Assembly: GCF_000003815.2 (NCBI RefSeq)
Contig: NC_049989.1
Location: 10,247,382 to 10,311,381, forward strand
Direction of reading: 5' to 3'
Origin: Branchiostoma floridae
Lineage: Eukaryota; Chordata; Leptocardii; Amphioxiformes; Branchiostomatidae
DNA: 64,000 nt
Of the stretch, positions 1 to 64,000 are shown piece by piece. Positions within the stretch are counted from its first letter, which is position 1. The number at the start of each line of letters is the position of its first letter. Both the position numbers and the translations under genes were made by a program. The notes beneath the pieces are model-generated. The model was given only the letters and a program-made list of their open reading frames with translations, ran no database searches and had not been told where the DNA came from.

Positions 1-2180
1 CTGCATAGATGTTGGAGCTTGATAGTAGGGTTGAGAAGGTCTTCTCATACATTTTGTTAGTGTATCTTTATTTTTACATGGTTGTCCCCTTAGCCTTTCC
101 ACAAGTATATTGAATTTCCTATTTCAAATAGTTTAAATAGACTACAGTGTTTTCATCTTCTCCCGGCATCACTTTTCATACATCTTACATTTTTTGTATG
201 CAATGTTTGCCTTACCTTAGCAGTAACATGCTGGTTGATTTTTAAACCCTAAGTCTATTTATAATCCAAATGGGGTAAACACGGGGTCAAACAATGGTCT
301 CACAAGAAAATTTACTACATATTAAAGCCCCCTGTCTTGAACTTTGTGGGTTTTTTTTAATGTAGCACAGACTAGAAGTAGAAATACTGTAATTAATATT
401 GGGATTCTTGCAATGGTTTTACTCTTCACAGTTTTTGTAAAAAAAAACATTATAAGTTATGAAAATCTCATTTCCCCTCCTACTATGAAAATTGAAATCA
501 TGTCCTCAAAAATAGATTTATTCATGGTAAGCAAGTGCTTCTAATGGCTAAGTTGTTATGGTAGCCATTTGCAATTGATTTGACAGAAGAAACTGATCAT
601 GATAAGATTCATTATCTTCTCACACAAAGAAACTGATCCAACCAGATTCCAGCTGACTGCTTAGGCCTGCTTTTTTGTTTGTTACTGGGCTTTTGTGCTT
701 GCCTAGTGACTGACTATAATGTTTATAATTTTGCATGATTGTATATGTTTTCAAATTGCATGTAAAATTTAACCAACATGTGATATTACATGTAATGGAA
801 AATGTATATCTAGGGCCCAATTATGCCATGGGTCTGGGTCTGGGTTTGGGTCTGAACCTTGGACCTCTGGATCTGAATCCAGACCTAGACCTGAACCTGA
901 ACATTCAGGAGTTATGGCACTACACAGTACAATATTAATGTAGGTTGAAGTGCTATACAAATGTAAATGTACTGTGCAGTACTTGACTAGGATATTGATC
1001 AAATGATCATATTATTATTAGAAATCCTTCTCATTCCTTTTTTTTATTTGTATTTTGGTATCCATTTTTGGGGGACCCCAGGGCACTACTATCACGTACT
1101 AGTAGGCAGATGCTCAATCTCCAAGTCTATTGTACCTGTTTCTGAATGACGTAATTGTACGCCTAACTGCAATTTTCTGTCAAAGATCGCATCATTTTCG
1201 GATAATTTCACATGAATAGAAATGCCTTCTTCTCTGACCTTCAATGAGGATAGTGTTTTGAATCCTTGACCCCCAGTCTTTTATGTCTGTATAAAGATGT
1301 TTACAGCTTTACGTCATCACAGCAATTACTGAGTCATTTGCTCTGTTTTGCTGTCTCTTTTGCTGACCATATGATATAGTGGTTCTTGATTTTAGACTTT
1401 ATTTGCAAGAACACACAAATCTTCAGTACCTAAAGCCTGTGAGACAAATTTTTGTACATATGTCGAGTTTCACAACTGTGTTTAATATATTGCCCACTCT
1501 GTCAAGATACTTTTCAAAGATTTTCCTTCTTGAAGTTTTTAGGCTTGTTTACACAATTCCTTGATGTCCCCAGAAGTTCCCTTCTCCTCTTCTTAATTAA
1601 AGTCTTAATCCATCCCAGCCCAAGTTTGTGGATTTGAATGGTTGCAGATGTGTTGTTGTCCTTGACTTGACTCCCTACTGTGGCATATGACTTGTTTAGC
1701 GACATAGCATATCGTAGCAGTCTTTGCAGCTGTCATTTGAAAATGACTGGCCGCAGGCTAAATACGTTCAACTTTTTCTGGAGTCTGCAGTAGACTGTAG
1801 AGACTAGTAGTACTGCTATGCATATGGACAGTAAAGGAATATTTCTTTATAGAGTAATATCGCTCAGTAGATGATACCACTTAATTCCATTTAAGTATAC
1901 ATTAGATTACTAGTAGATGGTTGTGCAATGTTAGATTTTCAATTATCAAAGTGTGTATGTGAATTTGTGTGTGTGCATGCATGTGTGTGCATGCATGTGT
2001 GTGTTTGTATGTATATGTTGGTACGTGTGTGTGCATGTATGTGTGTGTATGTAATTATATGCAAGTGCATTCAGACCAGGGCCCAGGGCGCACTGTGATG
2101 ACAGAACCAGAATTTACCTGGTAATTAGAACCCTGGTTCCTTCAGACAGAGTTTGTTGTGTTATTTTTCTGTAACCCCAG
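1..2180. other. Noncoding 5' flank or intron of the aldehyde dehydrogenase gene
   Basis: No coding exon is supported here. The missing N-terminal ALDH exon, which should end in phase 0, was not found, so this stretch is probably intron or upstream DNA. It is AT-rich. It contains a GGTCTG/CCTGAA-type imperfect palindrome near 828-905 and a TG/TGCATG microsatellite at about 1949-2062, just before the first recognised exon. Confidence 0.5.
1949..2062. repeat. TG-rich microsatellite with ATGCATGC interruptions
   Basis: A run of TG dinucleotides is interrupted by GCATGCATG and TATG units. It lies about 120 bp upstream of the first ALDH exon seen. Alternating purine-pyrimidine composition is visible directly. 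Confidence 0.8.
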
Positions 2181-5100
2181 CTCTTCATCAACAACGAGTG
2201 GGTTGACTCCGTGAGCAAGAAAACCTTCCCAACGCTGAACCCCTCTACAGGGGAGGTCATCTGTGAGGTGGCGGAGGGAGACAAGGTAAGTTTGGGAACT
2301 TCAGTAGACAGTCTCAGTCTTAAAAATATTTGTGTTAGCATGTCGGAGTGGAAAAGTAACAGACGAACCACAAAGCAGGGCTCGAAATACTGGGTGCATG
2401 TGCACCCAGGTGCACCCAAAATTGGAGTTGTGCACCCAATTATTTTCTGTGGGTGCAGGGTGCACCCAAATATTTTCTTACGTTTATGTATGTTAAGATA
2501 TCAAAGTATACTAGACATACATCATATTCTTGACATCTAAGTGTTAGAAAGATAATAAGAATGTCTGGCATGGTACTTGTTTAAGAATTTGATAGTATAT
2601 AATTTAACTAGGTTTTGTTATTAGTTTTTTTCTGACATTCTACTTAAATTTAAGTGGTGCACCCAAAAGTTTAGTGACCCAATTTTTTAAGCTGGGTGCA
2701 CCAGTGCACCAAATCCCAAAAACGAATTTCGAACCCTGACAAAGAACAGGCATATGAGTTAATATTATGCAAAATTATTTGTCCCAAAAATATTTATCTA
2801 AGTAGACACAGCATTTTTGCTGCAGGCTTGTTTTGACAAGGCTGCTAGATTTCAAACAAATTGTTTGCAGAAAGTAGAAAGTCAAAGGTGCACATTACAC
2901 AATGTGCTTTACAGTATTTAATATTTTAAAGCCAAAAACCAATTATGCCAAAAGACAAAGAACAATATGAAAATGCTGATTTTGTCCTTGACCTGAAAAG
3001 AATGGAGTCAAAATGCTGATTTCGTCATTAACCTAAAATTTCAGTAAAAGAATGAAGTAAAATTTCTGATTTTGTTCTTTTATAGTTTTAACTGAAAAGA
3101 CTGAACAGTGAAGTAAAAATGCTGATTTTATGCCCCTAGCCCGATGTGGACATTGCAGTGCAGGCAGCGAAGGAGGCGTTTCGCCTGGGCTCCCCCTGGA
3201 GAACAATGGATGCTTCCCACCGCGGTGTGCTGCTCAACAGGCTGGCAGATCTCATGGAACGGGACAGGGAGTACCTGGCAGTAAGTACAGCAATTTTTCT
3301 ATTAATGATCACTGAATGTAAATAAGGGTAAGAGAATCAGTACATATCACACTTTCTACACTTTATTTTTTTAAATGATCATTAATACTTATTAATGATC
3401 ATTTACAAAAATAAAGTCTAGTAAGACTAAGTATAAATGTTAGGCTCAGGGCTAGGGACAGGGAGTACCTGGCAGTTAGTACAGCATTTTGTTTGAATGA
3501 TCAATAGGAATTCGATCCCCAGCCAAGTTGTACCAAAGACTTTAAAAATGGCACAGGCTACTTTCACTAGACCTGCTTAGTACTCAGCATTTGGTATATG
3601 ATTGTTGAACACACAGACCACTACCAGTGGACTAGCCCCCTGCTGTAGTGAGTGATGTGTGTCGCCTGATGCACCATTTGGTGCAGGAAGAACATTAACT
3701 TTAACTATAGATTTAAAATAAGTTAGGGTTATACAGTAAGTACACTGAACTGAACTTAACATAATGATAATCATGCAGTACTTTTTATAGATGATCATTG
3801 GTGTAAGTATAAGAGTAAGGATAAGGGATGTGGAATGCCTGGCAGTAACTACACATCACTTTATGCTACTAGGGCTGTTAGACATTTCATTCTTGTAAAA
3901 TAATTTGATCTCTGTTTTTCCAATAGAACCTGGAGACTCTTGACAATGGGAAGCCTTTCTCAGTGTCTTTTGCCACAGACTTGGCACTCAGCATCAAGTG
4001 CTACAGGTACACTTGACACAGACGATATATGTTCCCTTGCTGCAAACTGTAGGCAGGGTAGGGCTGGGTATCGGTACGGTGTACCAGTACAAAACCGTTC
4101 TTATTGGACTGGTCTGGGAAAAACGGACCTGAAAAAATTCTGTGGACCGGATGTTGAACCTATTGGAAAAAAAAACAGATTATATTATCAGGAATTCACA
4201 CGTTTGGGGGCTTACCTGTTGAAGAAAATAACAAGCAAAGTAGAGGATTTTAAAACAACAGTGCGAGTCGAATGCACAAAAACGATTTTTTTGTACTTTG
4301 AAATGGACTATTGTTTTGATTATCGTCCATTCACATGTTATGACATACTGAATCAAGTCCTCTGGACCTGACCCGAACCTGGACCTGAATTTTCTGTACC
4401 GGTACCCACTCCTACTGTAGGGCAGTACCAGTTGAATAATGAATGAAGACCTTTATTTGACATTTTTGCCAGACTTGGCTAAGTACAGGTCACAAGAAAA
4501 TATGTTGAACAAACCAATACAGTTCACAGATAACATATGACTAAGTATCATTTAGGATCAACTCAACTTCTCCACAGTTTTCAGGCGTAATAGTAGAGAT
4601 AAAAGAGTAGAATATATTTTTTGCTGGTTTGTCATAGTTGCAATTATTTATAATGCTTTATATTGCTAATTTTTATTTCCCATGCATCTCATGGTCAACA
4701 TTAAGTGAAATCAGATGTTTTCACTGTTTTTAAGTCTTCAGAAATTGAGAACTGCTCTCTTTTGCTTTTAATACAGATACTATGCTGGCTGGGCAGGAAA
4801 GAACCATGGCAAGACCATACCAATTGGTATATCGTCATTTTTTTTTTCTTGACCCGTCACTATCATGAAGCTAGGTGCAACTGAATTTCCCAGTGTTTTT
4901 TATGACATGTAACTTCAATATTAAACATTTGAAATCATATAATGGCATGTTTGCACGATGAATAACATTGTAAACTATTTGAATTAAGGTATTTCCTTAT
5001 CGGTAGCACTTACTTATTATGTAAACACCTGCAATGTTTCCTGGAATGAACAACATTTTTGTTGTTTTTATTTTACATTATTTTTCTGTACTATAGATGG

Positions 5101-8100
5101 TGACTTCTTCTGCTACACGCGCCATGAGCCGGTCGGGGTCTGTGGGCAGATCATCCCTGTAAGGAAACTTTACATCAAACCTCTGCTGTTGACGTGCCAG
5201 ACTTCATACTTTGATATACCTGTACATGTATATATAGCTACTACATTGAATATTTGTAAAATCCAAGTAAAAGATATATGTAAAATCTCTTAACGTAATC
5301 TTCTTATCTTTCCCCTTGCTAAAAGCATCATAAGAAAGTAAATGCTTTCCAGGTTAGAGGGATGAGTACTAATGACCAAAATAAACAATGCTTGACTACA
5401 GGGTTGTAGCCAGCACCCGTCCTTCATTCATTTGACGGAATTTTGCAGCCGTCGACGAAAAAAAATTTTGCCCAATCCGTCCTCTGTGAGCAAAATGCAG
5501 GAAATAGCGTTTCATTGGGTCTAGATTTCAAAATTTTCCTTGGTAGCATGCCCCCAGACCCCCTAGGAATGCTGTGCCAAAGCCATTCAAAATCGAGGGG
5601 ACGGAAAATGATTTTTGGCTGGCTACAACCCTGCCTGTATCTGTATATAGGTGGCAAAGCTGTCTCCAGAATCCGCCCTCCATCCTAAGATGTGAATTTC
5701 CTTGTTGGGATGGAAAAAACAAATTCATGTCATTTGTTCCCAGTCTTAACTTAATATGAAATTTCTCAAAATGTTTATTTTTCATAAACTCAAAATCACA
5801 GATTTATATAACAACAAAAATTAGCAACACAAGCTCCCAAACAATTATTGGGACTGAAAAAAAATTAAAGTTGGAAATGGTTGTTAAATAGCTATAACAG
5901 CCCCTTAGTGTAACCCACCAGTTTAAGATTCTTGCGCACTCCGAGTAGAACAGATGTTGTCTTGATTGAAAGGGTATACTGTAAATGCAGAAACTGTCCC
6001 GGTGGTTTAATGTTCGCGGTTTTCGTGGTGGCCGCTTCACCGCAAACTTAAAACCACCGCAAACTTTTTTCCATGGCAGTAAGAGACTACAGTGCATGGT
6101 GCTACCGCGAAATTAAAACCACTGCAAAAAGTCCTTTTCCCCGCTACCGTGAAATTAAATCCCTGCGAACTCAAATGCATTTACAGTATTTCATTGCCTG
6201 TACTTGAAACGCTTCAAAGGCGTTAAACAGCAAGTCTTTTTCTTGTGTGGTGATGTACAAAAGAAACAAACATTCTACTAGTAAGTCAAAATGCCGTGGT
6301 GGTGTTCTGTAAATGACAGCCGTTCATCTTTTCTTTTTGCACAGTGGAACTTCCCCCTCCTCATGCAGGCGTGGAAACTGGGCCCCGCCCTCTGCACGGG
6401 AAACGTCGTGGTGATGAAACCTGCGGAACAGACGCCGCTCACGGCACTGTACGTGGCTCAGCTCGCTAAGGAGGTAAAGTAGTACGTTTTTCAGTTACAA
6501 TACCCGGTCGCTGGGCCTGAAGTGCGTGTTTGTTAGGGATTCTTCAGGTCTGTACATCTGTAAACGCTGAATGAAACCATTATTATGGGCCGGGATAGTG
6601 TTTGTCATGTCATCAGAAACCAGATATTTCCTGATATTAAGCCATGAGAACAAATCAGCACCAAGGACAGGGAAACCACTATACAGGTTTGAAGGTGGAC
6701 ACCAAGGACAAGTTCCATTTCAGTACAAAATGTTTTCTTCAGTACACTCTACTGCATCTACTCATGTAAGACATCATTTTTGTGACTACTTATGACATTT
6801 TCATATAACACATTGAACTCTGTGCTAGAGATTGGTGTCTAAATTCAGAGGAAGCAACACGTTCACATCCTGAAAAATAGGTTATTCAATGTAATATAAC
6901 CAGTATAAGCCCTGCATGCCTGTTTAGCTGTTTTGCAGATTGACAACTATTGCACCAGCTCTACAATATAGACAATCACATTAGATCCTGGCTTTAATGC
7001 TATTATCAAATAGATTCATGTTGACTTTTACCCCCAATAAGGCAGTTCATGGTTTAAGCTACCCATGCCTCTGCAGATGCATTGTGGGCAACATGTCAAA
7101 GTTGAAGCCCACAGAGACATAAACAAAACATGTCTGAACATATACTAAGCATGGTCTAAAGAAGAGATGTAAACAAGTGGCTTCACCTTTCATTGACATA
7201 TTACCCACTTTCAGGGCTCGAAATACCACCCGCATATGCAGGTTAGTGCAGGTAAAATTGGATCTGTGCAGGTATTTCTGGCATCTACCTGCACCTAACC
7301 TGCACTGGTCCATGTGCTGTGTTTTATACATAAATGTCCTATATGATGTAGGTGCATGTGGATCGTTATTAGCTGTTACCATCTATAAAGTATTTAAAAA
7401 AAAATAGCAATTGTGGTGCCTGAACAATTTTAGTATGATCCATATTTCCCAAATTCAGAGTGGTGCAGGTAAAATTTGTCTGTTGCAGGTAATTTTCGAT
7501 GTTACCTGCACCAGTGCAGGTATGCAGAAAAAAGTATTTCGAGCCCTGCACATTGCATCTCACCTTGCATGCACAGTCTAAACCATGACCCTGCTCATTG
7601 TCCTGTGTTGCAGGCCGGCTTCCCCCCAGGGGTGATCAACATGATCCCAGGCTACGGCCCCACCGCAGGGGGAGCCATCGCAGAGCACCCTGAGATCGAG
7701 AAGGTTGCCTTCACAGGGTCTACTGAGGTACAAAACTCTATTTTTAAAACTACATGTAAACTTGTATAATTTTAAGTATATCTATATGTGTATGAAGTAG
7801 CCACTTGTTTATGCTGTAACTCTTGGTGCATTTCATGTGAATATTGAATACGTCACATGCCAGGCCAAGTGAAATAAATCTGAATCTAAATCTTCGGAAA
7901 TAAGTAAATTTGCAGAAATGTACATAAATGTTGTAGATTGCAAGTTACAATTTTGATTAGTCTTGTATTACGAGTTGATGGTAAAGCCAGTGTTTGATAT
8001 GGTCTATATTGTTTTAGGTTGGAAAGATTATCCAGCGATCTGCTGCCTCCAACCTGAAGAGGGTGACACTTGAGCTGGGAGGGAAAAGCCCCAACGTCGT

Positions 8101-11100
8101 GTTTGCAGACACTGACTGTAGGTTGCCTTGTGTTTCATTTTCTACATTCTATATACACATGTTTAGGCACATCTCACTTCTTAGTGACAGGAAGTAAAGG
8201 CCAGACGTTCAGAGTTGCATGAGTGACATGCAGTTGAGTTCAGAGGTGGTAGAATTAGTCATTTTATCAACCTTGGCCCAGGCAGCAGACAGACATTCCA
8301 GGTCATGGGGTCAATGGAAGAGGCTACTTATTCATGGGGTATTGTTTAATCTGTCTTTGTAGTTATATACTTTCCACATGCAAGTTAGATTCACAATAGT
8401 CTCAGTGACCGGAAATCATCAATGGATACTTGTCATCTAAAAATTTACTGTAAATGAGGGATCTAATTTTGCGGTAGCACAAAAAAGGACTTTTCGCGGT
8501 GGTTTTAAGTTCGCGGTAGCATCATGCACTGTAGTCTCTTACTGCCATGGAAAAATGTGGTTTTAAGTTCGCGGTAAAGCGGCCACCGCGAAAACCGCGA
8601 ACATTAAACCACCACAAAAGTTTCTGCATTTACAGTATTTTGCGAGATAGATGCAGTACAGACATCTTTAAATTTTTGTTTCCGTTGTTTTTTTCTCACA
8701 GTGGACTATGCTGTGGAGAAGTCTCACTTTGGGCTGTTCTTCAACATGGGTCAGTGCTGCTGTGCAGGCAGCAGGATCTATGTGGAGGACAAGGTGTACG
8801 ATGAGTTTGTCAGGAGGAGCACGGAGAGGGCCAAGAGAAGGACGGTGGGGAACCCCTTTGACCCCAAAAATGAGCAAGGGCCACAGGTGAGACCAACATG
8901 GTGGTGATGCTCACAAAAACAAAGCCAACTGAAAGTATACACTCCCAGCATTCTTCAGACCATTTAAGTAGGAATTAGCCATGAACAATGACCGATCCCC
9001 GACCGAATCATAACAAAGACTCAAGAAAATTGGTACATTATGCTTTCTGTAGTTAGCTCTCCGACTGCTGCCTACCCCTGACTCAGGGGTAGGCAGCAGT
9101 CAGAGAATATCTGGGAAAGAGTAATTAGGGTAGTTTGACACCACTATTAGTGGACTACATCCCTGCTGTAGTGATTTCATGAAGATGTATGGCCAAGAGA
9201 TTTGTGCCGCCTGATGCACCAGTTGGTGCGGGAAGGACTTAAACTTTTAACATTAAGCAGGAGCATTTAAGGTTATCTGTGATGGGAGTTGGTTGGCGAG
9301 AATGCTTTGTACTAATCTTTAAAACTTGTCTGCCACAGCCGACTAAATTTTGAAAAAACAAAGGGTGCAGGGCTTTAGCCAGCTCGAAATTTTTTTCCGT
9401 CAGCCAATTACAATCGTCGCGAAAACCGCGAAAATGAATTAGAAGGACTGAACTGAGACCTTGAAAAACGGGTTTTAATGAGATTATCGTGTGCGAAAGG
9501 GCGCCGACACACATTGTCAACAATCATAACACTAGCAAAACAAACTATGTGTGGCTTTTACGGCCGTGGACGGCGTCCCCAAGCCGCCTGTAGCTTCCAC
9601 CAAGGATTTTTATCCGTCAAAGTTGACAGATTGGTTTTAAGATTTTTCCGTCAGACGCAGCAAATTTCCGTCAATTGACGGAAAAACGGACGCTGGCTAG
9701 ACCCCTGAAAGGGTTTGAAAATCACATACATGTATGAGACTCTCGCAATATTTTACTGAGGGGTGAGGCATTGTTCAGTGAGTGTCAGGGCTAGCTGTCT
9801 CCAGGACCGGTCCATTGGTTCCGTGACAGAAATTTGCTTGTTGGGACTTTTAAAAAAATTCAGTCAGTCCCAAAAACCTGTGCTTTGTGATACAAAATTT
9901 GGTAAAAATGTATCTTCATAGGGTTTTAGTGACAGTTTAACAAATCAAGTAATCAACATTGGCTTCCAACCAATAAGTGGGATGGAAAAATAATTCAATC
10001 TGGAGAATTTCCTGCGTGAAAATATAAACTGCACTGTCTTGTTTTAACAGATTGATGAGGAGCAGATGAACAAGATCATAGAGCTGATTGAGAGCGGTAA
10101 GAAGGAGGGCGCGACGCTGAACTGCGGAGGGGACAGGGCGGGAGATAGGGGGTACTTCATCCAGCCAACCGTCTTCTCCGACGTACAGGATGGGATGAGG
10201 ATCAACAACGAGGAGGTTAGGCCACAACAAATTGTTTTGTTAGTTTTTGTTTGCTTAAGAAAAAATTTAGCAAGAGCCCTAGGAAGAAATGTTGTGTTTC
10301 CTGTTTCCCTACCTACTTTAGAAAAACCTGCTGACCCTAGACTTTTAGGGGGTGGTCCTCATGCATTTCAGTTTTCTTTGTTCAACTGTATTGTAATATC
10401 TGTTACTAGACTCTATGAGTTTTGGCTAGCTTAAAAAGTTATAAGGAAAAAAAGATAATCCCTACCTACCGACCCTAATGTTTGAAATTGATTTAACAGG
10501 AAACACAACATTTTTTTCCTAGGCCAGAAGACAAGTTGAAAACATGGAGGTTAGAAGTTAGCTATGTTCACAGATTGCATAGCAAGGTACAGACCTTTCC
10601 TGCTGACACTGTTTTCGTGTTGAAATTTCTCTTCAGCAAAGTTTTCATTTCAATCCAAGAATCAGGAAATTAGATTGGTGTGGCTCAAATAATGTGTGAA
10701 ATTTTGCTTTGACTTCAACAGTATGAAGTTCAGTTTGTATTATAGTGTTCATTTTACAGTGATATATGTAATTTTTTATCGATATCGGTGCCTTGAATAT
10801 AGGTACACAATCTAAACAGAAAGAGACAATTTATTTGTAGATATAATGACATCATCAGACCACACTGTACAACGAAATGTTTTGAAGTTGTTTACACTTG
10901 TTTTACAAAAAGGGCATGTAAATTTTGTGGTAGCATAGCTTTAGTTGTTGTGTTTCACCAATTGTTCACTATCAATACTACAAGTGTCTTATTTTACCCT
11001 CAATCTTTTATGTAACAGTATAACTCCTACATTTAAGAACATGCAAGTAAAAATTCATTCACTGAAATACTGTTATTCAAGACTTATACTTTTGGTTTGA

Positions 11101-12867
11101 TTACATGTATAATGTTTCTTGTTCTTGTAGATTTTTGGACCTGTGCAGCAGATTGCTCGCTTCAAGGACATAGACGAGGTTGTGGAGCGTGCCAACACCA
11201 ACACGTACGGCCTGGCCGCCAGTATCTTCACATCTAACATCGACAAGGCTCTGTACATGGCAAACTCTCTCCGTGGGGGGACTGTCTGGTATGTTTGATT
11301 TTGATATTATAATATTACTGTAAATTCATTCTTTTTCTTTTTTGTAGATGGAGCTCAAGGTATAGTTTTTGTGGTGCTTTACATGTAAGTTTTGGGTTGC
11401 AACCGTTAAGTAGTACTATTATAGTATTGTTTTTCCAGAATTGAATTGTGGTTTGTTAATAGTATATTTTCATATTTTTACTAGATTGTAATTGTATGTT
11501 TCAATGCTTGTCATTTTTGATTTGGAGTATCATGGATTGAAGAAGGCGTGATAGGCATTATTTTTTAAATATTTTTGTCCATTACTGAAGTTACAGTGTA
11601 ACACGCAATTAGTACATGTATCCAATTAAGCTTGCTAGGAATGTCCCTGACAAAATTGCCTCTCCTATTCTTTCTGGCCTCAATTTTTTTTTTTTATAAA
11701 AATGCATGTAGATCTACAACCAGACTTCATAACATTTTGTCAGGCACTGTCCTTTCATCATATGCCAGTTTGACACTCATGGTACATTATGTTTGTTCCA
11801 TTCAGGGTGAACACGTACGATGTGTTTGATGCTGCGGCTCCCTTTGGAGGCTTTAAGCAGTCTGGTTCTGGACGTGAGCTGGGAGAGTACGGACTGGAGG
11901 CATACACGGAAGTCAAAACTGTAAGAAGATATATTATATGTTTTTAAGAAATGATATTGATGACTTCCATCTAGGGATGTGTACTTGAACAGGAAACTGT
12001 TTTTTCTTGTTGGACCGGTCCAGAAAAAACAGACCTGAAAAAAATCAGTGGACCAGAATTTGGACCAATTAGAAAATAAACAGATTATACCATGTTTTGG
12101 AGCTTACAGGTACAAGAAAATAACAAGAGCAAAGTAGAGGAGAGTTGATAACCATTTTTGCCAATTTTCCACAGTCAAACTTGGTCTAAAAGAGAGGCAG
12201 ACAGTATTGTTTACATGAAGATAGAATTTTTAAACGCCAGTGGACGTTTAAACAAGCAACGTCAAATACTCCACCTGAAAGAGAATCTTTTGTAGTGAAA
12301 TGGACCATTGAATATCATCCATTCACAAGTTTTCACAGATAATTAGGTCCTGGTTAAGGTCCGAGCCTTATTGTAATTATTGTGTGCGAGCAGCTTGACA
12401 AAAGGCTAAAGGGAAAACATTTTGCATTTTTGAGAAAACTTTGCCTTTCTAGTTTAGGCCACACCGATTTAATTTCTTGGTTCACGGATTCGCTCGCTCC
12501 TATTTTTTGGGAAAAAAAAATAAAAATAAAAATTACCACTCAGCAAATTTTCACCATTAATGAAACCATTACCAACTTTCTGGTGTAGCAAATTGGCCTT
12601 TATATAAGCTCCTTAAAGTGTGGGTACAGGTGCTGTTACTGTACAAAAATAGTGTTTTTGTACTTTTTTCAAGCTGAAAACTTTTTTTCTTTATGTTTTG
12701 GATTAGCCGTTACCTTTACCCCAACCATCTTACAATTTTTATTTCGCCCTCTCGCTCCATATTTTTTATGAAAAAATCCGTGAACCAAGAAATTGAATTG
12801 GTGTGGCCTTAAATCTGTTTTCTGTGTTTTTCAGGTGACCATCAGGATTCCGCAGAAGAATGCTTGA
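2181..12867 (+). CDS. Aldehyde dehydrogenase, ALDH1/ALDH2 class (13 exons, N-terminal exon missing)
   Basis: NAD(P)+-dependent oxidation of aldehydes to carboxylic acids; ALDH1/2-class enzymes are homotetramers that act on retinal, acetaldehyde and similar substrates. Exons: 2181-2285, 3140-3280, 3927-4006, 4777-4826, 5097-5158, 6345-6473, 7614-7727, 8018-8117, 8702-8886, 10051-10215, 11131-11288, 11806-11920, 12835-12867. All have AG/GT borders and phases match, giving 478 residues and a TGA stop. Visible motifs: FINNEW at the start, [22 protein letters not shown] (Rossmann loop), LELGGKSP (general-base Glu), GQCCCAGSR (catalytic Cys), [28 protein letters not shown] and the C-terminal QKN ending. 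About 20-40 N-terminal residues are absent, so cytosolic (ALDH1A, retinal dehydrogenase) versus mitochondrial (ALDH2/1B1) location cannot be decided. Introns carry several MITEs and SINE pieces. Class assignment is secure; subfamily is not. Confidence 0.95.
2376..2738. mobile_element. CAGGGCTCGAAAT-type MITE, copy 1 (ALDH intron)
   Basis: A 363-bp element with terminal inverted repeats beginning CAGGGCTCGAAAT and ending in the inverse (slightly decayed). ACAAAG is present on both sides, a likely target duplication. The interior is built of repeated GTGCACCCA-type words. CAGGG/CCCTG ends suggest a nonautonomous hAT-like element. Related copies lie at 7212-7548 and 32677-33024. Confidence 0.75.
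3505..3695. mobile_element. SINE-like interspersed repeat, copy 1
   Basis: It shares the motifs AGTGGACTA, CTGCTGTAGTGA and GCCTGATGCACCA-TTGGTGC with a second copy at about 8975-9245 in the same gene. A GATCCCC/ACCAAAGACT stretch upstream resembles a tRNA-derived head, but promoter boxes are not clear. A shorter related piece is seen near 27603. Confidence 0.45.
4059..4414 (+). mobile_element. hAT-type MITE, TAGGG..GTACCGG family, copy 1 (ALDH intron)
   Basis: The left end is TAGGGCTGGGTATCGGTAC and the right end is GTACCGGTACCCACTCCTA, an inverted pair. CTGTAGG-type sequence flanks both sides. The interior has GACCTG and CCATTCACA words shared with the copy that forms intron 1 of the discoidin gene (35483-35949). 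The TAGGG terminus and 8-bp duplication of that other copy fit hAT transposons. Confidence 0.8.
5399..5633. mobile_element. MITE with CAGGG-TGTAGCCAGC ends, copy 1
   Basis: Ends are CAGGGTTGTAGCCAGC and its inverse GCTGGCTACAACCCTG, 235 bp, in an ALDH intron. The copy at 9368-9707 has similar ends (CAGGGCTTTAGCCAGC) and near-matching flanks AAAGGGTG/AAAGGGTT. That is 8 bp, as expected for hAT. No flanking match is visible for this copy. Confidence 0.75.
5979..6186. mobile_element. MITE with CTGTAAATGCAG ends (CGCGGTGG family), copy 1
   Basis: Inverted ends CTGTAAATGCAG / CATTTACAG are flanked by TA on both sides, suggesting a TA-target (Tc1/mariner-like) element. The interior has palindromic CCACCGCGAA / TTCGCGGTGG words. 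Six copies occur in the window: here, 8448-8635, 14454-14634, 15303-15429, 56198-56414, and one truncated at 60245-60405. Confidence 0.8.
7212..7548. mobile_element. CAGGGCTCGAAAT-type MITE, copy 2 (ALDH intron)
   Basis: Near-perfect inverted ends CAGGGCTCGAAATAC / GTATTTCGAGCCCTG. The interior has repeated GTGCAGGT words in both orientations. The flanks CACTTT / CACATT match at 5 of 6 positions. Confidence 0.8.
8448..8635. mobile_element. MITE with CTGTAAATG ends, copy 2 (ALDH intron)
   Basis: TA-flanked element with the TTCGCGGTGG interior of the 5979-6186 family. It sits about 65 bp upstream of the ALDH exon carrying the catalytic cysteine. Confidence 0.75.
8975..9245. mobile_element. SINE-like interspersed repeat, copy 2
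   Basis: Same core words as the repeat at 3505-3695 (GTGGACTA, CTGCTGTAGTGA, CCTGATGCACCAGTTGGTGC). A short perfect hairpin, CTGCTGCCTACCCCTGA with its inverse, lies inside at about 9062-9105. Confidence 0.4.
9368..9707. mobile_element. MITE with CAGGG-TAGCCAGC ends, copy 2
   Basis: Ends CAGGGCTTTAGCCAGC / GCTGGCTAGACCCCTG, 340 bp. The flanks AAAGGGTG and AAAGGGTT match at 7 of 8 positions, consistent with an 8-bp hAT target duplication. It lies in an ALDH intron. Confidence 0.75.
10277..10524. mobile_element. MITE with CCTAGGAA..TGTTGTGTTTCC ends, copy 1
   Basis: The left arm CCTAGGAAGAAATGTTGTG is followed by TTTCCTG and mirrored by CAGGAAACACAACA then CCTAGG on the right. A larger diverged relative with the same ends lies at about 31233-31759. 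It lies in an ALDH intron. Confidence 0.6.
11972..12368 (+). mobile_element. hAT-type MITE, TAGGG..GTACC family, copy 2 (3' end decayed)
   Basis: It starts TAGGGATGTGTAC and has the family interior (GGACCTGAAAAAAATC, GCAAAGTAGAGGAGAGTTGATA, CCATTCACAAGTTTTCACAG) in the same order as the copy at 35483-35949. The right inverted end is not intact. It lies in the last ALDH intron. Confidence 0.65.
12457..12808. mobile_element. MITE with GGCCACACCGATTTAATT ends, TTAA-type flanks
   Basis: Long inverted ends of about 48 bp begin GGCCACACCGATTTAATTTC. The element is flanked by TTTA on the left and TTAA on the right, suggesting a TTAA target as for piggyBac/Kolobok elements. One arm of the same family is seen at about 21477. 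It ends 26 bp before the last ALDH exon, so it lies next to that exon's 3' splice site. Confidence 0.7.
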
Positions 12868-15302
12868 GATGACGGAGAATACAACATGCCACTACTAAAC
12901 CCCCCGCCTTTGTAGTGGTACAACCCCAAACTACCATCAGAGCATTTATGATAAAAAATGGGAGATTTCAGAGTACTAACACCTGTAATTCTAACACCAA
13001 GGTGTAAGGCGATTTGTACTTGTGCTTATTTGGTCATTTGTACAAGAATCATTGAGAAAAATACTGTAATTATTACTTGGAAAGGCTTTTTTTGCAGTCC
13101 ACACTAAAAAATCATGCTTTTCCCTGCATTCCATTAAAATATGCTTTATTGCAATTCCATCATTGCAATGCTCAGCACTTGTAGCTCCAAAGAAATTGTA
13201 AATTACTGGTTTTTTTTCTGTTGTATACGAGTAGAGTGAAAAGTCAATCTGATTTTCTGGTTCTCGAACTTAAAAAGAATAAGTCGGGATTTCAACAGGA
13301 AAATAGACAGAAAAGTATGTACTTTAGTTCATAGTGTTAGGGAGCGAATGCTGTTTTCCCCCTACCCCCATGTTTTCATCTAAATATACTTATGCTTATT
13401 ATAATTTCAGAAATATATCTGACAACCAAAAAAATGGTGTGGGTGTATATTGATAAGGAGCCCGTACAAAATATATCTGCATAAACTGAGATTTGTTATT
13501 GTGAAGACAGTGGCTTAAAGCACCTCTAAGAAGTAAATGTGCCTTCTTGTGAGAAAGTAAGATTGTATTGTCAAAACATATTCAGATGGTACTTACACTG
13601 GAGTGTTGATATACACATATATATCAGTAGGAGAGGTAAAAGGCAGTGGGAGGAGAGGGTTGGGCTCTGCCTTGTCCTATGCTGCTGTGCCCTATAGACA
13701 CAGTGGACAACTCAATCCAATTGTGCATGTGGCTAAATGTACATGTGGCCTTAGAAAGAACTACCTTTACCTTTACTTCCTCTGTGAATTGTGCTTATTG
13801 AACATATATACATGATTGTATAAAGACAATTTGCTCCTTTTGCAAACTGGTTGTGGTCTGTTGTGCCTTTTTTCTTAGTCAATATATAAGGCCATTTTGA
13901 TTTGAGTGTATGGATGACACATTCTCTGGGAAACCTCTAACTGATAGGAGTGTGCAAATGAAAACAAAGTTTGGCCAAAAAAATGCCTTCATTTTAATAC
14001 ATTTTGTATGAAACCTCTAAGTGGTCAGGAAGGTTGAACAACAGACTGAGTACACGGGGTATGGTAATTGAGAAATAGATAATTCTTCATTTTGTTCTTT
14101 CACATCATTTTCTTTTACCTTGGAATTGACCCTGGCATTCTTTGACATTAGCATAAATTTTCCAATATTATTCTTACAATCTACGATGGCTTATATTTGC
14201 TAATTTTGTAGATGCTTTGTACAGTTTACAGTAAGGTTGAAAACGTTCTATCTTTTTTTTAAGAAAATGGCCAAAAATAGATGCGCGCATGGTTGTCATC
14301 CATGTAATCATATCAACATGACCTAAGGCAACATTAAGTAGATATTATGGATGAAATCTCCAGCAGATTCCAAATCTAGTGCGAGAAAAGAACAAGACCG
14401 GAAGAATTCAATAGAGACCAAGAACGTTGTAAGAAGAAGTGACAAAACATGTACTGTAAATACATTTCAGTTTGCGGGGATTGAATTTGGCGGTAGCGGG
14501 GGAAAAAGGACTTTTCGTGGTGTAGTCTCTTACTGCCATGGAAAAATGTTCGCGGTGGTTTCTAAGTTTGCGGTGAAGTGGCCACCGCAAAAATTGCAAA
14601 CATTACACCACCACGAAAGTTTCTGCATTTACAGTATCACAGTCAAAAAGTATTGTAATACCTGTCCACAGAGACCACACTTAACCACAAATATCAGTCT
14701 CCTGTCTTCTTGGATAGTTTTGATGATAGTTTCAGAGGTCTTTGTGGCATGTTGAATATCAAAGGCACTGTTGGTCCAGTGCTTCTAACTAACTTTTAAT
14801 GCCTACCTGGGTGTTAAAGTTTCGAGAATACCTTATTGCAGTACAGTCGTGTTTGTCTCTATAAAGCATTACAGTCAAAGTTGCTCCATGAAATTTTGAT
14901 CCCAAAACTTCTACTCTAGTGGTTAACCGTTTAGTAGTCCCTTGCCTTGGTCTGATACAACATTTTGGCTGTGACATTTGATTCAGTGTGAAGATTTACA
15001 GCTTTTATGGTCAAACGCCCAATAAGCAAACAGTTATTGGTGTTTTTTTTACTGTTTTGTTTTCTGTTGCAAGTTGATTTGTTGTTTAGGCAACAGAAAT
15101 GTCCGCAAGATCTACTAAATGAAACCAAAAAAAAATATGGCATTCATAACTGCAATTAGCCTTTAGGCCGCTAGAGGTCCTCGCACTGCCATCACCCCCG
15201 GACCACATACAATGGGATCTCGGTCTATAATGCTGTAGTACCTGTAAAAGCCCCTAGCTGGCCGAAAACCGCCAGGTATCTATAGGGTACCTCAATACAC
15301 TA
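12868..15302. other. ALDH 3' UTR and intergenic DNA
   Basis: The stop at 12865-12867 is followed by AT-rich untranslated sequence. An ATTAAA near 13136 is a possible polyadenylation signal, but no clear AATAAA cluster is seen. No protein-coding exon is supported up to 15.3 kb; a CTGTAAATG MITE lies at 14454-14634. Confidence 0.45.
14454..14634. mobile_element. MITE with CTGTAAATG ends, copy 3
   Basis: TA-flanked element with GCGGTAGCGGGG and CCACCGCAA interior words, the same family as 5979-6186. Confidence 0.75.
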
Positions 15303-15429
15303 CTGCAAATGCAGTGAATTTCGCGGTAGGGGGAAACGGACTTTTCGCGGTGGCTTTAAAAGCTCGCGGTGAATCGGCAACGCGAAAACCGCGAACATAA
15401 AACCACCGCGAACATTTCTGCATTTACAG
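15303..15429. mobile_element. MITE with CTGCAAATGCAG ends, copy 4
   Basis: A short 127-bp TA-flanked copy of the CTGTAAATGCAG family with TTTCGCGGTAGG and CCACCGCGAAC words. A different hairpin MITE starts 22 bp further on. Confidence 0.75.
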
Positions 15430-15451
15430 TATATCCGGCTACCTAAATTCA

Positions 15452-15570
15452 TAGCCTGGTATCCAGCCGTAATATAGCTCCCGAGTCTCTTCTGTCCTCT
15501 TCGCGTAAATGCGAAGAGGAGAGAAGAGACTCGGGAGCTATACTGAGTACTACGGCTGGATACCAGGCTA
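15452..15570. mobile_element. Palindromic MITE, TAGCCTGG family, copy a
   Basis: A 119-bp near-complete hairpin from TAGCCTGGTATCCAGCC to its inverse. It is flanked by CTAAATTCA and CCAAATTCA (8 of 9 identical), a 9-bp target duplication. The interior is almost the same as copy d at 25585-25701. Confidence 0.9.
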
Positions 15571-15930
15571 CCAAATTCATACCAAAATGCAACAACAGAA
15601 TCTTGAGTCACGGGTGTGCACACAACCAAAAAACAGTACCCCCACCGTAGGTGAAGTTCCTTCTTGGAGGTAGTGTACACGCCCGACAATTCCGAAACTT
15701 TTGGACCCAATTCCGTCCGTAATAAACGGTGATTGTTCGTCTCAAATATATTGTTCTTTTCTCAGGTGGGATCAATGGAAAACAAAACAGGACAAAGAAT
15801 TTGACCCGACGTGGGTAAAAGAAAGCTTGGAAAATTCGCTCAGGATGATCCTGTCAAAAGTGCGAATTTTTCTACTGTTGACAGGATCATCTTGGCTACC
15901 AGCTTGATCTGTTGCAAGTGGACACAATGA

Positions 15931-16248
15931 ACAACACCTAAGTCTGGATATGGAAATAAGACTTCAAACAGGGTGACATTGATAAATGGGGACGAACGAA
16001 TCAAAAGAAGAAGAAAAGATTACCAAGTCAGGAAGAAAAACTTTCAGGACATTGATCGATCGTTTTTATCCACCGACGTATTGAATAATACATTTTCCCG
16101 TATTGAAGTAAAACTCAAAGAAGCCTGTACCGTATCTGATGATGTCAACAGTGAGTTCGATTCTGAAATTTGCAAGTCTTGGGAAAAGCTAAGAGAGAAT
16201 TCTTTAGCCATCGATTTTGGTTTGCCAAACAATTTGAATCTCTCTTGA
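15931..16248 (+). CDS. Orphan open frame, unrecognised
   Basis: An open frame runs to a TGA at 16246-16248. It encodes a charged, helix-like peptide (RIKRRRKD near the start, WEKLREN later) with ordinary amino-acid usage. No start context, splice site or family is recognised. A second open stretch, about 15701-15907, lies just upstream in a different frame, separated by a 50-bp hairpin. Its end sits exactly where MITE copy b inserted. It could be a terminal exon, a transposase remnant or chance. Confidence 0.15.
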   Translation, partial: TTPKSGYGNKTSNRVTLINGDERIKRRRKDYQVRKKNFQDIDRSFLSTDVLNNTFSRIEVKLKEACTVSDDVNSEFDSEICKSWEKLRENSLAIDFGLPNNLNLS

Positions 16249-16255
16249 ATACACT

Positions 16256-16390
16256 TAGCCTGGGTACCATCTGATTTCTACCGGGGCTCCTTATACTCGC
16301 TACCCTAAAAAAATATTAAAGAAAGTATTTTTAGGGTAGCGAGAGTGTAAGGCCAGGAGCCCCGGTAGAAATCGGATGGTACCCAGGCTA
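16256..16390. mobile_element. Palindromic MITE, TAGCCTGG family, copy b
   Basis: A 135-bp hairpin from TAGCCTGGGTACCATC to its inverse, flanked by an exact 9-bp duplication GAATACACT (16247-16255 and 16391-16399). The arms differ in sequence from copies a and d apart from the terminal motif. Confidence 0.92.
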
Positions 16391-16399
16391 GAATACACT

Positions 16400-18308
16400 G
16401 ACTGTAATTTGTGTAAAAGTATTGTAGAGCAAAGCAGAGACTTGCATCAGAACAGAGACGCTCAAAACGTAAAAACAAACAATAAGTACATTGTGTAGAA
16501 TGGTACTACTACTAGTACTACTCATGGTCCAGCGAGACCGACGATTGCCTTTACTTTACTTTATTATTGTATAATGTAGTGGGTACTGGTATCCGGGGGA
16601 TCATTTCAAGGTTGTATTTTTTTGTCTTTTTGTGCCCAAACGATAGTTTCTCTCTAACGACAGGAAGGAAGCATCAGCCGTCACAGACCGACCTCTCCTG
16701 ACTTGTTGGTTTCCGCCTTCCCAATGGGAAGGGCAAAGAGCATGCTGTACGTGCCTTCAAAGTGTATGCAAACGAACACTCAGTACAAAAACACACTGTA
16801 AGGGGCCTGCATGAAAAAAGCGTACGCAAGCTTGAAGTTTCCCGTAAGCCCACTTTGACTTGGATATGATGGATGACACCCGCATGCTCAGGCGCATCAG
16901 TTTTCGGCTGTTTCAAAAACCAACAAAAAAGTTTGCGACAATACTGATTAGCTGTACAAAGAAGTTATAGAATGAGCAGATATATCACGAAATTGAAATG
17001 TCCCTTTTCTATCGTATTCTTAGGGGTCCGGGGGCATCCAAGTCCAAATTCAAAGATATGTCTTGTTTGGTCGTTCAGTGTAAACCAGCTGCTGCCGTGC
17101 CGCGTGTGCCTGCGAAGTTGGCGGGTAATACGCCGAAGGGCGGTTATACCGGCTATATAGATACAGATACAGACAGTATGGCGTTATGACACTGCCTTGT
17201 CCTCGTCAAGGTCGAAACATTCAAGGCACGGTGCACCATGGGAAGGTTGTTTGGATGACCCCTCTTAGGGAGGAGGAGGAGTGGAGAAAAACAGACACCA
17301 TCTTGATGACCTTGTATGACCTTACCCTGGCAAACGCTCGGGTTTCCGACGTTTACCGAAGGCATACGGAAATCGTGTAGGTCGGTTCAGGGTGGGTTTG
17401 CCATCTTGTCGGCCATCAATCTTGTTGGAAATGACCTGGCACAGGAGGGGTTTATTGGGCAGGGGCAAAGGTCAACATTCCTGGGATCCTGTAGATCATC
17501 AACACAGCCTGCCAGTCATTTGTCAGTGAGTTAGCGTTTGCCTGCAAATTACTAGTATGTAACTGCAAGGCTAAGAGATTTCAATGGCCTTCACTCTTGC
17601 TTCAGACTATTTTTTCAGATGCCATGAAAAATACATGTATATATATTTGCACCATACCATTTCTCTCTCTGAAAACCCCTCCTTTTCTGTCTCCGTTATA
17701 CATTAAAATGCACACACACGCGCGCTATGAATACACGATCATACACACAGGCACACGCACATTTAAACGCGCGCGCGCGCGTGCACACACACACAAATGC
17801 ACATAAAGCACACACACACAAACACAGCATCAAACATTCAAACGGCGACACACACACACGTACAGAAACATATAAACACACATAGACACACACAAAACAA
17901 ACAAAACACACATCCTATAAGTTTACATCTTTAAGTATGATTTTCCGTTACATTTTTTTTACAAAACGCACGATATAATTGCCAGAACGTTTACAATGCA
18001 TAACCTACAAATAAAGTTTAAGACGCTTCAGCTATAAACACTTAAGCTTGTAACAACGACAGCCTTTTTAGATCAAAGACATTAAAAAGGCAAGCTAGCT
18101 CTTAGATCTATAGAACGAGTCGTTTTATAGTTGTTATTGGCACAGTCACACATGCCAAGTCATGTACACTGAGTTTCCTTTTTAACGAGGTTTGCCGTCC
18201 CTGGCAGTGTTTGGCTTCGCTGTTTGACGATGTTTTAGCGCTTTTCTGAGAAAAGGCTAAAGAAATATGTGTTTCTGGGCACCGAAGTTAGAAACTAGGG
18301 GGCTCAAA
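16400..18308. other. Intergenic DNA with repeats
   Basis: No supported gene. It holds an interspersed 3'-end repeat at about 17090-17175 (GCCGAAGGGCGGTTATACCG followed by GATACA units), which recurs at about 21003-21092. It also holds a long CA-rich microsatellite at about 17708-17905 before the assembly gap. Confidence 0.5.
17708..17905. repeat. CA-rich compound microsatellite
   Basis: An ACAC-rich stretch with GCGCGC, AAACACA and AGACACAC interruptions. It precedes the 100-base gap, which is itself bordered by another CA run. Confidence 0.85.
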
Positions 18309-18408
18309 NNNNNNNNNNNNNNNNNNNNNNNNNNNNNNNNNNNNNNNNNNNNNNNNNNNNNNNNNNNNNNNNNNNNNNNNNNNNNNNNNNNNNNNNNNNN
18401 NNNNNNNN
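18309..18408. other. Assembly gap, 100 N
   Basis: Exactly 100 Ns, the conventional placeholder length, followed at once by an (AC)n run. The true gap size is unknown; the microsatellite probably broke the assembly. Confidence 0.98.
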
Positions 18409-18421
18409 AAACACACACACA

Positions 18422-18457
<36 letters not shown>

Positions 18458-18485
18458 AATAGATACAGACATAAACGCACACAAA
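18409..18485. repeat. (AC)n microsatellite at gap edge
   Basis: A near-pure AC run directly after the gap. It is followed by AACGCT..AACATAACCTTCT..CGAAGGT, the 3' part of an interspersed repeat also seen at about 25140-25185 and 61208-61250. Confidence 0.85.
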
Positions 18486-21400
18486 CGCTACCGGAAACAT
18501 AACCTTCTAACGAAGGTGATAATAAAGCACTGATAAATAAATCATAGGTTTATTTTGGTGATGATTATGATAACAGTTTACCCTTATTTCTTATGTAGTA
18601 TGATCGATGGTAATGATGTATAACATGTATAAGATATTACCGATATTGTCCACCCAAATCGTATCTCAAGTCTTCCGTTTCAGCAGGCACGAGAGTAGCT
18701 CATAAAACTTACACGTAGAATCCTGATAGTGACAACAGATAGCATCGACAAATCATGTATCAACAATAAAAGTGTCTGCCTCTTCAGACAAAGCCTACGG
18801 TACAGTCTTTTGTAGGGGGTTCAGGTCAAAAATTGTCTTCTGTTCTTGAATTTTAATTACATAATTCATATATCATATGATAGGGCCAGTTGTTTATTCA
18901 TGAACGCTCAAATCGTTCTGCAAGTCGCTTTTTATTATGGTCATGAGGGAAAAGGCAAGGGTCAGACAAAGTATATACAGTTTTTTTACACACAATTTTA
19001 CATAAGAATTACATAATACAAATGTATTGAGAACTACTACATGATTCAAGTCCGTTCATTTCGATCGTTTCCGTACTGTGGTTGAGGAGTTACAAGAATT
19101 TCATTTCTTGGAAGATAGGGATTTGCTAGGGTCCTTTATGTTGCCTTTGAAATTGGCATTCCGTGCGAATTCTGCACAGCAAATCAATCTGTTTCACAGC
19201 CATTTCAGTGGGAACGCGTTATTGTCATTTTGTATAGCCTCTTTTATCTTACGTAACGCGTCACAGTGACGGTAACCGTAGAGTTGACTTTCTTCCGCCC
19301 ACCTCGCCCTAGCCCTAGCTCAGGGTTGAATCCAGTTGACAGAATTCCTGGTCCACACGGAACACTTGAAAATGGAAGACCCCTTTGCCCTAGCGTTGGC
19401 TACTGAAGGATATACATGCAGGACTTCTTGGAGGAATATGTGAGCGGTGTCTTGGCAGGAGAGCCGGTCTGAAGACGACTTGGAGGCGGCGTAAACTCGC
19501 TGAGGTCAGTCGCTTCGTTTTGTTTCTGTCTCACGATTATGCGGAGCAAGAGAAGGGGCTACGTGTGTTTGGGGAACAGGCGGGCATTGAGGTCAAACGA
19601 GTTCTGGGAAACATCGGCATCTAAAGCATGTGATAAGTTCGTAACACGGGTCTTCTCGGTTTTGGTTGATAAATCTTTGCAAGATCGACCTCTATCCCCT
19701 TGGTATGGTTGTTGGAACACACGTACAGGAGCAGTTTGACTTTTTTAAACAGCGCTCTTTTGTGAATAGTGGGAGGGAGCTTGGCGTCTTGCCATGGATA
19801 CTAGCTGTCGACTGGCGTTTTGTGCATCGTAATCGGTTGAAGTTAAACATTCTGACGGCGCTTCTCAAGTAAATCTTATCTTTTGTCTACGTTTTGAAAA
19901 CGCTGAACTTAGAACTCACGCCTTGTTATACGACAACAAAAGGATACACACAGAAAACATGACAACATTCAAGGCTAACAAACTCTGGGTAGTTACCTCG
20001 TACCAATTGCAACTTATGCAAGCCCGCTGTGTTTCGTAAAATGTCTTCTATCTGAACATAAAAAATATGTTACGAGTTGTTATCATGTTTTGTTTGGATT
20101 TTTTCCAAACGGAAGGTGTGAGATTTCAGTGCGTCTTGAAGCCGATTCGTCGCGGGTGTGTTCTGTCCGACACGCCTTATTTTCCTTCCACCGTTGGGGC
20201 TGTTTTGAGGACAGAGGGGGGCCTTGAGTCCCCCAACCACGGCGATTCTAATTAAGTGCCCTAGGGAGGCCTTCCCTCCGACAGGGGACATATCACAGCA
20301 CGTGTATGTTTTGATGGAAAACAGACCCGGCCACGTGAATCTCCCCCTAGTACTACACCATTTATGTAGTTCAACAGTTCGAGCCAGATGTTGTTTTTCA
20401 TGAATTGTCGTTGGAGAGACTGGTCTTCATTTTCTGTCGGATTATACGGAGAAAAAGATTTGGGTTGTGATAGCCTCCAAACAAGACGCGTCGATGGTTG
20501 AGAAATGGGCTAGAAGCTAAGCTGAAGGGAGGAAGCTTGGATGGCGACCAAGTTCAGGACGTCTACTTGAACCCTGGAAGTGGAAGCGATGTTGGTTATA
20601 CTGTCTGAGACTGTGTAGTCTGGTCAACTGAGGGCATGCGCAAATAGGCACGTATTATACTACAGCCGCCGGTATGTACAATTTCTTGTCTTTCGATAAT
20701 AATTTCACCAGGTTGTTAGAATATAGGATGTATAGGAATTCTTGTACACAACCAGGATGTGACACCATCCTCAGACCTTCTGACTGGGGTTCTGCCTATT
20801 TCTGTCTCTCTCTCTCTCCCTCTCTCTCTATCTCTCTATGTCGAAACAGTCATGCCTTTATGTAACATAGTTACCAACCTAGGATTGATGTGTTGAAAAT
20901 TCATACTTTCCCAGAACTATTGTAGAGTGGAATTTGTTGTCACCAAGCATAGTTTCAAAGAACGCTTGCAGATAGATGTGCAAAAGTTAGGTGTGACAGG
21001 TCGTTCAGTGTAATATAGCCAGCTGCTGGTGTGTTACGCCGAAGGGCGGTTATACCGGAGATATAAAAAATTAGATACAGATACAGAAGTACAATACCCG
21101 GCACAAGCACTGTTGTTCTCCTCCTAGAACGAAAATTACATAATTTATGTTCACACACGGTCGATCAACCTTGCTTAGGAATTGTGAAATCAGTGCTTAA
21201 ATCAACTGTCATGATCAATTAGAATAACTAGGCATCTTACAGCATGGTAGCTTCGTTACACATAATGTGTTACCAGGCATGTACATGTGCAGGAGTTGTT
21301 GCCTTGTAGTTACACAATAGGATTCGTCACAGTTTCTGTTGGATGCTTAGTTACGGTGCATCAGCATAATTTCCGTACGTTGCATGCGATTTCTTTTCCT

Positions 21401-21752
21401 ACAGTTACATGAAAGGTCATGAAAACTATGCAGGGGGGGGGGGGTGTGACAAGATATTATCCTTTAGGCCACACCGACTTAATTTTATGTATGACATCCC
21501 CTGGAGACCCCAAAATTAATGCGCGAGGGTGAAAAAATAAGAGAAAAAATCAGCAAAAAAAATACTCCTTACCACAAAACTAAACACGGAGGAGTCACAT
21601 AACCCAGCCCAACCCCGTCAAACCCCCCCCCCCCCCCGGCCTGCGTTAGAGAACTAGGCGGGCGATCTACACTCCCATCACCGCAGTGACAGTGGCGAGC
21701 TCTCGGTGGTATATTTACCATGTACCAGGCTATCATGAATGATGAACAATAC
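18486..21752. other. Intergenic DNA, no gene recognised
   Basis: No exon chain or conserved protein motif is seen on either strand. Features are a CTCTCT-rich patch near 20806-20838, the GCGGTTATACCG/GATACA repeat end at about 21003-21092, G and C homopolymers at about 21433 and 21627, and a single arm of the GGCCACACCGA MITE near 21477. Confidence 0.5.
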
Positions 21753-21865
21753 TAGCCTGGATACCAGACAGACCCCAGCCCGATCTCAAAATTGACAAAA
21801 AAAAATACTTATCGTGCAGGGTAGATATTTTTTTGAGATCGGGCTGGGGTCTGATATCCAGGCTA
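21753..21865. mobile_element. Palindromic MITE, TAGCCTGG family, copy c1
   Basis: A hairpin from TAGCCTGGATACCAGAC to its inverse, with GATCGGGCTGGGG arms. It is flanked by GAACAATAC on the left and GAAAAATAC on the right (8 of 9 identical). It is followed directly by a second element of the same family sharing the duplication. Confidence 0.9.
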
Positions 21866-21874
21866 GAAAAATAC

Positions 21875-21974
21875 TGGCCTGGTTACCAGTCCCCAGCCCA
21901 TGGCTCAATTTCAAAAATATCTGTTGTCCCAACGCGATAGATATTTTTGAGGTTGAGGTTTGGTATCGAGGCTA
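21875..21974. mobile_element. Palindromic MITE, TAGCCTGG family, copy c2
   Basis: A 100-bp decayed hairpin, TGGCCTGGTTACCAG to GGTATCGAGGCTA. It is bounded by GAAAAATAC and GAACAATAC, so three copies of one 9-bp target word flank the two tandem elements. Confidence 0.85.
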
Positions 21975-22581
21975 GAACAATACATGAGGAATGAATTTCA
22001 TGTTGGGTATTTCCCGGCACGATTCGCCCCATGTGTTATCTCTCAGACGAATCTGTCCCGCAGCGTAAATCTTCCAGACGGACCGGGGAAAATTGGTTAT
22101 GGTGCCGCCTAGAGCACGCTGGAGTAACCGGCCAAGGTCAAGGTTTTCATTCTCTTTCGGGGGCCCTTTTCTCTCGTCCCATACGCTCCAAGCAGATGTA
22201 TTTACGGATGTATGGCCCTGGCTTGTGCTAGTCTCTACCATACTGACTACGCTGGCTAATTATTATATAGGGAAAATAACTTGCCAGGGGGGGTTTGCTA
22301 CCAGAGGAGTTATCCGGCCACGAGAATCGTAGCGTGGCCCTGCCAATTTCCCGATCTTTTGCCGAATGCCACGATCCCCGCTTCCCCGTAGGAAGGCTTG
22401 GTGGAGGCTAGGCTATAGCCTAGTATAGACGTGTTCTACTACATTACAAATGGGTGTTGTTTTGTTTGATACGCCTCTATGCTGATGGTTAGTTTCCTTT
22501 TCACTTCTCCGAAGTTCTCATATAACTGGGCAAACTAAAAAGTCATAATTAAATAAGCTAGGCGAACTGGGAATAGAAGTA

Positions 22582-22804
22582 CTCTCCAAGCAGAGGTTCG
22601 GCTCCGGCTCTTCCACGCGTTTTTAGGTGTTTTTCTCGGGCTTTCTATTTTGTGCTATTTTTGTTTCCTGGTTTTGTTACAATTAAAAGCCAATGTCATC
22701 CAGTCGGGCTAGAAGACATAGAAAAAACAGTACAAAATAGAAGGCCCGATAAAAACGTCTAAAATACGCAAAAAACAGCCGGAGCCGAACATCTGCTTGG
22801 AGAG
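22582..22804. mobile_element. MITE with CTCTCCAAGCAG ends, TA target
   Basis: A 223-bp element with arms of about 60-80 bp that begin CTCTCCAAGCAGAGGTTCGG and end in the inverse. It is flanked by TA on each side, consistent with a Tc1/mariner-type nonautonomous element. Confidence 0.85.
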
Positions 22805-22849
22805 TAGAATAGAAGTTAGAAAATTGGAATCGTGTGAAGGCACTGCATG

Positions 22850-25584
22850 TGGATCTGGAAAATATATTTGTAAACTGTATATACTTTTTTTCCGAAAATA
22901 ATTTCATCAGGTTGGTAGTATATAGGAGAATTCTTGTACACAACTATGATACTTACCGAAACGTAAACAAAGTAAGAGCATCCTGGTTGCAATACAAGAA
23001 TTCGCCTATATATAGCTATATCCTGTATATACTTTCCTTGACCCTTACCTTTCCTCACGACCTCGAAAAGCGACCTGCAGGCCAATTTGAGTTTTCATGA
23101 TTAAACAAAGGTTCAAACAAACAAAAAATTCAAATGTACGTGCATTTCCGGACAGGGCATCTACTTGAGCATCAAAGTTCCATATCCTCCGGCTATCGGC
23201 CGTTCTATTTCCAGGTTTTTAGGTCAGTTAGTGCTGACCTGTACATGGGTTAGACCACAGGACACCGTGTCGGAAAATCAAATTGGATCTAAAACGGCTG
23301 ACTGGCGACCGACCTACATTAGAATGATGTACAGTGGTCCTTCATTTACAACCGGCCGTAACCGAAATGACCAGATATTTATAAGGTAGCAAATTGAAGT
23401 TGGAGGTGGTCCCTGCTGTCCACGTTGATTGCTGACCCATGTAAACACGCGGGTAGAAGGGAGGGAACATGCAGAATTACAGACAGATTTTCAACGGGTA
23501 ATTGAGAAGAAAGGATCTATTTTGAATAGATCATCAGTGGTCTGTGCTAGGACATTCAAGACCGACGTGACTTTTTTTTATATAGTGTGTGTTAATTTAT
23601 AATATGTTTTATTATGTGACCCGTAGGGAAAACATATTATGTTTGCTTGTGTGTTATTCTTTCTTTTCGTTTTCTTCTTTTTTCTAAATCTCCTACTTCG
23701 GTCACGAGGGTTCAACGGAAGCAACCAATTGAATCATGCAATCATTTTCTATATTCGTGTATTGTTGATGCGGTTCTAACTTTCCTTCAAATGGCTTTTA
23801 TTTCATCTTTATCGCAAAATTAAACAAGAGGAAGCTGATTTCGTCAAGTACAATTGGCAGTTCCGCATGACTCTGCATGGCGCCATTTTAAATAGGTCGT
23901 CAAAATTGAGACAGAAACGACACCTTTTTTTGGTTTTGAGCTATCTTCTAGATCGTACCCTCGACTTCAACACACTAGTTTGTCGTACTTCTCAAAAGTA
24001 TAATTTTATCAGCGTCGATGTCAGTCACCTTGTGGTCCTAACTATAGAAATCCCCATAGGCTGTGCTACCTTAAACAAGGCGGAGCGTGTAAGTGCCTGA
24101 ATATATGAATACATGTGCCCCCCCCCCTCGCCATGTATAATTTTCATTCTCATGTATAATTTACTAAGCGTAACAGTTTCCCAGACTGTCGTAGCAAGCA
24201 AAGGTATGTTCACAGTTTCACTTCCTTTCATTGTTTTTCTTAGCTTTTGCTTGATAACAACATGTGGGGGATTCATGAACTCGATCGCTACAATGTTCGC
24301 CCTGCGTTCGGACTTCAACGTATGGTAAATTTGACAAAACAAACTGGATTCAAGCATAACTATTTCTTCTCTGAGGAATAAGGTTTATCATAATTAATAC
24401 CCGTTTCTAGAGTGGAATGCCAGCATATTTAACAGAAGAGACTTGAAATAAACCCTCATTGAAAAGGCACAGCAAAACAAAAAAGAACACTATAGATGGC
24501 ATATTTTTGTTGCTTCTTTAAAGAAAAGCTGATGAGAATTAAACTAGATAGCTTTGACTCTTATTTTTGCGCCAAATTCGTCTAAACGTCCCAGCTTTAA
24601 TTTGCACAACTATCTTTGATAATCGAAAACATCCCTATACCATACAGCCTGTTTTCTTTCTGGTCTTGACATCTTTGAGAATTCCTGAGTTCAATAGCGA
24701 TTTCATGCCTGGCACAGCAAGAGCTTAAACCGCGGTTACTTGACTAGATACAAAACAGCACGACTCGAAGCGTGTGGAATCTGGGTTTTATACAAGAAAA
24801 GCAGACACAACACGAAGTAAGCTAACAGTGTTATTATAGTGCGTTGTTGTCACATCGTATGAACATTCGTGGCGAAACCTAAAACCATTACATAAACATT
24901 CCTTCATTTTACTATGTAAGACCAAGGACGTTGCTACTACTGAAGAAAAGTAATTTATGAATGCTCCCGATCGTTTTATTAATCCTTTATGAAAACAACA
25001 AGGAAAGCCGCTAGGGAGCCCAAAATCTAATCATTTTCAGCGTTCATCACATCCCACCAACACAACAAGTACGAAACCAATTCATCCAGCCGTTCTTGAG
25101 TTATCTTGATCACAGACAGGCAGACAGACACACGCACACTCACACACACAAACGCTAGTGAAAATATAACTTCCATATAATAAGCACATATCAAGTTTGT
25201 CCCGTTTGTGCGACAGCTGTTTTGTTTAGGAAACAAAAATGGATGAAGTTTGGAGTAGAAATTGACGCATTATTCAACAGTCTATGCGGGATGACATTTC
25301 CATACTGGGCCACAGCAAGTTAACTTCGTGGATGACGTCAGCGCGCGCATAACTTTCGCTTGGTTTAAAAAAAATAAAAGATCGAGAAATTTCTCTCTGC
25401 TCCGGAGTTGGTAAACATAACACAAGAAAATGCGAACATTGGAATAAAAGTCATGTGGTAGCCTTGGGTTTTCTTGTAAAAGTTACCCTAGACTAGTATG
25501 GTAACCATGAGTATAGTTGATTCCAAGAACTTCTTTGGTGATCGAGCACTATTACTTGGCTTAGACTAACTTGGCTTAGGCTTC
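22850..25584. other. Intergenic DNA with dispersed repeat fragments
   Basis: No supported gene. It contains a TATAGGAGAATTCTTGTACA-type repeat (about 22895-23000, related to about 30735-31035). It also holds a LINE-like 3' end with GCGACCTGCAGGCC and a poly-AAAC tail (about 23060-23130). The CGCTAGGGAGCC repeat lies at about 24995-25185. Confidence 0.45.
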
Positions 25585-25701
25585 TAGCCTGGTATCCAGC
25601 CGTAATATAGCTCCCGAGTCTCTTCTCTACTCTTCGTAATTGCGAAGAGGAGAGAATTGAGAAGAGACTCGGGAGCTATATTACGGCTGGATTCCAGGCT
25701 A
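25585..25701. mobile_element. Palindromic MITE, TAGCCTGG family, copy d
   Basis: A 117-bp hairpin almost identical to copy a (TAGCTCCCGAGTCTCTTCT arms). It is flanked by an exact 9-bp duplication TTAGGCTTC (25576-25584, 25702-25710). This is the best-preserved member in the window. Confidence 0.95.
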
Positions 25702-25912
25702 TTAGGCTTCCACTCTAAGGTAGCGTCCTTTTCTCAGTTTCTGTTACTCTTAAAATCATCAGGAGTAGAATTTTTATCATAGAAGACTTTGACATGTTAG
25801 GTACCGTGTTTTCTCGCTTCAAGTCCTGCTACAATGTTTATTTACATGATCTATCTATGCTTTGAAAAAAATAATTGGCAACTAGTTTTGTTTTGTTTTT
25901 GCCCATCTTGTT

Positions 25913-27420
25913 TTGAGTTTGAGTTTTGAGTTTATTTATTCGCACGTAGAACACAAAAACAGAGAAATGTACATTGGATAAAACAAATACTGTGCGGGAG
26001 GAAGGGAGGAAGCCTAACGGCTTATGCGAGCCCTCCTCCTATAACGTATGCAATTCTAATGAAATAATTGAGGTGATAAACAATTGATAATAAAACAAGG
26101 AAATGTATCAACTAAATTAACACAAAAAAGCCATCAAATAGAGAAGCTAAATAACAATTAAATTATTAAAAGCAGGGAAATATATCAACTAAATAACAAC
26201 TTAAGCTATCAAATGGAGAAGTTAAGGAAAAAATTATTGGCAACAATTTAAATATTGAAACTATCGTAACACAAATGAAGCTATATAATATAATAGAGAA
26301 GCTAAAGTTAACGATTTAAGAAAAAACAAGGATATATCGTAACTAAAGTGACACAAATAAAGCTATTATCAAATGACTAAAACAAGGAAATGTAGCAGCT
26401 AAATACCTAATGATTAAAACAACAATTAAATTATTAAAAACAGGGAAATATATCAACTAAATAACAACTTAAGCTATCAAATGGAGAAATTAAGATAAGA
26501 TGTCAAATGTCAGTGGGAAAGGAAAGTAGGTGATTTTTTAGATTGCGTTTAAAACTAATTATTGATGTTAAACATTTTAGATGGAGGGGGAGATTATTCC
26601 AATTAATTATACATTTGTATTTTACACTCATTTGGGCTACTGACGTTCTAACTAGGGGAATATGGAAATGAGCACTTTGTCGAGTTTGGTAATTATGAAA
26701 ATGAGAATTAAGATTTAGAAGACCATTAAATGTTTCTGGAAGAGAACAGTTTAGGAATTTAAACGTAAATAGCATCAGTTGAAGTCTGTTGATATCAAAA
26801 ACATTCAAAATCTTAAGTTTTGTAAACAAAGGTGCAGAATGTGCATGAAAACTGGCGCCCGTGGCTGAACGAACAAATCTTTTTTGGAGCAATATCAGGG
26901 GCTGTAGTGTGGTTTTGTAGGCGCATCCCCAGACTATATTCCCGTAGGTTAGATACGGGTATATTAAACTATTATATATGGTAATAATGTTTTTTTGAGT
27001 AAGAATATGTTTAAGTTTTCCAATGATACCGATAGTTTTTGAAATCTTTTTACCTAACATAGTTATATGCGATTTCCAGGTCAGTCGATCATCAATGATT
27101 ATACCTAAGAATTTGGCTTGACTCTCTTGAGACAGGGGCACACTTTTTAAAAAGATTTTGGCACTTTTGTTATAGGTTTTATTTCTATTACAGAAAATTA
27201 GATAATATGTCTTCTTAACATTTGCTGATAATTTATTTGCCTCAAACCACGACATAACCTTTTTCATTTCTTCGTTAGCAAGTTTTACTAGCGTATCAAA
27301 ATTCGAGTTTGAAAGAAAAAGATTTGAATCATCTGCAAATAGGATAAAGAATATAATTGAGGATGTTTTCTTCGCACAATTGCATTTAGATTTAATGTCC
27401 GCGTCGGATATCATATACAA
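25913..27420 (-). mobile_element. 5'-truncated non-LTR retrotransposon (Jockey/CR1-like), reverse transcriptase C-terminal half
   Basis: The minus-strand open frame ends at 26503 and encodes about 305 residues of a reverse transcriptase. The catalytic FADDSNLF motif is near the start, followed by SANVKKTYYLIF, FLGIIIDDRLTWKSHI, and YNSLIYPYLTYGNIVWG, then the thumb region. These are hallmarks of LINE ORF2 C-terminal halves. The frame begins just before FADD, so endonuclease and most RT palm motifs are missing. The 3' UTR runs down to an AATAAA and a short repeated AAACTC tail near 25913. No frameshift is seen in the remaining frame, implying fairly recent insertion. Target duplications were not found. 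The exact clade is not decided. Confidence 0.85.
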
Positions 27421-29004
27421 AGTTTACGTTGTGCGGCCGTATGCATTACTCGTATGCAGTCGATTTCCCCCTAATTCTGTAGTGGCGGTTCACTTAATTT
27501 GTACATCCCTCCTTATTCCCAGTATTTTTGAACGACAACCGTTAATTGCTTGTGTCCTATCACATATATGTATATACGGGACACCTTGCATGTCTGATGT
27601 TCACTGCCGTTGGACTGGCCCCTACTGTAGTGACTTATATATGTGTGACCCCAGGGCTTAAAAACGGAGATGGGTGCCGGGCCTGCGCATCACAATGTGA
27701 TGCATGGCAACTTTGGCTTTAGCTTTTAGATGAGCCCTGTCATGGTTTGTTGTCACCAGAAAAGTCCAAGTTTGTTTGAAAGATTAGTATGAAGCAGGGC
27801 CCGACCGCCCCTTGGGACACGGCCGTATATTTGTTCAGTCGTACGGTTCACATCTGGACATGGGCGAGTTGTAAACACCTACTTGTTTCACGTCATGGTT
27901 TGTGCTTTTATGGGAGACCCCCGACCAAAGACGACCGGATTGCTGTAGCCTTACGTAGTTTTCCATGAAATCGTCTTCCGGGAGGGACGTAAAACGCGGG
28001 GGTCCCGTGCTCGAGGAGGTGCCTCGACCACGTTAATCAGTCTCATTACTCAACATATTGGGTACCTACTGGCTGACAAAATACACCAGATATTATCATT
28101 ATCAACGTTATTATTTACCTTCGCCAAGTGGGTTATATTTCGGTTTGCTTGCAGGCAGCATAACTCGAGAAGTTGTGAAATGATCTTTATGATATTTGAC
28201 GCGTGGGTAGGATAGACGTCAGTTAAATGAAGGACAAGTTTGGATATGAGCCACCTGGCGCCCGTGTTAGGCACTGTAGCATAATTTCCGGTTTTGTCCA
28301 CAAGTTTTCATTATCTCATTTCCACTTGGACGGCGATCTTTGTTTGTCGTGTGGTCATTTCAGTCAGACTTTTACAGTTTGTATGATATACACAGTATGA
28401 AATCGAAGGTTACACAGTCGCAGTGAGAGCGCAGCGCGATCGCCGTCTAGTGGATCTATGGAAAGGTGTCCTTGGCACAACCAGTGTTAAGTACATGAAT
28501 TCGAAGGGAGCTGAAATGAACCGAAACTTCGATGTTGGTGATGAATTTGATTGCAGTTGTGCTAGAATTGAATGGTTGTAACCCCAAAGAGGTTAGAAAT
28601 CAGTCATGTCAGTTGAATCTGTGTTTTATCTTTTATTGAAGATTGATGTGACCCATGAAATAGAATTGAACTTGCCCTTTCGCAAAATAAACGATGCTCG
28701 CAGTGAGGCTTAAATTAAAAGTCTTTTTCTGTGAACTTCAAAAAATTTGTTTAACCTGCCAAGAATGTGCTCCCTAACCCGAGGGAGCAACATTTCCTTG
28801 ATATACACACCGCTTCCCTTCGCCTATGATACCCTTGTACAGGTGGCACTTGCTAGGACCATTGAAGGTGTGCCCCGAAATGCCTTCTTGGCTCAAGGAC
28901 GTTATGCCCTTGCTTGGCTTTAGTTGTTTCCAGGCCTGCACATGTCAACTCCTTGCACGTATGTCTTTGCAACAGACATACGCGCAGTCCCAACTCTGCC
29001 TTAA
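27421..29004. other. Intergenic DNA, no gene recognised
   Basis: No exon chain is seen. A short SINE-like piece (GTTGGACTGGCCCCTACTGTAGTGA) lies near 27610, and ACCTTCGCCAAGTGGGTTAT near 28115 resembles the end of a dispersed repeat. Confidence 0.4.
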
Positions 29005-29248
29005 GGCCCCCTCTCACTTGACGTGCGGCACGCTTGCGGCATTGCTGCGTTCGGAAGATGCTCAACGAATTTCAGAGATAAAGAACGAATTTTCTTACTT
29101 GTTGTGTATTTTGTGGTCTTCTATGTCACACTTTTACGTATTGCGCAATATCTGAATTATAACAAATCGGAGAAAATAACAAAACAGTACCGCAGTGAAC
29201 GAACGCAGCAACGCCGCAAGCGTGCCGCACGTCAAGTGAGAGGGGGCC
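29005..29248. mobile_element. MITE with GGCCCCCTCTCACTTGACG ends, TTAA-type flanks
   Basis: Arms of about 48 bp, starting GGCCCCCTCTCACTTGACG and closing with the exact inverse, enclose an AT-rich centre. Flanks are TTAA on the left and TTTA on the right. The GGCC..GGCC termini and TTAA-like target parallel the element at 12457-12808. Confidence 0.85.
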
Positions 29249-29442
29249 TTTACTCTACTTTAACAGTGTCCTAAAGGATTAGGACACTGTTAAAGTAACG
29301 GATGATTTAAACAAACAAACATTGATACGTGTTTCTAGTGGTCCATCGGCTTCTACAAAGAAAACATGCAAAAATATAAAATGTCGTAGGAACCCAGTTG
29401 TAAATGCTGTGATTATACAATCAATTTATGTGGCGAAGGACT

Positions 29443-30140
29443 GCTCAGCCACATGAGGGCCTGTAGCCTGGATACCATACCCCAACCTCAAATATCTTTC
29501 GTGTTGGGGTCTGGCAGGTTGGCTGTAGAAAGGTTCTCGAAGGCTGTTGATCAGAGGGAGGAGTACCTAGGATTGATGAATACTCACACCACAAGTAGCC
29601 AGCTACAACACACCACAGTTGGTCAGCAGGCTATCACAGTAGCGAATCAGGTACTTAGTGGTCACTGTTATGGATTAAAAAAAATACAGTTGGGGGTCTT
29701 TAACCAATCATGGTAGGGTGTAATTACCTCCTGCTGATCCTGCTGCTGTTCTATTGGTGGAGTTTTTTTGCCCACTATAAGGGGCAAACTTGAGAAGAGT
29801 TCCTATGTCATCCTGCCAGACCCCTACACGATAGATACTTGAGATCGGGCTGGGGTTTAGTAACCAGGCTAGAGGGCCTGCAGACCATCCAGAACTTCCC
29901 ACGAATCCTCGACGACGGGGAAAGAGCCATGATGATGAAAGTAACGGAAACGACCGAAATGAACGAACTCGGATCATGTAGTAGCTATCACTATTGTGTA
30001 TGTTGAAATTTGTATGTAAAATTGTGTATATAAACTTATAAGAATCATTGCCTCTTCCCTCAAGACCTCAATGAAAAGCGGCCTGCTGGCCGATTCGGGC
30101 TTTCGTGAATAAACAAAGGTTCAACCAAAAACAAACAAAC
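29443..30140 (+). mobile_element. LINE 3'-end fragment, interrupted by a palindromic MITE
   Basis: The two pieces, 29443-29463 and 29881-30140, are separated by MITE copy e and its duplicated target. The left piece encodes GLLSHMRAC, the end of a C2H2-like finger often found at the C-terminus of LINE ORF2. The frame continues after the MITE to tandem stop codons. Then follows a 3' UTR with GCGGCCTGCTGGCCGATTCG, AATAAACAAAGG and an (AAAC)n tail. A roughly 130-bp sequence (29309-29442) is repeated at 30141-30275, flanking the fragment like a long target duplication. Confidence 0.7.
29464..29871. mobile_element. Palindromic MITE, TAGCCTGG family, copy e (408 bp, longest)
   Basis: It runs from TAGCCTGGATACCATACC to GTTTAGTAACCAGGCTA, with an exact 9-bp duplication GAGGGCCTG on both sides (29455-29463, 29872-29880). 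It is larger than the other copies, with about 300 bp of unique interior between the arms. It inserted into a LINE fragment, so it is younger than that insertion. Confidence 0.9.
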
Positions 30141-30275
30141 AAACAAACAAACATTGTTAAACATGTGTTTCTAGTGGTCCATCGGCTTCTACAAAGAAAA
30201 CATGCAGAAACATAAAATGTCGTAGGAACCCAGTAAATGCTATGATTATACAATCAATTTATGTGGCGAAGGACT

Positions 30276-32410
30276 TAGGTTTTCTAGTGGGTCCCATTGT
30301 CAGTCACTCATTGTCTCAAAATGATACTCAACCAGACTTACAAATGTACGATGGTCTATTTTGTGTTATATATGTAGCGATCTTTTCGTCAACCATGCCC
30401 AAGAGAAGAACAGAGAATTTAGATATTATCTTTATTTTTCTTATCAGGTTGTCTATGAATGTGCATCCGGCACCAAAATAAGGATTACGTTTCCATTAAT
30501 ATATTTGTTTTTTCTTCTTAAATTTCAGCCTTAACATTATATACAACCTCTGTCTGACAAATCAGTCATGCTCTGTTTCTTTCTTTGACTGTGAAGTGTT
30601 CTAGATATTGTGGCATGCGCTTCCTTATATAAAAACATGTAACATTGTAAGTGCTTATTAAAACGATAGGTACAGATATATAACAATATTCCCAAGCCTC
30701 TAGTGCTACGAATGAACATACCATTTGCAGAAAGAAATCTGTATATAGGAGAATTCTTTTTACAGAACTAGCATGCAGGTACTTACATTGCTTACGTTTC
30801 GATGTCTCTCAGACACCTTCGCCAGAGCTTCTAAATGGAGGGATGATACAAAGTTAGCCACGTTTGAGATTTTTTTCTCACCGCAAAAGCGCCACCTACA
30901 TCGGCTGCATATAGCGGTGAGAAGCAGAACTCCAGTTAGAAGCTGTGACGAAGGACCTAAGCAATGTAAGTACCTGCTGGTTGTTTAGAAAGAATTCTCC
31001 TATATTCTACCAACCTGATGAAACTATTTTCGGGAGAACGAAATCTGTTTTTCATCTGGCGTAGGGGAGAAACGGGTACAGAAGCCTTCTGAGTGGAATC
31101 CCAACTTGCCCCAGGCCTTGGTCCACGTTCATGAGTTCTGAAGTAGTCACCATCTTGACTTTATTAAATGTCAGAGTCAGGAAATCTCTATACAATCGGT
31201 GTCTATTCGGTGTTGCACTGATAACACAGTTAGGCCTAGGGGAAAAATGTGATGTTTGCTGTTTCCCGACCTAGCCTTTTTTTCGTGTGGACAGTGGAGT
31301 CACATAGTTTCCAGTTATGATTTTTATTCAGCCTGCTTCCTATCCAACTAAAAAAGCTCTTTATCCTATCTTATGAAGGATAAAAGTATCCACAAATGTA
31401 TAATCATATGCATCATGCACAGAATAAAAGTTAGACATTTAGTTTAACTTTATTACGCTGTATTTTATCACTAGAATTTTGGTAAAAGTCTAAAAAAAGT
31501 CTAAAAAAAGATAATCCCTGCCTACGGAGCCTAATTTGTCAGGACTGAAATACAAAATTTTGGTGTATGTTTAAATTATGATGTCGAAAAAAGACACATA
31601 TACCAGGTAACCAGGGCCATTATGCCTTGCATTTCTACGTTGTTAGACTGTATTCTCTTTTCGGTAGAAATGTGAAAAAAGAATTAACAAGAATGTAAGA
31701 AAATGCCCTATTTGTTTCAGAACAGTGATAGAAAACACAACATTAACTTTCCTAGGCCCTGACGAGGAATTTACTGTATTCATGGGAGGCCGTCTTTTCC
31801 ACTAGACTTTGGTTATATATTGGTGTCCAAGAATATAGATTCAACTAATTGGGAAGCTAAAAAAAGGCAGGTCAACTCGTCTGACCAATTATCCACCCTA
31901 TTTGGCCAATTTCAGTTACAAAAGTATCTTGGTGTCCACCGGCCTTAGTTGCTGTTAGCCTCGTCCCAGCACTCTATGTGAAGCTCTGTCAAGGAAGTAC
32001 ACAAATGACATGTGAATACAAAGTGCTAATTTCGAAAGCACAAGAAAGTGCAACGCATAAACATGGTAATGTTAGCAGAGACTGACAGTCTAACTAATAA
32101 TTGATAATAGATAAAGTCTTTCATATGTTTATAGGTATTGATGGTGGAAGGATGGAGGGAGGGATAGAGAAGGGTGGATTGAATTGATAGATCGAATGAG
32201 TGTTTATCGGTCGATAAATTTAGGGTAGATTGAAAATTTTCAATTTTAAACAATTTGCGTCTTCCAGAAACGTTAGCGACAATTATCGTTGGGGCCAATA
32301 ACACATATGGAGCTTTCATGAAGTTTCAAAGCTCCTTGGTTCTACAGCGCAATTTCTGTGCTATCAAGGAGCTAATTTTTTTAGATAAGTTCGTAGAGCC
32401 TGATGTTACC
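30276..32410. other. Intergenic DNA with MITE-like repeats
   Basis: No gene is supported. It holds a TATAGGAGAATTCTT repeat pair at about 30735-31035 (inverted ends) and an element of about 530 bp with GGCCTAGG..CCTAGGCC ends at about 31233-31759. The rest is AT-rich unique sequence. Confidence 0.45.
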
Positions 32411-32467
32411 TAGCCTGGATACCATACCCCAACCTTGAGATCGGGCTGGGGTTTGGTAACCAGGCTA
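32411..32467. mobile_element. Palindromic MITE, TAGCCTGG family, copy f (57 bp)
   Basis: The shortest member: TAGCCTGGATACC to GGTAACCAGGCTA, with target copies GATGTTACC and GATGTTATC (8 of 9 identical). It is essentially two inverted ends with little interior. Confidence 0.88.
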
Positions 32468-32676
32468 GATGTTATCATCATGAAGATGAACAGCGATAAC
32501 CGTAGCCGCATCTCTTCTCCCTATGTCAGAAACATCAAGCTTAGGCAAGCTTGACTTCACTGACTCAATAGGCGAAGCGGGGGTAACCGAGGCTGCTCGG
32601 GTCTGCTATCTGTATCTATGCTTATGTTATCGCTTTTGGTAAGGCTCAAAGTCAGTACTATAGTAAGCTGCACTTA

Positions 32677-33024
32677 CAGGGCTCGAAATACTTTTTTCTG
32701 CATACCTGCACTGGTGCAGGTAACATTGAAAATTACCTGCACCAGAGAAATCTTACCTGCACCACTTTAAATTTAGGAAGTATGGATCATACTAAAACTG
32801 TTCAGGGACCATTGCTATTTTTTTTCTTTTATACTTTTTAGATGGTATCAGTCAATGCAGCTAATAACAATCCATATACACATATCATAGGACATTTATG
32901 TATAAAACCCAGTTCATGTACCAGTGCAGGTTAGGTGCAGGTAGACACCAGAAATACCTGCACAGTTCCATTTTTACCTAGTACCTGCACTAACCTGCAT
33001 ATGTAGGTGGTATTTCGAGCCCTG
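32677..33024. mobile_element. CAGGGCTCGAAAT-type MITE, copy 3, abutting the discoidin stop codon
   Basis: Inverted ends CAGGGCTCGAAATAC / GTATTTCGAGCCCTG. The interior is very similar to copy 2 (7212-7548) but reversed. It ends 7 bp from the stop codon of the discoidin gene, so it forms the start of that gene's 3' UTR or lies in a 3' intron. Confidence 0.8.
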
Positions 33025-33031
33025 TCTTACC

Positions 33032-36000
33032 TCATACAAATCGCCCCAGTACTTCCACCCGCATGCAGATGTGAGTCTTCCATGTCACAACCACGAAACG
33101 GACATAGCGTGCAGTGACGGGCTCGACCAGTAGGTGGCGCAGTGGTGTGTCGGTGTCGCTATTCCCTTGCAACACCTGCAGTACAGTTACAAAAAGGAAA
33201 TGTTTCATATGTAACGTCTTGCTCACTGAAAATTTATTCTCTTTAGTTTGTGTACTTTTATCATCAGCAAGTACACAGGTATTATTCACTGTTGGATTAC
33301 TCGCTGTTGCATCTATATATTGGATTCTTAGGGATATTTTATTGCTTCCTAGACATATCATATTTACAGGTTCGCGATAGCAAAACCTATTTCAAACGAA
33401 ACCAGGTCTGTAGATGCCAATATCTTGAGATTTTGACATCTTCCTGCAGCCTGTCTGTGTTCCAAGCGACAAATCTGTCTGCAGTACCGCCATGGATTAC
33501 TATTCGGCGCTTCCATACCACCGAGTTGCTTAATACTAGTACTTAGCCTAAAGGAAACACAAAACCTATTGTCAATTTCTGTCAGATCGCTACAAAAAAT
33601 CACCCCGACAATTAAATGTAACTTCAACACCTATACTGGAAGAAATTTGGAAATATAAAAAAACAAACATCATACTTAATATAAAGTACCCAATAACAAT
33701 AAAATAGTCACTCGTAAAAATCATGTCAACTTCTTCCCCGACATAGATTACACTAAAACGCGAACTAGTACTTGCTTGTGCCGAGACCTATTACTAGGAT
33801 TCATAGTTAACCGTATCAACTTATCGGTGTTAAGACACTAGTACAATACCTTTTCTCGCCCAGCTCTGTCCGTGTAAGGTCGCCAGGTGTCGCCGTCGGT
33901 GCTGAAGTGCAGTTTGTAAGTGGTGACCCACTCGACATAGTCACGGAACCGGCCTTGTGTCACCACACCCCACACCTCGGCTAGCTTCCCTAGGTCAATC
34001 TGTGAAGAAAATGTATGGACATTTATTCACTTTTCCCACATATAACTGAAGAATCTAGCCTGATCAAATCTCACTTATAGCAGCCCACCCATCATCCGCC
34101 GCCCCCCTAGTGTATAGCGGGGAGGGGCTGGTTACAGCACTTAACATCGGAGTTTGTGTTACACAGACTAGACAAAAATCCGTTTCACTGAAAAACAAAC
34201 CTGACAACCTTGGACCTGTCCAATAAAAACGGACCTGAAAAAAAATCAGTGGAGAGGACTTTCGGCCGATTAGAACATGAACACATTATTTCGGCAGGTG
34301 TCGACACATCCAGGACCGAATCTGGACCTGACCCCGGTACCTGTACCAGAATTTTCTGTACCGGTAACCACCGCTAATCTGTATATATACTCCGAGGCCT
34401 TCCCCGATGATACGGCAACGGAAAGCTATAGTAATTGTAATATACCAGTGCAAATGTGCCCTCTCTTAGAGTAATCTTATACCACCTCTTTTAAGCTAAG
34501 GGCACAACCCGCCGCACGTGCAATTTGCCCGTACGTTTTTTGGGGAGGCCACGTCCGCCACGTATTTCTGAAAGCGTTCAGGCTGCATAGGGCAGGCACG
34601 TACTGGCAAGTACAGGGGGCGAACCCGCAGCCCGATGGCACACAAAGTTTTGCCTGCACGCAAAGTTCTACGGCGTGTCAAAATCCGTTGGATTCCCTAC
34701 ACGTTCGTACGGAGACGGTACTTACCACTTACGGGTCCCAAAAGATTGCCCACGTTTTGGCACGTAGACAGTACGTATTTGCACGTACGGCGGGTTGTGC
34801 CCTTAGCTTTACTCACCTGGAGCCACTGGTTCCCATCGTTCGTTTTAGCGCACCATCCCCCGATACCACCGCCGTCTACCGCGGTGTACAGACGGCCTCT
34901 CCTTGGTCCGTGCTGATCGTTGTACTCCGATGAAGCTGTCATCTGGGCGTCAGGGATCGCACCGGACTCAACACCGAGGGGATTCGGCCCTGTAGCAATA
35001 CATAATCACCGAGGAATCCTACTGCAGTAGCAAAGAAAGTCGCTAGGGTCCATAATCTTAGAATGTCTTCATTTTGCCAACGTCTTTTCGAGTTGTGCTG
35101 TTCACAAACAAACAAACTAACTAACACACAAAATCACAATCAATCAAACAAACAGACAAACAGATACATAGACCGGCAAACAAACTTCTTGGCGAAGGTA
35201 ATAGCAGTAAAATTACAACGATATTTACTAAGAAGCGTTGAATATTTCCATCGTAATCTGTTGTAAGCTCCGACTCCGGGCTACTCTTGACTACTATACA
35301 AAGGCCGATCCTCCATTGACCTACCTTTTATTTCCCAAATCATCCTCTCTGTCGCTTCTTGTAACTGTTGGTCCAACTTGTGTGAAAGAACGGTTGTCAA
35401 GTTGAACGCGAGGGTTTTGATTCCTTCTGACGAGCTCACTGGCCCCGAGACGTCGTCTAGCCGCTTGCTGACCACCTGTAAGTAGGGGTGGGTACCGGCA
35501 AAGAACATTCAGTTATACAGGTACAGTCCAGGTCAGAGGATCAGGTCCAGGTCCGGACCTGAACCTGGACCTAGTCATCTGTGAAAACTTGTGAATGGGT
35601 GATACATACTGAAAACAATGGCCCATTTCGCTACAAATGAATCTGTTTGATGGAGTATCCGACGTCCACTGGCGTTTTAAAATGTAATGTCTTAATGTAA
35701 ACCTGCCTCTTAGACCACGTTTGACTGTAGAAACTTGGCAAATATAAGTATCAACTCCCTTCTACTTTGCTTATATTGTCTTCGAGCTGTAACTTAGTGT
35801 AAGCCCCAAAACACGTAAACGCCTGTCGGTATAATCTGTTCATTTTCTAATCGGCCCAAAATCTGGTCGTAATTTTTTCAGGTCTTTTATTTTTGCACTG
35901 GTCCAACAAGAAAAAAAAAACGGTTTTGTACCGGTACGACCTACCCCTACCTGTAAGGTGTTCTTGAGGTGATGGAGGAGGTTGGTAGAGGTGCCTTTCC

Positions 36001-36229
36001 ATGTCAGTAACGCGTCCAGGTCCGACTGCATGCGGCCCACACTGTCGCAGGTCTGGCGGTCGGCTGGCGCGGGCAGCGCGCAGTTACAGGAACAGCGAAC
36101 GTTGGGAGCGCGGTGGTCGCCATCTTCTGCCGAAGTGGTCACCTCTGACTCTAGCGGTTGTGCGTCACCCAGAACCGAGCAAAGACAAACTAGAATCATC
36201 AAAACTATCTTTAGGTCTATGTGAGCCAT
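33032..36229 (-). CDS. Secreted single F5/8C (discoidin) domain protein, 298 residues
   Basis: Probable secreted, glycan- or lipid-binding protein. Exons from 5' to 3': 36229-35951, 35475-35325, 34989-34817, 33999-33850, 33175-33032; phases 0, 1, 0, 0 all match, and the stop is TGA at 33034-33032. The ATG at 36229 was chosen because MAHIDLKIVLMILVCLCSVLG is a good signal peptide; the open frame extends further upstream but without such a start. Residues 25-143 hold a Cys-rich patch (RCSCNCALPAP) and a helical, hydrophilic stretch that may oligomerise. The F5/8C domain spans about 145-295, with NPLGVESGAIPDAQMTAS, GGWCAKTNDGNQWLQIDLG, YKLHFSTDGDTW and VRFVVVTW. The usual cysteines at the two domain ends are absent. 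Intron 1 is an exact MITE insertion. It lies 2.9 kb beyond the receptor kinase on the same strand; a functional link is unproven. Confidence 0.88.
34180..34376 (+). mobile_element. hAT-type MITE, TAGGG..GTACC family, copy 3 (partial)
   Basis: The right end of the family (GGACCTGACCCCGGTACC, then TTTCTGTACCGGTAACCACC) is preserved, as is part of the interior (AAACGGACCTGAAAAAAAATC). The left end is missing. It lies in intron 3 of the discoidin gene, in opposite orientation to the intron-1 copy. Confidence 0.65.
34493..34809. mobile_element. MITE with AAGCTAAGGGCACAACCCGC ends, copy 1
   Basis: A 317-bp inverted-repeat element, AAGCTAAGGGCACAACC to GGTTGTGCCCTTAGCTT, with many CGTACGTGC-type words. 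It starts just inside the 5' splice site after exon 3 of the discoidin gene, leaving GTGAGT intact. A second copy lies at about 58491-58826. Confidence 0.85.
35483..35949 (-). mobile_element. hAT-type MITE that constitutes intron 1 of the discoidin gene
   Basis: Read on the minus strand, the element runs from TAGGGGTAGGTCGTACCGG to GCCGGTACCCACCCCTA, 467 bp, flanked by exact 8-bp copies of CTTACAGG (35950-35957 and 35475-35482). The 5' splice-site GT is made of the last base of the first target copy and the first base of the element. The 3' splice-site AG lies within the second target copy. The intron (475 bp, 35476-35950) therefore equals element plus one target copy. Related elements are at 4059-4414, 11972-12368 and 34180-34376. 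Confidence 0.93.
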
Positions 36230-37446
36230 CTTTCCGAGTAAGGCTACCAAGTACCTCGCTGTGTCAGGATGAAATAGACAAGTGAAAAAGAAACTATTAA
36301 CAGAAGGTTTGGTGTAGCTCGGTTCTACCACTTTCTTTGAAAAGTGGTGTTACCCTTTCCTTTGTCGTTGATCTTGAAAATCTACAGTAAAAATAAAACT
36401 AGAGTGCATCTTGGAACAGAATTTCTTTTCATATAACAGTATTACTTGCAAAATGTTGCACAAAAAGTTAAAATTGATGTGTCTTTTTAGCGACATAAAA
36501 AAGAACCTACCTTTAAATTTTGGGCTGGTCCTTTCCGGTCGACGTCGTGGAAACAACAAAAGTGAAAGCATCAGCACAATCGTGTTTTGACGTTTTTGCT
36601 TAGCTGACGATTTCTTTTGCAATCGTTGGACGTAAACAACTTCCTCCCGAGAACTTTCAGAAAATGACAAATGGCAGACTTGGACGTAAGCCAGCCTGTG
36701 TATGGCCAATAAGTCTGCCTGTGTATTTGCATGTTGAAGTTTCCAATATCCCACTACCTTCTATGTTTCCTGGTTCGACGACGTCTGTTGTTCCCTGTAG
36801 TCCACTTCTGTGAATCACTGAAATCTTTAGCCATGCTAAGTTCCTGGTCATCAATAAGAGGGCATATTATAGTTATTAGTTTCGAAGGTTCACTGGCAAA
36901 AAACAGAGCCAGAGTACAGTCTTTTATTGTCAGGGCTGTAAAAGACTGTAACGTCACACTGCAGCTAGTGGTTGAAGCTATCACATTGAATGAGTTAAAA
37001 ACCAGGTTAGGCAGAGAAACGTTGGGATAAGATCAAGTTGTAACGTTACATCACATGAAATCCTCAGAGTGAAGACCGGGATTTAACTTGTACAGCATTG
37101 CTGGCGCCTGCTTTCTAAAGGTTGTATTCTGGTACATGGTATTCAGATATGTTCTCGTACGTATGCCAACTTTTTCTTCTCTTTAGCCAAGGCCTTTGAT
37201 GTTTCTTTTCTTTTTTATCTACTGTATCTGCAATCGCAGAAAGAGGAACTGGTGTATTTCTTGGCACAGTCTCAAGCCCCTATCTTGGCACAGTTTGGGG
37301 CCCCCGTCTTCTACCGGAAGAATGCATAAAAGATGGACGTCGACAGGGCACAAAGTCCAACTTGCCGTATTGTTGGAAGAGTACAATTTATGTGACATTG
37401 TGAACTGGAGGAATGTAGGGTGGCAGATTCTGGTAGGGCTTGGGTT

Positions 37447-37660
37447 AGGGTACCCTGGGAGCCAGACAGGACCGGGTAGCTAGCGAGGTTTGTTAGCAAG
37501 TTTTGTTCGGGGAGCCAAGGCAGTCAGCCCGACAATCTCACATTAGCACTCCGGGGGAGTTTAAGCCCGAAGGAGTTATCGCTACCCTTTAAAAGGGTTA
37601 AAGAGATTAAGGGTAGCCTATATAGCTAGCTGCCCTATCCCGGATGGCCTCCAGGGTAGG
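37447..37660. repeat. Interspersed repeat with TACCCTGGG ends, copy 1
   Basis: It shares ordered words (CAGACAGGACCGGGTAGCTAG, GTCAGCCCGACAATCTCA, GGAGTTTAAGCCCGAAGGAG) with 55187-55444 in reverse orientation. Probably a MITE; target duplication is not clear. Confidence 0.5.
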
Positions 37661-38085
37661 GTTAGGGTGAACGTCCCTCTCTGAGGCTGTCGGATCAGCG
37701 GGTGCGTTAGGGTTACGGAATTGAATTACCGGACCAATCCATTGCCTTTCACTACCTCAGGTTTGCAGGTCTTCAAGGGATATGTTTATATTGTACGTCA
37801 TTGATCCCATTTAAGGAAAGTCACACTTTAAGGATGTCATAGTATTCAGCACACATATCGAGAACAAAAGAGAACGCCCGGCGGGCGAAAAAAAAGAGAG
37901 TCCTGACATTTCGAAGTGTAAAAACAGAACTTGTACGCTACGCGGCTTTGTGTGGTCGTTTATTGTGGATTATATATAGTTTATACGATTCAGATTGATA
38001 CATAGTGACCAAGGGATAGTATCTTGAGCGAAACATCATCGACGCTTTTCCTTTAATAAGCGACTAATTTTAAAAGCCGATGTCT

Positions 38086-38160
38086 GATCCTTGCATCAAC
38101 GGATTCGAACCCCAAACCTCTAGGTTATGAATCGGACATATTGCCGATTGCGCCACAAAA
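38086..38160 (-). repeat. tRNA-derived fragment (SINE head or tRNA pseudogene)
   Basis: The minus strand shows an A-box-like TGGCGCAATCGGCA and a B-box-like GGTTCGAATCC at tRNA spacing. Acceptor and anticodon stems do not pair well, so a functional tRNA is unlikely. An (AAACC)n run lies alongside at about 38168-38189. Confidence 0.5.
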
Positions 38161-38474
38161 TGTTATCTTTTGGTTTGGTTTGGTTTATCAAGATCTGCAT
38201 TTAGTAATAAATCACTAGTCGTCCTGGAGTCCATATCAAAACAATACTAAATATAACAATAGAAATATACAACAAATCTTAACTTTGAACTAACAGAAAG
38301 GAAACATAGGGTGAACTGAAAATTAGTGATGGACATACGTTAAATAAAATTAAATAAATCAACTTTGTTCCTTTATACATCAAATTGTCTATTTGAATTA
38401 ACAGAAAGCTTGATAACATTAACTCAAAATCGGAGTGGGACAGGTCGGAATTCAAGCAAGATCATAGTAATTTA

Positions 38475-38878
38475 AGTAAATCAAATACAATCTTCATTTT
38501 CAAGCGCTGAGATTCCTCATTTTCATTGTAGGAATAACATACTCAATTAGTAACGCGAAAAGGCTGATAATGTACTTGCAAGACCACTTACGTACAGTGA
38601 ATACATGGATGTAGTTCCAGTATTCTGGATTTGTACATATTGAAGGTGAATCGTTTTGGAGACACTGTACAAGTAAATCAAATACAATCTTCATTTTCAA
38701 ACGCTAAGATTCCTCATTTTCATGGTAAGAATAACATACTTAATTAGTAACGCGAAAAGGCTGATAATGTACTAGTACTTGCAAGTCCACTTAAGTACAG
38801 TGGATACATGGATGTAGTTCCAGTATTCTGGATTTGTACATGCTGTAGTAGATGAATCGTTTTTGGAGACACTGTACC
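38475..38878. repeat. Direct tandem duplication, unit about 196 bp
   Basis: Two adjacent diverged copies begin GTAAATCAAATACAATCTTC (about 38475 and 38671) and end GAATCGTTTTGGAGACACTG (the second with one extra T). A few per cent of positions differ. It lies downstream of the receptor kinase stop. Confidence 0.8.
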
Positions 38879-39087
38879 GATTTTCTTGGTACGTAAATTG
38901 TGATATATTTACTGAGGTTTTATGTTTGCGATTTTCCCTGTTGTCTCTCACTTCAGCCTCTTCACAACGGAAACATTTATTGCGTCGCCACAGTTGTTCT
39001 GAACGCAACTACTGATTTTTCCTTGTCGAGGCATTTTGGAACGAGATTTATGGCAAGTCGAATGGAATGATTTCAGGTTCAGGAGAT

Positions 39088-40051
39088 TCAAAGGTACGTC
39101 GTCTCCGTCTGGGTGGGGTCAAAATTTGCTACTATCTGCTCTTCGCCGATGACTTGACCGCTTCCCGGCCGCTCTTTCATGTGGCTGTGCTTGGGTGGAA
39201 CCTTGTAGTAGACGTACGAATCCCCGCCGACCTTGGCACGATCTGTCGGTGATCTCCCCGATTGCGGTGGATCATCTTGAGATGGTTGAGAAGCCTCGGT
39301 TTTGCTTTCTTCGAGTACCTCCGGTGCTTCAGATGTTCCGGAGGTGCCGGCGGCTTCCAGACTTTGCCGGGAAGACGTCTGGCTGTCTGTGAAGATTCCT
39401 GAACTCTTCTCGTCGTCTGAAGAAGCCGAGGAGAGCTTGAGGTAGCTGACGTCAGCGTTGGTCTCCACGAGCCGGTCCAGCTCCAGGTACAGCTGCTGGA
39501 ACTCCGGGCGGCTGAACTCGTCCCACTGCCAGCAGCTCAGCATCATGTTGTACCTGTGGGGACCAACACATTCCATCGTTACTTACGGCTGAACTCGTCC
39601 CACTGCCAGCATCATGTTGTACCTGTGGGGACCAACACATTCCATCGTTACTTACGGCTGAACTCGTCCCACTGCCAGCATCATGTTGTACCTGTGGGGA
39701 CCAACACATTCCATCGTTACTTACGGCTGAACTCGTCCCACTGCCAGCATCATGTTGTACCTGTGGGGACCAACACATTCCATCGTTACTTACGGCTGAA
39801 CTCGTCCCACTGCCAGCATCATGTTGTACCTGTGGGGACCAACACATTCCATCGTTACTTACGGCTGAACTCGTCCCACTGCCAGCAGCTCAGCATCATG
39901 TTGTACCTGTGGGAATCAGCAGTTAACCGTTAACTCTCTAATAAATGTCCAGAATCTTGAAGACTTTTCTAGGTGAACATTTTTACCAATATTGGATAGC
40001 CTTTTCCTTGGACCACATATCGTTTATCTACCCCCCCTTCCCCGGCCATGC

Positions 40052-40086
<35 letters not shown>

Positions 40087-43000
40087 CACAGACAAAAAGA
40101 AAGAAACGTGGGTAAGAAAATTCCTTATATTTATAATTACTTGGGCTCCGAGCCCAAGTAATTATAAGGAATCTTATATCAGTTGTGTAGCCTGTTGAGC
40201 CTCCCGGAATTACAAACCTGGAATAGTGGTCACGATCTTGCCACTTGCTTCATTTGCAGCAAACTACAATTGGCCACCGATTTGCAGAATTTTGAAACTT
40301 TGAAGCATAATTGTTTTGGCGAATTTGTACGTACAGTTCCCCGGGGCAATCCTGTGGGCGCTGCTCCCGTCGTCCCCTGCGCAGTTCCTCCAGCAGGATG
40401 CTGCCCAGACTCGGGTAAGGAACGTCCCCTAGCGTCGCGATCTCGTACAGCACCACTCCGAACGACCAACTGTATGGGCGGAGTATATATGCACATGTAT
40501 TTGGTATAATATTTGTGGCATAAACGCTAGTTCTGTAATGGGTTCTGTCGGAGAGTAACGTCTGTTCTAAAAACCCTCAACAATAGCTGGCGTGTTCGAC
40601 TGTTCAACGGTGGCTAGGACGGGATTGAAACCCGCGACCGTTGGATCCAGATTCGCATTTGCTTACCTACATTTACATGTGGCTTTTTAACTTTCATTAT
40701 TGTCCGTGTTTGGGAATGGCTATGTGAAAGGTCCTGTAAGTGTGACAGGACTTAAGTTGTCCGTCTAAGTATCTGTTTTTACTACATGTACTCACACGTC
40801 GCTCTTGCTAGTATAGCGCCCCTCCCTCAGCAGCCTTTCCGGCGCCATCCACCTCAAGGGTATCCTCTGCTCAGCGTCCTGCCGCTGGTAGCCTCGCTCG
40901 TAGACGTCTGTGGCCAGCCCGAAGTCTGCGATCTTCACCAGAAGGCCCTCTCCAACCAACACGTTCCGGGCTGCCAGGTCTCCGTGCACGAACCCAGCCT
41001 CAGATATGAAGACCTGGTTAAAAGAATAAACAAATATCCAAATATATGAAAAAAAGAGGTCAGCAGAAAGTCAAGAAGATTGAAGTTTCAAAAAAGCCAA
41101 GTAATTTAAATTTTTTTTTCGAACTCTATATATAGTCGACTGGTACAGAATACTTTTGGAGAGTTAGGCATGATGATGATGAGTTAGGCAGTCCCGCCGA
41201 CCAACTCCCAACCACAGATGATCTTACTCATAACTAACTCCCAACAATAGTCTATAGAGATCTATGACCATCTATAGATGAAGGATAGGCAGTACACAGC
41301 ACTAGTACTCACCATGCCGTTTGCTATCTGACGTCCGATCTGGTACATCTTCAAATCCGTCATGTCATAGACGCTGTTCGCCTGCGGCTTTGGAGAAACG
41401 AATTTCAACTCTTAGTAAAGGTACGAATAGTTCAGCACAAAACCTCATATTTCAAGTTCAAATAAATACAAGAATGGGAAGAGGTGCTGTATCATCATGA
41501 GTTCGTGGTCGTAACAATGGTTGAGCATTTGAATGGCACTGCAGAAACCGTGAGAATAAAACGCCGAGAATAAAACGTCGCGAAGATTTACAGTAAACGC
41601 ATGCAGTTGAGGCCCTTGGACCTCTTGGGGAATTGGTAATGCAGAAATTGTCCGTCCACTACAAAAAACAAACAAACAAACCTGTCGGCACTTGAGCAGG
41701 AAGTTCTTGAGGTCTCCGTACGGCAGGTACTCCGTGACCAGGTAAGGCGGGTCAGTCAGCGTGCAGCACCCAACCAGACCCAGCAAGTTCCTGTGTTCTC
41801 CCAGATTGATGGTCGTCTCGATCTCATGCACAAATGTCGACTTTTCTTCACCACTGGCGCAATCTGTATATACGTAACGATAGGCCATGTGTGGCCAGTT
41901 AGCGAATGGCAGTGTTATGACATCTGCTGTGAACATTAGACCCAATAAAAGGAATCTGGATGTCCCATCCTAGTCTTACCCTAGACACGGGTCAAGAGTG
42001 GGCGTCCCTCCTATAAGTATAACTAACACTGGTGGCAGCGGTGGGATTTTAAGTCCCGGCACATTTGGGGGTCCTGGTCCCCACTTATACAGGATGGTCA
42101 TGTCAAGTGTTTTAGCAAGTTTGTGCTTCTATAAAAAAAACGTAGAATTTCTTTCTACACCTGGGTATCGTTTGATCTTCCTTGGAAAAGTGCTAGGTCA
42201 TTGTTTGAACCGTATTTATGCAAACGCGATTCTTGTATAGAACACAAAAGTGAGGACTCATAATGGGCCTGGAAAATCCAGCCCTGTTCAGCATCTAGTT
42301 TAGACGCATAACGTCCCATTGAAGGTATACGTAGTAGATACGGCCAAGAATTTGAATTCTTTACTTAGTACTTGTGAAAGTATAAATGCGGGTATCAATG
42401 GCCAGGCCTTCTTGTATTGCTTGCGAGGATCTCCAAACTTTGACGTTCTAACGCAATGCATTACTCCGTGCACGTGCGCTTCAAACCGTGAGCTAGCGTA
42501 TGTATACCCGGGGCTTACCGTGAACAGTCTTGACCACAACTGTTCTGTTCGTGGCCAGCCCGGCTGCAGTTCTCTTCAGAGTCGCCAGGTAGACGACACC
42601 GAAGGCGCCCCTGCCGATCTGTTCCCCCAGCTCCAAGTCCTGCCTGTTCACTTCGTACTTCATGAACTGTGGACGGGCTGGTACAGACGGAGGCGGCTGC
42701 TCCAAAGGGTAAACGCGATCTGCGGCAAATATTGAAACAAGATACGTTTGATAAGCTGAGGTCAAAGGTATAAAGTCACAACTAACCTGTAAACAGATCT
42801 TGTCAGGATCATGATTTTTCTATGAATGTCCGGCCGTGTTTTATTCATGTCTCAGGGCCATAATCTTTCGCATATTACCCAGCATGCATCACAAGGCACA
42901 TGTGCAGCTCAAACCATGGACCGGCTTATTACAGAAAATCATTACAGTGTTTTGCGTCCATGCGCCGGCGCCGCCATATTGATTTGCAATGACGTTTTGT

Positions 43001-46000
43001 GCAAATACAACAGGAAACGGGACTTTGAAACTTTGAGACTTCGCAAAATGCTGACTGTCAGTCGGGCGAGATTGCTACCGATTTCTCGGGGGTAGGGGGT
43101 GGGGTTGTGATGGAGTGCGAGGCGGAATCACTGGAGGGGGCGGGGTCTCTAGATGGGAGGGTGTGTGACAACACTAGCGATTTCGCCCCTGGGGGGGGGG
43201 GGGGGCATAGCTGGTGTTGTCGAAATCGCTGGAGAGGGTGAGGTCTCGGACAACACTAGCGATTTTGCGAGATCGCTGTGACACCGGCAATATGGTGATT
43301 ACTACTTTAAGTGTAACACATATCCACCCTTAAAATGCAGGCAACAGAGGCACAGTAAAGCCTCGGAAGAAGATCTAAGACAGCTATAAATAGTTACCTA
43401 AGATAAACGGGTGGAAGGACAACCGTCTGTTCTGCATCTTGGCGCGTCGATGTCTTCTCTTGACCCACCAGCATCTACAGCATCCCAGTCCTCCACACAC
43501 TAAAAACGTGACGCCCAGCGTTGTGCCCACTGCAACCATCGTGATTTCAGATGGGCTCAGCGAGCTATTAAAGCCATTTACATTAGGGGGCCACGGAGTT
43601 CCTGAAATGGAACAAAAGTGGCTGGCGGTGAATCAATGAAAACAAACGGACGTTTGGAACACCAGTCTTCTCGCTGCAGCGCACCTTGCGTCGAGCAATG
43701 AAAAGCTCCAGGCATTACATATATAACACTAAGCAATGTAGCAGAGAACTTCTGAAACCTTATTGACTTGATTTAGTTGTGTATAACAGCTCAGTCTTTA
43801 GATTGGACCTTGATGAAATATAGCACGAAAAGTCATAGGCTCTTTTGAAATTCACATATAAACTATGTTGCAAGGTAATGATCAAAAATGCGTGCTTGAA
43901 TTTTCCAGTCAAGTGACTTAAGCTTGACGTCAGCGATAATCATCACTTCTGCTGTCTCTCCGAGAAGCGAAATTGCAGCTTCAAGTACAGTGGAAGCCGC
44001 TTAATTGCACACCCAATTTGCCAGCGAATTTCGTGCAATTATCCGGCGTGTGCGATAATGCGGAGTTGGTCATATGGACCGCATCACCACGGGCGGAGGG
44101 GCCGAGAGGTGGTATGGAAGGTAGTACAACGCACAGTTTATTTACATGTTACAGTAGTGCTGTACCTGTTGTGCTCCGGGCGTCATATACATGTCTTCAC
44201 AAAACATCGTACTGCAATATGCACATGAAATCGAAACTAAAAGTAAGTTACTGTATACGTTATGTAGTTTCCTGGTCACGAAACTAAAGCACTGCACCGC
44301 CGAAGGCGAGTGTTATGTCCGTCTGTAGGCCCCGAGTCGCTGTGTTGTTTCCGACTGGATTGCCAAGAACATAAAACCACTGCATAAGTATTTCCTCGCG
44401 ACCCTAATTATGTAACTAGACAATGGACAGATAGAGAACAGTTTTTATTGAGTATGTCACAGCAAGTTGTCTGCCAAATCGTAATGCCGGCTTTCACGAA
44501 ATTTAGTGGGCGGGCGTCTTCATGGTGCCGACCCCACAATATCGTTTTCTTTTGATCCCAATAACAATTTCATACATGTTGTCAGTATAGCGACTTCACA
44601 AAGGCCGTTATCGGCTTATTTGTACCGTGTCTGACGATTTTTAGCACGCATTTTACAGTCAATTTGACAAATTTGACAAATTTTCGTGCAATTATCCGGC
44701 GTTGGTGTTTTTTGTCGTGCAGATAAGCGAAGTCACTAACAATGGAGTAAATGGGAGACGGTTTGGGATTTGGGGATTCCGTGCAATTACCCGAAGTGTG
44801 CATTTATCCGAGGTGCAATTAACTGGCTTCCACTGTATTGGTTTTGGTCCTGACGCCGACAGGCACGAATTTCATTTAAATCGAAAGATTTAGTCATGAA
44901 CATGGAGGCGTAAATAATCAATGTCCACGTAACAGAGCATACTCCAAGATGTACAATCTAAGCGGAATACCCTTGCTTGTAGATTATTTTTCAAATAAGG
45001 GTCTTTACTTACCATACCAGGTTTCCATAGTGACAATCGCGACCGACGAATTGCCTAGATAGTTCTCGGCGACGACAGTGTAATTACCGCGGTCTTCCCA
45101 AATGAATCTGGTGATTGTCAAGAATCCTGTAGTGACGTTCACCACAGCGGTGTCCGGGAGAGGTCTGTCCGGCCTGCTCCACGTGTATGTGGCAGGGGGG
45201 ACACAGTCGGCTATTGCTCGCAGCCTCACGGTTTCCCCTACCCATACCGTAAGCTTCGTTACGTTGTCAAATATGTACCCCACCTGGAACTTGATTAGTT
45301 GTACGTCGGGAGCATCTTTATGAAATAAAAGAGGAATGATGGTTTCTTAACATCTAGGCACACCTTTCAACGCACCATCTTCTACGCATGTTGCGTCTTG
45401 CGTTTCTTAAATTTGCTTAACTTGAAAATAGAAAGATAATTCTAGCATGTGCAACTAGTCCATTTCCAAACCTGCTTCTGAATCGCTTTTTTTAGTTCAC
45501 ATTCATGTATAAGACATCAGTTTGAAAATAACTCTCTAGATCTTTACAGTTGAGAGATAAGTTATACTGCTGTTAATGCAGGTAGCCACTAGCGAATACC
45601 AAAATTATAGAATGTCAAAGCCAGAAGATAAACCCTTCCACAAATATGGTAAATTTTAGTATATACATAAAAACAACAACAAAAACAGGGGACTCTGTCA
45701 AAGTGCGTTAACATCAATTGCATGATTCGTTTATGAAGGTTAGAGATTCAGGTAAACAATGTTCAATTACAGTTAAACCTTTACAACTGGATCATAAACG
45801 GAGATTTACTTCCGGACGTTTCGAGTGACATCCATTGTCATTGAACATTGCTTAATTCATTCCTAGATTTTTAAAGAAGGTAGTTTCAACAACGGTAACC
45901 TACAGTGGACGATGAGTTGTCTCTCCGCTACATGTACAGATGTATCGGAGAAGTAAGCCGTGGTGGTATAACTTCCTGCATCTGCTGGGCGCGTTGCGTT

Positions 46001-49000
46001 CAGCAGTAGGATGTTATCGCCAATGAGACCCACCCGTCCCTACAGAGTATGGAAGAAGGAAATACGTTTATAGTTCATCCTGTAAAGATCTTCAACCGAT
46101 TATTCGGTCTTCAATTGGTGTCGTTATTATCTCATCTGATAGATTGTTCCATGTACGGTGCGTGGTACAAACTTCCGGGGAGCTTTGACCCACCCACATC
46201 ACGGGCGAACGGTGCTCGGAAGTTTGTACCGCCCACCGTACAAACGTAAACAGAAAATATTTAGAATAAGAAATAATACCAGAAAACTGTGTAGCAAGGA
46301 GATAAAAGCAAATCATAAGTATGGCATTTGACGATTATGAAAAGGGGAAAAGTTTTTTAGAAAGTTGAAAAAGCAGATAATTTTGGTGCTGTTTTTATGT
46401 ATTTTCATGACGGGTTAGTTGAAATAACTCCACGATCAGCGCTCCGTACGAACTTGGCAAATTTGGAACTTTCCTAAGCCCCGTCATTCATTGAAATTAT
46501 AAGATCGTAAAATGTGATTATTAATCTATTTTGTGACCGAGTATTGTCCACTGTTCGCGTCTGTTATCAATGTGGAGACCGTAAGAAACAGCCGTTGTGG
46601 GTACCCCATATGGCACCTTGGGACTGCCGTCATTGCGTGTTTCTTGTGCACGTTTTACGCCGTCGAACCGTGCTGTGTGGCACGCTTACATACCTAGATA
46701 AAACGCATCAGATTTCTCTGTTCACAGAACACTTACTTTGTACTCATCGTAACAGAGTACTTGATTCCCTATTCGGCGAATGATGTGGTTTCCACCCGGA
46801 CCCTTCCAGACCTCGTGAAGTTTGACGATGCCAGGGCGGATGCTGTAGGTCCAGTTCAGCTGCACTGCCTCGCCCGCGATAACCTCGGTGACACCGAGAA
46901 AGTAAACATCGTTCTCCACGTGCACTGCAGGAATTTTGAAAAAAAGAACAAAACGTTGCTTTTGTACCTCTGTGAAGAATTTGACAAATGTTTTGTCTCT
47001 TGAAAGGAAGAGTCTGTAGGACACAATCCTCCGTGAACTACTGATATGCCAAATGTCAAATTTGGTGGCTCTAGCGAAAGCCATTCTTGCGTTATTATGC
47101 GAGATATAAGTTGCCCCCCCCCCCCCCCCGATTTGAATCCTCCAGGAAGGTAGATTATGAAACGCTCATGTACTGTACCTGAAGAAGTAGTGAGTGGTGC
47201 CGTCATTGCTCCTGGAGTTGTCTCGGTTGTTGGCATAGCAAGGACTGTAATTCAGGACAAGAAAAGACTTGGTTTACTTAGCAGTTGTTATCATACACAT
47301 GTTTAACAGATTGCCCTTCCCCTTCACAACAATTCAACTGATTACAAGCAAAACTGCACATCAGAAATGCGTTATCCGTGTTCAATTGTGTAAACAAACG
47401 GACCTTGAAGAGACCGCTCCAACGTCTGTGAAAGGCCATCAGACGACACCATGTAGAGCCGGTAAGTGCCGGAATCGGAAGGTGTGACGTCTTTCAACCG
47501 CAAGCTTGCGTCTCCATACAATTCTACCCGTCCCTGCAAAATGACATGTTAACCTATTTGTTTTGCTGTTTGTGTTGTTATGTTAACATAACAACTGCTG
47601 TTGTTATGTTAACATAACAACTGCTTGGATCCTCGGCGCCTGATGATAGGGTTGCAAAGACGCCCCCTACTGACTACTTACAACGTAGCATAATCAACGG
47701 GCCCGGCTGTCCCATTAATATTGCTTATGTTAGGAGGACTGCTTCCTACCTGGTAATCGTCGGAAATGTGCACAATGTCGTCCCTGACGGCGATCCCTGT
47801 GTCTGGTAGCTTCGTCCATCTTTGGAACAGTGGTGTGATACCAGGTGGCAGTACGGGAGTCAACTGTAGATCGGCGTTGGAGCCCGCTGTGCATGTGACG
47901 TTAACGGTGCCGCCATTTTGGATTCCTGCAGACGAAAAGATTTGATTTAATTATGAGTAAACTAACTTGTAGCTGAACGTTCACCACGTATAGCGATAAA
48001 AAGGTAAATGAGAAATGAAATCCAAATTTATACTTTTCTGAAAACCTTTAAGAGTTTACAGAATAATAGAACCTGTTAGTGAGATCACGTGGCGCAATCG
48101 GCAGCGCGTTAGGCTCAGGCCCCAAAGGTCCTGAGTTCGAACCCTGCCATGCCACCGATCTTTTGCCCTTGGGAAAGACACTTCACACGACTTTCCTCAC
48201 TACACTCAAGTGAAAATGAGTACCATCAACCGGACTCCAGGAAGAATAGTGACGTATTAGTCACTAATGGAGATCCTAATTAAAACCAAACCAAACCAAC
48301 CTGACTACAATTTGTCCAAAAGACAAATGACCACTTCTCATGCACATTGTCAAGGGGGAATAGAAAACACATTGAGGCAAGAGAAAAATGCTCCACACCT
48401 GAGGCGTTGCCAAAAAGACGTGACACAGACGTCCCTCTTGTTTTGTTGTATGTATTTTACTTTGTAGGGAACTAGACTCAAAGCTGATATGCATAATGTG
48501 TTTATCTGCACATCTTGATACAAGTGTCTGTGAAAGCTTTTCATCTCCACAATTTTTACACCTGTATCAACATGTGCAGATAACATATCAACTTTGAGTC
48601 AGGCTTGTTTGTACTTTAAAACTGGTTGCTACTGGCTAGTAAATATTGTGGGCCTAGGTCAGAGAATAGTTACAGGGGTGAGAAGGTGACGTTTGCGGAA
48701 CATTGTTCCGAGCAGGATTTGTCAACATAAATCAGTTGAATATTAACTGTGTTGCCCATAGTGGCCATACACTTTCAGCATAAATTATTAGACAGGTAAC
48801 TACTGTATTAATAGTTTAGTGACTGAAGTCGGTGGTCAAAGTGTCAGCAAGCCCTAGGGGGTCTTCTTGTGTGTTTTTTTCGGCGTTAAAGACTAACAGT
48901 ACATCGGAGATCGTGGCCCGCCCGAGTGTTACAAACAGTTACAAAAATGACCAAGTAGAATGGGCGCGAACCATATAGCAGCTTTTCGCTCTGTTATGTG

Positions 49001-49631
49001 TTTTGTACACGCATCTAGTTCGCGCCCATTGGTGCCTATTGGCGTCTAGTTCGCGCCCACTGGTGCCTATTGGCGTCTAGTTCGTGCCCACTGGTGCCTA
49101 TTGGCGTCTAGTTCGCGCCCATCGGTGCCTATTGGCGTCTAGTTCGCGCCCATCGGTGCCTATTGGCGTCTAGTTCGCGCCCATCGGTGCCTATTGGCGT
49201 CTAGTTCGCGCCCATCGGTGCCTATCGGCGTCTAGTTCGCGCCCACTGGTGCCTATTGGCGTCTAGTTCGCGCCGACTGGTGCCTATTGGCGTCTAGTTC
49301 GCGCCCACCGGTGCCTGTTGGCGTCTAGTTCGTCCCCATTCACAGCATTTGCCACTTGCAAGTTTGCAATACACATGTACTTTGTACGTTGTACATGTGT
49401 GTGAATACAGAGTGATCTCAGGACAGTTAACGATTGCGGTACCGTCATTACGAAAATACATTTTTCATAACCTAGAAATAATCAAAACAAGGAAATACAA
49501 TTAAATGAACAATTTGAATCTTAGTTTATCTTGTGTATCTCACCTGTTTGTCCGAGCACATCTCTTACCAGTGTGGGAGACAGAAACATGACGATCAGAG
49601 CCGTTTGTAGCAACCGACATGATGCTGCCAT
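39088..49631 (-). CDS. Receptor tyrosine kinase with three Ig-like domains (853 residues, 14 coding exons)
   Basis: Single-pass membrane receptor that phosphorylates tyrosines after ligand binding. Exons 5' to 3': 49631-49544, 47925-47750, 47533-47404, 47244-47179, 46924-46737, 46039-45904, 45315-45013, 43601-43398, 42719-42519, 41863-41682, 41381-41313, 41013-40796, 40469-40335, 39553-39088. All phases match; TGA stop. Residues 1-27 form a signal peptide. Ig1 is about 30-131, a Thr/Pro linker 132-153, Ig2 154-261, Ig3 262-362, TM about 382-404, kinase about 455-725. Kinase motifs: IGRGAFG, VVVK (K494), FVHE (E511), HGDLAARN (591-598, HGD for HRD), DFG (611), RWMAPE. The tail is Ser-rich, with YVYYKV. 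The Ig domains lack canonical cysteines. A 69-bp repeat array precedes the last exon. It is head to head with the sulfotransferase gene. I do not place it in a vertebrate RTK family. Confidence 0.92.
39541..39913 (-). repeat. 69-bp tandem array spanning the 3' splice site of the last kinase exon
   Basis: The first 13 bp of the unit lie in the real exon start. Six copies of the acceptor-plus-exon-start segment occur (positions 39541, 39610, 39679, 39748, 39817, 39894). On the minus strand each unit reads CCCCACAG, then GTACAACATGATGCTG, then GACGAGTTCAGCC, then GTAAGTAACG. The four middle copies lack 8 bp that the outermost copy and the real exon have. Confidence 0.95.
40048..40092. repeat. 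(CA)n microsatellite
   Basis: A near-pure CA run in the last intron of the receptor kinase. It is followed at about 40131-40167 by a near-perfect hairpin (TAATTACTTGGGCTC and its inverse). Confidence 0.85.
43988..44834. mobile_element. 847-bp element with CAGTGGAAGCCGCTTAATTG ends, TA target
   Basis: Inverted ends CAGTGGAAGCCGCTTAATTG / CAATTAACTGGCTTCCACTG are flanked by TA on both sides. The ends resemble those of pogo/Tigger-type elements in the mariner superfamily. No transposase frame is seen, so it is nonautonomous. GCAATTATCCGGCG words recur inside (about 44036 and 44689). It sits in the kinase intron between Ig3 and the transmembrane exon. A 173-bp relative lies at 54576-54748. Confidence 0.85.
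47574..47625. repeat. Two tandem 26-bp units, each a perfect 22-bp palindrome plus TGCT
   Basis: Each palindrome is centred on GTTAAC (47574-47595 and 47600-47621) with arms GTTGTTATGTT. They are identical, separated by TGCT and followed by another TGCT. They lie in the kinase intron between the two halves of Ig1, about 40 bp from the 3' splice site of exon 3. Confidence 0.95.
48083..48299 (+). mobile_element. tRNA-derived SINE
   Basis: A-box-like TGGCGCAATCGGCAGCG and B-box-like GAGTTCGAACCC lie at tRNA spacing. They are followed by a body with CCCTTGGGAAAGACACTTCA and CACGACTTTCCTCACT, and an (AAACC)n tail. This is the layout of a tRNA-headed SINE. It lies in kinase intron 1. Confidence 0.8.
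48475..48602. mobile_element. Short inverted-repeat element
   Basis: Arms GACTCAAAGCTGATATG (left) and CATATCAACTTTGAGTC (right), each with a further TATCTGCACAT segment, form a hairpin of about 128 bp in kinase intron 1. No target duplication was identified. Confidence 0.6.
48958..49341. mobile_element. MITE-like element whose interior is a 31-bp minisatellite
   Basis: The left end GAATGGGCGCGAAC is mirrored by GTTCGTCCCCATTC at the right end. From 49021 to 49330 there are about ten tandem 31-bp units of the form CGCGCCCAYTGGTGCC followed by TATTGGCGTCTAGTT, with few substitutions. The unit itself contains the inverted terminal word (GTTCGCGCCCA). It lies in kinase intron 1, about 200 bp from exon 1. 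Confidence 0.9.
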
Positions 49632-50839
49632 GATGACCAGGGGTTAGCAGTAACTCCGAAGGTCGATGGTTCGAATCCCAGGTTGCCTTGTATAACTTGA
49701 AGAAGTCTAGTGCGAGTTCCTAACACCAGTATGCACGCTCCTATCCACCTTTGGGGTTACCAGTTGCGATCCACCGTTTCCTTGTTTGGATAAGCCTGGT
49801 GACCTATAGAATCCACCGTACGGTCCTATGAAAGTATGGTGTGCGTGCCCCGTGCGTTAAGCACAACTTCTCAAACTCTATACAACTTGTCTTTCCGAAG
49901 TACTAACTTAAGATTGTGCGAGTACAGGACTCGTTTGTTGTGTCATGGCCCATGCGCCTGCTTCGGCGGTGCCAAAATGAAGGAGAGTTTGTGTCCGAAG
50001 TCGACATGTGACGTCATATCAGGAAGTCTGGTCATGAGTCTTGAACAAACAATGACGTCAATATGTTCTAAGGTATGCCATGTAGCGGACTGAACGCGAG
50101 GTCACGTAGGGTCATCGCGCTTCCCGTGAGAATTTTCAACAGTTGAGAATTGAACTATATTTTTACGTACGTGAAAAAATGGCGCGCGCGGTAATTATTG
50201 GTTTAGAATCATATTCGATATTAGAATTTAGATTATTTACATGTTTACTACATGTATTTGACTTTTGTTCACTTGCAATTAGCCCCATGAGCATGGATTT
50301 GCAATAATAAAAACTTACCTTTTACTATTATAACGTTACCTACATTTTTCATTGAGGTAAGAACAATTTAGGCATCTTTTCTTGGCTCACGTTTTTTTTT
50401 TTTGCGCTCTCACATAGTAAGATTATAGTCTGCAGAGGATATAATACAATAAATTCACTTGTAGCCCCAAAGATTGATACCAAAGATGTGTTTGACAATG
50501 ACATACGATGTACATATTTTGAAAGTTCATCTGTGTTGCTAAAAGTTATTCTTGAAATAGTTGAACTGTAATTTCCAACACCAAAATTGGACTCACCCAA
50601 ATTTTCGACTGCACAGCATCAGTCTTTGTCAAGGAATGAACAATCCACTACTGTCGTGACGTCACGTTTTGCAGATAGAACACTTGACTCAGTGAGCAGT
50701 GGATCATAGGTTGCAGGAAGTCTATGGCGCCCACCGTCTCTATTCAAGGATGGTCGTAAAGCGCTGATGTAGATGGCCTCTGTAATATATGTGTGTCGTA
50801 ATTAATACGATGTACATGTTGTTGTTTTGCAGATGCAGC
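49632..50839. promoter_or_regulatory. Shared upstream region of the divergent kinase and sulfotransferase genes
   Basis: It separates two divergent start codons by 1,208 bp. Three perfect CRE octamers (TGACGTCA) lie at 50009-50016, 50053-50060 and 50657-50664; the last is inside a repeat also found at 59199-59484. A B-box-like GGTTCGAATCCC near 49671 is probably a SINE remnant. Transcription start sites and a TATA box are not evident. A 3' splice site TTTTGCAG at 50825-50832 suggests a noncoding 5' exon of the sulfotransferase gene in this interval. Confidence 0.4.
50565..50755. mobile_element. Repeat with AACTGTAATTTCCAACAC end, copy 1 (one end decayed)
   Basis: It is collinear with 59199-59484: CAAAATTGGACTCACCC, CAGTCTTTG, AAGGAATGAAC, TGTCGTGACGTCACG, CAGTGAGCAGTGGATCATA, TCTATGGCGCCCACCGTC. 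The right arm is lost. It brings a CRE octamer into the divergent promoter region. Confidence 0.65.
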
Positions 50840-53800
50840 ATGGCCTGCCCAGCCTCTCCATGGACGTTACTTCGCAGGAAACGCTACGTCTTCTACTGTA
50901 TCCTCTTCGCAGCTTTGTTCGTGCTCACCCCCCTGTTCTACGACGTGGGTCTTCTCAGGAGAAAATCCATTCTGGCAAAACACAAGGCAAGGAAACAACA
51001 AGACGTCTTAAACATCACGGGAAGCTTAAGAGGACTTCTTAGGGAACAACACTTCACATCTTCTTCCTTAAGACATGTCACGGTCAAGCCCTGGAGTAAG
51101 ATAGTTCCCTCCGTAACAAGTTCTACTCAGAACACGGACAGGAGAAAAACAACAAGAAACATCCACCTATCTACATATAGAAGTAATGGTGTGAACACAG
51201 AAATCGACGACAGCGAAGAAAGAAGGAAACATATTCCTTCACTGCAAAGACCCAAAATGCCTCCAAGACTCCTTAAGTCTCCCCCTTATCATCACATGAT
51301 AGACAGGACAAGTATCACAACGTCTGTGCCTAAGAAGGACACGCCCCTACACGGAACTCTCGCTCAGTCACGTTCAGATATCGCGAGAGGTCAACGGCAG
51401 GTCAAAAAACTTGGAGTCGTCATTCTAGCGCTCATGCGTTCGGGATCCTCGTTCGTTAGCGAACTGTTAAACAACAATAGGGATTTCTTTTACCTCTTCG
51501 AACCCATGTGGACCCTCAAACATAACGGTAAATACTTCTTTAGACCAAAAGGATCCGAAGTAGTGGCTGACTTGAAAGGAACACGTGTGAACCGGTTCGA
51601 TCGTGAGTACAACAGCTTCTACGAACGCGCGAAGCTGCAAATGTTGAACGGACTTTTTCACTGCAACTTTACCGGGATGGGGCCTTATTACGCCTCGTAT
51701 CTAAGAGGAGCTTTCATCGGGAGAAACGCGAGTCGGACGGTGAGAGACGCCTGTCGAACTGCTCGCTTTAAAATCAGAGCGGGAAACAGAACTGACTGTC
51801 CGATTCTACTCAGAAACATTCCCAGATTTCTGACCGAACTGTGCGCAACACACAAACATGTGGCGGTGAAAGCCATCCGTGTAGACAAGGTGGACGAGCT
51901 GTTGCCACTCGTGGAAGATCCTTCGCTGGACCTGAAGATTGTACACTTGATAAGGTAAACATTCGTGTCATTACAAACCCGCTTTTAGACCCCCTCACTC
52001 TAAAACCGGATCAGCAGGAATCAAGCAGAATTAGCCGGAATGAAGAATTTGCAAAGTTCTCGCCCCTTGCGGATGTGAATTCCATATTGACCTTATACAA
52101 GTTCACACGAGAAGCGGAATGAGCCGAAATGCCGTCTGAATGAAAATTGTTCGTATATTCCTGGGTATTCGTAGTGCGTTTTATAAATTCGAGATTCATA
52201 TGATGCGAAATATAGTTTGATTCCAAGACATACGGCATAAGATTCTGTTAATACATTATATATTCTATTTGAGTTATATACTGGCGTTTTTTTTTAACGT
52301 ATAAATTGAATATATTTTAACAGGGATCCTCGAGCAATAGTAGCATCCAGGCTGGCACTGTCGCACCCTGCCGCCGTGCGGAACCCATTGGGACTGCAGG
52401 AGCTGCTGATCCGGACCCTTGAAGCAGACGAAATCTGCGGTTGGATGGAGAGAAACGTGCAGTACAGGGATAACTTACCTCAGCAGCTACGGGGGAGGTC
52501 AGACATTCGTCTATAACTTTTCTTTAAGGAACGTGTAAATTTCTTTTGCAAACTGTACCGATCTTATGGCTAGGCCATGTTGATTTGATGATTTATAGGG
52601 ATGGCATTCGCGTGCGCATTGATGTTCGGCCGCTTCGATAAAGAAACTTTCAACAATACTGTTAATCGTACAAAGCAAAATAAGCAAAAGTATGCCTTAG
52701 AATATTAACGTCAATTCCAAGATCAAAGAAGATGTGAAAGAACAAAAAGGAAGAATCTATTTTTCGGTATACTATACTTGTGTATACGTGACATGTGTTC
52801 TGTCATTTGTTCAACCTTCCAGACCACTTAGATGTCATATTGAAGGCAGCTTTCTTTTGGCCACCTTTTTCATTTGTACGCTTGCATCAGCCTTTGGGTT
52901 CCTAGAGGATCTCATACATATAATGAAATCAACATGGCCTTACGTATACCTTGATCCTAGAACCAGAATTATCGACCAGAGTATGATAGAACCTATCCCC
53001 AGTGCGCAATGGCTAAAACATGCTTGAGCCTTCGAATTCCACTCTTAGTAATAAATAAGGTATATACCATCATGAATAGCATAAGTCAGCATCGTCTGCT
53101 TAGGAGTTTGTAGTTAGCAGCAAACTGACACAGCTTCGATCATTTCACCCACATTTCACTTACGATATCGTCCTTTTGTATCTGTTGTGTCCAAATGAAA
53201 GCGCTGTCATACGTCATAGTCATAGTATCAATACTGTACGTATCAATACAGGTACGCTTTAGTACGGTACGAAGACGTGGCAGCCGACCCCTCAACTATG
53301 GCGGAGAAAATCTACAACTTTCTGGGGATTCCCTTGCCAGATGAGGTCAGTGCTGGGTGACTATCTAATCTAGGGTTTGACTTCAGTGTCCAGAAATCTA
53401 CTACTTTAATCTATCTGTTGGGTGACTATCTAATATATGATTTGAATTTAGTTTCCTAAAATACTTAAATCTAATACTTTAATATATCTGTTTCTAACTT
53501 AAGATGGGCGGCCTATAATAGAACTAGGCAAGTCAGAAAAAGGTCGACCGGTCATAATATTTCCGTCCAACTTCTATTGCCATCCTACAACAATGGTGTC
53601 GCTTCTACCACTACACTTATGGCTACCACACTGATGTCACGCCTTCAACAAGACAATTTACATATTCGTATTTTTTTAGATCAGAACAAAATCAATACCA
53701 TCGCTGATGTTAGACATAAAATCTACTTACTGTGGCCTTACATACCGTTTAGTGCCCACCTGTTTCTGTTGCATGTATGTATAGGTTACGGATTGGATCG

Positions 53801-54467
53801 AGAAGAACACAAAGGGTCACCATCACATCTTCAGTAAGTACCAGACCAACAGGAACTCCCAGGCCACCTTGGACACCTGGCGACACAAACTCGTCTTTTC
53901 CTCCGTCTCCAAGGTGCAGAGCAGGTATGTACAGCCCTCTTAAGACTAACCTGGGTACCAGACTGGGTTCAGGGCCTTCACAAGCCAGATCATCGGCTCT
54001 AGGGCTAAGATGCCCCGAAGAGAATTTTACCACAGAACCCCCCCCCCCCCCCCCCGGAAACAGTCTGGTATCCAGGCTAATTCGACTTGATTCTTAATCT
54101 AAAATAGATTCACGATAGCTGTACCAGTACCATTTACCACTCTGCGTCAGACCTTTACATGCAAATTTTATGAAAACGGTGTTACTTCTTTCATTTTTTT
54201 GGTTTATTGTGATATTTCTGTCCTATTAATATATTGATAATTGAGTGTCATTTTTGTTTTGATATTCACATATTATTTATAGCCTCAAATATTGGAATCT
54301 AAGCATTTTTGTCATATACATTCTTTTTGTATAATCCCCACCACAGGTGCCACAACATCATGACTGAGTTGGGATATCGGCTGGTGTACAATGCAAGCGA
54401 ACTGACTAACATGACGAACATACTGGTAGAGGAGCCGTCACCAGAAATTGCTAATTTGATCATATAG
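50840..54467 (+). CDS. Carbohydrate 6-O-sulfotransferase, CHST1/3-like (547 residues)
   Basis: Golgi type II membrane enzyme that transfers sulfate from PAPS to a sugar hydroxyl on keratan/chondroitin-type glycans. Exons: 50840-51954, 52324-52497, 53252-53345, 53785-53924, 54347-54467 (TAG); phases 2, 2, 0, 2 match. The ATG at 50840 was chosen because it lies just inside an exon whose 3' splice site ends at 50832 and gives a typical N-terminus: short cytosolic tail (RRKR), then TM about 16-34. A Lys/Arg-rich stem runs to about 190. The 5'-phosphosulfate loop is LMRSGSSFVSELLNN (Arg about 200), followed by FFYLFEP. The 3'-phosphate region is HLIRDPRAIVASR (about 369-381); YEDVAADP and YNFLGI follow. 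Several NxS/T sites occur. CHST1-7 family is clear; the exact orthologue and acceptor sugar are not. Confidence 0.93.
53947..54079. mobile_element. Palindromic MITE, TAGCCTGG family, copy g
   Basis: Ends TAACCTGGGTACCAGACTG / CAGTCTGGTATCCAGGCTA, with a poly-C run inside, in the last sulfotransferase intron. Unlike the other copies, no 9-bp target duplication is visible (TCTTAAGAC versus ATTCGACTT). Confidence 0.75.
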
Positions 54468-54575
54468 ACACGAGACAATACAAGACTAACAATAAGCTGA
54501 ATCAACGGACTAAGCTGCGTATGCGCCGCAATATGCATCCTGGGTAATATGTCAAATTGAAAGACATAAACAGTA

Positions 54576-54748
54576 CAGTAGAAGCCAGTTAATTGCACAA
54601 CGGATTAACGCACACTTCTGTTAACTGCATAGAATCCCAAAATCCAAACCGGTGCGATCCAGCTAGATAACTTCGCATTATTGCACCAGTCGGATAATTG
54701 CACGAAATTCACTGACAAATAGGCCGTGCAATTAAGCGGCTTCTACTG
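54576..54748. mobile_element. 173-bp MITE with CAGTAGAAGCC ends, TA target
   Basis: Ends CAGTAGAAGCCAGTTAATTG / CAATTAAGCGGCTTCTACTG are flanked by TA. It is a short deletion relative of the 847-bp element at 43988-44834. It starts 108 bp after the sulfotransferase stop, so probably in its 3' UTR. Confidence 0.85.
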
Positions 54749-55186
54749 TATTAGCAAGCATATAGTGTAGACAATTACAACAACTGTTTACAAGTAAGAG
54801 GCTTACATTGAATGGAGAGACTCTTTTTATATTACTCAACCACTGCTTTATTATCTCCGACGGTGACCTTCCTCAGGGCGATTCTGACTGGTTCACATTG
54901 TACTGCAGCAACATGTACCAACGGCTTACCGTTGCGATCACAAGCACAAGTTATTTACCTATATATACAGTGAAATGTCGGTAAAAATTAAGCAGGAGTT
55001 GTGTAAAAAGAGTTTCTTTATTCAGTGACATACCAACCTGATGAACTTATTTACAGAAGGGACTTTCACATTTGACTTACTAAAGTCACTTAAGTATTAC
55101 CCAAAATGTAACGCATGCGCGCATACGCAGCTTGATTCGTGAACTGGCTTTTGGTCTCAGCCAGACGTCTTCGCGGATCCGGAATA

Positions 55187-55444
55187 GTAGCACCCTGGGG
55201 GCCAGCTGGATCAAGCTAGGACAGTTTATTCGGTGGCCCAAGCTAAGACAGTCAGTCCGCAGATTTCCTACTAGCGCTCCGGGTAGTTTAAGCCGAATGA
55301 GGTCCACATGCTCTTAAGTGTAGCGATAACTCCTTCGGACTTAAACTCCCCGGGAGCGCTGAGGTGAGATCGTCGGGCTCACTGCCTTGGATCCCCGAAC
55401 AAAACTCGCTAGTTACCCGATCCTGTCTGCCCCCCAGGGTAGAA
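55187..55444. repeat. Interspersed repeat with TACCCTGGG ends, copy 2
   Basis: It contains the inverse of the words in 37447-37660 (CTCGCTAGTTACCCGATCC, CTCCTTCGGACTTAAACTCC) together with inverted internal arms AGCGCTCCGGG / CCCGGGAGCGCT. Confidence 0.5.
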
Positions 55445-56197
55445 CAGTAGAAACTGGCCGCTGGTTATGAAGGAAACTTTATGCTAGGCTAACTATTCCG
55501 GTGTATTCAACGTTTTCGACCAAGTTCTATTTCTTTAGAAACCAGCATAGTCTGGTAGATTTTGTAATTGAAATATTATTTTGCTGTGCAAACAAAATTA
55601 TTGGCAAAACATGATTTTAATCTCTTACATTAGGAGACTTGACTTTATATTAATGTATCATAGCAGTCCGTACGGACCAGTGATATAGTTGTTTTAATTA
55701 AGAACATTTTAAGTTTTACTACTTCATTGCAATAATGCGATGGCTAATTTAAGAAACGTTTTAAGTAATGAGATAGAGTCATAGTTTTTAAAGAAAAATC
55801 GTGCTATTTATTGATAATTTTTGATTTACAAAAATATCATCATGTGTTTTACAGCAATGATTATGTGTATATAAAGATAAAAGAAACTCAGTTGTATTGT
55901 CGCTACATCATTCACAGTATTTATTCACACTCATTGATTTGACGAAAGTCATATCTTTAATGCATTAAATTACAAGTTTCTTGCAATGTTAAAGTACTAC
56001 ATTCAAATCTTTAATATCATTCCAGGTCCTAGCTACGAAAGCAAAGTTGGGGAAATATACGACATAATAAAATAATTGTATCAGACTTCGTGTTTCTTTT
56101 TTCGTATCGCATGAACATACGTAGCTCATGATTTGGCTAAAAGATGAACGTACAAACATGTGATTAAGGGTTAATGACCCGCCTGTTCCTCGGTATA

Positions 56198-56414
56198 CTG
56201 TAAATGCAGAAATGTTCACGGTGGATTAATGTTCGCGGTTAAGCACCGCGAATTTAAAACCACCGCACCGCGAATTTAAAACCACCGCGAACATTTTTCT
56301 ATTATGATATTAGATTGCAGTCTATGGTGTTACCGCGAAATTAAATCCACCGCGAAAAGTCCTTTTTCCCGCTACCGCGAAATTAAATCCCCGCGAACTT
56401 AAATACATTTACAG
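56198..56414. mobile_element. MITE with CTGTAAATGCAG ends, copy 5
   Basis: TA-flanked, with an internal short duplication of ACCGCGAATTTAAAACCACCGC; otherwise as 5979-6186. Confidence 0.8.
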
Positions 56415-56630
56415 TATTGTGTCATAACGCCTGGGCCTTTGCTATAACCACCGAATAAAAGCACCTCCTTCGCTTCGCTCACTCGATGCAAATCGACATC
56501 AACGGCGTCATAACAAACATGGAACGGGGCCTTCTGATTGGTCCGCGGCGCCTGGCTATATGATAATACCTAATCTCACATAAGATTCAGCTAAGTCTTA
56601 TTTGGCACACAAACATGACACCACATTTTC

Positions 56631-59118
56631 CTACGGGTTGAAAACAGATACTGGAACGTCCATGGCTTCTCGGAGCGCATCCAAACGCTTCTTGTTGTAT
56701 TCCATGTCAAGGAACGGGACGAAGAAGAAGACCTGAAAACGACAAAGAAAAGGATAATAAATAAGATGTCCAATGATAAATAATACCATTGGTGAAGTGA
56801 TAACGGTGATATGACTGATAAAGTCATCCTCCTAACGTTTTTGTTGAATGTGAATTGATAATTTCAAGCAAACTGTTTATTTACCGTGTTGAAGACGAAG
56901 CACAGCGGCACCAAGGTCGGGAACAGTCCACTGGAGAAGGACGCAGCCTGGAAAACAAGACACGTGGCGATTTCAAGGCAGACATTGGCTAGTAAATGCA
57001 GAATATTTCCCGCCTATCTTATATAAGTGTGTTTTGTTTTTAATGCTCGGCGTGTTTCGTGAAATGCATAGCCTTATGAAGAAAAAGGAGGATAAAAACA
57101 AGGCACTTCTACGAAAGAATAAATGAATGGATGCATGAATGAATGCATGAATGAAAGGTCGAAGGAATGAGTTCGAGCTGGTAAAAGTCATCCCCCCCAC
57201 ACACCTACAACACACTCGTTCTGCCAAGTGACCTGAGAGACGGCGACCCCCAACCCTCAGGTCACGTGACCCTTCATTGCTGAAGAAACCACGGCAGATG
57301 CCTGGTGGAAGCTTCTCAATGCAAGCATTGTTTTATCGTGAGTACCAGAGTTTAACTTTCACATTCCTAAGACATTCTCTGATAGCTTGTACCTCTGCTT
57401 CTGAACCCTCGGTCTGTCCTGGACGGAACTCTATCTCCACCACGTCCAGCCACTCCGCCCGGGTGTAAGTGAAGATCTGCACACGGTAACGTTCTTCATC
57501 CACCTATCAACACGAAGGAGAAGTGGGTTTGCACTCACGTGATTATGACGTCAGTCAGTGTCCGCCATGTGGATGGGTTAAAGAATCGTAGCAAGGCATT
57601 CAAAGGACAGGAGAGGTGAGAAGAAAAGTCATTATGAGATATGGTCCATCAACATGTATGTTTTCCTATACGGCAGCCATACTAACTATGGTACCGATGG
57701 AGGCAAATTGATGACGTCACTCAGTGTCCGCCAGATAGAGCGATGATTGTGAATAAACCGGACCAGTCGCCATCTTGGATTTTTCCAACATGGCGGCCTT
57801 GGCTGTTCTATCTGTTAGTTGTGATATATCCTGCAATTACTCCCTGTACATGACATGTTAAGATATGACAACGGACAAATTCTATATTTTACCTTCCAAC
57901 ATAAGACGCACGTCAATGTCAATCTTATCATGGAAGCTTATCTGTGTTGGTAGTAATAATTATAGTACTATGCTAAACACAAAGGTATACAGGAATCAAA
58001 TTTTCAACAACCACTGTCGCCTTCTTCAGGATCAATACCGGCGGTAACCAATCACTTCAGAGCGTAAACTCGCGAGAGTTACGGACACGTGATCAGACGC
58101 AGACACACCGTGCTAATAAGATCACGTGTCTGTAACGTTAACTCTCGCGAGTTTACGTTCTGAAGTGATTGGTCATCAGTATTGATCCTGAAGAAGGCGA
58201 AGGTGGTCGTTGAAAGTTTGTGTAGAAAGAAAGTTTAGCATCCTACTATGTTAATCTTTTTACTTCCTGACGAGCTTATAAAAATGACATATTGACTGCA
58301 GCGTTACGCCAAATGGCGCTTACAGCCGTTGACCAACTATAGGTCAATTATGACTTCACCTTGTTGACCTTGTGTTTCCTCCAGTAAGGACTGTCGACCT
58401 TGACCTTCTCAAGTGCACCAAGCAAACTTTTCAAACAGTCGGGAGCTGTGGAGTCAGAGTGCCAACTGGAATTGTATAGGAGAAGAAGTTAAGCTTAGAG
58501 GGCACAACCAACCGTACGTGCAAATACGTGCTGTCTACGTGCCAAAACGTGGGCAATCTTTTGGGATCCGTAAGTGGTAAGTACCCCGTATGAACTCGTA
58601 GGGATCGGACGGATTTTGGGGCACGCAGACACGCTGTAGAACTTAACGTGCAGGCAAAACTTTGTGTGCCATCGAGCTGCGGATTTGCCCCCCGTACGTG
58701 CCAGTACGGGCGACGCGTCTACCCTGTACAGCCTGAGCGTTTTCAGAAATACGTGGCGGACGTGGCCTCCAAAAACAAAACGTACCGACAAATTGCCGGT
58801 ACGGTGGGTTGTGAGCTTTAAAGAAAGCAGAATCATCCCACAATACACGTACATCTGTTATTCTTTTTGACTACAAATTGTCCAAATGTAATTTTTACAT
58901 TTTCGAACACAGGGCCATGGGCCTTCAATTTTTACTTGTTGCTCACAATGCATCACAGTGCGCATGCGCGCGTAAAATCCCGATCTAGCTTATACAGCTT
59001 TTTATTGAACTCACGTTTCCTTGTGAGAGTGAAGATTCCGGATTCCGGGAAGCCACATGGCCGGCCGGATGGCGGCTTGAACGGGAGCCTGGATGGAACT
59101 CAGGAAACAACACGCCAT
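56631..59118 (-). CDS. Small conserved-looking protein with one hydrophobic segment, 161 residues (DUF1499-like?)
   Basis: Exons 5' to 3': 59118-59015, 58465-58360, 57503-57393, 56947-56885, 56732-56631 (TAG stop). All borders are AG/GT and phases 2, 0, 0, 0 agree, which supports a real gene despite short exons. The N-terminal 35 residues carry Arg/His/Lys and no acidic residue until near the end (AAIRPAMWLPGIRNLHSH), resembling a mitochondrial presequence. Residues 36-107 are hydrophilic with a YRVQIFTYTRAEWLDVVEIE core. A hydrophobic segment follows at about 114-137 (LFPTLVPLCFVFNTVFFFVP), then DMEYNKKRLDALREAM. The DVVEIE..S.S..NKKRL pattern vaguely recalls DUF1499 proteins, but I cannot confirm it. 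Function unknown; mitochondrial or other membrane location is inference. Intron 1 holds a MITE. Confidence 0.75.
57962..58250. mobile_element. Inverted-repeat element of about 290 bp
   Basis: Long arms containing CTTCTTCAGGATCAATAC, CCAATCACTTCAG, and CTCGCGAGAGTTA mirror each other around about 58105. It lies in intron 2 of the small membrane-protein gene. No clear target duplication. Confidence 0.75.
58491..58826. mobile_element. MITE with AAGCTTAGAGGGCACAACC end, copy 2
   Basis: Same family as 34493-34809 in the opposite internal order (GTACGTGCAAATACGTGCTG, CTACGTGCCAAAACGTGGGC). It lies in intron 1 of the small membrane-protein gene. Confidence 0.8.
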
Positions 59119-59198
59119 GTCAGCACAGCTGGAGAAGGTACGTAGAAACGTACTATTATTCATCATCATCATCAAACGTATATTATTGAACTAAAATT

Positions 59199-59484
59199 TA
59201 GTTTAACTGTAATATCCAGCACAAAAATTGGACTCATCCAACTTTTGGACCGAACAGCACCAGTCTTTGTTAAGGAATGAACAGTCCACTGCTGTCGTGA
59301 CGTCACGTTATGCAGATAGAACACGTGACTCAGTGAGCAGTGGATCATAAGTTTCAGGAAGTCTATGGCGCCCACCGTCACGACAGCAGTGGATTGTTCA
59401 TTCCTTGACAAAGACTGGTTCTCTTCAGTCGAAATTTTGGCTGAGTCCAATCTTATGTTGGATATTGCAGTTAAACTAACTCAA
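59199..59484. mobile_element. Inverted-repeat element with AGTTTAACTG ends, copy 2
   Basis: Arms AGTTTAACTGTAATATCCAG and its counterpart (GGATATTGCAGTTAAACT) enclose CACTGCTGTCGTGACGTCAC and its inverse. This is the intact relative of 50565-50755. It lies 80 bp upstream of the small membrane-protein start codon. Confidence 0.8.
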
Positions 59485-59505
59485 TAATGACTTCTAACAA
59501 CACAG

Positions 59506-59700
59506 ATGAACTTCAAGAAAACATGGTGGAAGACGAACAAAATTTTATTTCAAACTGTTCGCTCTATCGATCACGAAAGAAAAGAGCTGTTTGAGGAGGC
59601 CACCAAACTCCATCCAAATTTCTTCACGTTCACCGACAAAAAGAAAACAATTCTCCTTCTAACATCACAAAACCCACACACAATATAATTTAAGGTAGGA
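59506..59700 (+). mobile_element. Probable LINE ORF2 C-terminal fragment
   Basis: A 60-residue open frame contains ERKELFEEATKLHPNFFTF and KKTILLLTSQNPHTI. This is the general pattern of the post-zinc-finger tail of some LINE ORF2 proteins. No other LINE sequence is adjacent, so this is tentative. Confidence 0.35.
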
Positions 59701-59934
59701 TCTTTCGTCTTCTACTGTCTTCGAAAAAGAAGTCAAAACCAATAACCCGGAATCTAGAGTTAGCTTTAAGTTTTTTTACATAAGAATAGACAATTGTTTT
59801 ACTCTGCTTGTCTAAATTCCATGTTACCTGCAATTAGCCCACGGCAAGAATTCGCCATACAACTTTCATTAAAGAAGCCTGTCTCAACATGGGAGGTGAG
59901 CCTCCGTGAATAGTTTCATCAGGTACGTCGGTAC

Positions 59935-60060
59935 GTCACTGAATAAAGAGACTCTTGCCATTGCTTTATTCACACCGACGTTTCGGTGACCGTCTGTCAC
60001 CTTCTTCAGGGCAATTCTGACTGGTTCACATTGTACTGCAGGACAGGTGTCGCTGCGGTC
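59935..60060. repeat. Dispersed repeat with CGTTTCGGTGACCG and TTCTGACTGGTTCAC
   Basis: It shares TTCAGGGC-ATTCTGACTGG and TTCACATTGTACTGCAG with about 54870-54925. Likely one end of a MITE family whose ends contain CGAAACG. Confidence 0.5.
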
Positions 60061-60244
60061 ACAAAACTTTAAGTACTGTATTTACATATGCTGCCTGTCG
60101 CAATGTCTTGGTCGTTGGGGACAAGCTAGGTAAACATAGACACAGACTCGTTTGTATTATGAAGCAGTCAGTCCTCATTCACGAAGAGTCAGTGTAGGGG
60201 TGCCCCTCCCCTTCATTGTGTGGTTCGTCGAGAGAGCATGCATA

Positions 60245-60405
60245 CTGTAAAATTGTGTTTAAGTTCGCGGGGATTTAATTTCGCGGTAGCGGGAAAAAGG
60301 ACTTTTCGCGGTGGTTTTAAGTTCGCGGTAGCACCATATACTGTTGTCTCTTATTGCCATGGAAAAATGTTCCCGGTTTGATAAATCCGCGGTGAAAAGG
60401 CCACT
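60245..60405. mobile_element. MITE with CTGTAAA end, copy 6 (truncated)
   Basis: The left end and interior (TTCGCGGGGATTTAATTTCG, TTTTCGCGGTGG, ATTGCCATGGAAAAATG) match the family at 5979-6186; the right end is lost. Confidence 0.7.
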
Positions 60406-63179
60406 TTTACAACTGCTGAATTAATTATGTTTGTATTGATTATGCAAAAAAAAGATTTTCATTTGAATAAATTGAATAACTTGATCATCTACTCTACCAA
60501 ACAGACGTACGCAAACTAAGAAGGCTTTTATCACATTTTCTGATAATTTATGCAAATCACGACCTCATTTACATAATTAATGTTCAACGATGTTCACCTG
60601 TGCATAACTTCTAAATGCTACAAATAAGAAGTCATTTACCACAATGACGTTATAGCATTTTCTCATGAATTATGCAAATTAGTTCTTTATTTTGCACAAT
60701 ATACATCTATCAATATTCTTCTCTTTCTCAGTTACAAATGTCACATATTGCAATAGTCATATAATTGAACTGAGCGTATTTAGACGATTTCCTAATCAAT
60801 CATGCAAATTAGATTTCAATTTGCATAGTTAATGTGTAATTATATGAGGCATCACTTAAGCTATCTACATACCAAAAATCATGACAATCCGTCAACCCCT
60901 TCTTGGGTTATTCTTTTTCAAAGCCTCACACTAAACCTGTCCTGCAGTTCCAAAACAAGTCGCTAGGGGGCCCGAACCTATACCACTTACTCTCAGCATC
61001 AAGAACTGTATACTACTCAAAAATCATAGCCGCGGCATGTCCAGAACTTGAAATGTCAAACCCGGAAGTTCCGCTTCAGTACTGTAACAGGCCGCTAGGG
61101 GGCCTAAAATCTAATCGTTTCTAGGTCTCATCAAGACGTACTCACATACCGAATATCAATACAATCCATCCAGGCGTTCTTGAGTTATGCTGGTCTTCTA
61201 CAAACATAGATACAAACGCTAGCCAAAACATAACCTTCTTGTCGAAGGTAACTACATCATTTTGACGTAACATAACAACAGTGTAGGATGCTGGCCCACT
61301 TCGGAGCCCTTCTACCTTAGGGGGTCTTTCTGTAGTGTAACTGTAAGGTGGTGACTGAGAACAACAGCCGGAATTTGAACTCTAGACCTTCTGGTCCAGA
61401 TGTAGGGTCACTTGACACACAGATACTAACACTTCTGGAGCAAATGTACTCCCATAGGGGCAACGGCTACTAGCCTCCGTAAATCGATATACTTGTCGTT
61501 AGCCAGGTCGCAAGGTACTCCTCGACCAACTAACAACTAGCCTCAACAACAACAACAACAACACTGCAACAATAACAACAACATTACAACTCCACTGGCA
61601 TGTTCTTTGTCGATTTGGTCAATTTTTGCTAGTTTGACAGCGCCCTAAGTTTTAGAGCCTGGTAGGGGCTAGAGAAGACTAACAACATGTAAACGAGTAA
61701 CTTCCAAAACTGACCTACAACAAGAAACAAGGTCAAGGAGGTTCTTTTTTTAACCTCCTTGACGAGTCCTTGTACATAATATTAGCAATAAAAGGCCAAC
61801 AGGTAAGCTATTTAACTAACAAGATTCTAAGGAGGTCAGGGATTACCTAGAATCACGGAATATTACGTATACGTAGTGCTATGTTCCAAAGTTTCTATAG
61901 AGGGCAAAATGAACATGTGTACTTACAAAGGATGTGTACTACGAAGGTTTCCACTGTATCAATCAAATGACGTCGGCGAATAGCTACTCTCAGGTTTTAG
62001 TAGTTAAATTTACTTACATGTACAGATGTACTTTTTTTTACTCTAGTCCCTACCTCAAATCTAGTTAAGAACGTTAGAGTCTTAGACACGAGGTACAGAG
62101 TTAAGAAGAGAGGGTCACTGATGGAATGTTCCGAAGTAACGGGACCCGGAAGTGTCCGGGAAACATTTGGCCATAAAAGTAGATCAGAGGTCAAAGAACG
62201 CATGAGAACGGACCGTACCATTATTCATTTCAACCCCCTTCCCACTTAACAAATGAGAACATTTGACAATGGTGTACTTTTTATTTATTTACAAAAAGAA
62301 ACGTCTACTTGTTGTAAATGTCAAATGGCATCGCACGACAAATATAGTTTTACGTGCAGTGTAGAAAGGTCCTAGCGAATTTATATTGAACTGCAGCTAC
62401 GTACACACAACCACCTTCGTTTTGGTTTATTCCGCCCAGGTAACAGTCAACTAAGCTCCCTATCAATAGTAAAATGGTAAGTTAAGCAGTCATCAATTAA
62501 ACTGAGGTAATAGATAACGCTTTTTTTGTGTTGTTAGCATTAAAACGCAACTTCACTAGGGATCAATAAAGTTGTCCACCCCGAAAAACGAGGTTTGGAG
62601 AACTCCTCATTTAAACATTCCTTTTATTTTAGCTCCAGAAAATACTTTTCTACGTATTTTCATAATGTAAGCTTTTTATCGTGACAAATCTAATTTCCAT
62701 GTGTCTTCTAATCGGATTTTGTTCCTAATAAACAAAATGACATTGCCATCTGCCGTTTCTTTTGATGCGCCATCCATTGACTATAATGCGTCCTTGGTTT
62801 AATCTAAATTTACTAGTACATCATTTAAATTCCCTTCATTGTTTCTCTCCGACCCATGACAGAAAGGCTAATACAAATGTATTTAATTATTCATCTACCA
62901 CCAATATATCCCCGACCCCGTAACGCAAAGGACTGCACGCGTCGATTATCATTGACTCACGTCCAAAATGAACAAAACCTCTCACCATTAAAACATAACA
63001 AGATTTGCTCCCCACGCAGTCAAATATTGGCGGAGAAAGTAATTGCACACAAGTAAGTGGTTTACCCCCGCCTGTTGTAATTCCCTTGAGGTTTTTTCCC
63101 GTCTCGTCCGTCCGTGCCAATATCGATCTTCGGTTGGGATGTCGGGCTTTCTCACTGATTAGTGCTGGGACGCAATAGG
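60406..63179. other. Repeat-rich DNA without recognised genes
   Basis: An AT-rich tract with repeated ATGCAAATTA words (60.5-60.8 kb) leads into a dispersed repeat (about 60860-61255: CGCTAGGGGGCC twice, CCATCCAGGCGTTCTTGAG, AACCTTCTTGTCGAAGGTAA). Part of that repeat also occurs at 24995-25185. An (AAC)n tract lies at 61546-61585 and a hairpin GGTCAAGGAGGTT / AACCTCCTTGAC at 61727-61762. No exon chain is seen. Confidence 0.45.
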
Positions 63180-63366
63180 AGGCGAGCTCTCGCGCATGCA
63201 AAATAGAAGGCAGTCTATGCGGCTAGGAGAGAGAGAGAAAGAATATTCGCTTGTCTAGGTGCGTGGGTTCACCAATTTCAGTGAAAACAAGACAGGACTT
63301 GGATGTGTTACGGTGTAAAAGAGATAGCTGCTTTGGAAAACCACAGAGACGTTCAGCTCTACAGCG
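63180..63366 (+). other. Possible noncoding first exon with a strong 5' splice site
   Basis: A stretch ending CTCTACAGCG is followed by GTAAGTATT, a near-consensus donor on the plus strand. Downstream, to 63.9 kb, lie AAGATGGCG and CATGGCGG words and a TGACGTCA, which are common around promoters. No coding frame is seen, so this would be a 5' UTR exon of a gene to the right of the window. Weak evidence. Confidence 0.25.
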
Positions 63367-64000
63367 GTAAGTATTAATTTGCCATCTGAATTTATTTACA
63401 ATGACAGTGAATTTACCTTCATGCACCTTCAGTGTTGTGCATTTTTTATTATTATGATTATAGCAAACGCGGAGAGAAATTGATTGTTGTGATTTTGCGC
63501 AATTTAATATGAGTGTTTTGATTCTATTTTCGGCCATCTCCCCATGTCATTGTCGCTCGCAGTGCCCTAAAATCGGTGGAACAAAATGATGGGTATTTAC
63601 ACTGAGGGAATTGCAGACAGCTAGGGAATTAAAGATGGCCGGTCTGTGTTTTTTTTGGGAGGGGGGAGGGGGGCGGGCGTTATGTCTGTACTAGCGGCGT
63701 CTCTCCATTGCTATCTGTAGATTGAACGGCAGACGCGAACAAGCGTTTTCGAATGATGTGCTAGGTGATGAAACGGCATATCCAAGATGGCGTCGCTATG
63801 ACGTCACGATGTTCATTCACGTTGGGTGCTCTTGAGCCCTTTACGACAATAACGCTAGCTGATGAAAAAAAAAAACATGGCGGAACGAATCCGTTATAAT
63901 TCAATTTTTCAAAAGCTATTTTGTCAAAGTAGGTGCAGTCTGAATTATCTAATTAACTTACCTGCCAATAAAATTCGTCCCACAGAAAATGAATTGGAAC

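What the first reader, a model, noticed from the sequence alone, without database searches (positions are those of the whole stretch)
35475..35957. An intron that is exactly one transposon plus its target duplication (introner-like)
Seen: on the minus strand, exon 1 of the discoidin gene ends ACCTTACAG and exon 2 begins GTGGTCAGC. Between them are 475 bp: a 467-bp element with inverted ends TAGGGGT..ACCCCTA plus one copy of the 8-bp word CTTACAGG, which is present intact on both sides. The GT donor straddles the first target copy and the element; the AG acceptor is in the second target copy. Removing the intron restores the uninterrupted pre-insertion frame, while reading through gives an early stop. 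Known: introners in some protists, algae and other lineages make introns this way. Related nonautonomous copies occur at 4059-4414, 11972-12368 and 34180-34376, so the family is active or recently active here. Inference: a hAT-type MITE family may generate introns in this chordate-like genome.
Basis: partly seen in the sequence, partly recalled or inferred. Interest (0 to 1): 0.93.

Follow-up and report, generated by a model that had tools for sequence, protein, structure and literature searches.

The report
Jumping-gene-made intron in a lancelet gene
In what looks like a lancelet (amphioxus) genome, a small mobile DNA element landed inside a gene in such a way that the cell could cut it out of the message, so that the insertion became a new intron, and the same element family appears to have done this in at least three other genes.

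Summary
On the minus strand, intron 35476-35950 (475 bp, GT..AG, phase 0) is one 467-bp inverted-repeat element plus one 8-bp target copy (CTTACAGG, identical on both sides). A paralogue on another chromosome (58% identical over 249 residues) shares the next two intron phases but is uninterrupted here (AACTCCTTACAGATGGTG); two remoter paralogues (27% and 32%) are uninterrupted too. So this is an intron gain, made by the insertion.

It is not alone. Among copies whose target ends in AGG, three others split reading frames at element-plus-duplication borders: a vWA domain (8/8 duplication), a dynein- or midasin-like AAA exon (6/8) and an IL-17-like gene (8/8). All four are CAG|GT..CAG|G, phase 0, same element orientation. 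Two more candidates failed the duplication test and one proved to be an ordinary intronic insertion.

The family is old rather than recently active: the window copy is 15.5% (K2P) from consensus (median 15.1%), at most about 26 million generations at the published rate.

This is introner-type intron gain by a hAT-like MITE in an apparent chordate. Splicing is inferred; no RNA or other lancelet species could be examined. It is a new member of a known kind.

The parts
35951..36229 (-). Exon 1, coding part, of a discoidin (F5/8 type C) gene; ends ...ACC TTA CAG
   Evidence: F5/8 type C domain in the joined product, E 3.8e-18
35950..35957 (-). Target duplication copy 1 (CTTACAGG); its last G is the G of the GT donor, the rest is exon
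35483..35949 (-). 467-bp non-autonomous inverted-repeat element (hAT-like MITE), TAGGGGT...ACCCCTA
35475..35482 (-). Target duplication copy 2 (CTTACAGG); its first seven bases are intron and give the acceptor CAG, its last G begins exon 2
35476..35950 (-). Intron 1, 475 bp, GTAGGG...CTTACAG, phase 0 = element + 8 bp
   Evidence: splicing inferred, no transcript seen
35325..35475 (-). Exon 2, followed by a phase-1 intron shared with the paralogue
34817..34989 (-). Exon 3 (start of F5/8 type C domain), followed by a phase-0 intron shared with the paralogue
33850..33999 (-). Exon 4
34210..34376 (+). Decayed copy of the same family inside intron 3 of the same gene (ordinary intronic insertion); two matching pieces
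4059..4414 (+). Copy of the family with an internal deletion
11979..12363 (+). Partial copy of the family

Best explanation
Intron 1 of this discoidin gene was created in one step when a non-autonomous, hAT-like DNA transposon (MITE) inserted into exon 1. Shown by sequence: the target word CTTACAGG was duplicated; the final G of the first copy plus the first T of the element make the GT donor (CAG|GTAGGG); the CAG of the second copy makes the acceptor (CACCCCTACTTACAG|G). By the same arithmetic any target ending in AGG gives a GT..AG intron whose removal restores the pre-insertion message exactly, because the element starts with T. Inferred: the spliceosome removes the element, so the insertion was close to neutral and was kept. 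The same family appears to have produced at least three further introns in the same way (vWA, AAA-ATPase, IL-17-like genes). It is therefore an introner family, though an old one.
For: Exact borders and 8/8 duplication. Chromosome-12 paralogue continuous through the site in one open frame of 195 aa, with CTCAAGAACTCCTTACAGATGGTG against the spliced CTCAAGAACACCTTACAGGTGGTC; it shares the next two intron phases, 1 and 0. Two remoter paralogues (E 6.5e-6 and 8.8e-5) are also open through the site. dN/dS against the paralogue is 0.27 over 249 codons, so the gene was under constraint for most of that divergence. The element is as diverged as other copies (K2P 0.155; 5.89e-9 per base per generation in PMC12862219), yet exons 1 and 2 have no stop or frameshift, which fits removal by splicing. 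Second case L055: 432-bp intron, CCCCCAGG 8/8, inside a vWA domain, Pfam E 1.2e-21 across the join. Third, L096: AAA exon; matches to midasin (E 1.8e-12, residues 7-55) and cytoplasmic dynein 1 heavy chain (E 8.1e-11, residues 1-68) run across the join at 46/47. Fourth, L098: IL-17-like, CCATCAGG 8/8, with one weak second match in the genome (29%, E 0.0075) continuous across the join at 59/60. None of 28 other ORFs matched Pfam at E 0.01.
Against: No RNA evidence. No second lancelet species, so gain is polarised only by paralogues. dN/dS covers the whole divergence of the two paralogues, not only the time since insertion. L096 has 2 of 8 duplication mismatches and L098 a damaged 5' repeat; the IL-17 matches lie only downstream of the join and Pfam IL17 is below its cut-off. 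In two other cases (L095, L115) the element's 3' end abuts an exon but the 5' flank has no matching duplication, and L068 is an insertion about 10 bp inside an apparently pre-existing intron (my reading), so adjacency alone is not proof. The donor GTAGGG lacks the common A at +4 (consensus recalled), and the predicted fold pairs the donor in the inverted-repeat stem.
Confidence: 0.92

Rival explanations
1. The element inserted into an intron that already existed, and its ends coincide with the intron borders by accident.
For: Such insertions exist in this family: L068, L087 and the copy in intron 3 of this gene lie in introns.
Against: An insertion in an intron would leave intron sequence on at least one side; here both sides are coding up to the duplication, three paralogues have no intron there, and the same coincidence recurs in three other genes.
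Confidence: 0.03
2. The element is an unspliced, gene-breaking insertion (a null allele or young pseudogene), and the GT/AG match is chance.
For: No transcript was examined; retention gives an early stop.
Against: The element is about as diverged from consensus as the other copies (0.155, median 0.151), so it is unlikely to be young, while the flanking frame is intact; the splice-competent AGG target recurs in three other genes.
Confidence: 0.04
3. The intron was ancestral and was lost separately in the paralogues (precise loss by reverse transcription).
For: Intron loss is common in general (recalled).
Against: The closest paralogue keeps its next two introns at the same phases, and the intron is wholly a transposon with its target duplication, which an ancestral intron would not be.
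Confidence: 0.01

Closest known systems
Introners / introner elements (Gozashti et al. 2022, PMC9860276: abstract, part 1 of the Results, the Methods section on finding similar introns, and find passages seen; Huff et al. 2016 recalled only)
   Same: Non-autonomous DNA transposon with inverted repeats and target duplication; insertion in an exon makes an intron; splice sites recruited wholly or partly from the target; message length unchanged; aquatic host.
   Different: Host appears to be a cephalochordate: the survey reports introners in only two animal groups among 835 animal and land-plant genomes (passage), and a word search of its main text found no cephalochordate, lancelet, tunicate, chordate or hAT (supplements not seen). 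Here four clean introns are a small minority of a large, old family.
MITE-derived introns of larvacean tunicates (Henriet et al. 2019, recalled; [quoted passage not shown]
   Same: Chordate, introns attributed to mobile elements.
   Different: [quoted passage not shown] here the borders are canonical.
Intron gain in amphioxus PRHOXNB with MITE LanceleTn-2 (mentioned in PMC5802833, passages; original paper not held)
   Same: Lancelet host, gained intron containing a MITE.
   Different: Single case seen second-hand; whether its borders coincide with the element, and whether it is this family, was not tested.
hAT superfamily MITEs
   Same: 8-bp duplications, short terminal inverted repeats, T2/A7 target bias.
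   Different: Begins with T rather than the CA of many hATs (recalled); this T supplies the donor's second base. Transposase source not identified.

Membership tests
Introner | Intron borders coincide with element ends plus target duplication | tested here: met
   Window 8/8, L055 8/8, L098 8/8, L096 6/8
Introner | Intron is a gain: absent from homologues at that position | tested here: met
   Three paralogues uninterrupted for the window gene; for L098 one weak uninterrupted match; own-genome searches for L055 and L096 did not complete
Introner | Several introns in unrelated genes from one family (at least four in the 2022 survey's pipeline) | tested here: met
   Four clean cases in unrelated genes, read from DNA and not from gene models
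Introner | Element is spliced out of transcripts | not testable with these tools
   No RNA data available
hAT-type MITE | 8-bp target duplication and terminal inverted repeats | tested here: met
   18 of 39 non-window copies gave a duplication with at most 2 mismatches beside repeat-like ends, under permissive criteria (counted); 21 of 39 gave none
hAT-type MITE | Target preference nTnnnnAn (recalled) | tested here: met
   T at position 2 in 8 of 14, A at position 7 in 9 of 14; binomial 4.7e-4 against a 0.29 background; of the 18, three with poor repeat ends and one haplotype duplicate were dropped. The window target itself has T2 but not A7
hAT-type MITE | Mobilised by a hAT transposase of an autonomous relative with the same ends | not tested
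   No autonomous copy was sought
U2-type GT-AG intron | GT donor, AG acceptor, pyrimidine-rich 3' end | tested here: met
   All four introns; pyrimidines 68-82% in the 22 bases before the final CAG; branch point not tested

The most novel reading that the evidence does not exclude
A hAT-like MITE family acted as a genome-wide introner in the lancelet lineage up to tens of millions of generations ago, making perhaps ten or more introns by one rule: the repeat starts with T, so any exonic insertion at a target ending in AGG can be spliced out without a scar. Survivors favour one orientation, whose 3' end carries the TTTTCTG-type tract, and phase 0 after a CAG codon.
Probability: 0.6. Interest if true: 0.82.

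Novelty: new member of a known kind. Interest (0 to 1): 0.74.

Why it matters
Introners are thought to explain bursts of intron gain, yet the large 2022 survey reported them in only two animal groups. A clear, rule-bound case in an invertebrate chordate, with an empty-site paralogue, would show that this route of intron birth also worked near the vertebrate stem. It may also show why similarity searches could miss such families: the other 39 scored copies are only 72-78% identical to the window copy. The prediction 'target ends in AGG' can be checked on lancelet genomes and RNA-seq.

Tried and rejected
Recent activity of the family: rejected, divergence from consensus is a median 0.151. Kv-channel-like case L095: the element's 3' end (interrupted by a tRNA-like SINE, my reading) gives the acceptor, but the 5' flank (L119) has no matching duplication and shows no clear coding frame up to the element; left as ambiguous. 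Coiled-coil case L115: an exon starts at the acceptor, but upstream (L120) is a second, nested or tandem copy and no matching duplication; the stretch further upstream could not be read. Carboxylesterase-like case L068: looked like a fifth intron, but a better donor lies about 10 bp upstream and the next exon follows other intron sequence; rejected. L087: ordinary intronic copy. Orientation bias: 4 of 4 clean cases lie in one orientation; among 38 donor-pattern copies that could be oriented, of 40, 14 lie that way, L055 included, but L096 and L098 came from another pattern, so the bias is only suggestive. Own-genome searches for paralogues of the vWA and AAA pieces did not complete.

Literature: searches listed no paper reporting introners of this family in lancelets (one search returned no paper at all; long lists were seen only in part). 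The 2006 lancelet MITE paper and Huff 2016 are not held.

Full report
The window is G000:C11:10247382-10311381 of a 513-Mb genome in 431 contigs. The gene is on the minus strand. Its first four exons encode a signal-peptide-like start (my reading), a short Cys-rich and helical segment, and an F5/8 type C domain (E 3.8e-18).

Borders. The word CTTACAGG (minus strand) flanks a 467-bp element, 35483-35949, with ends TAGGGGTAGG...CCACCCCTA. The intron is 35476-35950: the last G of the first copy, the element, and the first seven bases of the second copy. Donor CAG|GTAGGG, acceptor CACCCCTACTTACAG|G. The spliced product reads ...KNTLQ|VVSKR...; retention stops at residue 130.

Gain, not loss. A search of the whole genome with the joined protein gave five matches: the gene's two exons and three other places. 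The best, on C12 (L010), matches residues 1-143 without a break. Over the first four exons of the window gene 145 of 249 aligned residues are identical; dS 1.13, dN 0.30, ratio 0.27; the next two introns have the same phases, 1 and 0. At the junction the paralogue reads CTCAAGAACTCCTTACAGATGGTG where the window gene, spliced, reads CTCAAGAACACCTTACAGGTGGTC. The two remoter paralogues, on C4 (27% and 32% identity), are also open through the site. Of these four genes only the window gene has the intron, and that intron is a transposon with its target duplication.

The family. One search scored 40 copies of 5,210 first-look candidates. The 39 other copies were fetched. Eighteen of 39 showed a duplication with at most two mismatches under permissive criteria; 21 did not. 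The 14-base end occurs 1,983 times (control 3), some in tandem arrays, and an element has two ends. Divergence from consensus was measured on 66 of 85 loci (the other 19 lacked a long enough match): median K2P 0.151, window copy 0.155, L096 0.186, L098 0.202, L055 0.225. At 5.89e-9 per base per generation (PMC12862219, passages) 0.155 is about 26 million generations, an upper bound if the copy belongs to a subfamily. An unspliced insertion of that age would have left the 430 bp of exons 1 and 2 to collect some 67 changes (my arithmetic); the frame is intact.

More introns. If the rule is 'target ends in AGG', other cases should be found by pattern. Donor-side pattern AGGTAGGGGTRGGTAC: 46 hits, 40 fetched (four hits of one tandem array and two on small contigs left out). 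In 28 of 40 a 3' end was found under permissive criteria; 26 of these 28 joined ORFs were scanned in Pfam (a duplicate and a 10-residue ORF left out). One, L055, matched clearly: a vWA domain, E 1.2e-21, running through the join; two others gave only matches below cut-off (E 0.022 and 0.093). Upstream flanks were read for the 12 without a 3' end and 4 others. Acceptor-side pattern ACCCACCCCTANNNNNAGG: 55 hits, 45 looked at: 10 lay in stretches already fetched (listed), 6 were fetched with both flanks after choosing good acceptors, and 29 were read on the downstream side, of which L115 was followed upstream. Clean cases among the 45: the window, L055, L096, L098. Because 28 of the 45 were read on one side only, and only for an obvious coding frame, this is a lower bound. 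L096 splits a P-loop AAA exon; the best PDB matches are midasin (E 1.8e-12) and cytoplasmic dynein 1 heavy chain (E 8.1e-11, query 1-68) across the join at 46/47; Pfam gives several P-loop families, best T2SSE 2.6e-6 and, lower, AAA_5 7.9e-5, so the exact gene is not settled. Its duplication is CACTCAGG/CTTTCAGG. L098 splits an IL-17-like gene (PDB IL-17F E 0.00095, all matches downstream of the join; Pfam IL17 E 0.005, below cut-off), duplication CCATCAGG 8/8, 5' repeat damaged. All four are CAG|GT...CAG|G, phase 0, lengths 475, 432, 452 and 413, in the same element orientation.

Controls and failures. None of 28 other ORFs (10 from unselected copies, 16 from the donor set, 2 downstream flanks) matched Pfam at E 0.01. 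Two copies abut an exon at their 3' end without a matching 5' duplication (L095, L115), and L068 sits in what reads as a pre-existing intron. So adjacency alone was not counted.

Mechanism. Shown: insertion with 8-bp duplication, and splice-site words assembled from target and repeat. Inferred: U2-type splicing, near neutrality, fixation. In the predicted fold the first bases of the intron pair with its end through the inverted repeats, which may bring the two sites together or hinder donor recognition; not tested.

Known context. The 2022 survey (PMC9860276) found introners in 175 of 3,325 genomes, in two animal groups among 835 animal and land-plant genomes, and kept families of at least four similar introns. 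A lancelet intron gain with a MITE (PRHOXNB, LanceleTn-2) is mentioned in PMC5802833; I could not read the original or test whether it is the same family. The searches listed no paper on introners of this family in lancelets; that is a limit of this open-licence library and of the listings seen, not proof of absence.

Noticed in passing
window 34493-34809: A different inverted-repeat element (31-bp arms, 97% complementary) sits in intron 3, its arm ending 7 bp from the end of exon 3.
   Followed up: partly
L014 (C3) and L036 (C169): Same flanks and same insertion on a chromosome and on a small contig: C169 looks like an alternative haplotype of that place.
   Followed up: no
L078 and L079 (C13, about 0.39 Mb apart, opposite strands): The same AGG-target copy with the same flanks occurs twice on one contig, so the place was duplicated.
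   Followed up: no
G000:C1:192835-193308 and G000:C2:34946530-34946653: The element's terminal repeat occurs in tandem arrays with spacing in multiples of 20 bp and of 36 bp: a transposon end turned satellite-like.
   Followed up: no
L095 with L119: A copy interrupted by a tRNA-like SINE (my reading) gives the acceptor of an exon resembling a voltage-gated potassium channel (Pfam Ion_trans E 0.0059, below cut-off).
   Followed up: partly
L115 with L120: A coiled-coil exon starts seven bases after the element's 3' end; upstream is a nested or tandem second copy. Possibly a decayed fifth introner.
   Followed up: partly
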